Below are positions 1-39,333 of a stretch of DNA of 39,333 nt, in pieces. The position numbers were made by a program, and so were the translations under genes. Each line of letters opens with the position of its first letter. The stretch's first letter is position 1. Below the pieces are notes generated by a model. The model did not search any database, was not told the origin of the DNA, and saw only the letters and a list, made by a program, of their open reading frames with translations. The DNA comes from Roseospira navarrensis (GTDB lineage Bacteria > Pseudomonadota > Alphaproteobacteria > Rhodospirillales > Rhodospirillaceae): the NCBI RefSeq assembly GCF_009601025.1, contig NZ_WIVE01000038.1, positions 1-39,333 of the forward strand. The letters run 5' to 3'.

Positions 1-1343
1 AGATCTACGCGCGCGAGGGCCTCGACAGTATCCCCAACCGGGGGCCGCTGGCCGCCAACACGGTCGCGGGCGCGGTCTCCGGGTGGAGTTCGGCCCTGGA
101 CATCAGCCGTCAGCACTGGGACGGCGGGCTGCCCCTGGCCCGCCTGCTGGAAGACGCCATCCACTACGCGGCGCAGGGCGCGCCGGCGGCTGAGTCGCTC
201 TCGCGCACCACGGCCCGCGTGCGCGACGAGATGGCGACCCGGCCCCACTTCGCCGACCTGTTCCTGACCGTGGACGGGCAGGCGCCGCCGCCCGGCACCT
301 GGATGCGCAATCCGGCGCTGGCAGCCACGCTGCGGCGTCTGGCCGAGGTGGGCCTGGACGATTTCTATCGGGGCAAGGTGGGGCGCGCCCTGTCGGCGGA
401 CCTGAAGGCGCTGGGCAGCCCGCTGACGTCCGACGACCTGGCCAGCCATCGCTCGGTGCGGCGGCGTCCGCTGGCGCTGAAGCTGGGCGAGGGGACGGTG
501 TACACCACCCAGCCGCCGACGCAGGGGCTGGCCTCGTTGATGATCCTGGGCCTGTACGAGCGCCTGGGCGTGCAGGAGCCCGAGGGCTTCGACCATGCCC
601 ACGGTCTGCTGGAGGCGACCAAGGTGGCCTTCGCCCTGCGCAACCGGCACGTGACGGACCCGCGCTACATGGCCGTCCACCCGACCACCTATCTGGCCGA
701 CACCATGCTGGACCAGATGGCCGCCGGCATCGACCGCCGCCACGCGGCCCCCTGGCCGGCCCCGGCGCCGGAGGGTGATACGGTCTGGATGGGCTGCATC
801 GACGGGGCGGGCCGCGCCGTCAGCTTCATCCAGAGCCTGTATCAGGGCTTCGGGTCAGGGGTCGTGCTGCCGGAGACGGGCGTGGTCTGGCACAACCGGG
901 GCATCGCCTTCCAGCTCGATCCCGAGAAGCCCAACGTGCTGATCCCGGGACGGCGGCCGTTCCACACCCTGAACCCGCCCATGGCGCGGCTGCGGGACGG
1001 CTCGGTGCTGGTCTACGGCACCATGGGCGGCGACGCGCAGCCTCAGATCCAGGCGCAGGTGTTCACGCGCCATGTCCTGTACGGCCAGCCGCTGCAGGCC
1101 GCCGTGACCGCGCCGCGCTGGCTGCTGGGCCGGGCGTGGGCGGGGACGGCCCATGACGTGAAGATCGAGGACCGGGTGGCCCCCGAGGTGATCGCGGCCC
1201 TGGAGGCGGCGGGTCATCCGGTCACGCGCCTGGGGCCCTTCGACGAGATCGCCGGCCACGCCGGGGCCATCCGCCGCCGCCCCGACGGCGTGCTGGAGGG
1301 GGCCACCGATCCGCGCGCCGACGGGATCGTGGCCGCCTACTGA
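1..1343 (+). CDS. Gamma-glutamyltransferase family protein (YwrD-like), 5' end cut by window
   Basis: The reading frame is open from position 3 to the TGA at 1341-1343, so the gene begins before the window. Gamma-glutamyltransferases are self-cleaving Ntn hydrolases that move or hydrolyse gamma-glutamyl groups from glutathione and related amides. The visible part holds the large-subunit C-terminus and the whole small subunit. The motif GDTVWMGCIDGAGRAVSFIQ marks the autoprocessing site; the Thr encoded at 780-782 should be the new N-terminal nucleophile. SLYQGFGSGVV and MGGDAQPQIQAQV, typical of the YwrD-like branch, follow. The 3' end overlaps the convergent cbbR by 7 bases. Family membership is firm; the substrate is not known, as the YwrD branch differs from classical glutathione hydrolases. 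No signal peptide can be judged because the N-terminus is missing. Confidence 0.9.
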   Translation, partial: IYAREGLDSIPNRGPLAANTVAGAVSGWSSALDISRQHWDGGLPLARLLEDAIHYAAQGAPAAESLSRTTARVRDEMATRPHFADLFLTVDGQAPPPGTWMRNPALAATLRRLAEVGLDDFYRGKVGRALSADLKALGSPLTSDDLASHRSVRRRPLALKLGEGTVYTTQPPTQGLASLMILGLYERLGVQEPEGFDHAHGLLEATKVAFALRNRHVTDPRYMAVHPTTYLADTMLDQMAAGIDRRHAAPWPAPAPEGDTVWMGCIDGAGRAVSFIQSLYQGFGSGVVLPETGVVWHNRGIAFQLDPEKPNVLIPGRRPFHTLNPPMARLRDGSVLVYGTMGGDAQPQIQAQVFTRHVLYGQPLQAAVTAPRWLLGRAWAGTAHDVKIEDRVAPEVIAALEAAGHPVTRLGPFDEIAGHAGAIRRRPDGVLEGATDPRADGIVAAY

Positions 1344-2290
1344 GCGGCTGAAATGTCGGGGCTTCCCGTCTCCGCTCCCGGCAGGAATGCGCCGTCCAGG
1401 CCGATGACGAAGTCCCGGAAGACCTGCGCGGCCGGGGTCAGGGGTTCGTCCGCGCGGTGGATCAGGTACCAGTGCCGCACCACCGGCAGCCCGGGGACGG
1501 GCAGGGCCCGCAGCTTTCCCTCGGCGCGTTCGTGGTGGACCGTGTGCGCCGACAACATCGCGACGCCCAGGCCGGCCATGACGGCCTGCTTGATGGTCTC
1601 GTTCGAGGGCATCTCCACCACCCGATAGGACCGACCCTCGCTCAGTCCGTCCAGCACCCGCATCATGAGGGTGCGGGTGCCCGAGCCCATTTCCCGCGCC
1701 AGGAACGTCTCCGCCAGCAGGGTCTCGGCCGGGACCGTCTCCAGGGCGGCCAGGGGGTGGCCGGGCCGGGCGATCATCAGGTAAGGGTGAGGCCCGAGCG
1801 GATGGGCGATCACCTCCAGGTTCTCCGGCCCGCGCCCCATGACGGCCAGATCGATGCCGCGGCTGCCCAGGCTCTCCACGATCTCGTCGCGGTTGCCGAC
1901 GGTCATGTGCAGCATGATCCCCGGCATGGCGGTGTTGAACCGTGCCACCAGGCCGGGGGCGAAGTACTTGCCGGTGCTGACCACGCCCAGCCGCACGAGC
2001 CCGGCGGCGCCCTCGCGCAGGGCGCTGATGCGGGCCTCGCAGCGGGTCAGGGCAGCCTCGATCAGGCCGGCCGCGCGCAGCAGTTCCTCGCCCACCTCGG
2101 TGGGCCGCAGCGAGTCCCCGGAGCGGTCCAGGATCGGGGCGCCCACCAGCGTTTCCAGGGTCTTGAGCTGGGTGGAGACCGCCGGCGCCGTCAGATGAAG
2201 GCGCTCCGCCGCGCTCGCGATGGTGCCGCGCCGCAGCACTTCGGTGAAGCCGCGCAGGTGCTTGAGGGTCACGTCTCGGGACAGGGGCAT
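1337..2290 (-). CDS. cbbR: CbbR, LysR-type activator of the Calvin cycle operon
   Basis: A 317-residue LysR-type regulator, the usual family length. The winged helix-turn-helix is at about residues 7-66 (LRGFTEVLRRGTIASAAERL, then APAVSTQLKTLE), followed by a periplasmic-binding-protein-like effector domain from about residue 95. CbbR proteins bind T-N11-A sites between themselves and the cbb operon and sense metabolites such as RuBP or ATP. The gene is divergent from cbbF, which is the classical arrangement and the main reason for calling CbbR rather than another LysR. No Shine-Dalgarno lies upstream of the ATG at 2290, and a good promoter ends 7 bases before it, so the mRNA may be leaderless. 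Its 3' end overlaps the gamma-glutamyltransferase gene. Confidence 0.9.
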   Translation of the reverse strand: MPLSRDVTLKHLRGFTEVLRRGTIASAAERLHLTAPAVSTQLKTLETLVGAPILDRSGDSLRPTEVGEELLRAAGLIEAALTRCEARISALREGAAGLVRLGVVSTGKYFAPGLVARFNTAMPGIMLHMTVGNRDEIVESLGSRGIDLAVMGRGPENLEVIAHPLGPHPYLMIARPGHPLAALETVPAETLLAETFLAREMGSGTRTLMMRVLDGLSEGRSYRVVEMPSNETIKQAVMAGLGVAMLSAHTVHHERAEGKLRALPVPGLPVVRHWYLIHRADEPLTPAAQVFRDFVIGLDGAFLPGAETGSPDISAAQ

Positions 2291-2296
2291 AAATGA

Positions 2297-2324
2297 ATTT
2301 TACGGTCTCATAGAAAAGTTTCAA
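2297..2324 (-). promoter_or_regulatory. Predicted cbbR promoter
   Basis: On the minus strand, TTGAAA (2319-2324) is separated by 16 bases from TAAAAT (2297-2302). Both hexamers match the sigma-70 consensus at five of six positions, striking in this GC-rich window. The expected start point is at about 2290, the A of the cbbR ATG, which would make the transcript leaderless. Confidence 0.6.
2298..2323. promoter_or_regulatory. Tandem LysR (CbbR) boxes in the cbbR-cbbF spacer
   Basis: Two adjacent T-N11-A sequences, at 2298-2310 and 2311-2323. The second, TAGAAAAGTTTCA, contains the perfect dyad GAAA-AG-TTTC. They overlap the predicted -35 and -10 of cbbR, which fits the usual picture of CbbR repressing itself while activating the divergent operon. 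The assignment rests on consensus and position only. Confidence 0.5.
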
Positions 2325-2335
2325 TCGCCTTTTTC

Positions 2336-2356
2336 CACACCGTGCGTCAGGGTGTG
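2336..2356. repeat. Inverted repeat between cbbR and cbbF
   Basis: CACACC (2336-2341) and GGTGTG (2351-2356) form a perfect 6-base inverted repeat with a 9-base centre, lying between the LysR boxes and cbbF. It could be a hairpin in the cbb leader or an extra protein site. Confidence 0.35.
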
Positions 2357-2403
2357 CCCCGAATAAGGACGCGCGGACGACGTTCAGGGAGGGATCACCG
2401 CAC

Positions 2404-3420
2404 ATGAGCCAACGAGACACACTGCAGGAATGGCTGGACGGGCAGGTCGTCGGCCTTCAGGCCGGACAGGCCGTGGCCGACGCCATTCTGGCGCTGGCCG
2501 ACGGCGCCCGGCGGATCACCGCCCTCATCCGGCAGGGTCATCTGCTTGAGCGGGATCCGGACGAGTGGTCCATCCAGACCGTTCTGGAGGATGGCGCCAA
2601 CACCATCCTGCGGGAGGTGGCGGAGAGCGCTCCGGTGGCGCACTACGCGTCGGAGGATCACGGAGACGTGATCGTTCTGGACTCCGATGGGCCGCTCGCC
2701 CTGGCCGTCGATCCGCTGGACGGGGCCTCGCACCTGGACGCCAACGTGGTCACGGGCACGATCTTCTCGCTGTATCCCAAGGCGGCCGATCCCGTCGCCT
2801 CGTTCGTCCGTTCCGGACGCGACCTGCTGGTGGCGGGCTATGCGATGTACGGCCCGCGCACGGTGCTGGTGCTCACGCTGGGGCACGGGGCGGCCAAGTT
2901 CACCCTGGACCCGGCCACGGACCGCTTCCTGCTGACGCAGCCGACCATGAAGACCCCGGAGGATGCCGACAAGTTCGCCATCAACGCCGCGAACTACCGC
3001 CACTGGGAGCCGCCCGTCCGCGCCTATATCGACGACTGCATCGAGGGTCGCGACGGGCCCCGCGACAAGGACTTCCGGATGCGTTGGGCGTCCTCGCTGG
3101 TGGCGGAGGCCCATCGGATCCTGACCCTGGGCGGCGTGTTCCTGTACCCGCGCGACAGCCGGCCGGGCCGCCAGAAGGGCACACTCCGCCGGGTGTTCGA
3201 TGCCGTCCCGATCGCCATGATCGCCGAGCAGTGCGGCGCCGCCGCCACCGACGGCGCCCGCCCGATCCTGGATGCGGTCCCCGAGGGCCTGCACGACCGC
3301 GCGCCGCTGGTGTTCGGATCCCGGATGAAGGTCGAGCGGGTCCAGCGCTACCATCAGGACCCGGACTTCGCCACCGACGCGGCGCCGCTGTTCGGCGTCC
3401 GCGGCCTGTTCCGGGGCTGA
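2404..3420 (+). CDS. cbbF: Class I fructose-1,6-bisphosphatase
   Basis: Hydrolyses fructose 1,6-bisphosphate (and often sedoheptulose 1,7-bisphosphate) in the regeneration arm of the Calvin cycle; a soluble Mg-dependent enzyme. The protein is 338 residues, as expected for class I. The metal-binding signature appears as DPLDGASHLD at residues 103-112, a variant of the common DPLDGSSN. SEDHGD around residue 84 and a C-terminal GGAA-type segment (EQCGAAATDG, then GSRMKVER) complete the fold. AGGGAGGG sits 10 bases before the ATG. It is the first gene of the operon, followed 69 bases later by cbbP. Both the Ser-to-Ala and Asn-to-His changes inside the signature are seen in proteobacterial CbbF-like sequences, so activity is likely. 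Confidence 0.93.
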   Translation: MSQRDTLQEWLDGQVVGLQAGQAVADAILALADGARRITALIRQGHLLERDPDEWSIQTVLEDGANTILREVAESAPVAHYASEDHGDVIVLDSDGPLALAVDPLDGASHLDANVVTGTIFSLYPKAADPVASFVRSGRDLLVAGYAMYGPRTVLVLTLGHGAAKFTLDPATDRFLLTQPTMKTPEDADKFAINAANYRHWEPPVRAYIDDCIEGRDGPRDKDFRMRWASSLVAEAHRILTLGGVFLYPRDSRPGRQKGTLRRVFDAVPIAMIAEQCGAAATDGARPILDAVPEGLHDRAPLVFGSRMKVERVQRYHQDPDFATDAAPLFGVRGLFRG

Positions 3421-3489
3421 TCCGCGCCCCGTCCCGGATCACGCCGCCCACCGGCCACAAGACCGACAGACACAGGGGAACCGTCGAAG

Positions 3490-5912
<2,423 letters not shown>

Positions 5913-5950
5913 CACCCGCGCCCGCAGACCAGACGATTGGAGACAAGACC

Positions 5951-6370
5951 ATGCGTATCACCCAGGGCGCCTTTTCCTTCCTGCCCGACCTGACCGATGA
6001 GCAGATCACCAAGCAGGTGCAGTACTGCATTGACAACGGCTGGGCCGTGAGCCTGGAGTTCACCGACGACCCGCATCCCCGCAACACCTATTGGGAGATG
6101 TGGGGTCACCCCATGTTCGACAATCCGGACGCGGCGGCGCTGATGTACGAACTGGCCGAGTGCCGCAAGGTTTACGGCGACCAGTACATCCGGGTCGTGG
6201 CCTTCGACGCCACCCACGGGTGGGAATCGGTGCGGTTGTCGTTCATCGTCAACCGGCCGAAGGAGGAGCCCGGCTTCCGCCTGGCCCGCCAGGAGATGGA
6301 CGGGCGCAACCAGCGCTACACCACGATCTCCTATGCGGTCGATAAGCCGGCGGGCAGCCGCTACGCTTAG
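5951..6370 (+). CDS. cbbS: RuBisCO small subunit, red type
   Basis: Caps the L8 core and is needed for full carboxylase activity. The 139-residue chain starts [19 protein letters not shown] and contains [24 protein letters not shown], classical small-subunit landmarks. It is longer at the C-terminus than green-type subunits. The last 30 or so residues (after NRPKEEPGF) form the extension that in red-type enzymes makes a beta-hairpin into the central channel. It begins 38 bases after cbbL. A strong stem-loop follows the stop codon, which may separate expression of cbbLS from cbbX. Confidence 0.97.
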
Positions 6371-6385
6371 ACCCTGTGCCAACCC

Positions 6386-6430
6386 GAGCCGATCCGGCCC
6401 CCGATGGTTTGGGGGGATCCGGATCGGCTC
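6386..6430 (+). other. Strong intercistronic stem-loop between cbbS and cbbX
   Basis: GAGCCGATCCGG (6386-6397) is perfectly complementary to CCGGATCGGCTC (6419-6430), a 12-base-pair stem. C and G runs just inside (6398-6402 and 6411-6416) can extend it. No T-run follows, so it is not a canonical intrinsic terminator. Its place directly behind cbbS suggests a 3' stabiliser or partial terminator that gives cbbLS more mRNA than cbbX. Confidence 0.6.
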
Positions 6431-6576
6431 CCGCGGACCGGCCCGGAACGTGCCCGCGTTCCGGGTGGGTGGGGACGGTTCCTCCCTCCCGACCATCCCC
6501 ACCCGCCGGTGCGCCGGACCCGGGTGGCCCGCCATCCGGCCTTCATGATCCAGTGGGACGGGAAAGAGAGTTCACG

Positions 6577-7509
6577 ATGTCCGACGTCAGCACGGAAGAC
6601 CGGCCCGAAACGGCCCAGGCGGTTGACCTTCACAAGGAGTTCGAAAGCTCCGGGGTCAAGGCGGTGCTGGAGGATCTGGACGCGACCCTGATCGGCCTCG
6701 CGCCGGTCAAGCAGCGCATCCGCGAGACCGCCGCCCTGCTGCTGGTGGAGCGCGCGCGCAAGCAGATGGGTCTGGCCCACGAGACGCCGACCCTGCACAT
6801 GAGCTTCACCGGCAACCCCGGCACCGGCAAGACGACCGTGGCGCTGCGCATGGCCGACCTGCTGCACCGGCTGGGCTACATCCGCAAGGGCCATCTGGTT
6901 TCGGTCACGCGGGACGATCTGGTGGGGCAGTACATCGGCCACACGGCCCCCAAGACCAAGGAAATCCTCAAGAAGGCCATGGGCGGCGTGCTGTTCATCG
7001 ACGAGGCGTACTATCTGTATCGCCCCGAGAACGAGCGCGACTACGGTCAGGAGGCCATCGAGATCCTGCTGCAGGTCATGGAAAACAACCGCGACGACCT
7101 GGTGGTGATCCTGGCCGGCTACGGCGACCGCATGGAGAAGTTCTTCGAGAGCAACCCCGGCTTCCGCTCGCGCATCGCGCACCACATCGACTTCCCGGAT
7201 TACAGCGACGACGAGTTGTTCCACATTGCCGAGCTGATGCTGCGCGATCTGAACTACACCCTGACCCCGGCGGCCGCCACGGCGCTGAAGGAATACGTCG
7301 CGTTGCGTCGCAGGCAGCGGCATTTCGCCAACGCGCGCTCCATGCGCAACGCGCTGGACCGGGCGCGGCTGCGACAGGCCAACCGGCTGTTCCAGGCCAA
7401 CGCGGGCCCGCTGGATGCCGAGGCGCTGTCGGCGATCGACGAACCGGATATCCGGGCCAGCCGCGTCTTTCGGGGCGGCCTCGATTCCGATCCCGAACCC
7501 GCGGCCTGA
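6577..7509 (+). CDS. cbbX: CbbX, red-type RuBisCO activase (AAA+)
   Basis: AAA+ motor that removes inhibitory sugar phosphates from red-type RuBisCO by pulling on the large-subunit C-terminal tail. The 310-residue product has Walker [10 protein letters not shown] at about residue 79, pore region and [17 protein letters not shown], Walker [12 protein letters not shown] at about residue 137, and the sensor segment [10 protein letters not shown]. These are diagnostic for CbbX. Start set at ATG 6577, giving the short acidic N-terminus seen in the family; a weak purine run (6563-6570) serves as ribosome site. The gene sits downstream of the cbbS hairpin, still in the cbb direction, and 30 bases before rpe. 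Function is confidently inferred from family plus context. Confidence 0.96.
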
Positions 7510-7539
7510 AAAAAGCCAAACAGAAGAGGACGTCCCGCC

Positions 7540-8238
7540 ATGACCTTCGATCGTTCCGTGAAGATCGCCCCGTCGATCCTGTCCGCCGATTTCGCCAACT
7601 TCGGCGCTGAATGCCGCGCCATCGAGGCCGAGGGCTGCGACTGGGTGCATGTGGATGTCATGGACGGCCACTTCGTGCCCAACATCACCTTCGGCCCGGC
7701 CATGTGCAAGGCGATCCGACCGCACGTGAAAACGGTCATGGACGTCCACCTGATGATCGCCCCGGCGGATCCGTTCCTTGAGGATTTCGCCAAGGCCGGC
7801 GCCGATGTGCTGACCATCCATCCCGAGGCCGGCCCGCACCTGGACCGTTCGCTGCAGCTCATCCGCTCGCTGGGCTGCAAGGCCGGCGTGGCGCTCAATC
7901 CGGCCACCCACGAAAGCGCCATCGAGCACGTGCTGGATGCCATCGACCTGGTGCTGGTGATGAGCGTGAACCCCGGCTTCGGCGGTCAGAGCTTCATCCC
8001 GAGCGCGGTCGAGAAGGTGCGCCGCGTGCGGGCCATGGTCGGAGACCGGCCGATCCACATCCAGGTGGACGGCGGTGTGACCCCCCAGACCGCGCCGCTG
8101 GTGACCGAGGCCGGCGCCGACGTGCTGGTCGCCGGCTCCGCCGTGTTCAAGGGCGGGTCGGTGGACAATCCGGCCGTCTACGGCGACAACATGCGGGCCA
8201 TCCGCGAAAGCGTGGCCAAGGGCGCCAAGGCGGCATAA
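7540..8238 (+). CDS. rpe: Ribulose-phosphate 3-epimerase
   Basis: Interconverts ribulose 5-phosphate and xylulose 5-phosphate, feeding PRK in the Calvin cycle and serving the pentose phosphate pathway. The 232-residue TIM barrel carries [14 protein letters not shown] near the N-terminus, [16 protein letters not shown] (residues 37-52) with metal-binding His and Asp, [10 protein letters not shown] at about residue 141, and QVDGGV at about residue 175 with the second catalytic Asp. Together with the upstream genes it would be called cbbE. It closes the operon; the next gene is about 105 bases away and unrelated. Transketolase, aldolase and phosphoglycolate phosphatase, often found in cbb operons, are absent here. 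Confidence 0.96.
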
Positions 8239-8343
8239 ATCCCGCGGACCCGAACCAACAGGCTGTTGCAGGCATGGATGGGGTGCTATCCTGATCGGGA
8301 GTGGACGAATTCCGCTTTCGCGCATGGCCCAGGATGGTGCCCC

Positions 8344-9354
8344 ATGACTACGATCTTTCCCGTGAACGCGAGTCGATTGCCAGGGCTTCTGACCCGAGCG
8401 ACTCAGACCGCAATCGAGCGCGCCGCAGACACCCAGCGGCCGTCTCTGCTGCCGGCGACCACCCGAGCCCCTCAGACAACCCCGCGCGACGCGCTGATGG
8501 ACGTTCTGGATCGGATCGATTCGGACGCGGCGGCGGCGCTGAAGGAAAAAGCGGACCAGGTGGGCCGACTTCAGGCGCAGCTCAAGAGCATGTCCTCCGA
8601 CGCGCAGGAGTCCCGCAAGGCGGCTGCCCGGCAGAAGATCGCGCGCATCAAGGCCCAATTGCAGGCGCTGCGGTTCCTGGCCGCGACGAACCCGGAGGCG
8701 GCGGCCCGTCAGGCCGCCCGGCTGGCGCGGGAACTGGCCTCGGCCGTCCGGGACTACAAGGCGGCTGGGGGCGCGTCCGGTGTGGGGGCCGGCCTGGGCG
8801 GCACCATCGCCGCGCCGGCTGTGCCCGGCGGCGCGGCTGCTGGCCCCGGACAGTCGGCCTCCGCCGGGGCCGCCTCGCCGGACGCCGCCCAGGCCGGGAC
8901 GCCGCTGCAAGCGGCGGTGCCGCCGCCGCCGGCCATTCCCACCCTGTCATCCTCCGGGGCGCCGGTCAGCGACGAGACTGCGGGCGGCGAAGACTCAGGG
9001 ACCGAAGCGGGCGCGTCGGCGGACCCCGAACCGGATCCTGAGGCGGATCCAGCCGCCACCCCCGGAGGGACACCGTGGACGGAGTCCGGCGCGACGAACG
9101 GCAATCGGGATGCGGGGTCCAGTCGGGAGGACGCCGAGTTTGCCGCGGAAGCCCGGCGGTTGATGGCGGAAATCAAGGCGATCCTCGAGGAGGCTGAGCG
9201 AAACAGCCGTCTTGAGGATCAGGAAGAACGGGCCGCTGTGAAAGACGCCGTGCGGACCGGCCGCAAGGCCATGCAGGCCACGGGGGCCGCCCGGGCAGAC
9301 GTTTGGGGAACCGGGGCAGGCGCCACCATGCCGGTGGTCTCGCTCCTGGTCTGA
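8344..9354 (+). CDS. Ala/Pro-rich coiled-coil protein, function unknown
   Basis: I do not recognise a family. The 336-residue product has a short basic and Thr-rich N-terminus without a signal peptide. A helical segment at about residues 50-140 is rich in Ala, Lys, Arg and Gln (for example KEKADQVGRLQAQLK) and looks coiled-coil. A long Ala/Gly/Pro-rich low-complexity linker spans about residues 140-260. A second charged helix (about residues 265-310) ends in a hydrophobic tail, PVVSLLV. The start at 8344 is supported by AGGATGG six bases upstream; a longer frame from 8266 lacks such a site. It stands alone between rpe and a DUF3429 gene. The architecture suggests a structural or scaffold protein, but nothing in the neighbourhood tells its job. 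Confidence 0.7.
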   Translation: MTTIFPVNASRLPGLLTRATQTAIERAADTQRPSLLPATTRAPQTTPRDALMDVLDRIDSDAAAALKEKADQVGRLQAQLKSMSSDAQESRKAAARQKIARIKAQLQALRFLAATNPEAAARQAARLARELASAVRDYKAAGGASGVGAGLGGTIAAPAVPGGAAAGPGQSASAGAASPDAAQAGTPLQAAVPPPPAIPTLSSSGAPVSDETAGGEDSGTEAGASADPEPDPEADPAATPGGTPWTESGATNGNRDAGSSREDAEFAAEARRLMAEIKAILEEAERNSRLEDQEERAAVKDAVRTGRKAMQATGAARADVWGTGAGATMPVVSLLV

Positions 9355-9503
9355 ACCGACCGGCTCTGGATGGGGGCCGCACCAGGTCATGTGGCCCGGC
9401 CCATGAAGCGGCGGCACGGGTCGGTGTCCTGACCACTCAGGACAATGCACGGCTGGTGTCGTTGGTGCGGGCGTTTCCTTCCCTGGCGGAATTCTTCTAG
9501 ATT

Positions 9504-9538
9504 GGCGGGGTCCGCCACCCAAAGGGAGTGACCCCGCC
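9504..9538 (+). promoter_or_regulatory. Stem-loop presenting or hiding the ribosome site of the DUF3429 gene
   Basis: GGCGGGGTC (9504-9512) pairs perfectly with GACCCCGCC (9530-9538), and the ATG begins at the very next base. The 17-base loop holds the Shine-Dalgarno AAAGGGAG (9521-9528). This geometry could gate ribosome access, or display the site in an open loop. Confidence 0.55.
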
Positions 9539-10012
9539 ATGCGTCAAGGTCCGCCGATTCCGCCCGCCGTCATCTGGCTTGGAGGCACCGGGTTGCTGCC
9601 GTTCGTGGGCGGCACCGCTCTGGCCTGGATCGGTGGGGGGCAGACGGTGGCGACCGCCAGCTTCGCCGTGCTGACCTACGGAGCCGTGATTCTGTCGTTT
9701 CTGGGCGGCATCGTCTGGGGTGTGGGCGCGGCGCAGATGCACCGCCTGGACCGGGAGGGCAGCGCGGAGCTGTTCGCGCTCAGTGTCATTCCGCCGCTGG
9801 TGGGGTGGTCGGCCCTGTTCCTGCACGGCACGCACGGCTTCACGCTGCTCAGCCTCGCGTTCCTCGGCCAACTGGCGCTCGACAAGCGCATGCGGGACAT
9901 GAACCTGGTGCCGCACTGGTGGCTGGGCCTGCGTCTGGGCCTGACCACGGGCGTGATCCTGTGTCTGGTGCTGACGGCGGTGGCGGCGGGACGGGTCGCG
10001 GTCGCGATGTAG
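9539..10012 (+). CDS. DUF3429 integral membrane protein
   Basis: A 157-residue hydrophobic protein with about four to five membrane segments (roughly residues 9-30, 36-60, 80-100, 100-115 and 130-152). The family landmarks visible are the N-terminal IWLGGTGLLPFVGG, the SFLGGIVWGVG segment, LSVIPPLVGWSALFL, and a terminal LRLGLTTGVILCLV. DUF3429 proteins (related to TMEM69) have no established function. It is expressed from a start codon directly abutting a strong hairpin. It converges on the OmpA-like gene with 23 bases between stops. Membrane location is confident; any biochemical role would be a guess. Confidence 0.85.
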   Translation: MRQGPPIPPAVIWLGGTGLLPFVGGTALAWIGGGQTVATASFAVLTYGAVILSFLGGIVWGVGAAQMHRLDREGSAELFALSVIPPLVGWSALFLHGTHGFTLLSLAFLGQLALDKRMRDMNLVPHWWLGLRLGLTTGVILCLVLTAVAAGRVAVAM

Positions 10013-10035
10013 CGCGGGACGCCGCCGCCACAGGC

Positions 10036-11829
10036 TCACCGCTGGTCCAGCTTCAGTTCGATGCGGCGGTTCCGGGCGTAGGCCTGTTCCGTGTCGCCCT
10101 CGGCGACCGGACGGAATTCACCGAAGCCGGCGGCGGCGAGCCGGTCCGGCGGCACGCCCTGGTCGATGAGGAACTGGACCACCGAGATCGCGCGCGACGC
10201 CGACAGCTCCCAGTTGCTGCGGAACCGGGCCGTATTGATGGGTCGCCGATCCGTGTGCCCGTCCACGCGCAGGATCCAGTCGATGTCGTCCGGCACCTCC
10301 TCGGCGATCTCCAGCAGGGTATCGGCCAGATCGGCCATGCGCGCCCGCCCTTCGGGGCCGAGGGTGGCCTCGCCCACATCGAACAGCACTTCGGACTGGA
10401 ACACGAACCGATCGCCGTCGATCCGGATGCCCTCCCGGTCGCCCAGCACCTGCCGCAGGCGGCCGAAGAACTCCGAGCGATAGCGCTGCAACTCCTGCAC
10501 CTTGCTGGCCAGGGCGGCGTTCAGACGCTGGCCCAGATTGGCGATGGTGGCGCGCTGGGCCTCGTTCTGCGCCTCCTGCGCCTCCAGCACGTCGCCGAGA
10601 CGGGCCAGTTCGGCGCGCACCCGCTTGAGCTGTTCGTTCAACAGCGCGGCCTGGGCGCGCGCCTGCTCGGAGATGCGAAACTCCTCTTCAAGGGCGCCCT
10701 CGGTGGCCTCCATCGCCGTGTCCATCTCGCGAATGCGCCCCTCCAGGTCGTCGCGCAACGCGGTCAGGGCCTCCACGTCCTGGCGCAGGCGCACCACCTC
10801 GGCCAACGTGGTTTCGATGGTCTCCTTGTCGGCGGTGATGGTCTGGTTCGCTGCCTCCAGGGCCTCACGCAACTGGTCCCGGGCGTCCTCCAGGTCGGCG
10901 ATCTGGGATTCCAGCCGGGCCAGATCGGCCAATCGCGTTTCGAGAGTCTCGGCGTCGGCGTCGATGGTGGCGTATGCGTCTTCCAGATCGGCCGAGAGGG
11001 TCTCGTTCAGGGCCTCCAGGCGGGCGATCTCCTCGCGCAGGGCGGCCCGGCTGTCCTCCAAAGCCGCCACCTCGCTTTCAAGGGCCGCGAGGTCCGCCTT
11101 TCGCGCCGCGATGGTCTCCTTGTCCGCCGCGATGGTGCCATAGGCTTCTTCCAGGTCGGCGGACAGGGCTTTGTTGAGGTCCTCCAGGCGGGCCACCTCG
11201 GCGGCCAGCGCGGCGCGGCGGTCCTCCAGATCCTCCAGGGACTGGGCGCCGACGGCCAGATCCGCACGCAGGCTCTCGATGGTGGCGTCGCGGTCGGCGA
11301 GGGCGGTCTCGCGCGCTTCCAGGTCGGCCTGAAGACGCACGATCCGGTCCTCGCGGGCGGCCAGTTCCGTCTCCCGCGTGTTCAGGTCGCCCAGGGCGGC
11401 GCTCAGGCGCTCGGCAAGCGTGCGCTGATCGTCCTGCAACGCGCCGATGCGGGCGCGCTGGCGGTCCACCAGGGCGAGGGCGTCAACGAGTTCCTGTTCG
11501 GTGGCCTCGCTGGCCCGGGTGGTGCCGACAAGCGATTCCCACCGCGCGTTGGCGTCGCGCAGATCCTGCGACAGTTGCACGACGTTGGCGCGCAGGTCGG
11601 CGTTGTCCCGACGCTCAAGGGCAAGCTGGTCTTCGTATTCCGCGATCTGGTCGCGCAGTTGGTCCAGCGCGGCATCGCGCCCGCTCAGCGCCTGGCCCAT
11701 GAAGAACTGGGCCAGCACGAACACCATCAGCACGAAGATGACGATGATGAGCAGCGTGGCGAGAACATCGACGAACCCGGGCCAGATATCCAGGCTCTGA
11801 CTGGCGCGGCGACGGCTTTGCGAGGCCAT
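10036..11829 (-). CDS. MotB/OmpA-like coiled-coil inner membrane protein
   Basis: A 597-residue protein with one N-terminal membrane helix (about residues 19-42, beginning FVDVLATLLIIVIF). Asp21 sits at the place of the proton-conducting Asp of MotB. A very long coiled coil follows (about residues 50-460), then a C-terminal OmpA-type peptidoglycan-binding domain (about 475-597) with DGHTDRRP and NWELSASRA. The coiled coil contains a tandem repeat of 56 residues (214-269 and 270-325, both reading RLE-LN--LSADLE-AY). The gene follows the ExbB-like gene by 18 bases, so the two likely form an ion-driven motor or tether between inner membrane and cell wall. Such pairs are common in alphaproteobacteria as annotated 'peptidoglycan-binding protein'; the role is not settled. 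Confidence 0.87.
   Translation of the reverse strand: MASQSRRRASQSLDIWPGFVDVLATLLIIVIFVLMVFVLAQFFMGQALSGRDAALDQLRDQIAEYEDQLALERRDNADLRANVVQLSQDLRDANARWESLVGTTRASEATEQELVDALALVDRQRARIGALQDDQRTLAERLSAALGDLNTRETELAAREDRIVRLQADLEARETALADRDATIESLRADLAVGAQSLEDLEDRRAALAAEVARLEDLNKALSADLEEAYGTIAADKETIAARKADLAALESEVAALEDSRAALREEIARLEALNETLSADLEDAYATIDADAETLETRLADLARLESQIADLEDARDQLREALEAANQTITADKETIETTLAEVVRLRQDVEALTALRDDLEGRIREMDTAMEATEGALEEEFRISEQARAQAALLNEQLKRVRAELARLGDVLEAQEAQNEAQRATIANLGQRLNAALASKVQELQRYRSEFFGRLRQVLGDREGIRIDGDRFVFQSEVLFDVGEATLGPEGRARMADLADTLLEIAEEVPDDIDWILRVDGHTDRRPINTARFRSNWELSASRAISVVQFLIDQGVPPDRLAAAGFGEFRPVAEGDTEQAYARNRRIELKLDQR
10855..11190 (-). repeat. 168-base tandem repeat inside the MotB-like coiled coil
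   Basis: Two consecutive in-frame units (11023-11190 and 10855-11022) encode 56-residue coiled-coil segments that align without gaps. A partial third unit follows, starting AANQTITADKETIE. The length is eight heptads, so copy-number change would alter the reach of the protein without breaking the coil. Confidence 0.7.
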
Positions 11830-11847
11830 GATCCTGCCGCCCTGCGG

Positions 11848-13035
11848 TTAGCGTTGTGGGGGCGGCTGCTGGTCCGCCATGCCGGCGGCGACGGCGATGG
11901 TGCGCGCCAGCACCTTGATTTCGGCGCGCAGTTCCTTGACCGTCTGCTCGCGGCTGCTGCTCATCTCGTTGGCCATGTAGGTCACCGCGGCATCCAGGTT
12001 GCGGATATGGCCGCGCGTGGCCTCGTCCACACCGCCATCGGGCTTGTGCTCGGTGGCCTCCACGAGCCGCTGCATGAGCGGGCGCAAATCGGCGTGGCTC
12101 TCCGCCAGCCGAAGAAGGACGGCCTGTTCGGTGCGCATCTGTTCGGCGAGGGTGCCGAGGGTATCCACCAGCGAGCGGATTTGCGACTGGGTGGCCACGC
12201 GGCCTTCCTCGCCCCGGGCGATGGTGCGCTGAAGGTCGTCGAGGCTATCGGCGGTCTGCTCCAGCAGCGCCTGGATGTAGGCCGGCACGGAGCCGCCGCC
12301 CTCCACCTCGCCCAGGCCACCGCCCGAGGACAGGCGGGTCAGGCCGGAGAGCCATTCCTCCAGGTCGTTCAGGAAGGTGTTCTGGGCGCGGCTGGACTGG
12401 ATATCAAGGAAGCCCAGCACCAGGGATCCGGCAAGGCCCAGCAACGACGACGAGAAGGCCGTGCCCATGCCGGCCAGGGGCGCTTCCAGGCCGCTTTTCA
12501 GGTCGTCGAACACGGCCTGGGGATTGTCGCCGGCGATGGTCAGGTCCCGAATGACGAAGCCGATGGAACTGACGGTCTCCAGCAGGCCCCAGAAGGTGCC
12601 AAGCAGGCCCAGGAAGATGGACAGGCCCATGATGTAGCGGGCCAGGTCGCGGGCCTCGTCGAGGCGCGACGCCAGCCCGTCCATCAGCGAGCGCATCGCC
12701 GGAACCGAGATGGAGAAGCGGCCCCGCCCCAGGGACTTCTCCTTGTGCTCGGTCAGCATCTGGGCCATGCCGCCCAGAAGCGGCGGCACCTGCTCCTGGG
12801 TCAACCCCACTTCACCGGCCCGGAACCGCTCGACCCAGTCCACTTCCGGCCCCAGGCGCAGCACCTGCCGGAAATTCAGCCCGATCCCGAACAGAACCAC
12901 GAACACGATCAGCCCGTTGAGCGCCGGGTTTGCCATGAAGGCAGAGGACAGGGCCGGGAACAGGACGGCCGCCACCACCGCCACCATGGCGACGAACAGC
13001 ACCATGCGCGTCAGGAAACGGCGCGGACGGGTCAT
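11848..13035 (-). CDS. MotA/TolQ/ExbB-like proton channel protein
   Basis: A 395-residue inner membrane protein with membrane segments at about residues 11-31, 39-57, 134-153 and 187-211. The last pair (IMGLSIFLGLLGTFWGLLETV and MGTAFSSSLLGLAGSLVLGF) matches the MotA/TolQ/ExbB core, including the GLLGT and the GMGTAFSSSL helix that line the ion path. A long cytoplasmic C-terminal helix region (about 215-395) exceeds the length of TolQ or ExbB. It lies directly upstream of the MotB/OmpA-like gene on the minus strand and probably forms a 5:2 stator-like complex with it. No tolR, tolA, tolB or pal are nearby, so it is not the standard Tol system. Confidence 0.87.
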   Translation of the reverse strand: MTRPRRFLTRMVLFVAMVAVVAAVLFPALSSAFMANPALNGLIVFVVLFGIGLNFRQVLRLGPEVDWVERFRAGEVGLTQEQVPPLLGGMAQMLTEHKEKSLGRGRFSISVPAMRSLMDGLASRLDEARDLARYIMGLSIFLGLLGTFWGLLETVSSIGFVIRDLTIAGDNPQAVFDDLKSGLEAPLAGMGTAFSSSLLGLAGSLVLGFLDIQSSRAQNTFLNDLEEWLSGLTRLSSGGGLGEVEGGGSVPAYIQALLEQTADSLDDLQRTIARGEEGRVATQSQIRSLVDTLGTLAEQMRTEQAVLLRLAESHADLRPLMQRLVEATEHKPDGGVDEATRGHIRNLDAAVTYMANEMSSSREQTVKELRAEIKVLARTIAVAAGMADQQPPPQR

Positions 13036-13061
13036 GAGGGCGGCTCCTGCGTCACCGGCGC

Positions 13062-14582
13062 CTACCGATCGATCGTGACGACATCGACGCGGTCCTTCCG
13101 GCCGTCGCCGTACTGGTCACCCAGGGCGCGGACGTCGATGCGGGCGCTGGCCACGCCCTGGTCAATGAGATGGGCGCGGACCGAAAGCGCCCGCGACAGC
13201 GACGTGCGGCGGGCCTGATTGGCGTTGCCGTCCCCGCCGGCGTAGGCGCGGACGGTGGCGCGGGCGGCCGGGTTGCCGTCCAGCACGGCGGCCACCCGCT
13301 CCAGGGTCCAGCGCGCGGACTCGGGCAGGTCGGTGGCGTCGCCCTCGAACAGGATGGTGACCGTGCCCCCGACGGCCGGCATCTCGCCGTCCGGGGCGGG
13401 CTGGGCCGGGCGAGCCGCGACCTCCGCCTGGGGATCGTCGATCCCCCCATCGGCCCCCCCATCGGCCCCCCCATCGGCAGCGCCGGCGAGATCGGCCAGG
13501 GGCAGCGGCGCGTTCTCGGACGTGTCGGACTCCGGCGGGCGCGACGGGGTCGCGGGCTGCGCCGGGAGCGGGGGCGTCTGGTCCTGGCCGGTGGCGGCCG
13601 AGGTGGTCGGCTCCGGGTCGGGCGTGGCGGGTGCCGGGGGCGCGGGCGGCGGCGTGGCCGGCCGCGAGCGCATGGCCGAGCCCGGCACGGACAAGGGCGG
13701 CGGCGCCGGTCCGATGCGGCCGCTGGCGTCGGCGGTCAACTGCGTCGTGCCCACGGTCAGGCGGGTGCGGGGCAGGGGCACCGATCCCGCCGTTCCGGTC
13801 GGGCGCGGGGGGGCGTCCGGCTTGGTCATGGTGACCGTGGACGGCACCGACGGGCCGGGCGCGGCCGGCACGGGTTCGGCGACGGGCTCCGGTTCCGTTT
13901 GCGGTTCCGTTTGCGGTTCCTGGGGCGAGACGGGGGTCGGCGGCGCCGGCGGGGCCATGGCCGTATCGGGCACCGGCGGCGGGGCCGGCGAGGGTTCCGG
14001 CGGCGCGGGCGCGGGCGGCGGTTCGGGCGCGGCCATCTCCCGGTCCGGTTCTGGCGCGGGCCGGGGCGCGGGCGCCGGTTCGGGTGCCGGGGCCGGGCGG
14101 GTGGTCTCGCGCGGTTCGTCCCGGAAGGGGTCCGGGATCGACGGGTCAGGGGCCGTCTGGGCCGGGCGGGCGGCCGGTTGCGGGCTGGGCGTTCGCACAG
14201 CCGGAGCGGGGGCGGGGGCCGCCGACGCCGGCGGCATCATGCCGGGCGGCAGGGTGAGGCGCGAGCGCGGCATGCCCGTGGGGGGCAGTTGCAGCGGACT
14301 GCCCGCCACCGGCGGCGGCGCGCCGGGCGAGGGCTGGAGGCCGTAGCCCGCCCCGTAACCCGTCCCATAGCCCCCCGGCCCCATCTGCGCGGCGCCGGCG
14401 CTCGGGTTGGACGAGAAGGCGGGGTTGACCACCACGCTCGGGTCCTGGGCCAGGGCCGGCGCGGTCAGGCACAGGGCGGCGACCAGGGGCAGCGCCGTCA
14501 CTGCCGATCCCGGCAAACGCGGGACGAAGCGGACGGCGGGCCGGGTCGGGTCGGTCGGTGTGGAGGGTCGCTGCGCACGCAT
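13062..14582 (-). CDS. Secreted proline-rich protein with C-terminal OmpA-like domain
   Basis: A 506-residue protein with a likely signal peptide (hydrophobic run AVTALPLVAALCLTAPALA, cleavage before QDP at about residue 46). A long Pro/Ala/Glu-rich low-complexity stretch spans about residues 70-410. The C-terminal domain (about 410-506; VTILFEGDATDLPESA ... ARRTSLSRALSVRAHLIDQG ... VRALGDQ) resembles the OmpA/MotB fold. The key peptidoglycan-binding DGxTD motif is degenerate here (YAGGDGN), so cell-wall binding is uncertain. It precedes the ExbB-like and MotB-like genes with 26 bases between, so the three form an apparent operon and probably one envelope complex. The low-complexity part contains poly-G tracts and 12-base repeats that could slip. 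Confidence 0.8.
   Translation of the reverse strand: MRAQRPSTPTDPTRPAVRFVPRLPGSAVTALPLVAALCLTAPALAQDPSVVVNPAFSSNPSAGAAQMGPGGYGTGYGAGYGLQPSPGAPPPVAGSPLQLPPTGMPRSRLTLPPGMMPPASAAPAPAPAVRTPSPQPAARPAQTAPDPSIPDPFRDEPRETTRPAPAPEPAPAPRPAPEPDREMAAPEPPPAPAPPEPSPAPPPVPDTAMAPPAPPTPVSPQEPQTEPQTEPEPVAEPVPAAPGPSVPSTVTMTKPDAPPRPTGTAGSVPLPRTRLTVGTTQLTADASGRIGPAPPPLSVPGSAMRSRPATPPPAPPAPATPDPEPTTSAATGQDQTPPLPAQPATPSRPPESDTSENAPLPLADLAGAADGGADGGADGGIDDPQAEVAARPAQPAPDGEMPAVGGTVTILFEGDATDLPESARWTLERVAAVLDGNPAARATVRAYAGGDGNANQARRTSLSRALSVRAHLIDQGVASARIDVRALGDQYGDGRKDRVDVVTIDR
13441..13478 (-). repeat. 12-base repeat with poly-G tracts in the OmpA-like gene
   Basis: The plus strand reads ATCCCCCC, then two copies of ATCGGCCCCCCC (13449-13460 and 13461-13472), then ATCGGC. 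On the coding strand these are G-runs of 7, 7 and 6, encoding a DGGADGGADGGID segment. Such runs are prone to slippage and could form a G-quadruplex. Confidence 0.85.
13891..13920 (-). repeat. Short 12-base tandem repeat
   Basis: Two and a half copies of GGTTCCGTTTGC (13891-13902, 13903-13914, then GGTTCC). They encode the EPQTEPQTEPEP part of the proline-rich region of the OmpA-like protein, an in-frame length-variable linker. Confidence 0.75.
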
Positions 14583-14651
14583 GGCCGGCCTGTGCCTTCT
14601 CCCGAATCAATCGTGGCGTCGGTCTGGGAACCGGGGGCCTGCAGGCTGACG

Positions 14652-14675
14652 GCCGCGCCTTGTCCCCGGCGCGGC
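14652..14675. other. Stem-loop between suhB and the OmpA-like gene
   Basis: GCCGCGCC (14652-14659) and GGCGCGGC (14668-14675) form a perfect 8-base-pair stem with an 8-base loop, in the 189-base spacer downstream of suhB. No T-run follows on either strand. It may mark the 3' end of the suhB transcript; the rest of the spacer shows no gene. Confidence 0.4.
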
Positions 14676-14771
14676 ATGATGCGCCGGCAGCCCCCGAAAG
14701 TCCTGCCACCGTATATCAGACGGGACGAGTCCGGCAAGGCGGCTGCCGGCCCCGATGCGGGCCGCGCCCGG

Positions 14772-15656
14772 TCAGGACCCGGTCGGCACGGCCGGGGCAT
14801 CCCCGGACGGGGTGCCGGAGGCGGCGTCGGTCCCCGCCGTCTGTGCCGGGCCCGGGTGCTGGGCCTCGGGTCCCACCAGATCGAGCAGAGCCCGGTGCAT
14901 GGACGCATTGGCCGCCAGGATGGTGCCGCCGGCCAGGAACTCGGTGCCGCCCTTCAGGTCGGTCACCGTGCCGCCGGCCTCGCGCACCAGGATGATGCCG
15001 GCCGCCACGTCCCAGGGGTGCAGGCCGGTTTCCCAGAATCCCTCGAAGCGCCCGGCGGCGGTGAAGGCGAGGTCCAGCGACGCCACGCCCATGCGGCGGA
15101 TGCCGGCGGACACGGCCATGACCTTGGCCATCTGGCGCAGGAAGGGGGCATGGCCCGGCTTGCCCTTGTAGGGGATGCCGGTGGCGAACAGCGAGGCTGA
15201 GACGTCCCGCCGCGCCGAGACCCGAAGGCGGCGGTCGTTCATGAACGCGCCCTGGCCCTTTTCCGCCCAGTACAGTTCGTCGGTGATGGGGTTCAGGACC
15301 ACGCCGGCGACGATCTCGCCGTCCCGTTCGAGGCCGATGGAGATGGCGAAGTGCGGGATGCCGTGCAGGAAGTTGCTGGTGCCGTCCAACGGATCGACGA
15401 TCCAGCGGTGCCGCGTGTCGCGGCCCGCGTCGGTGCCGCTTTCCTCCATCAGGAAACCCCACTCGGGGCGGGCGCGCTTCAGTTCGGCTTTGATGGTGCG
15501 TTCGGCCTTCATGTCGGCGTTGGAGACGAAGTCGCCCGGTCCCTTGACCGAGACCTGCAACTGCTCGACCTCGCCGAAGTCGCGCACGAGGCCGCGCGCC
15601 GCCTTCTGGGCGGCCGAGACCATCACGTTGATATTGGCGGAGCGAAAACCGGCCAT
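14772..15656 (-). CDS. suhB: Inositol monophosphatase family protein
   Basis: Mg-dependent sugar phosphatase fold; family members hydrolyse inositol phosphates, and SuhB also acts as a transcription antitermination factor in E. coli. The 294-residue product has the family signatures WIVDPLDGTSNFLHGIPHFA (about residues 84-103) and LHPWDVAAG (about 213-221), with the acidic metal ligand EES at about residue 71. The last 30 residues are a Pro/Ala/Thr-rich tail not part of the domain. It lies six bases behind efp on the same strand, so the pair is probably cotranscribed. Whether it works as inositol phosphatase, antiterminator, or both cannot be told from sequence. Confidence 0.88.
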   Translation of the reverse strand: MAGFRSANINVMVSAAQKAARGLVRDFGEVEQLQVSVKGPGDFVSNADMKAERTIKAELKRARPEWGFLMEESGTDAGRDTRHRWIVDPLDGTSNFLHGIPHFAISIGLERDGEIVAGVVLNPITDELYWAEKGQGAFMNDRRLRVSARRDVSASLFATGIPYKGKPGHAPFLRQMAKVMAVSAGIRRMGVASLDLAFTAAGRFEGFWETGLHPWDVAAGIILVREAGGTVTDLKGGTEFLAGGTILAANASMHRALLDLVGPEAQHPGPAQTAGTDAASGTPSGDAPAVPTGS

Positions 15657-15662
15657 GCGGGG

Positions 15663-16229
15663 TCAGTCCTTCGCTCGTTCGACGTAGGTGCTGTCCTCGG
15701 TGTTCACGACGACGCGGGTGCCGGCCTCGACAAACGGCGGGATCATGATGCGCACGCCGTTTTCCAGGATGCCCGGCTTGTACGAGGCGGCGGCCGTCTG
15801 GCCCTTCACGACCGGGTCGGCCTCGACCACCTGCAGCGTCACGGTCTGCGGCAGCTTGACCGAGATGGGTGTCCCCTCGATGAAGCTGACCTGCACCTTC
15901 ATGCCGTCCTGAAGGTAGGGAGCCTGCTCGCCCATGGCGTCTTCGGGCAACTGGAACTGGTCGAACGTCTCTTCGTCCATGAAGTGACAGCCGACCTCGT
16001 CCTTGAACAGGAACTGGCAGTCACGCTCGCGGACGTCCAGGCGCTCCACCGTGTCGGCGGTGCGCCAGCGCTCGTTGGTCTTGTTGCCGGTCTGGATGTC
16101 GCGCATCTCCACCTGGATGAAGGCGCCGCCCTTGCCCGGCTGGATGAGCTGGATCTTGAGGACCGACCACGTGCGGCCCTGGTGATCCAGGACCATCCCG
16201 GGGCGGATGGTATTGGCATTGATTTTCAT
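15663..16229 (-). CDS. efp: Translation elongation factor P
   Basis: EF-P binds between the P and E sites and relieves ribosome stalling at polyproline. The 188-residue, three-domain protein starts MKINANTIRPGMVLDHQGR and has the loop QPGKGGAF with Lys33. This is the lysine-type tip that EpmA beta-lysylates, in contrast to the arginine type modified by EarP. The gene for EpmA is divergent, 101 bases away, which strongly supports this modification. It precedes suhB. The many proline-rich proteins in this window (for example at 13062-14582) are natural clients. Confidence 0.97.
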   Translation of the reverse strand: MKINANTIRPGMVLDHQGRTWSVLKIQLIQPGKGGAFIQVEMRDIQTGNKTNERWRTADTVERLDVRERDCQFLFKDEVGCHFMDEETFDQFQLPEDAMGEQAPYLQDGMKVQVSFIEGTPISVKLPQTVTLQVVEADPVVKGQTAAASYKPGILENGVRIMIPPFVEAGTRVVVNTEDSTYVERAKD

Positions 16230-16255
16230 GGCGTCATTCCCTTGAATGCGGGCGG

Positions 16256-16284
16256 ACCCTAGCAGGTTGCCCCGGTGCAGGCAA
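16256..16284 (-). promoter_or_regulatory. Possible efp promoter
   Basis: On the minus strand TTGCCT (16279-16284) and TAGGGT (16256-16261) are 17 bases apart, resembling weak alphaproteobacterial housekeeping promoters. The -35 lies inside the right arm of the inverted repeat at 16265-16286. Confidence 0.35.
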
Positions 16285-16286
16285 CC
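16265..16286. repeat. Inverted repeat in the efp-epmA spacer
   Basis: GGTTGCC (16265-16271) and GGCAACC (16280-16286) form a perfect 7-base dyad with an 8-base centre between two divergent genes. It could be an operator shared by efp and epmA or a hairpin in one leader. Confidence 0.45.
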
Positions 16287-16330
16287 GCCGGGCCGAGTTC
16301 CCGCAACGCCTTGAAATAGACGGATTTCGC

Positions 16331-17398
16331 ATGGAAAGCCGATCCCAGGGCCGCCCCTGGTGGCATCCCGACGTGCTGGCGGACCGGCGCCCCCTGCTGG
16401 CCGTGCGGGCGTGCGTGATGGCCGAAACCCGGGCCTTTTTCTCCGGGCGCGGCTATCTGGAGGTGGAGACCCCGGCCCTGCAGCACTCGCCCGGTCTGGA
16501 ACCGCACCTGAAGGCGTTCGCCACCGCCTGGACGCCGCCCGACGGCCGGCCGTCGGTGCCGCTGTACCTGCATACCTCGCCCGAGTTCGCCATGAAGAAG
16601 CTGATGGCGGGCGGGCTGGAGCGCATCTTCCAGATGGCCCGGGTGTACCGGGACGGGGAGCGTTCGGCCACCCACCATCCGGAATTCACCATGCTGGAAT
16701 GGTACCGGGCCGGGGCGACCTACACCGATCTGATGGACGAGACCGAAGCCTATGTGGCCGCCTGCCAGCAGGCGGCGGGCGGCGAGCCCCTGCGCTGGCG
16801 CGGCCATGCGTCGGATGCGGCGCGGCCCTGGACGCGTGTGTCGGTGGCCGAGGCGCTGGCCGAATACGCCGGGATGGACCTGATGGCGTGCCTGCCGGAC
16901 GAGCCGTCCGCCGCGCCGGACCCGGCGCCCCTGGCGGCGCAGGCGCGCCGGCTGGGGCTGGCCGTGGGGGACGCGGACCGCTTCGACGACGTCTTCTTCC
17001 GCCTCTTCCTGCGCCATGTGGAGCCGCGCCTGGGCATCGGCGCGCCGTGCATTCTGTACGACTATCCCGTCTCCATGGCGGCCCTGTCGCGGCCCAAGGC
17101 GGACGATCCCCGCCTGGCCGAACGCTTCGAGGTCTACGTCTGCGGTCTGGAACTGGCCAATGCGTTCGGCGAACTGACCGACGCCGCCGAGCAGCGCGCC
17201 CGCTTCGAGGCCGACATGGACCTGAAAGCGGCCCTGTACGGCGAACGCTATCCCATCGACGAGGAGTTCCTGGCCGCGCTGGACCATGGCCTGCCCGAGT
17301 GCTCCGGCATCGCCCTGGGACTCGACCGGCTGGTCATGCTCTGCGCCGGCGCCCGCCGCATCGAGGACGTGCTGTGGGCGCCCGTGGAGGGCGGGTAG
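16331..17398 (+). CDS. epmA: EF-P--lysine lysyltransferase EpmA (PoxA/GenX)
   Basis: A class II lysyl-tRNA synthetase paralogue without the anticodon-binding domain that attaches (R)-beta-lysine to Lys34 (here Lys33) of EF-P. The 355-residue protein has class II motif 2 (ARVYRDGERSATHHPEFTML), the HTSPEFAMKKLM segment, and motif 3 (SGIALGLDRLVMLCAG). It begins without an OB-fold domain, which separates EpmA from LysS. It is divergent from efp. It is about 30 residues longer than the E. coli protein because of an Ala/Pro-rich insert at about residue 195. EpmB, the lysine 2,3-aminomutase partner, is not in the window. Confidence 0.95.
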   Translation: MESRSQGRPWWHPDVLADRRPLLAVRACVMAETRAFFSGRGYLEVETPALQHSPGLEPHLKAFATAWTPPDGRPSVPLYLHTSPEFAMKKLMAGGLERIFQMARVYRDGERSATHHPEFTMLEWYRAGATYTDLMDETEAYVAACQQAAGGEPLRWRGHASDAARPWTRVSVAEALAEYAGMDLMACLPDEPSAAPDPAPLAAQARRLGLAVGDADRFDDVFFRLFLRHVEPRLGIGAPCILYDYPVSMAALSRPKADDPRLAERFEVYVCGLELANAFGELTDAAEQRARFEADMDLKAALYGERYPIDEEFLAALDHGLPECSGIALGLDRLVMLCAGARRIEDVLWAPVEGG

Positions 17399-17410
17399 GA
17401 GCCCAGTGAC

Positions 17411-17671
17411 ATGAGCCCGGATGCCATACATGTCATCGCGCTGCCCGGTTACTGGCTTGCGGTGACCTTCGTGACGGGGGAGCGTCGCCTGTTCGATATG
17501 AAACCGTATTTGGGGTTTCCTGCATTCGAGGCGTTGCAGGATGAGGACCTGTTTCGCGCCGTCCGGATCGTCCATGGGGTCGTGACATGGACCGACGAGA
17601 TCGATCTTTCTCCCGACACTCTGTATTTGAAGAGCGCTCCGTCCGAAGATACGCGACGGGACACGGCCTGA
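17411..17671 (+). CDS. DUF2442 family small protein
   Basis: An 86-residue protein with the family pattern: YWLAVTFVTGERRLFDMKPYL, then FRAVRIVHGVVTWTDEIDLSPDTLY. The start at 17411 is set by TAGGAG, which overlaps the epmA stop codon; the gap is 12 bases, so it may be translated from the epmA mRNA. DUF2442 genes often sit beside DUF4160 genes in mobile or toxin-antitoxin-like pairs. No partner is present here. Function unknown. Confidence 0.85.
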   Translation: MSPDAIHVIALPGYWLAVTFVTGERRLFDMKPYLGFPAFEALQDEDLFRAVRIVHGVVTWTDEIDLSPDTLYLKSAPSEDTRRDTA

Positions 17672-17748
17672 TCCCGTTGGACGAAACGCACTGAGATTCG
17701 GCGAGGGCATCACCCGGCACGGCCATTTTGTGACCCGCTCTCAGGCCT

Positions 17749-17767
17749 TTAACCAGTTTCCGGTTAA
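17749..17767. promoter_or_regulatory. Dyad upstream of pdhA: possible operator
   Basis: TTAACC (17749-17754) and GGTTAA (17762-17767) form a perfect inverted repeat with 7 bases between, in the 261-base spacer before pdhA. It is an AT-containing island and a good candidate for a regulator of the pdh operon. It does not match the PdhR consensus. Confidence 0.45.
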
Positions 17768-17774
17768 CGGTCAT

Positions 17775-17792
17775 TTGTGCGTTGCGGCACAA
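17775..17792. promoter_or_regulatory. Second dyad upstream of pdhA
   Basis: TTGTGC (17775-17780) and GCACAA (17787-17792) are perfectly inverted around GTTGCG, only 7 bases from the first dyad. Its left arm could also be the -35 of a weak promoter with TAGCGA 17 bases on. Confidence 0.4.
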
Positions 17793-17932
17793 GGGGTTAG
17801 CGAATCTTTTCTCTTGAATGCCGGCGCAAAGCGGTTACCTGTGGCGGGGAGGTGTCCGTCTGCGGCGCCTCGCGTGGCGGTCCGTCCGGTCGGGGCTGCC
17901 GGTCCACCGATCCTCACGGGGAGAACAGACGC

Positions 17933-18976
17933 ATGGCGGCAACACGGCGCGGGCGCGGGGCGTCCAAGGAAGCGGCCTCCAAGGACAACGGCGGCCCCCC
18001 CCAGGCCCGGCGGTTCGAGCCGGAGGACCTGGAGCACCTGTACCGCTCCATGCTGGTCATCCGGCGGTTCGAGGAAAAGGCCGGCCAGTTGTACGGCATG
18101 GGCCTGATCGGCGGCTTCTGCCACCTGTACATCGGCCAGGAGGCCGTCGTCGTCGGCCTGCAGATGCTGGCGCAGCCCGGCGACTCCATCATCACCAGCT
18201 ACCGCGACCATGGCCACATGCTGGCGACCGGCATGGACCCCAAGGGCGTGATGGCGGAGCTGACCGGGCGCGTGGGCGGCTACTCCAGGGGCAAGGGTGG
18301 CTCCATGCACATGTTCAGCCGCGAGAAGGGCTTCTTCGGCGGCCACGGCATCGTCGGCGGTCAGGTGCCGCTGGGCACCGGCCTGGGCTTCGCCCACAAG
18401 TACCGCGAGGACGGCGGCATCTGCTTCTGTTACCTCGGCGACGGCGCGGTGAACCAGGGTCAGGTCTACGAGAGTTTCAATATGGCGGCCCTGTGGGGGT
18501 TGCCCGTGGTCTACGTGATCGAGAACAACAAGTACGGCATGGGCACGTCGGTGGAGCGGGCCTCGGCCCCCGGCGACCTGTCCCAGCGCGGCGCGTCCTA
18601 TGGCATCCCCGGCAAGGCCATCAACGGCATGAACGTGCTCGACGTCATCGAGCAGTGCAGCGAGGCCGTGGAGCATGTCCGCGCCGGCAAGGGTCCGTAT
18701 CTGCTGGACCTGAAGACCTATCGCTACCGGGGCCATTCCATGTCCGACCCCGCCAAGTACCGCACCAAGGAGGAGGTCTCCAAGATGCGGTCCGAAAGCG
18801 ACCCCATCGACCAGCTCAAGGTCCGTCTGCTGGACGAGGGCGGGTTCGACGAGGACCGCCTCAAGGCGATCGACAAGGAGGTCAAGGGCATCATCGGCGA
18901 GGCCGCCGAGTTCGCCCAGAACAGCCCGGAGCCCGATCCGTCGGAGCTTTGGACCGACGTGCTGGTGGATGCCTGA
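17933..18976 (+). CDS. pdhA: Pyruvate dehydrogenase E1 component, alpha subunit
   Basis: With PdhB it decarboxylates pyruvate on thiamine diphosphate and reductively acetylates E2. The 347-residue protein has RRFEEKAGQLYGMG at about residue 44, the conserved SYRDHGH and GKGGSMHMF, and the ThDP-Mg motif GDGAVNQGQVYESFNMAALW ... VIENN at about residues 168-200. The phosphorylation-loop-like segment YRGHSMSDPAKYR is also present. Start chosen at ATG 17933 because GGGGAGA lies 8 bases upstream and homologues begin close to the basic Ala/Gly leader; an ATG at 17852 would add 27 unlikely residues. pdhB follows after 21 bases. Confidence 0.96.
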   Translation: MAATRRGRGASKEAASKDNGGPPQARRFEPEDLEHLYRSMLVIRRFEEKAGQLYGMGLIGGFCHLYIGQEAVVVGLQMLAQPGDSIITSYRDHGHMLATGMDPKGVMAELTGRVGGYSRGKGGSMHMFSREKGFFGGHGIVGGQVPLGTGLGFAHKYREDGGICFCYLGDGAVNQGQVYESFNMAALWGLPVVYVIENNKYGMGTSVERASAPGDLSQRGASYGIPGKAINGMNVLDVIEQCSEAVEHVRAGKGPYLLDLKTYRYRGHSMSDPAKYRTKEEVSKMRSESDPIDQLKVRLLDEGGFDEDRLKAIDKEVKGIIGEAAEFAQNSPEPDPSELWTDVLVDA

Positions 18977-18997
18977 GGCCCCGGGGAGACGCATACG

Positions 18998-20464
18998 ATG
19001 CCCACACAGATCCTGATGCCCGCCCTGTCGCCGACGATGGAGGAGGGAACCCTTGCCCGCTGGCTGAAGAAGGAAGGCGATCCCATCGAGGCCGGCGACG
19101 TGATCGCCGAGATCGAGACCGACAAGGCCACCATGGAGTTCGAGGCCGTGGACGAGGGCACGCTCGGCCGCATCCTGGTGTCCGACGGCACCGAGGGGGT
19201 GAAGGTCAACCAGCCCATCGGCCTGCTGCTGGAAGAGGGCGAGGACGACAGCGCGCTGGATGAGGCGGCCAAGGGGGCGGCCAAGGGGGCCTCCCAGGGC
19301 GCGTCCGCCGGGTCCAACGGATCGGGCGGCGAGGCCGAGACTCCGGCGGCCGAGGCAGCACAGTCCTCCGGCGCGGCCGCGTCCGCGCCCCCTCAGCCCC
19401 CCGCCCAGCCCATGGCGCCGTCATCGGGCGACCTGGGCTCGGCCCCGGACGCCGAGGAACCCACCTACGACTCCTTCAAGCGCCAGACCGTGCGCGAGGC
19501 CCTGCGCGACGCCATGGCCGAGGAGTTGCGGCGGGACCCCGAGGTGTTCGTGATGGGCGAGGAGGTCGCCCAGTACGAGGGCGCCTACAAGGTCACCCAG
19601 GGCCTGCTGGCCGAGTTCGGCGACAAGCGCGTCATCGATACGCCGATCACGGAAATGGGCTTCGCCGGTCTGGGCGTGGGCGCCGCCTTCGCGCGCCTGA
19701 AGCCGATCGTGGAGTTCATGACCTTCAACTTCTCCATGCAGGCCATCGACCAGATCATCAATTCGGCCGCCAAGACGCTGTACATGGCCGGCGGCAAGAT
19801 GGGCTGCCCCATCGTGTTCAGGGGACCCAACGGGGCGGCGGCGCGGGTCGGGGCCCAGCACAGCCAGTGCTACGCCTCGTGGTATGCGCATGTGCCGGGC
19901 CTGAAGGTGCTCTCGCCCTGGTCCGCCGCCGACGCCAAGGGGCTGTTGAAGGCCGCCATCCGCGATCCCAACCCGGTGGTCTTCCTGGAGCACGAGATCC
20001 TGTACGGCCAGACCTTCGACGTGCCCGATGTCGAGGACTTCGTGCTGCCGATCGGCAAGGCGAAGGTGGAGCGGCAGGGCAAGGACGTCACTCTGGTCGC
20101 GTTCTCGCGCATGGTGAGCCACTGCATGGCCGCCGCCGAGACGCTGGCCGGCGAGGGCATCGAGGCCGAGGTCATCAACCTGCGCTCGCTCCGGCCGCTG
20201 GACACCGCGACCATCCTGGCGTCGGTGCGGAAAACCAACCGCGTGGTCACGGTCGAGGAGGGCTGGCCCTTCGCCGGCATCGGGGCCGAGATCGGGCAGC
20301 TCTGCATGGAACAGGCGTTCGACTGGCTGGATGCGCCGGTGACCCGGGTGACGGGGGCCGACGTGCCCATGCCCTATGCGGCGAACCTGGAGAAGCTGGC
20401 GCTGCCCCAGCCCGAACAGGTGGTCGAGGCGGCCCGCGCCGTCTGTTACCGAGCGCAGGCGTAA
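18998..20464 (+). CDS. pdhB: Pyruvate dehydrogenase E1 component, beta subunit with N-terminal lipoyl domain
   Basis: The E1 beta chain, 488 residues, is longer than the usual 330 because a lipoyl domain (residues 1-80, with lipoyl-Lys43 in ETDKATM) is fused in front through an Ala/Pro/Gly-rich linker (about 85-155). The catalytic part starts at about residue 160 ([26 protein letters not shown]), with [24 protein letters not shown] and the C-terminal [15 protein letters not shown]. This fusion is typical of alphaproteobacterial PDH. The lipoyl domain is about 90 percent identical in protein to that of the next gene. Confidence 0.96.
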
Positions 20465-20479
20465 GGGGGGCCCCGGACC

Positions 20480-21865
20480 ATGCCGACACAGATCCTGATG
20501 CCCGCCCTGTCGCCCACCATGGAGGAAGGCACACTCGCTCGATGGATGAAGAAAGAGGGCGATGTCATTGAAGCCGGTGACGTCATCTGCGAGATCGAGA
20601 CCGACAAGGCGACCATGGACTTCGAGGCCGTGGATGAAGGCGTGTTGGGCCGGATCCTGGTGCCGGACGGGACGGATGGCGTGAAGGTCAACCAGCCCAT
20701 CGGCCTGTTGCTGGAAGAGGGCGAGGACCAAAGCGCGCTGGACGATGCCGAGGCCAAGGCGAAGAATGACAGCGGCGGGGATGATGCACCCGCGCCGGAG
20801 TCCGGCGGCGGCGGCGAACCGGCCCCGGCGCCCGCTGCGTCGTCCGGACAGCCCGCCCCCGCGCCGTCCGGCCCGGTGCAGCCCGCGCCGCCTGCGCCGC
20901 GCACGTCAGACGGGGCGCGCGTGTTCGCAAGCCCGCTGGCCCGGCGCCTCGCGGCCGAGGCGGGCCTGGACCTGACCGGCGTGAAGGGCAGCGGTCCGCA
21001 CGGTCGCATCGTCCGGGCCGATGTGGACAAGGCCAAGGCGGAGGGACCGAAGCCGCAGGCCGCGCCCAAGGCCGCCGAGACGGCCTCGGCCGAAGCCGCC
21101 GCGCCGGCTGCGCCCCAGACCCCGGCCGCGCCGGCAAAGGCCGTCAAGGCCCAGCTTCAGCCCTGGCAGCAGTATCACGAGGTCCCGAACTCCCAGATGC
21201 GCAAGGTCATCGGCCGCCGACTGGTCGAGGCCAAGCAGACCGTGCCGCATTTCTATCTCACCATCGACTGCGCGCTGGATCCGCTGCTGGACCTGCGGCG
21301 GCAGTTGAACGAGAAAGCGCCGAAGGAGGGCGCCGGGGCCTTCAAGCTCTCAGTCAACGACCTGATCGTGAAGGCCGCCGCCGTGGCCCTGCGCCGGGTG
21401 CCGGCCGCCAATGCGGTCTGGACCGATGAGGCGATCCTGATGCTGGAGACGGTGGACGTTTCGGTTGCCGTGGCCACGGATCGGGGCCTGATTACGCCCA
21501 TCATCCGCGATGCCGACACCAAGGGGCTGGCCGCCATCGCCGCCGAGACGAAGGACCTGGCCCAGCGGGCGCGGGACGGCAAGCTGAAGCCGGAGGAGTT
21601 CCAGGGCGGCGGGTTCTCCGTCTCGAACCTGGGCATGTACGGCATCCGGGAGTTCTCGGCCATCATCAACCCGCCGCAAAGCTGCATTCTGGCGGTGGGA
21701 CAGGGCGAACAGCGCCCCGTGGTCAAGGACGGCGCGTTGACCATCGCCACGATGATGAGTTGCACGCTGTCGGTGGATCACCGCTCCGTGGACGGCGCGG
21801 TGGGGGCCGAGTATCTGGCGGCGTTCAAGGCCATCGTGGAGGACCCGTTGACGTTGCTCCTGTAG
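20480..21865 (+). CDS. pdhC: Dihydrolipoamide acetyltransferase (PDH E2)
   Basis: Core of the PDH complex: accepts the acetyl group from E1 on its lipoyl arm and passes it to CoA. The 461-residue protein has a lipoyl domain (residues 1-80, Lys43), an Ala/Pro linker, a peripheral-subunit-binding domain at about 147-187 (FASPLARRLAAEAGLDL ... GPHGRIVRADV), a second linker, and the catalytic domain from about 235. The active site is DHRSVDGA with His434 and Asp438. It begins 15 bases after pdhB. The E3 gene (lpd), which often follows, is absent; the next gene is a secretion ATPase. Confidence 0.97.
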   Translation: MPTQILMPALSPTMEEGTLARWMKKEGDVIEAGDVICEIETDKATMDFEAVDEGVLGRILVPDGTDGVKVNQPIGLLLEEGEDQSALDDAEAKAKNDSGGDDAPAPESGGGGEPAPAPAASSGQPAPAPSGPVQPAPPAPRTSDGARVFASPLARRLAAEAGLDLTGVKGSGPHGRIVRADVDKAKAEGPKPQAAPKAAETASAEAAAPAAPQTPAAPAKAVKAQLQPWQQYHEVPNSQMRKVIGRRLVEAKQTVPHFYLTIDCALDPLLDLRRQLNEKAPKEGAGAFKLSVNDLIVKAAAVALRRVPAANAVWTDEAILMLETVDVSVAVATDRGLITPIIRDADTKGLAAIAAETKDLAQRARDGKLKPEEFQGGGFSVSNLGMYGIREFSAIINPPQSCILAVGQGEQRPVVKDGALTIATMMSCTLSVDHRSVDGAVGAEYLAAFKAIVEDPLTLLL

Positions 21866-21875
21866 GCGGCGCCTG

Positions 21876-21905
21876 GCCCCCGATCCGTCTTAACACGGCG
21901 GGGGC
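21876..21905 (+). terminator. Stem-loop after pdhC, likely operon end without T-run
   Basis: GCCCCCG (21876-21882) pairs with CGGGGGC (21899-21905), and inside it CCGT (21885-21888) pairs with ACGG (21895-21898) around a CTTAAC loop. It starts 10 bases after the pdhC stop. No T-run follows, so it is either a weak terminator or an mRNA 3' protector. Confidence 0.5.
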
Positions 21906-21973
21906 AAAGCCGTATGGTCGGGCCACGGACGCCCGCATCCGGGACAGGGCCGGGGCGGCCAACGGAGCAGGTC

Positions 21974-23737
21974 TTGACGGACACCACCCAAAGCCAGCTT
22001 GACCGCGCGATGCGCGCCTTTCGAGGCGTGTTCGTCGCGGTTTTCGCGATGAGTTTTTTCATCAACCTGCTGATGTTCGTGGCCCCGCTGCACATGCTGC
22101 AGGTCTACGACCGGGTGCTGGCGAGCCGATCCGAACCGACGCTGATCGCGCTCACCGGCCTCGCGGTCGGCCTGCTGGCCGTCATGGGCCTGCTGGAAGC
22201 CCTGCGCAGCCGCCTGCTCGTGCGGATCGGGGCGAAGCTGCATGCCGAGACCGGGGCCACGGTCTTCGCCGCCGTCTTCCGGCGCAGCGTGATCGCGCCC
22301 AACGGCGCCCACGCCCAGGCGCTGCGGGATCTGGATTCGGTGCGCGAGTTCATGAGCGGGCAGGGCCTGACCGCCTTCATCGACGCGCCGTGGGTGCCGC
22401 TGTTCCTGGCCGCCGTGTTCCTGCTGCATCCGGTGCTGGGTCTGGTGGCGACGGCCGGGGCGTTGGTCATCTTCACGTTGGCGATCATCAACGCCCTGTG
22501 GTCGCGCGAGCCCCTGAAGGGCGCCAACGTCGCCAGCATCCAGTCCAACGAATACGTCACCACCAGCGTGCGCAACGCCGAGTCCATGGCGGCCATGGGG
22601 ATGCTGCCCGGCATCCAGCGGCGCTGGTCCGAGCGGCACCGGAAGGTGCTGGCCATGCAGTCCCAGGCCGCGGACCGCTCCGGGACGATCATGGCCATGT
22701 CCAAGAGCATCCGCCTGATGCTCCAGGTGCTGATGCTGGCGGCGGGGGCCTTCCTGGTGATCGAGCAGGTCACCAGCCCCGGCACCATGATCGCGGCCTC
22801 CATCCTGATGGGGCGCGCGCTGGCCCCCGTGGAACAGTCCGTGGGGCAGTGGCGCAACCTGACCAACGCCCGTGCCGCCTATGGCCGGCTCAAGGAACTG
22901 CTGGCGGCCAGCGCCCCGCCCGAGGCCCGCATGGACCTGCCGGACCCGGCGGGACACCTGTCCCTGGAACGGGTGATCGCAGGCCCCCCGCTGTCGCGCA
23001 CCCCCGTGTTGCAGGGTGTGACCCTGGACCTGCCGCCCGGTCAGATCCTGGGCGTGATCGGACCCAGCGCGGCGGGCAAGTCCACCCTGGCCCGCGTGCT
23101 GGTGGGCGTCTGGCCGCCCTATCAGGGCGCGATGCGGCTGGACGGGGCGGAACTGTCCCAGTGGGACACGATCGCCCTGGGCCGCCACCTGGGCTATCTG
23201 CCGCAGGACGTGGAACTGTTCGAGGGCTCGGTGGCCGAGAACATCGCCCGCTTCGGCGAGGTGCTGCCGGAAGCCGTGGTCCGCGCCGCCCAGCACGCCG
23301 GCGTGCACGAGATGATCCTGGCCCTGCCGGACGGCTACGACACCCAGATCGGCGTCGGGGGCGCGGTGCTGTCCGGCGGTCAGCGCCAGCGGGTGGCGCT
23401 GGCGCGGGCGATGTACGGTGATCCGCGCGTGATCGTCCTGGACGAGCCCAACGCCAACCTTGACACCGAGGGCGAACAGGCGCTCATGGGAGCCTTGCAG
23501 GGCCTGAAGGGGCAGGGACGGACGGTGGTGGTCATCACCCACCGTCCCATGCTGCTGAACGCCGTGGATACCATCCTGGTGCTCAAGAAGGGCATGGTGG
23601 ACTCCATCGGGCCCGCCAAGGAGATCCTGGCGCGGGTCATGCAGCCCCGCGCGGTTGCCGATGCGGGATCGGCGCGCTCGTTGCCCCGTGCGGGTGAGGC
23701 GGGCGGGACCGCCTCCGGCGGGCGCCAACAGGGATAG
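21974..23737 (+). CDS. Type I secretion system permease/ATPase (PrtD/HlyB family)
   Basis: Half-size ABC exporter that energises one-step secretion of a C-terminally signalled protein. The 587-residue chain has about six membrane helices (from FVAVFAMSFFINLLMFV to about residue 290). The nucleotide-binding domain has Walker A GPSAAGKST at about residue 363, signature LSGGQRQR at about 466, Walker B VIVLDEP at about 486, and the H-loop ITHR. There is no C39 peptidase domain, which fits the PrtD/AprD class rather than bacteriocin exporters. Start chosen at TTG 21974, six bases after GGAG; ATG 21914 is possible, but its ribosome site would be buried in the stem-loop ending at 21905. The adaptor gene follows after 17 bases. 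Confidence 0.9.
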   Translation: MTDTTQSQLDRAMRAFRGVFVAVFAMSFFINLLMFVAPLHMLQVYDRVLASRSEPTLIALTGLAVGLLAVMGLLEALRSRLLVRIGAKLHAETGATVFAAVFRRSVIAPNGAHAQALRDLDSVREFMSGQGLTAFIDAPWVPLFLAAVFLLHPVLGLVATAGALVIFTLAIINALWSREPLKGANVASIQSNEYVTTSVRNAESMAAMGMLPGIQRRWSERHRKVLAMQSQAADRSGTIMAMSKSIRLMLQVLMLAAGAFLVIEQVTSPGTMIAASILMGRALAPVEQSVGQWRNLTNARAAYGRLKELLAASAPPEARMDLPDPAGHLSLERVIAGPPLSRTPVLQGVTLDLPPGQILGVIGPSAAGKSTLARVLVGVWPPYQGAMRLDGAELSQWDTIALGRHLGYLPQDVELFEGSVAENIARFGEVLPEAVVRAAQHAGVHEMILALPDGYDTQIGVGGAVLSGGQRQRVALARAMYGDPRVIVLDEPNANLDTEGEQALMGALQGLKGQGRTVVVITHRPMLLNAVDTILVLKKGMVDSIGPAKEILARVMQPRAVADAGSARSLPRAGEAGGTASGGRQQG

Positions 23738-23754
23738 GGGAGCCGGTCCAGGCC

Positions 23755-25143
23755 ATGGCATCGCAAGGCAGCATCGTCCCGCGTCAACAGGGCGCCGTGC
23801 CGGCGCCCTATGACCCGCAGGCGGCGTCGGGGTCACAGGACGAGCCCGGGCCGCCCACCCGGACCGGCCCGATCATCCTGCTCGGCCTGCTGGTGGTCGT
23901 GGTCATGTTCGGCGGCCTGGGCACCTGGGCGGCGACGGCCCCCCTCGACAGCGCCATCATCGCCCCCGGCACCGTGGTGGTCGAGAGCAAGCGCCAGACC
24001 ATTCAGCACCTGGAGGGCGGCATCGTCGCCGAAATCCTGGTGGATGAGGGCGATGTGGTTTCGGCGGGCGATGTGCTCGTGCGCCTGGACGCCACCCAGG
24101 CCGCCGCCAACGCGGCCCTCAACCGCAAGGCGCTCAACGAGTTGCGCGCGCTGGAAGCACGCCTGCTGGCCGAGCAGGCCAACCGAGAGACCGTCGATTT
24201 CCCCGAGGACCTGATGGCCGAAGCGGCCACGGACCCCGAAGTGGCCGAGCTGATCGAGAACCAGCGCGAGCAGTTCCGCGAGCGTCGCCGCAGCCTGGAC
24301 GGGCAGGTGGCGATCCTGCGTGAGCGCATCTCCCAGTTCCGCCAGGAGATCGAGGGCATGGAGGCCCAGCACGCCGCCCAGGTCCGGCAGCTTGAGATCT
24401 TCCAGGAGGAGCTGGTCGGCCTGCGCGAGCTGTTCGAAAAGGGCTTTTTTCCCCGCACCGAGGTTCTCGCCATCGAACGCGAGGTGGCCGCCCTGGAGGG
24501 CTCGGTCGGCGCCACGGTGGCCGACATCGCCCGGTCCGGCAAGGGCATCGGCGAGACCGAGTTGCAGATCATTCAGACCCGCCAGCAGTTCCGCGAGGAG
24601 GTCGTGGCCGAACTGCGCCAGACCCGCAACGAGATGGGGCAGGTGCGCGAGAAGCTGGTGGTGGCCCGCGACACCCTGGCGCGGGTGGAGATCCGGTCGC
24701 CGCTCGACGGGACGGTGCAGAACATCCAGGTCCATACCCAGGGCGGCGTGATCCGCGCGGGCGACACCCTCATGGAGGTCGTCCCCCTCAACGACCGTCT
24801 GCTGATCGAAGGGGAGGTCTCGCCCATGGATGTGGACGCCGTCCACGCCGGGCTGGAGGCCGAGGTGCGCCTCAGCGCCTTGTCCTCGCGGACCACGCCG
24901 ATCATCATGGGCCGTGTCATCACCGTGTCGTCGGACCGGCTGGTGAACGAGCGCGACGACTCCTCCTATTTCCGTATTCACGTGGAGGTGCCCGACGAGG
25001 AACTGGCCAAGCTGGAGGGCAGCAACCGCATGTCCCCGGGCATGCCGGCGGAAATCGTCGTCAAGACGGGCGAGCGGACCATGCTGGAATACATGCTGAA
25101 GCCGCTGACGGACTTCTTTTCCAGGGCCTTCACGGAGCAGTGA
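23755..25143 (+). CDS. HlyD-family type I secretion membrane fusion protein
   Basis: Periplasmic adaptor linking the ABC exporter to an outer-membrane TolC-like channel. The 462-residue protein has a single membrane helix at about residues 38-62 (IILLGLLVVVVMFGGLGTWA). The biotinyl-lipoyl-like halves are at about 85-125 (HLEGGIVAEILVDEGDVV) and 310-350 (VEIRSPLDGTVQNIQVHTQGGVI), split by a long alpha-hairpin (about 120-310). A beta-barrel and the C-terminal conserved PGMPAEIVVKTGERTMLEYMLKPL complete it. All are diagnostic for the PrtE/HlyD group. Neither a TolC homologue nor an RTX substrate is in the window, so the exported protein is unknown. Confidence 0.93.
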   Translation: MASQGSIVPRQQGAVPAPYDPQAASGSQDEPGPPTRTGPIILLGLLVVVVMFGGLGTWAATAPLDSAIIAPGTVVVESKRQTIQHLEGGIVAEILVDEGDVVSAGDVLVRLDATQAAANAALNRKALNELRALEARLLAEQANRETVDFPEDLMAEAATDPEVAELIENQREQFRERRRSLDGQVAILRERISQFRQEIEGMEAQHAAQVRQLEIFQEELVGLRELFEKGFFPRTEVLAIEREVAALEGSVGATVADIARSGKGIGETELQIIQTRQQFREEVVAELRQTRNEMGQVREKLVVARDTLARVEIRSPLDGTVQNIQVHTQGGVIRAGDTLMEVVPLNDRLLIEGEVSPMDVDAVHAGLEAEVRLSALSSRTTPIIMGRVITVSSDRLVNERDDSSYFRIHVEVPDEELAKLEGSNRMSPGMPAEIVVKTGERTMLEYMLKPLTDFFSRAFTEQ

Positions 25144-25187
25144 TAGCGGCGCCAAAGCCGCGCGCAGCAGGAAAAAAAGGGACGATA

Positions 25188-25991
25188 ATGCTCAGGATCG
25201 GAATCGCGGGATGCGGCGGGCGCATGGGGCGCATGCTGGTGCGGCACACCCTGGACACGCCGGGCGTGGTGCTGGCGGCCGGGTCGGAGCGGAGCGGCGG
25301 CGATCTGGTCGGGGCCGATGTGGCCTCGGTCGTGGGCGCCGAACCCGTGGGGGCGGCCATCACCGACGACCCGGCGGCGCTGGTGGCCGGGTGCGATGCC
25401 GTCATTGACTTCACCACGCCGGCGGCGACCGTGGCCCACGCGGACCTGGCGGCGGCGCGGGGGACGATCCTGGTGGTCGGGACCACCGGCTTGGGGGCGT
25501 CCGACCTGACCCGCCTGTCCGAGGCCGCGTCCGGCGCCCGCATCGTTCGCGCGCCGAACATGAGCGTCGGAGTCAATCTGCTGATGGCGCTGACCCGCAA
25601 GGTGGCGGCCACCCTCGGCGAGGACTACGACATCGAGATCCTGGAGCACCACCACCGGCACAAGGTGGATGCCCCCTCCGGCACGGCCCTGGGGCTGGGC
25701 GAGGCCGCCGCCGCCGGGCGCGGCGTGGACCTGGATGCCGCGGCGGACCGGGTGCGCGACGGCCACACCGGCGCGCGCGAGGACGGCCGCATCGGCTTCG
25801 CGGTGCTGCGCGGCGGCGACGTGGTGGGCGATCACACCGTCATGTTCGCCGGGCCGGGCGAACGCATCGAACTGACGCACAAGGCCAGCGACCGCGCGAT
25901 CTATGCCCGGGGCGCGCTGCGGGCGGCCCTCTGGGCGGCCGAGCGCCCCAACGGCCTTTATGGCATGGCGGACGTGCTGGGGCTCGGGTGA
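25188..25991 (+). CDS. dapB: 4-hydroxy-tetrahydrodipicolinate reductase
   Basis: NAD(P)H-dependent reductase in the diaminopimelate/lysine pathway. The 267-residue product has the nucleotide-binding GIAGCGGRMGRM (residues 5-16), FTTP-type motif (DFTTPAATV), GTTGL, NMSVGVN, and the catalytic EHHHRHKVDAPSGTA at about 153-167. Start at 25188 is set by AAGGGA five bases upstream and by the conserved N-terminus; an earlier ATG at 25140 overlaps the end of the HlyD gene and adds non-conserved residues. It lies 44 bases after the secretion adaptor and has no functional link to it. Confidence 0.96.
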   Translation: MLRIGIAGCGGRMGRMLVRHTLDTPGVVLAAGSERSGGDLVGADVASVVGAEPVGAAITDDPAALVAGCDAVIDFTTPAATVAHADLAAARGTILVVGTTGLGASDLTRLSEAASGARIVRAPNMSVGVNLLMALTRKVAATLGEDYDIEILEHHHRHKVDAPSGTALGLGEAAAAGRGVDLDAAADRVRDGHTGAREDGRIGFAVLRGGDVVGDHTVMFAGPGERIELTHKASDRAIYARGALRAALWAAERPNGLYGMADVLGLG

Positions 25992-26026
25992 CGCTGGGGC
26001 GCGCCTTGACAGCACCGGAAACGCGG

Positions 26027-26055
26027 TTGAAGGGGCTGTTTAAAGTCTGTAATTC
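26027..26055 (+). promoter_or_regulatory. Candidate promoter upstream of the Crp/Fnr-like gene
   Basis: TTGAAG (26027-26032) and TAATTC (26050-26055) are 17 bases apart in the dapB-crp spacer (25992-26210), in a locally AT-rich patch. A separate TTGACA occurs at 26006-26011 without a matching -10. Confidence 0.35.
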
Positions 26056-26210
26056 TAGTCCCTGAACCGGAACGGAAATAGCGGGGGGCGATGGCCGCGA
26101 ACCACCCCGGACCAACCCGGACCGAAGGGCCGCGCGGGGGCCGGCGTCGGCGGTGCGGTACGGATGGCGGCTCCGCGTCGGAGGAGCGCCCGACCCAGGA
26201 GGAGAACACC

Positions 26211-27155
26211 ATGGGGACGCATGGCGCGGACCGCGACGCGGCAGGACGTCTGCCCGCGGGGGCCAATGCGGACGGGCCGGACTCGTTTGAGGCGGAGGCC
26301 GTGACGGGCCGCGAAGAGGCCATCGCGACCCTGGCCGAGAACAAGCTTCTTCAGACCATCCCGCCCGAGGTGCTGCAGCGCGTCGAGGACATGTGCCGCT
26401 GGCGCCAGCTCGCTACCCACGAAGTGGTGTTCGATCAGGACGACTCAAGCCAGGACGTCTATTTCATCGTGCGCGGCAAGCTGCGCATTCTGGTCTTTCG
26501 CGGCCCGGCCGAACAGGATGGCGAGGGGCTCGCCAATGGCGCGGGTGCGCCCGATCGGCCGGGCGGCACCGGCAGTGACGAGTCTGACGCCCAGGAGCAG
26601 CGCGATGCCGACGCGGAGTCGCATTCCGTCCAGACCGGGAACGCCGCCTTCGAGGAGTTGATGGAGGAAGGCGCGCCCATGACCCTGACGGAACTGGTCG
26701 CGGGCGACACCTTCGGGGAGTTGTCGGCCATCGACGGCCGCATGCGCTCGGCCCGCGCGGTCGCGCTGGAACCGAGCCTCGTGGCCATCCTCGACGGACC
26801 CAGCTTCGTGGATCTGGTGCGAGGGCAGGGGGACCTGGCGCTGGCCTTGCTGCGGCGCGTGGCGGGATATCTGCGCACCTCCAACCGGCGCATGTACAAC
26901 CTGTCCACCTTGACCGCCAAGCAGCGGGTCTACGCCCAGTTGTCGCGACTGGCCGAGGTTCACCCGCACCGCCGCACCGAATGGATCATCGACCCGTTGC
27001 CGCCGCACACGGACATCGCGTTCTGGGCCGGCACCAAGCGCGAAACCGTCGCGGCGGCGATCGGCTGGCTGGCGCGCGAAGGCATCGTCGCCCGGCAGAA
27101 CCGCGTCCTGCTGATCCGCGAGCCGGACCGGCTGCGCGATCTGGCCAAGAGGTGA
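26211..27155 (+). CDS. Crp/Fnr-family transcription regulator with an insert in the cNMP domain
   Basis: A 314-residue DNA-binding regulator. The cyclic-nucleotide-binding fold starts at about residue 36 (IATLAENKLLQTIPPEVLQRV) and continues with DVYFIVRGKLRILV. It is then interrupted by about 59 acidic, Gly/Asp-rich residues (about 98-156) before resuming at LTELVAGDTFGELSAIDGRM. The winged helix is near the C-terminus (HTDIAFWAGTKRETVAAAIGWLAREGIVA). No Fnr-type cysteine cluster is seen. Start chosen at ATG 26211, preceded by an excellent AGGAGGAG at 26197-26204; the frame upstream (from 26091) lacks any site. The TPR lipoprotein gene follows after 5 bases, so the two are coupled. Ligand and targets unknown. 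Confidence 0.88.
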   Translation: MGTHGADRDAAGRLPAGANADGPDSFEAEAVTGREEAIATLAENKLLQTIPPEVLQRVEDMCRWRQLATHEVVFDQDDSSQDVYFIVRGKLRILVFRGPAEQDGEGLANGAGAPDRPGGTGSDESDAQEQRDADAESHSVQTGNAAFEELMEEGAPMTLTELVAGDTFGELSAIDGRMRSARAVALEPSLVAILDGPSFVDLVRGQGDLALALLRRVAGYLRTSNRRMYNLSTLTAKQRVYAQLSRLAEVHPHRRTEWIIDPLPPHTDIAFWAGTKRETVAAAIGWLAREGIVARQNRVLLIREPDRLRDLAKR

Positions 27156-27160
27156 GGGGC

Positions 27161-28012
27161 ATGACGGTGGGACTGGACCGCATCCGTCGAACGCGCGGCC
27201 GTCGGGGCCTAAGCCTGGGGCTGGTGGCGCTCTGCGCCGCGCTGGTGCTCCAGGGCTGTGCGTCCAGCCAGGACGGGCGCGGCGGTGCGACGGGCGCCGG
27301 GCCGGGCGGCCAGGACGAGGCCCTCTATCAGGCCCTCGCCCAGATGGCCCAGACCAGCGAGGCGAACAACAAGTACGACCTGGCCGTCGATCAGTACCGC
27401 CGTCTGGTCGAGGCGAGCCCCGAGGAACCGGCATATATTCTGGGGCTGGCGCGGAACCTGCGCTACCTCGGCCGGCCGCAGGAGGCCGTTCGGACCCTGC
27501 GCCGCGCCATCGTGGAAGACCGGCTCGACGAGACGCTGGACGCGCGGCTGGAACTGGCGCGGGCTCTCATGGCCGTCGGGGCCAGCGTCGATGCGTCCAA
27601 CCAGGTCGCCGACCTCATGAACAGCGCGCCGGGCGACCCCCGGGTGCTCGCCCTGGTGGGCATCCTGGCGGATCGCGAGGGGCGCCATGCCGAGGCCCAG
27701 GCGGCCTATCGGGCCGCCATGGCCGCCGATCCCTCCGATCTGCGCAGCGCCAACAATCTGGCCCTGTCTTTGGCTCTGACCGGGGATCTGACACAGGCGA
27801 TCCAGGTCCAGACCGAGGTGGCCAGCGATTCCCGCGCGACCCTGCCCATGCGGCAAAACCTGGCCCTGCTCTACGCCGTGGCCGGGCGCATGGACATGGC
27901 GGAGCGGGTGACCCGCGCCATCCTGCCGCAGGCCCAGGCCGATCGCGTGGTGGCCGACCTCGCGCGGCTGCAGGGCCGGGGGTCAATTCCGGCGCCGTCC
28001 CTCCAGCCCTGA
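27161..28012 (+). CDS. TPR-repeat lipoprotein (TadD-like)
   Basis: A 283-residue exported protein with a lipobox LQGC (Cys33) after a basic, hydrophobic signal peptide, then several tetratricopeptide repeats from about residue 55 (YDLAVDQYRRLVEASPEEP, YLGRPQEAVRTLRRAI, RHAEAQAAYRAAMAADPSD, and so on). This resembles TadD-type lipoproteins of Flp pilus systems, but no other tad genes are present, so only the general class is claimed. Start at 27161 with GAGGTGAGGGG just upstream, overlapping the crp stop. The last 30 bases overlap the 3' end of the convergent oxygenase gene. Confidence 0.85.
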   Translation: MTVGLDRIRRTRGRRGLSLGLVALCAALVLQGCASSQDGRGGATGAGPGGQDEALYQALAQMAQTSEANNKYDLAVDQYRRLVEASPEEPAYILGLARNLRYLGRPQEAVRTLRRAIVEDRLDETLDARLELARALMAVGASVDASNQVADLMNSAPGDPRVLALVGILADREGRHAEAQAAYRAAMAADPSDLRSANNLALSLALTGDLTQAIQVQTEVASDSRATLPMRQNLALLYAVAGRMDMAERVTRAILPQAQADRVVADLARLQGRGSIPAPSLQP

Positions 28013-28903
28013 TCCCGCCGGTGGTCGCTCAGGTGGCGGGGAGAGGGTCGCGCCCGTCTCCCCCGTCTCCAAAGACTCGAACCACGCCCATTGCACCTCG
28101 CCGCCGGCGGCATCCACCATCGGCGCGCCGCGCCCCGCGTCCAGGTCCGCCCGCCACACGGACCGCGTATCCAGGCTGAAGCGCGCGCGCTCCGTGTCGG
28201 TCGCCCGGCTCGCATGCAGGTGGGCCCCCGCGAACATGAGCAGGTCGCCCGGGTCGATCAGCACCGGCACGGCGTCCTCGTCCGGAACCGGCCGCGTGAC
28301 GCTGGGCAGCAGGGGATAGCCGTCCGGATGGCCGGCACGGGTCCGCGCGCGCAGCGTCTCCAGGCTCCATGTGCCGGAGTCGTTCTCCACCGGCACCGCG
28401 AACAGGTGCGGCCACAGCACCATCGTGCGATCCGCTGACACCGGGCGGATCGGAGCCCACCAGTTGACCTGCATGGCGATACCGGACCCCCAAGTGTCCC
28501 GGTGCACGGGGACGATGCTACCGCGCCGGCCGCGCCACGCCGGGCGGACGGCGGCGCTGCGGCCGTTCAGGCGATCGACGAACAGGCTGTCCGCCCTGTA
28601 GCCCAGGGTCTCCATGGTTTCGCGCCAGGTCGCGCGGACCAACGGGTCGGTTGCCAGGGCGGTTCGCCACGCGCCGATGCCGGATCGGAACGCCGCGGGG
28701 TCCAGCCGCTGTTCAGCGGTTTCCGGGTCCGGGTCGTTGAGGGCCGCGCACAGCCGTGTGTTCAGGTGCTCGGTCAGGCGCGCCATGGCGGGAAGGCGGC
28801 GAAACACCAGCAGGTCCCCGGCGAACACCCGACGCGAACGCCGCGCCGGATCCTCGTCCGGCGCGGCGTCCTCGAACACCGGAGGTGGAGCCGCACGGAT
28901 CAC
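27983..28903 (-). CDS. Putative Fe(II)/2-oxoglutarate-type (phytanoyl-CoA dioxygenase-like) oxygenase
   Basis: A 306-residue protein whose central part has the pattern of a cupin-fold iron oxygenase: [11 protein letters not shown] with His134 and Asp136, then [15 protein letters not shown] with a distal His (228 or 230), and ARFSLDTR with Arg241, which could bind 2-oxoglutarate. [19 protein letters not shown] lies between. The GTG start (28901-28903) overlaps the fhs stop by four bases, so it is translationally coupled as the last gene of the folate cassette. I know similar uncharacterised proteins in proteobacteria but no substrate. It could act on the methyl donor, on the demethylated product, or be unrelated. 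The 3' end overlaps the TPR gene. Confidence 0.75.
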
Positions 28904-30669
28904 GTCAAGCCCACGATCTCGCCTCCGGCGTTCAAGCCGATATGCAGCGCCGACGGCTCGCGCGGCAGGCCCGGCATGGTCATGATGTCCCCGCAGATGG
29001 CGACCACGAAGCCCGCGCCGGCGGCCAGCCGCACTTCGCGCACGGGCAGGACATGGCCTTCCGGCGCGCCCTTGGCGTTGGGATCAGCCGAGAAGCTGTA
29101 TTGCGTCTTGGCGATGCACACCGGCAGGTGGCCATATCCCTGCTCGGTGATCTCGGCGATGCCGCGCTGGGCGAGCCAGTCCAGCGAGATGTCGGCGGCG
29201 CCGTACAACTCTCGCGCCACGGTCTGGATCTTGTCCGACAGGGGGGCCTGCTCCTCGTACAGGAAGCGCAGGGTGGGCGCCGGGCCGTCCAGCCGCTCGG
29301 CCACCAGTTCGGCGAGAGCCTCGCTGCCCCGGCTGCCCTCGGCCCAGTGCGAGGCGAGCGCCACGGGTGCCCCCACCGCGTCGCACAGGGCGCGCACGGC
29401 ATCCAGTTCCGCCGCGCTGTCGCCGGTGAAGCGGTTGATGGCCACGACGGGTGAGAGCCCGAATGCCTGCAGGTTGGTCAGGTGGCGGCGCAGATTGGCC
29501 CCGCCGCGCCGGACGGCCTCCGGATCGGGGGTGCCCAGGGCGCCCTTGGCCACGCCGCCGTGCATCTTCAGCGCCCGCACCGTGGCCACCACCACCACCG
29601 CATGGGGCCGCAGGCCGCTTTGCCGGCACTTGATGTGCAGGAACTTCTCGGCGCCCAGATCGGCCCCGAACCCGGCCTCGGTCACCACCACGTCGTTCAG
29701 GCGCAATGCCGTGTCCGTGGCCATGACCGAGTTGCAGCCGTGGGCGATGTTGGCGAACGGACCCCCGTGGATGATGGCGGGGGTGTGCTCCAGCGTCTGC
29801 ACCAGATTGGGGGCGAGCGCGTCCTTCAGCAGCACGGCCATGGCGCCTTCGGCGCCGATGTCGCCGGCGAACACGGGCGTTTTGTCGCGCCGCTGGCCGA
29901 TGACGATGGAGGCCAGCCGCCGTTCCAGGTCGGCCATGTCCGACGCGAGGCAGAGGATGGCCATGACCTCGGACGCCACCGTGATGTCGAACCCGGCCTC
30001 GCGCGGCACCCCATGCGCCGGGCCGCCCAGCCCGACGGTGATGTTGCGCAAGGCCCGGTCGTTCATGTCCATGACCCGGCGCCAGGAGACGCGGCGCACG
30101 TCCAGGTCCTGTTCGTTGCCCCAGTGAAGATGGTTGTCGATCAGCGCGGACAGCAGGTTGTGGGCCGTGCCGATGGCATGGAAATCGCCGGTGAAGTGGA
30201 GGTTGATGTCCTCCATGGGGATCACCTGGGCGCGCCCGCCGCCGGCCGCACCGCCCTTCATGCCGAAGCAGGGGCCGAGCGAGGGCTCCCGCAGGCAGAT
30301 CGATGCCTTGCGCCCGATGCGCGACAGGCCGTCGCCCAGACCGACGGTGGTGGTGGTCTTGCCCTCGCCGGCCGGCGTCGGCGTGATGGCGGTGACCAGC
30401 ACCAGCTTGCCCCGGGGCCGTGTGCGCAGGCTCTCCACATAGTCGAGCGCGATCTTGGCCTTGGTGTGGCCGTAGGGGATGAGGGACTGCGACGGGATAT
30501 CCAGCGTCTCGGCGGCCAGATCCAGGATCGCCCTTGGGCGGGCCGCGCGGGCGATCTCGATGTCGGGCGCGCCCGGCGGTGGCAGACCGTCGCTCGGGTC
30601 GGAGTCGGGGGCGCTCCCGGCCCGCGTGTCGAAGGGGGCGTGGTGGCGTGCGCTGATCTGATGGGACAT
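28900..30669 (-). CDS. fhs: Formate--tetrahydrofolate ligase
   Basis: ATP + formate + THF to 10-formyl-THF, or the reverse with ATP gain when one-carbon units are oxidised. The 589-residue protein has the P-loop-like TPAGEGKTT at residues 98-106, [36 protein letters not shown], and the C-terminal [10 protein letters not shown]. The first 35 or so residues (His, Ser, Pro-rich) extend beyond the usual N-terminus, whose conserved part starts DIEIARAA. Start chosen at ATG 30669, preceded by GGGAG eight bases upstream; an in-frame ATG at 30684 lacks a site. It lies between the MetF-like gene and the oxygenase on one strand. Confidence 0.95.
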
Positions 30670-30766
30670 TCCGACGTCTCCCATGGCCCACAGTCGGGCC
30701 GATAAGCCGGCGGCCGTCCAACCTCGACGGTCCGCCCGTGGCCGCGTGGGGTCCTGGCCAGGCTGA

Positions 30767-31672
30767 TCAGGTCTCCGCCCGCTCGTTCGGCCTGTTCAGA
30801 TGCGCGACCGCCCACGCGGCGGTCCGGGCGAAGCCGCCGAAGGGGAACAGGTGCACCCCGCTCACCATTCCGGCCGCGCCCCGGTCGCGTGCCCTCTCAA
30901 GGTCGCCCACGATGCTGTCCGGTGTCCAGGCGCGCAGCAGGCCGGCCACGACATCGGGGCGTCGGGTCAGCACGCGAAGGCTGTTCCCAACACCGCACTG
31001 TCGCGCATAGGTGATGAGGGTCGCCGGTTTGGCGGGACCCGGCAGCCCGACCCGGATGGGCAGGGTCACGCCGGCGTCCGTCAGGGCAAGGGCCCAGGAC
31101 AGGATGGGGGTGGCGCTGAAGGCGAACTGGGAGACGATCCAAGCCTCCAGACCGTGCGCGGCGGCGAACGCCTGCTTGCGGCGCAGGGCCTCCAGCAGGA
31201 TGGCGGGTCCCGCGTTGGGATGTCCTTCCGGGTGGCCGGCGACACCGAACCCGCGCAGCCCCGCCGTCTCCACCAGCCCGCTGTCCAGGACGGCGAGGGT
31301 ATCCCGGTACGGACCGGCGGGCCGGTCGTTGGAGCCGGCGATCAGCATGATGTCGCGGGCGCCGCCCTCCGACACGGCCCGGTCGAGCCAGTCGGCCAGA
31401 TCGGCGCGGCTTTTCAGGCCGCGCGCCGCCAGATGGGGGACCGGCCGCAGGCCGTCCCGGGCCAGACGCCGGCTGACGGCCATGGCCTCGGCCCGATCGG
31501 TGCCGGGCAGACTGGTGACATAGACGGCGGCGCCCGACGGCAGGAGATCGGCGAAGGACGGGATCTTCGCGGCCACGCCGGGCGTGATTTCCAGCGAGAC
31601 CCCGGCGGAGCCAAGGGGGCGCGCAACCTTTGCGTCCTCGCGTCCCGCCTGCTGCGTGCTGTCGTAGGGCAT
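30767..31672 (-). CDS. Methylenetetrahydrofolate reductase-like protein
   Basis: A 301-residue TIM-barrel flavoprotein of the MetF family. It shows VSLEITP with Glu28 at the place of the catalytic Glu of Met[34 protein letters not shown], and the C-terminal [16 protein letters not shown]. It is a divergent branch; relatives I recall sit beside GcvT/DmdA-like demethylases and probably oxidise 5-methyl-THF to 5,10-methylene-THF. Start chosen at ATG 31672; the frame runs further upstream to 32005 but overlaps the demethylase gene. It lies between that gene and fhs. I withhold the symbol metF because a canonical biosynthetic MetF is probably elsewhere. Confidence 0.85.
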
Positions 31673-31726
31673 CGTCCCGTCGCCTTCCGCATGGGGTGTC
31701 GTGACCGGGGTACGCCGTGAGCCTGG

Positions 31727-31763
31727 GACGACCGGGCAGGGAGGGGGCTCCAGCCCGGTCGTC
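31727..31763 (-). other. Perfect 11-base-pair stem-loop between demethylase and MetF-like genes
   Basis: GACGACCGGGC (31727-31737) and GCCCGGTCGTC (31753-31763) form a perfect stem with a 15-base loop. It lies 10 bases after the demethylase stop on the transcribed strand. There is no T-run. As with the cbbS-cbbX hairpin, it could keep the upstream mRNA stable or reduce read-through into the next gene. Confidence 0.6.
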
Positions 31764-31772
31764 GGAGCGCCC

Positions 31773-33128
31773 TCAGAACGCGCTGTCGCGGCCCTGCGAG
31801 CGGGCCAGTTCCCGGGCGCTGGGATTGGCCGAGGACCGGAACGGCATCGGCACGATCTGGGCGTTGACCGGCTCGCCCGCATGCTCGGCGTATGCGTCGG
31901 GCAGCCATACGGCCAGGCGGGTGCCCTCGTGCCGCATCCCGTAGGGGACGTAGCCCATGGCGATGTTGGTGCCCAGCTCCGGCGAGTACCACGGCGAGGT
32001 GACATAGCCGATGGGATCGCCGGCGTCCTCGCCCGAGATCAGCCAGAAGTCCGGCGCATAGTCGGTGATCGGCTTGCCGCCCAGGGCCATGCCGACGAGC
32101 TGCATCCGGTACGGCTCGCCGCCGGACTCCATCACGGCACGCACCTGCTCAAGGCGGGCCTTGCCGATATAGTCGGCGGTCTTCTTGCGCGGCACCTGAT
32201 ACCCCAGGTTGCACTGGAAGGGCAGGGTCTCCTGATCCAGGTCCTGGCCCCAGGACAGAATGCCGGCCGCGATGCGGCGGTGGTGCGCCGGGGCGATGAC
32301 CATCAGGTTGTGGGCCTTGCCGGCCGCCAGCACCGCGTTCCACATGTCGTCGGCGTACAGGGTGGCGTCGCGCAGATAGATCTCGTAGCCGGCCTCGCCC
32401 GAGAACCCGGTCTGCGAGATGATGACGTCGCGCCCGCCCACGCGGGCGGCCAGAAGGCCATAGTAGGGCACGTCCCGGATCGCCGGGCCGACCAGATCCT
32501 CCATCAGCGCCTGGGACTTGGGCCCCTGGATCTGCACCGGGGCCACGTCGATCTCCTTGATCGAGACGTTCATCTTCAGGCCCAGGTTGACGCCACGAAG
32601 CCACAGCTCCAGGTCGCTGTCGGACAGCGAGAACCAGAACTCGTCCTCGGCGATGCGCAGAAGCACCGGGTCGTTGAGGATCCCGCCGTCTTCGTTGCAG
32701 AGGATGACGTACTTGCCGGCCATCGGCTTGATGCGGGTCACGTCGCGGGTCACGACATAATTGACGAAGGCTTCGGCGTCGGGGCCCTTCACCTGGATCT
32801 GCCGCTCAACCGCCACGTTCCACATGGTGACGTGGTTCACCAGCGCGTCGTATTCGACCATGGCGCCGCCGTCCTCCGGGCGGACGTAGCCGCGCGGGTG
32901 GTACATGCGGTTGTAGACCGTCGCGCGCCAGCACCCGGCCTTGTGGGCCAGATGCCAGTAGGGGGATTTCCGCACCCGGGTGGAGATCAGCATCTGCACC
33001 GGGGTCGGGCCGCTCTGGCGCAGGTTGATCGGCACCGTGCGGTCCGACTGATCGACGGTCGGGCACTGGCCATTGACGACATCCGTCATGGCGGCGAGGG
33101 CGGCTCCGGGAGAGAGAGGCGTGTCCAT
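31773..33128 (-). CDS. DmdA/GcvT-like tetrahydrofolate-dependent demethylase
   Basis: A 451-residue member of the GcvT/DmdA superfamily, enzymes that move a methyl or methylene group from a small substrate to THF. Similarity to DMSP demethylase DmdA is visible by eye: TVYNRM (residues 70-75), MWNVAVERQIQVKG (102-115), GGILNDPVLLRIAEDEFW, SDSDLELW, and QIQGPKSQALM. The chain is about 80 residues longer than DmdA, with an extra N-terminal 40 or so. Start at ATG 33128 with GGAG nine bases upstream. The neighbours MetF-like and Fhs would oxidise the resulting methyl-THF. The substrate is unknown: DMSP, a methylated amine, or a methoxy compound are possible. It is the first gene of the cassette. 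Confidence 0.82.
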   Translation of the reverse strand: MDTPLSPGAALAAMTDVVNGQCPTVDQSDRTVPINLRQSGPTPVQMLISTRVRKSPYWHLAHKAGCWRATVYNRMYHPRGYVRPEDGGAMVEYDALVNHVTMWNVAVERQIQVKGPDAEAFVNYVVTRDVTRIKPMAGKYVILCNEDGGILNDPVLLRIAEDEFWFSLSDSDLELWLRGVNLGLKMNVSIKEIDVAPVQIQGPKSQALMEDLVGPAIRDVPYYGLLAARVGGRDVIISQTGFSGEAGYEIYLRDATLYADDMWNAVLAAGKAHNLMVIAPAHHRRIAAGILSWGQDLDQETLPFQCNLGYQVPRKKTADYIGKARLEQVRAVMESGGEPYRMQLVGMALGGKPITDYAPDFWLISGEDAGDPIGYVTSPWYSPELGTNIAMGYVPYGMRHEGTRLAVWLPDAYAEHAGEPVNAQIVPMPFRSSANPSARELARSQGRDSAF

Positions 33129-33192
33129 GGGTCCGTGCTCCACTGCTGGGATGGGCTTGACCCCTTGACAGTGGACCGCCTCTTCCGATGCC

Positions 33193-33237
33193 ATTTGCTC
33201 AAATCCGACACGCTTTGTCTCACTTCCGTCATTAATG
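33193..33237. promoter_or_regulatory. Cluster of dyads upstream of the C1 cassette
   Basis: ATTTG-CT-CAAAT, GACA-CGCTT-TGTC and the palindrome CATTAATG lie within 45 bases, 65 bases and more before the demethylase start. The clustering suggests an operator region for substrate-dependent control; the regulator is not in the window. Confidence 0.4.
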
Positions 33238-33459
33238 GTCTGACGCGGTGCGCCCCTCCGATCTGGCGCCCGAACCCTCTGAATAAAAAGGCGGAATGGC
33301 CCCCCTGTCGGACCGGCGTGCGCAGCGCTCGGCAATGGCCGAATGAAATGGTCGGGAAAAAGGGGGTGTCCGGGCGCGCGAGTCGCGTCGCATTCGGCCG
33401 GCCGCACAGTCCGGTCCGGACGCGGGGGCTCCCGATTGTTGACATGGCGGTCATGCAAA

Positions 33460-33492
33460 GAACGCGGATTGACGGCCTCAGGCCCCGCGTTC
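33460..33492. repeat. Two-level inverted repeat before the kinase gene
   Basis: GAACGCGG (33460-33467) pairs with CCGCGTTC (33485-33492), and within it GGCC-TCA-GGCC (33474-33484) forms a second stem, leaving a 6-base bulge on one side. It has no T-run and no nearby stop codon. Confidence 0.45.
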
Positions 33493-33649
33493 GGATGTCG
33501 CGGACCGACCGCCATGAATCGGGGGCCGGCTGTTTCTGTTGCACGCGCGGAAGCATCGGTGTCTAGTCGGGGTCTGTCCGGCGGTGGGTCGGTTCTCCGC
33601 CGGTGGGATGGCCCCCGCGTCCTGTTTTCCGCCCCAGACGATGTGGTTC

Positions 33650-35682
33650 ATGGCCCGATCCGTTGTCCCGTCCATCGCCCATGGCCGTTTCCGGCGGATC
33701 CGGTGCGCCGTGTCCGGGGGCGTCACGTCCGCCCTGGCCCTGGGCCTGGTCCTCGTTCTGCTGGTGGCGATCGGCGGCGGTGACGCGCTGGCAAACGAAA
33801 AGACGCGCGATCTCGACACCGGGTGGGAGTATCGGTGGGGCGACTCCGCGTTCAACGGCAAGGGGACGCCCGTCTGGGCCTTCGAGGATGCGGCCGGGTC
33901 ATGGCACGACATCAGGTTTCCGTCCAACCCGCCGGGACGGGAGGGACGCAGCAACGTCTGGTACCGGATCACGCTGCCGGACGGCGAATGGCGCGATCCG
34001 GTGCTGTATGTCTTCAGCATCGATCTGATTGCCGAGTTCTATCTTGAGGGCCGCCTGATCTACCGCCATGGGCAGTTCGATGGCGAGGGGCAAGGCACGT
34101 TCGAGGGGTGGCCCTGGCACATGATAGATCTGCCGCCCGATTTCGGCGGCAAGCGGCTTTCTGTCCGCGTGTGGTCCGATTCCTACGACATCGGGCTATG
34201 GGGCGAGGTCAAGGTCATGGAGCGCCTGGACCTGCTCCGGCATGTGGCGGACGGGGCCATGGTGCCGGTCGTGGTCAGCGCGCTGTCGCTGGTGCTGGCG
34301 ATCGTGGCCGGGGCGCTGGCCCTGGTGCAACCTCTGATGGCCCGCATCCATGGTTTGATTGGCATCTTCACCCTGCTGGCCGGGGTCATGGTTCTGGCCC
34401 AAAGTCAGGCCAGCCAGTTCCTGATCCACGACGCGATGGTGTCGAGCCAAATTGGCGCCGCCGCCTACTTCCTGCTGCCCGTTCCCATGGCCCTGCTGCT
34501 TCACGGGATGTGCTGGGGCCGCGCCGTCCAGGTGGTGGACTGGGTGTGGCGGGGGCATCTGGCCTATGCGGTCGGGGCCATCGGGGCGTCGGTGGCCGGT
34601 CTGGCGGCCCTGTCGGACCTGTATCCCGTGTTCGACGGGCTGTTGACCGTCTCGCTGATCATCCTGGTTCTGGCCGGTGCCCGCTGGATCGCGGAGGCCG
34701 ACCGGGTGGAGCAGGTCACCTTCGCCGGCTTCGTGGTGTTCGGCGGGTTCCTGATGATCGACATGGGCGTGGCGCACGGGGTCCTGCCCTGGACGCGCAT
34801 GCCGCTGGCGCTGGGTCTGCTGGCGTTCTCCGCCATGCTGATCGGCCTGTCCCTCGTCACGTTCGCGCGCACTCACCGGGCGCTGCGGCACCTGACCGTG
34901 ACCCTGGACCAGAAGGTGCGGGACCGGACGCGGGACCTTGAGCATTCGAACGCCGAATTGCAGCAGTTCGCGTCGGTGATCTCCCACGACCTGCAGGCGC
35001 CGCTGCGTCTGATCTCCGGCAACCTCTCGCTGCTCTCGCGGCGATACGGAGCGACGCTGACCGAGGAGGGCCGGGCCGAGATTGCGGAGGCGAAGGCGGC
35101 CGCCCGCCGCATGGCGGGCATGATCCAGGGCGTGCTGGACTACGCGCGGATCGAGAGCCAGGGCGCCGCCTTTGATCGGGTCGAAACCGGCGCTGTGCTC
35201 CAGGATGCGCTGGCGGATCTGTCGGCGGACCGGGAGCGTGTCGGGACCACCATCAAGGCCGACCCCCTGCCGCCCCTGCGCGGTGATCGCACCCAGATCC
35301 GGCGGCTGTTTCAGAACCTTGTCGGCAACGCGCTCAAGTACCGGCGCGAGGGCGCGCCGCCGCATGTGCGGATCTCCGCGCGGCCCTCGGACAGGGACGG
35401 CTGGGTGGTTCTGTCGGTGGCCGACAACGGACGCGGCATTTCGCCTGAGGACTGGCCCGATGCCCTCTCAAGCTGTTGCGGCGGCTGCCGTCGCCCGGCG
35501 ATGGCGCGCTGCCAGGGGAGGAGGGCACGGGCCTGGGACTGCCGATCTGCAAGCGGATCGCCGAGCGCCACGGGGGCGCCCTGTGGATGGAACCCACCCC
35601 CGGCGGCGGCCTGACCGTGCTGGTCCGCCTGCCCGTGGCCGCTCAGGAGCCGGATGGCGCGCCGGCGTCGGCGGCCGGTTGA
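33650..35682 (+). pseudogene. 7TM-DISM sensor histidine kinase with a single-base frameshift
   Basis: Domain order: signal peptide (ALALGLVLVLLVAIGGGDALA), periplasmic 7TMR-DISM extracellular domain (about residues 50-185), seven membrane helices (about 200-405), HisKA with His446 in VISHDLQAPLRLI, and a HATPase domain with LVGNALKYR and VADNGRGI. The frame then fails at about 35468. The next box, [18 protein letters not shown], is found in another frame and runs to the TGA at 35680-35682. Adding one T in CTCTCAAG would read [13 protein letters not shown] and restore a 677-residue kinase. Without it the protein ends with unrelated residues at 35614 and lacks the ATP lid and G2 box. It may be a real mutation or a sequencing error. 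The start at 33650 is uncertain (33641 and 33608 are alternatives). Confidence 0.8.
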
Positions 35683-37004
35683 GTCTCCAGGATCTGGCGC
35701 AGCATCCGGTAGCCGGTTTCCAGGTCCGTGGCCTCTTCCTTGGCCTGCGCCAGGAACGCCTCGATCATGGGATAGTAGTGGATGGCCGCATCCACATCCG
35801 CGTTCGAGCCCGGGCGATAGGCCCCCAGGCGGATCAGTTCCGCCATGTCCTCGTAGGTCGTGATGACCTGCCGCGCCGTGTTCACCAGCGCGTTCTGATC
35901 GTCCGTGTTGCACATGGGCATGGTCCGCGAAACCGAGCGCAGCACGTTCACGGCCGGATAGCGATTGCGCTCCGCGATGGCGCGGTCCAGGACGATGTGT
36001 CCGTCCAGGATGCCGCGCACGGCGTCGGAGATGGGCTCGTTGTGGTCGTCGCCCTCCACCAGCACCGTGAACAGGCCGGTGATGGAGCCGGTGCCGGGCA
36101 CACCGGGGCCGGCCCGCTCCAGCAGGCGCGGCAGTTCCGCGAACACGGTGGGGGTGTAGCCCTTGCTGGCGGGGGGCTCGCCGGCGGACAGGCTGATCTC
36201 GCGCTGGGCCATGGCGAAGCGGGTGACGGAATCCATAAGGCACAGCACGTTGCGGCCCTGGTCGCGGAATGACTCCGCCACGGTCAGGGTGGCGTAGGCG
36301 GCCTGACGGCGCATCAGCGGGCTTTCGTCGGACGTGGCCAGCACCACCACGCTGCGCGCGAGGCCTTCCTCGCCAAGGTCGTCCTCGATGAACTCGCGGG
36401 CCTCGCGGCCGCGCTCGCCGACGAGGCCGAGCACCACCACTTCGGCGCGGGAATGGCGGATCAGCATGGACAGGATGGTGGACTTGCCCACGCCCGAGCC
36501 CGCGAAGATGCCCATGCGCTGGCCCTGGCAGCAGGTCAGGAAGGTGTTGAGCGCGCGCACCCCCAGGTCGAGCTTGCCGCCGACCCGCTGGCGCTTGTGG
36601 GCCGGGGGCGGCTGGGTCCGCACGGGATAGGCGGTCTCGCCCAGCGGGATCGGCCCCTTGCCGTCCACCTCCTCGCCGAACGCATTGATAACCCGGCCCA
36701 GCCAGTCCGCCGACGGCCGCAGCATGGGCGCGCTTTCCGTGAGTTCGGCCCGGCACCCCATGCCGATGCCATCCAGACCGCCGAACGGCAGCAGAAGCGC
36801 GTGGCCGGCGCGGAAGCCGACCACCTCGCAGGTCACGGTGCCGCCGTCGCGCGTCAGCACGCGGCAGCGGTCGCCCACCGACAGATTGCCCTGCACGCCG
36901 CCGATCTCGATCACCAGACCGCGCACGCTGGCCACGCGGCCGAACAGACGCTCGGTCGGCAGGCGGTCGATCTCGCCCATCAGGGTCTGGATCAGGGTGG
37001 ACAC
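35643..37004 (-). CDS. fliI: Flagellum-specific ATPase FliI
   Basis: Hexameric F1-like ATPase of the flagellar type III export apparatus. The 453-residue product has Walker A GSGVGKST at about residue 169, the [12 protein letters not shown] segment, Walker B-like [18 protein letters not shown], and the conserved [20 protein letters not shown]. Start chosen at GTG 37004, seven bases after AAAGGG; it gives the normal FliI N-terminus. The longer frame up to 37112 translates a repeat element and is not part of the protein. No fliJ or other flagellar gene is next to it; it converges on the kinase (40-base overlap) and is divergent from ctrA, which commonly controls flagellar genes. Confidence 0.94.
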
Positions 37005-37064
37005 GGCACGGCCCTTTCTGCACGGCAACGGGTCTGGGGATGGCGCCGTCCGAGCACGCCTCCC

Positions 37065-37101
37065 AAGGTCCCTCGTCTCGCTTCGCTCGCACGGGATGAC
37101 A
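37065..37101. repeat. Intergenic repeat with GCTTCGC core
   Basis: The stretch begins AAGGTCCCTCG and ends ACGGGATGACA, with CTCGCTTCGCTCG between. This GGGATGAC...GAGCGAAGCGAG pattern is a common dispersed intergenic repeat in proteobacteria. Read on the minus strand it explains the spurious VIPCERSETRDLG N-terminus of the long fliI frame. Confidence 0.65.
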
Positions 37102-37116
37102 ACCTGATTCATTGGA

Positions 37117-37157
37117 TGTCATCCTGAAGCCGCGCCGCGGCTGAAGGATCTCGGGCG
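37117..37157 (+). repeat. REP-like element, copy 1
   Basis: TGTCATCCTGA, then AGCCGCG/CGCGGCT forming a hairpin, then GAAGGATCTCG. The same two flanks occur inverted at 39071-39116 with a different GC-rich hairpin between them. Confidence 0.75.
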
Positions 37158-37243
37158 CAGGTCTCCGACCCGCTGCAAAGAGCCGACAGGAGCGGTCCGT
37201 TCACCTACCTGAGCCCGTTGCCCTGGCCGTCCGACGCAGCGCG

Positions 37244-37271
37244 TTGACGCGCGCGGCGCCCCCGTGATACT
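37244..37271 (+). promoter_or_regulatory. Candidate ctrA promoter
   Basis: TTGACG (37244-37249) and GATACT (37266-37271) with a 16-base spacer. The start would be at about 37278, inside the TTAA-N6-TTAA site, so CtrA bound there could repress its own gene. Confidence 0.4.
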
Positions 37272-37273
37272 GA

Positions 37274-37287
37274 TTAACAAAGGTTAA
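37274..37287. promoter_or_regulatory. CtrA-like box upstream of ctrA
   Basis: TTAACAAAGGTTAA contains two TTAA elements separated by 6 bases, against the known CtrA consensus TTAA-N7-TTAA. It is also a TTAAC/GTTAA dyad. Its place between ctrA and fliI fits autoregulation and control of flagellar genes, but the spacing is one base short. Confidence 0.45.
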
Positions 37288-37438
37288 GGCGTTATGAATC
37301 CGGGGCCTGGTTTCACGTTCGGGGTGGTTGATCGACCGTCTTGGTCCTACATGGGAACGACGGTGCTTCCGACCACGACGGCCTGAGCTAGGCAGGGGGG
37401 AAGAGGGTCCGTCATCCACTGCAAAAGGACCGCGCCCG

Positions 37439-38140
37439 ATGCGGGTTCTGATTATCGAGGACGACCCGGCCACGGCCGAAGGTCTGGCCCTGATCCTTCG
37501 CCAGGAAGGATGGGTTGCCGACAAGACCGACCTCGGCGAGGACGGTCTTGAGATCGGCAAGCTGTATGAATACGACATCATCCTTCTGGACCTGATGCTG
37601 CCCGACATGGACGGCCTGGACGTGATCCGGGGCCTGCGGGCGGCGCGTGTCGAGACCCCGGTGCTGATCCTGTCCGGCATTTCGGAATCGTCGCGCAAGG
37701 TCAAGGGCCTGGGGATTGGCGCCGACGACTACCTGACCAAGCCCTTCGACCGGAGCGAGCTTCTGGCCCGCATCCAGGCGATCGTGCGCCGCTCGCGCGG
37801 GCATGCCCAGCCCGTCGTGACCGTGGGCCGGCTGTCCATCAACCTGGAGGCCCGCGCGGCCGAGGTGGACGGCCAGCCGCTGCACCTGACCGGCAAGGAA
37901 TACGGCATCCTTGAGTTGCTGGCCATGCGTCGGGGCAACACGCTGACCAAGGAACAGTTCCTCAACCACCTCTACGGCGGCATGGACGAGCCGGAACTGA
38001 AGATCATCGACGTCTTCATCTGCAAGCTGCGCAAGAAGATCGCCAAGGTCACCGGCGGGGACACCTACGTCGAGACCGTGTGGGGGCGCGGCTATCGCCT
38101 GTGCGAACCGTCCGATGGGGCCGCGGCGCAGTCCGCCTGA
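37439..38140 (+). CDS. ctrA: Cell-cycle/motility response regulator CtrA
   Basis: OmpR-type response regulator; in alphaproteobacteria it controls motility, cell cycle or development. The 233-residue protein has the receiver domain with acidic pocket EDD (7-9), phospho-acceptor Asp51 ([15 protein letters not shown]), the KPF lysine, and a near-invariant DNA-binding domain: [55 protein letters not shown]. Start at 37439 gives the canonical [16 protein letters not shown] lies nine bases upstream. An upstream in-frame ATG (37328) would add a non-conserved leader. Confidence 0.97.
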
Positions 38141-38181
38141 TCGCTGTCCCGGCGATGTCCAACCCCATCCCTTCGAGATGT

Positions 38182-38195
38182 CGACGGATCCGTCG
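38182..38195. repeat. 14-base perfect palindrome after ctrA
   Basis: CGACGGATCCGTCG lies 42 bases after the ctrA stop, between ctrA and the convergent CHAP gene. It might help to end transcription from either side, though it has no loop or T-run. Confidence 0.4.
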
Positions 38196-38265
38196 CGCGG
38201 GCGCAGGGACTTAGCGGCTGGACCGTCCTGGGTTCGCCGGAGGATCCGGGGTTTCGGCTGCCCAA

Positions 38266-38946
38266 TCAGAACAGATGGCGCATGGCGACCCGCGCATCCG
38301 TGTGTGGGGTCGGCCCGGCCGGCTCGGGCGTCGCCTGGGGCGGTGTTTGAGGCGCGGCCTCCGCCACCCGGATGTCCGGCCGGGTGCGGTCCGGATAGAT
38401 GAACCCGAGCGCGGGATAGATCCGCCCGTAGGCCCCCACCGACGGATGCTTGAAGCGCACCTGGCTCCAGTCGTTGGACGGCGAGACGTCGATGGCCGGC
38501 ATGTGGGTGTAGACCCGCCCGCGGGTCGAGGACGTCCAGCCCCAGTTGGCGTGGCTGACGCGGATTTCGCGCGGCCCCTGGATGCCGGTGACGACGGCCA
38601 CATGCCCGTCGGTCAGGCGGTGGTCCGGCTTCAGGGTCAGCACGGCATAGGGGGCGGGGCGGGTGCCGCGCTCGTACCGGCCGGCGGCCTGGGACCACCA
38701 GGTGTCCGCATCGCCCCGGATCTGCACACCCGAAATCTCGCGGGCATAGGGCACGCACCAGATGAAGCCCTCGGTGCCGCTGTAGGCGGCGACGGGATAC
38801 AGGCCCTCGCCGACGTCGGCCGGCCCGGTGCCGCACCCCGCCAGTCCCAACAGAACGGCCCCGGCCACGGCATGCCGCAGGGCGGGGCAGGGGAGGGCGG
38901 TCCGCGCCGGGACCCGGAATACCGCTGTCTTGAGCCAGAGAAGCAT
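38266..38946 (-). CDS. CHAP-domain lipoprotein, putative peptidoglycan amidase or peptidase
   Basis: A 226-residue exported protein. The signal ends at the lipobox LAGC (Cys38). The CHAP domain spans about 55-140: WCVPYAREISG with Cys64, GDADTWWSQAAGRYERG, GHVAVVTGI with His115, and VSHANWGW with Asn134. These form the expected Cys-His-Asn triad. The C-terminal 40 residues are Pro-rich. Start chosen at ATG 38946; a TTG at 38976 would fall inside the promoter's -10. The strong upstream promoter predicts a leader of about 23 bases. Likely cell-wall hydrolase acting in the periplasm. Confidence 0.87.
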   Translation of the reverse strand: MLLWLKTAVFRVPARTALPCPALRHAVAGAVLLGLAGCGTGPADVGEGLYPVAAYSGTEGFIWCVPYAREISGVQIRGDADTWWSQAAGRYERGTRPAPYAVLTLKPDHRLTDGHVAVVTGIQGPREIRVSHANWGWTSSTRGRVYTHMPAIDVSPSNDWSQVRFKHPSVGAYGRIYPALGFIYPDRTRPDIRVAEAAPQTPPQATPEPAGPTPHTDARVAMRHLF

Positions 38947-38975
38947 GATGCGGACTCTTGCTGGAACGAAACTCA

Positions 38976-39004
38976 AATATAATGATATAATGCATTGATG
39001 TCAA
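38976..39004 (-). promoter_or_regulatory. Near-consensus promoter of the CHAP lipoprotein gene
   Basis: On the minus strand, perfect TTGACA (38999-39004) and TATATT (38976-38981) with the ideal 17-base spacer. The region is far more AT-rich than the rest of the window. Confidence 0.75.
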
Positions 39005-39070
39005 ACGATTTTATGGATTCCCAGGGCTCCGAATCCAGATGACAGGGGTGTCACGTTTCGTACCTCATCA

Positions 39071-39116
39071 CGAGATCCTTCGCGCCCTTCGCGCCCTTCG
39101 GGCGCTCAGGATGACA
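39071..39116 (-). repeat. REP-like element, copy 2 (inverted)
   Basis: On the plus strand: CGAGATCCTTC, two CGCCCTTCG repeats, a GCGCCC-TTC-GGGCGC hairpin (39091-39105) and TCAGGATGACA. The flanks match copy 1 in reverse. The element lies 26 bases from the end of the IS110 transposase gene. Confidence 0.75.
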
Positions 39117-39139
39117 AACTCTATTAATAGTGTGTCATC
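39110..39139. repeat. Dyad at the junction of repeat and IS110 fragment
   Basis: GATGACA (39110-39116) and TGTCATC (39133-39139) are inverted around the palindrome CTATTAATAG (39121-39130). It spans the likely boundary between the REP-like element and the insertion sequence. Confidence 0.5.
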
Positions 39140-39142
39140 AAC

Positions 39143-39333
<191 letters not shown>

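Follow-up and report, generated by a model that had tools for sequence, protein, structure and literature searches.

A four-gene operon of Roseospira navarrensis that may move a glycine betaine methyl group onto THF and oxidize it

We analyzed a window of 39,333 nucleotides from Roseospira navarrensis and found four genes (27983-33128) that probably constitute an operon transferring the first methyl group of glycine betaine onto THF and oxidizing that methyl. All four open reading frames lie on the minus strand, and checking their starts and stops bore out the earlier note, which had placed four same-strand genes in this interval. The first one encodes a 451-amino-acid (aa) DmdA/GcvT-like THF methyltransferase (DMD; 31773..33128, ATG start), which we propose to be a glycine betaine:THF demethylase. 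A gap of 100 bases separates it from the gene of a 301-aa MTHFR-like protein (30767..31672, ATG start), a proposed 5-methyl-THF oxidase, which is followed after 82 bases by the gene of Fhs, a 594-aa formate-THF ligase (28900..30684, ATG start) proposed to work in the direction of formate and ATP. The last gene encodes a 306-aa PhyH-like Fe(II)/2-oxoglutarate (2OG) oxygenase (OXY; 27983..28903), whose GTG start shares with the stop of fhs the GTGA overlap already described in the earlier note. Since other genomes again have DMD in one run with MTHFR and Fhs, or with OXY, the grouping of the four genes is not due to chance. The initial idea of a cassette that moves a methyl group to THF, oxidizes methyl-THF, and releases formate is supported. 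A search of the whole 39,333-nucleotide window against Rfam gave 0 matches at the gathering score, with one sub-threshold match (E 0.23) upstream of DMD, and a sigma-70 scan of positions 27800-33700 returned none (shuffles, 0.2).

DMD matched GCV_T (PF01571) and GCV_T_C (PF08669) above the curated cutoffs. It reached 270.8 bits against the DmdA model NF009133, which is below the equivalog cutoff of 410, and it also stayed below the cutoffs of the GcvT models NF001567 (155 bits; cutoff, 300) and TIGR00528 (137.5 bits; cutoff, 235.85), of the LigM (31.2 bits; cutoff, 580) and DesA (45.2 bits; cutoff, 800) models, and of the trimethylamine N-oxide demethylase model NF053776, which it matched over the C-terminal domain only (171.2 bits; cutoff, 1100). 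In a second tree, from which ten DMD rows were omitted, DMD formed its own 22-row clade (support, 100/99), sister to a six-row group (97/85) consisting of DmdA, represented by only two annotated rows, and paralogues. DMD thus groups with DmdA and its paralogues outside the GcvT clade, and the phylogeny does not place it among ordinary T-proteins; a LigM-like row (501 bits, itself below the LigM cutoff) was remote from it. The protein is indeed neither an obvious LigM nor a standard-length DmdA, as had been suspected.

Alignment A2 comprised 29 of the 81 DMD loci, L079 being excluded because of a stop within its stretch. NDP replaces the GcvT DD motif in 31/31 DMD-clade rows, as it does in DmdA, and the GcvT encoded in the same genome reads DDL at this site. 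The Asp of the DD motif is catalytic in methylene transfer, and the NDP motif of DMD would fit the transfer of a methyl rather than a methylene group. The position of W171, reported as a DMSP contact of DmdA (PMC7487153), is occupied by Phe in all 31 DMD-clade rows. Because both roseobacter DmdA rows carry Tyr there, this position does not define DmdA, and we dropped Trp or Phe at this site as a DMSP signature. DmdA (PDB 3tfh) was also the best fold match, with 27% identity in the fold alignment. The two proteins share the fold, the THF-binding GCV_T domain, and the NDP motif but differ in length (369 versus 451 aa), clade, and neighboring genes; the DMD model (pLDDT 66) is weak, and too weak for reading pocket residues.

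The MTHFR-like protein had no Pfam match at E 0.001, PF02219 included. Its residues 24-290 matched a 5,10-methylenetetrahydrofolate reductase, PDB 7xg9 (E 1.8e-52), which we take to be the MTHFR of Sphingobium SYK-6 and which was the nearest of the PDB MTHFRs (182 bits versus 31.5 for 1v93). The SYK-6 subfamily is reported to prefer methyl-THF oxidation (PMC13001107), and we propose that the divergent protein, as a likely member of it, oxidizes 5-methyl-THF. A separate PF02219 MTHFR is encoded elsewhere in the genome, beside a MetH-sized gene. Fhs exceeded the cutoffs of both FTHFS (PF01268; 850 bits) and NF010030 (865 bits; cutoff, 652).

In the pathway we propose, DMD would convert glycine betaine and THF to dimethylglycine and 5-methyl-THF, and the MTHFR-like protein would oxidize the latter to 5,10-methylene-THF. 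FolD, which is not part of the four-gene cassette, would then give 10-formyl-THF, from which Fhs, presumably running in reverse, would release formate and ATP; the FolD and Fhs steps are known chemistry of these families. Dimethylglycine would be handled by dimethylglycine-dehydrogenase (DMGDH)-type and sarcosine-oxidase genes elsewhere in the genome, and the methylene-THF arising from dimethylglycine and sarcosine breakdown would join the same oxidation route. OXY would most likely act on an N-methylated amino acid or on another betaine of the pathway.

The neighbors of DMD suggest glycine betaine as its substrate. The genome scan used the best 80 of 591 matches, and 81 DMD loci, the own-genome loci L001-L008 not included, were joined at 88% identity into 36 groups. 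Neighboring genes were called by their best BLAST match to a reference; the DMGDH reference was chosen by domain make-up, SoxB was over its cutoff, SoxA just under, and GbdR and ETF were under theirs. We read the substrate as glycine betaine because a DMGDH-type gene lay in the locus in 22/36 groups and because the DMGDH marker FAO_M, found in 116/337 genomes of the class, was present in 16/16 of those with DMD (Fisher P = 1.9e-8, relatedness ignored). A DMGDH-type neighbor is expected by chance in about 1% of loci, at the own-genome density of three such genes per 4.4 Mb. The MTHFR of the locus was closest to that of the window in 16/36 groups and to a haloarchaeal one in 3/36. Fhs was found in 12/36 groups, soxA-like genes in 9/36, soxB-like genes in 8/36, GbdR-like genes in 5/36, and ETF alpha and beta in 4/36 each. 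Thirteen of the 36 groups had no glycine betaine marker within the locus DNA covered; the first locus was shorter than 13 kb in five of them and not in the other eight.

The DMD clade spans alphaproteobacteria, gammaproteobacteria, actinobacteria, and haloarchaeal plasmids. The operon host is a relative of Rhodospira, and the loci of its nearest relatives (L009 and L010) are both from Rhodospira; in Rhodospira trueperi (91%), soxA, a DMGDH-type gene, DMD, and MTHFR share one strand in a stretch of about 10 kb. DMD also has a DMGDH-type gene nearby in two culturable bacteria, Marinobacter halodurans (L052) and Cucumibacter marinus (L070). Haloarchaeal plasmids gave 16 matches, two neighborhoods of which were read. 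One 25-kb stretch of a Haloarcula hispanica plasmid holds a 59% DMD homologue, an MTHFR, a BCCT transporter, and two FAD oxidoreductases, each about 850 aa long, whereas a Halomicrococcus plasmid has MTHFR, FolD-like, and BCCT genes near its DMD homologue, with no DMGDH in 21 kb. Near DMD, two genomes (L180 and L181) encode an enoyl-CoA hydratase together with a Rieske enzyme other than GbcA, and one further genome encodes a thiamine-diphosphate enzyme together with a hydroxyacid dehydrogenase. GbcA-like genes (E 1e-100; none at the curated cutoff) occurred in 1/16 DMD genomes versus 22/321 others (P = 1.0); with no depletion, the idea that DMD and GbcA exclude each other was abandoned.

In the own genome, the glycine betaine genes sit on contigs other than that of the DMD operon. 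Contig C120 carries soxB, soxA, and DMGDH-type genes alongside a pair of GbdR-like genes (192 and 371 bits; cutoff, 480), and on contig C145 a DMGDH-type gene lies behind OpuAC, ProV-type, and ChoW-type genes, all over their cutoffs. The genome has no PF00848 Rieske oxygenase and therefore no GbcA, and no MttB was found in it. A 286-aa homocysteine S-methyltransferase-like protein (130 bits; cutoff, 215) could serve as a BHMT. Counting against glycine betaine are this BHMT candidate, the location of the betaine genes off the contig, the groups lacking a marker, the commonness of DMGDH-type genes in the class, the GbcA-like genes that are not depleted in DMD genomes, the assignment of this step to BHMT in SAR11 (PMC3160333), the weak DMD model, and the three genomes with Rieske and enoyl-CoA hydratase or thiamine-diphosphate and hydroxyacid dehydrogenase genes near DMD.

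The earlier note had drawn analogies to lignin methoxy groups and to DMSP. Judging by model scores, clade, and neighbors, we rejected the lignin methoxy and the plain DMSP readings, and the neighborhood points to glycine betaine instead. Sphingobium SYK-6 uses LigM-MetF-LigH for methoxy groups, and its combination of a demethylase, a methyl-THF-oxidizing MTHFR, and Fhs follows the same three-step C1 logic as the DMD operon, whose MTHFR has its nearest PDB relative in 7xg9. It is nevertheless highly improbable that the cassette serves aromatic methoxy groups, as ligM-metF-ligH does: the LigM and DesA scores are far below their cutoffs, the SYK-6 demethylase comes from another branch and, as far as the evidence goes, uses another methyl donor, and aromatic-degradation genes are absent from the 11 annotated DMD neighbor clusters (out of 53 listed, some of which are antisense open reading frames). 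The notion that DMD demethylates a sulfur compound, either DMSP or, as a second DMSP demethylation, methylmercaptopropionate, draws on DmdA as the nearest known structure, on the siding of DMD with DmdA and its paralogues against GcvT, and on the enoyl-CoA hydratase in L180 and L181, DmdD being a member of the enoyl-CoA hydratase superfamily. Such a second demethylation has been speculated for SAR11_1265, beside metF (PMC3160333). We consider a sulfur compound improbable as the methyl donor of DMD, given the score below the DmdA cutoff, the separate clade, and the occurrence in haloarchaea and actinobacteria; moreover, acyl-CoA synthetase and enoyl-CoA hydratase genes adjoin DmdA or the 38 to 40% roseobacter paralogues but are absent from the same 11 annotated clusters.

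Another quaternary amine, such as proline betaine, homarine, trigonelline, carnitine, or a betaine-lipid head group, could also be the methyl donor; OXY or the Rieske enzyme would then also attack this amine, and the DMGDH homologue would oxidize its product. That several lineages have OXY in their DMD runs, and two genomes the non-GbcA Rieske enzyme, suggests oxygenase chemistry, since plain glycine betaine catabolism needs none, and DMGDH-type proteins take several substrates. We regard this as rather unlikely, because the GbdR-like, sarcosine-oxidase-like, and BCCT or ProV-type genes of the clusters and the genome fit glycine betaine and because OXY was found in only 5/36 groups of DMD loci.

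OXY itself had no Pfam match at E 0.001 and exceeded the cutoff of no curated family. In alignment A1, H134-R-D136, H228, H230, R241, and R247 are invariant in all five sequences. Its model (pLDDT 67) was nearest by Foldseek to PhyH-type Fe/2OG oxygenases, as we take PtlH (E 4.1e-6; probability, 1.00; TM, 0.48 and 0.54) and the other matches to be. The HxD...H triad, the 2OG Arg, and the matching fold mark OXY as a predicted PhyH-type Fe(II)/2OG oxygenase. PtlH, SptF, KanJ, and FtmOx1 share its fold and HxD...H...R site but are only 13 to 18% identical, and their substrates are not transferable to it; neither the fold matches nor the contexts of OXY outside DMD clusters gave a pointer to the substrate.

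OXY shares a run with DMD in several other lineages, which upholds the link between oxygenase and demethylase seen earlier. Because neither of the nearest relatives (L009 and L010) showed OXY in its 17-kb locus, OXY looks like an optional accessory. It is likely, all the same, to belong to the pathway. It occurs in 8/16 DMD genomes versus 11/321 others (Fisher P = 2.0e-7, relatedness ignored), and a supported clade (98/91) unites the OXY of the window with four others, all five of them from DMD runs. In the OXY tree, which excludes the near-copies L150 and L151, the label "in glycine betaine cluster" needs at least five changes, a number as low in 7/500 shuffles, and the well-supported branches alone force only one. 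These data speak against OXY being a hitchhiker, outside the pathway, in some copies of the operon. This seems to us the less likely reading, even with half of the DMD genomes lacking OXY, three of the eight genomes with both having the genes far apart or on different contigs, and OXY homologues without DMD occurring near ClpX, peptide-transporter, or cydAB genes.

For the first aerobic demethylation of glycine betaine to dimethylglycine, GbcAB and BHMT are named (PMC12093977). DMD would catalyze the same step and most likely differs from both: the Rieske system GbcAB releases formaldehyde, in contrast to DMD, which would keep the methyl as methyl-THF, and BHMT needs homocysteine, where DMD would need only THF. 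We found no paper assigning the DMD family to glycine betaine in a search of literature other than subscription papers and preprints, where it may be known. The closest parallel is SAR11_1265 of "Ca. Pelagibacter ubique," a DmdA-like AMT beside metF (SAR11_1264), as DMD is beside MTHFR; a DMSP product was guessed as its substrate, fhs lies elsewhere (SAR11_1285), and the available part of the paper mentions no oxygenase (PMC3160333). The same source assigns the first glycine betaine step in SAR11 to BHMT and postulates another AMT, SAR11_1303, in glycine betaine metabolism (PMC3160333). By its description and its neighbor gene, SAR11_1265 probably belongs to the DMD family; should it lie in the DMD clade, the first step in SAR11 could still be the work of another enzyme.

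Among osmolytes, glycine betaine is very common both in the sea and in saline habitats (PMC3160333, PMC12093977). We tentatively put forward, as a possibility on which we would not yet insist, a third aerobic route, in which a THF-dependent glycine betaine demethylase of bacteria and haloarchaea is followed by methyl-THF oxidation and reverse Fhs, yielding ATP without free formaldehyde, and a dedicated 2OG oxygenase admits a further betaine or N-methyl substrate. If DMD is this third enzyme, genomes that seem unable to start the glycine betaine pathway could be complete, counts of DMSP genes could wrongly include DmdA-like ones, and SAR11_1265, an AMT published in 2011 without an assigned substrate, would gain a testable candidate substrate.

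The four cassette genes form a single run on the minus strand, from 33128 to 27983, and encode, in order, the DmdA/GcvT-like methyltransferase DMD (451 aa; Pfam GCV_T and GCV_T_C), an MTHFR-like protein (301 aa), Fhs (594 aa; Pfam FTHFS), and the putative Fe(II)/2OG oxygenase OXY (306 aa). Intergenic spacing is 100 bases at the first junction and 82 at the second, and the last junction is a GTGA overlap. The earlier note had described both the shared strand and this fhs/oxygenase overlap, and both are present. At E 0.001, neither the MTHFR-like protein nor OXY matched any Pfam model. The former matched PDB entry 7xg9 with an E value of 1.8e-52, compared to 1.3e-6 for the next MTHFR, 1v93. We take 7xg9 to be the methyl-THF-oxidizing MTHFR that works with a LigM-type demethylase.

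DMD scored below the curated cut-offs for DmdA (271 versus 410 bits), GcvT (155 versus 300), DesA (45 versus 800), and LigM (31 versus 580). The top fold match of its predicted model (pLDDT 66) was Pelagibacter ubique DmdA, at 27% identity. In a 40-row tree, 19 DMD rows, two haloarchaeal plasmid proteins, and one 54% relative formed a clade (100/99), which joined six rows comprising two annotated DmdA proteins plus 32 to 38% paralogues (98/96). The GcvT of the same genome grouped separately (99/85) with the GcvT domains of sarcosine-oxidase and dimethylglycine dehydrogenase (DMGDH)-type proteins, setting DMD apart from the ordinary T protein that the earlier note had considered; the GcvT row and a LigM-like row (501 bits, below the LigM cut-off) are long branches of unsure exact position. 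An NDP motif was found in all 31 aligned DMD-clade rows and in both DmdA rows, where the genome's own GcvT reads DDL. A second DmdA/GcvT-like gene of this genome (contig C115, 12872-13465; loci L008 and L098) shares 39% identity with DMD across 222 aa and has LMDG where DMD has LNDP.

We then analyzed the neighbors of the best 80 of 591 DMD relatives (66 to 91% identical); by record title, these come from alpha- and gammaproteobacteria, actinobacteria, SAR86, HIMB59, and one Opitutae MAG. Together with the window, they were joined at 88% identity into 36 groups, and neighbors were named by best blast hit to reference proteins. A gene like the HIMB59-type DMGDH reference (DAO, FAO_M, GCV_T, and GCV_T_C) was present in 22 of the 36 groups, Fhs in 12, and OXY in 5; MTHFR genes most resembled that of the window in 16 groups and a haloarchaeal one in 3. 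Genes like soxA (9/36; reference just below its cut-off, 1122 versus 1164), soxB (8/36; reference above), gbdR (5/36; reference below, 385 versus 480), and those of ETF subunits (4/36; references below) were also found. Overall, 23 groups carried at least one glycine betaine marker and 13 carried none.

Among 337 genomes of the class, DMD (E 1e-120) was present in 16. The DMGDH marker FAO_M occurred in 116, including all 16 with DMD (P = 1.9e-8, relatedness ignored). GbcA-like genes (E 1e-100), none above the GbcA cut-off, were not found to be depleted in DMD genomes (23/337 positive, one with DMD; P = 1.0, relatedness ignored). OXY (E 1e-10) was detected in 19 genomes, 8 of the 16 with DMD versus 11 of the 321 without it (P = 2.0e-7, relatedness ignored). 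These eight span seven families; DMD and OXY are no more than about 10 kb apart in five of them and far apart or on separate contigs in three.

Several loci argue against glycine betaine as the substrate. In two genomes of 1.2 to 1.3 Mb (L180 and L181), an enoyl-CoA hydratase gene lies near DMD and a non-GbcA Rieske oxygenase (about 124 bits versus a cut-off of 670) adjoins the MTHFR-DMD pair; L182 has a thiamine-diphosphate enzyme and a hydroxyacid-dehydrogenase-like gene nearby, and L187 to L189 showed no glycine betaine marker by the reference proteins used. The SAR11 study PMC3160333 likewise speaks against it: it assigns the first glycine betaine step to BHMT, postulates another aminomethyltransferase, SAR11_1303, in this metabolism, and guesses a DMSP product as substrate of SAR11_1265, a DmdA-like aminomethyltransferase beside metF with no substrate assigned.

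PMC3160333 also reports oxidation of labeled glycine betaine methyl groups to CO2 by SAR11. PMC5069961 lists decreases for SAR11_1264 and SAR11_1265 in the same two columns (0.20/0.12; 0.10/0.10). PMC12093977 gives GbcAB and BHMT as the aerobic first step, and a THF-dependent glycine betaine demethylase was not named in the literature searched, mostly open full texts seen in part. Of 30 plasmid records matching DMD, 16 were haloarchaeal (55 to 63% identity). The Haloarcula hispanica plasmid locus carries MTHFR, two FAD oxidoreductases, and a BCCT transporter; that of Halomicrococcus has MTHFR, FolD-like, and BCCT genes, with no DMGDH found in the stretch read. On the strength of DMG-oxidase-like and BCCT genes, PMC3102087 suspected that certain haloarchaea use glycine betaine, without a first enzyme being named in the excerpt seen.

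More distant paralogues had other neighbors. On two roseobacter plasmids (L091 and L155), a 38 to 40% paralogue is accompanied by genes for OsmC, an enoyl-CoA hydratase, and an acyl-CoA synthetase, an arrangement resembling an alternative DMSP-type cluster. On a Phaeobacter sp. G2 plasmid (L156, 4995-6113), a 32% paralogue near arsB, arsJ, and a gene of the trimethylamine methyltransferase family may use an arsenic-linked methyl donor.

Elsewhere in the R. navarrensis genome (98.4% completeness), neither a PF00848 Rieske oxygenase nor MttB was found. A 286-aa homocysteine S-methyltransferase-like protein could be BHMT. On contig C120, two GbdR-like genes scoring 192 and 371 bits, below the cut-off of 480, accompany sarcosine-oxidase-like and DMGDH-type genes, and on C145 a DMGDH-type gene shares a run with OpuAC, ProV-type, and ChoW-type genes. 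The PF02219 MTHFR gene adjoins a MetH-sized gene, and the cassette MTHFR is therefore free for catabolism. A class 1 fructose-bisphosphatase above its cut-off (window 2404-3420, plus strand) is compatible with the CO2 fixation raised in the first reading.

The HxD...H...R site of OXY is kept in 5/5 aligned members, and its AlphaFold model (pLDDT 67, pTM 0.72) matches Fe/2OG oxygenases, with PtlH on top (E 4.1e-6). As the earlier note had asked of relatives, OXY and DMD share a run outside the window as well (L012, L062, L070, L076, G247, and G184). In G016, OXY adjoins soxB, soxA, and DMGDH-type genes, and in two HIMB59-like genomes it lies at the opposite end of a soxB-soxA-DMGDH-MTHFR-DMD run. 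The OXY of the window falls in a five-member clade (98/91), all from DMD runs. On the OXY tree, the glycine-betaine-cluster label requires at least 5 changes, a value as low in 7 of 500 shuffles; the well-supported branches alone force only 1. Because OXY occurs in DMD runs of several genomes and other homologues lie in unrelated gene settings, it is a recurrent yet optional partner of the cassette. Nine Aminobacter plasmid records also gave OXY matches; in two such regions (L176 and L177), the homologue, annotated as hypothetical, lies directly behind cydAB.

With gene order, families, clade, neighbors, and co-occurrence established, we propose that glycine betaine would be the methyl donor of DMD and 5-methyl-THF its product. 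An MTHFR subfamily preferring methyl-THF oxidation, partner of a LigM-type demethylase, is described in PMC13001107, and the cassette MTHFR and Fhs may likewise run toward formate and ATP. OXY would also serve the glycine betaine pathway, its substrate being taken as some N-methylated compound of that pathway.
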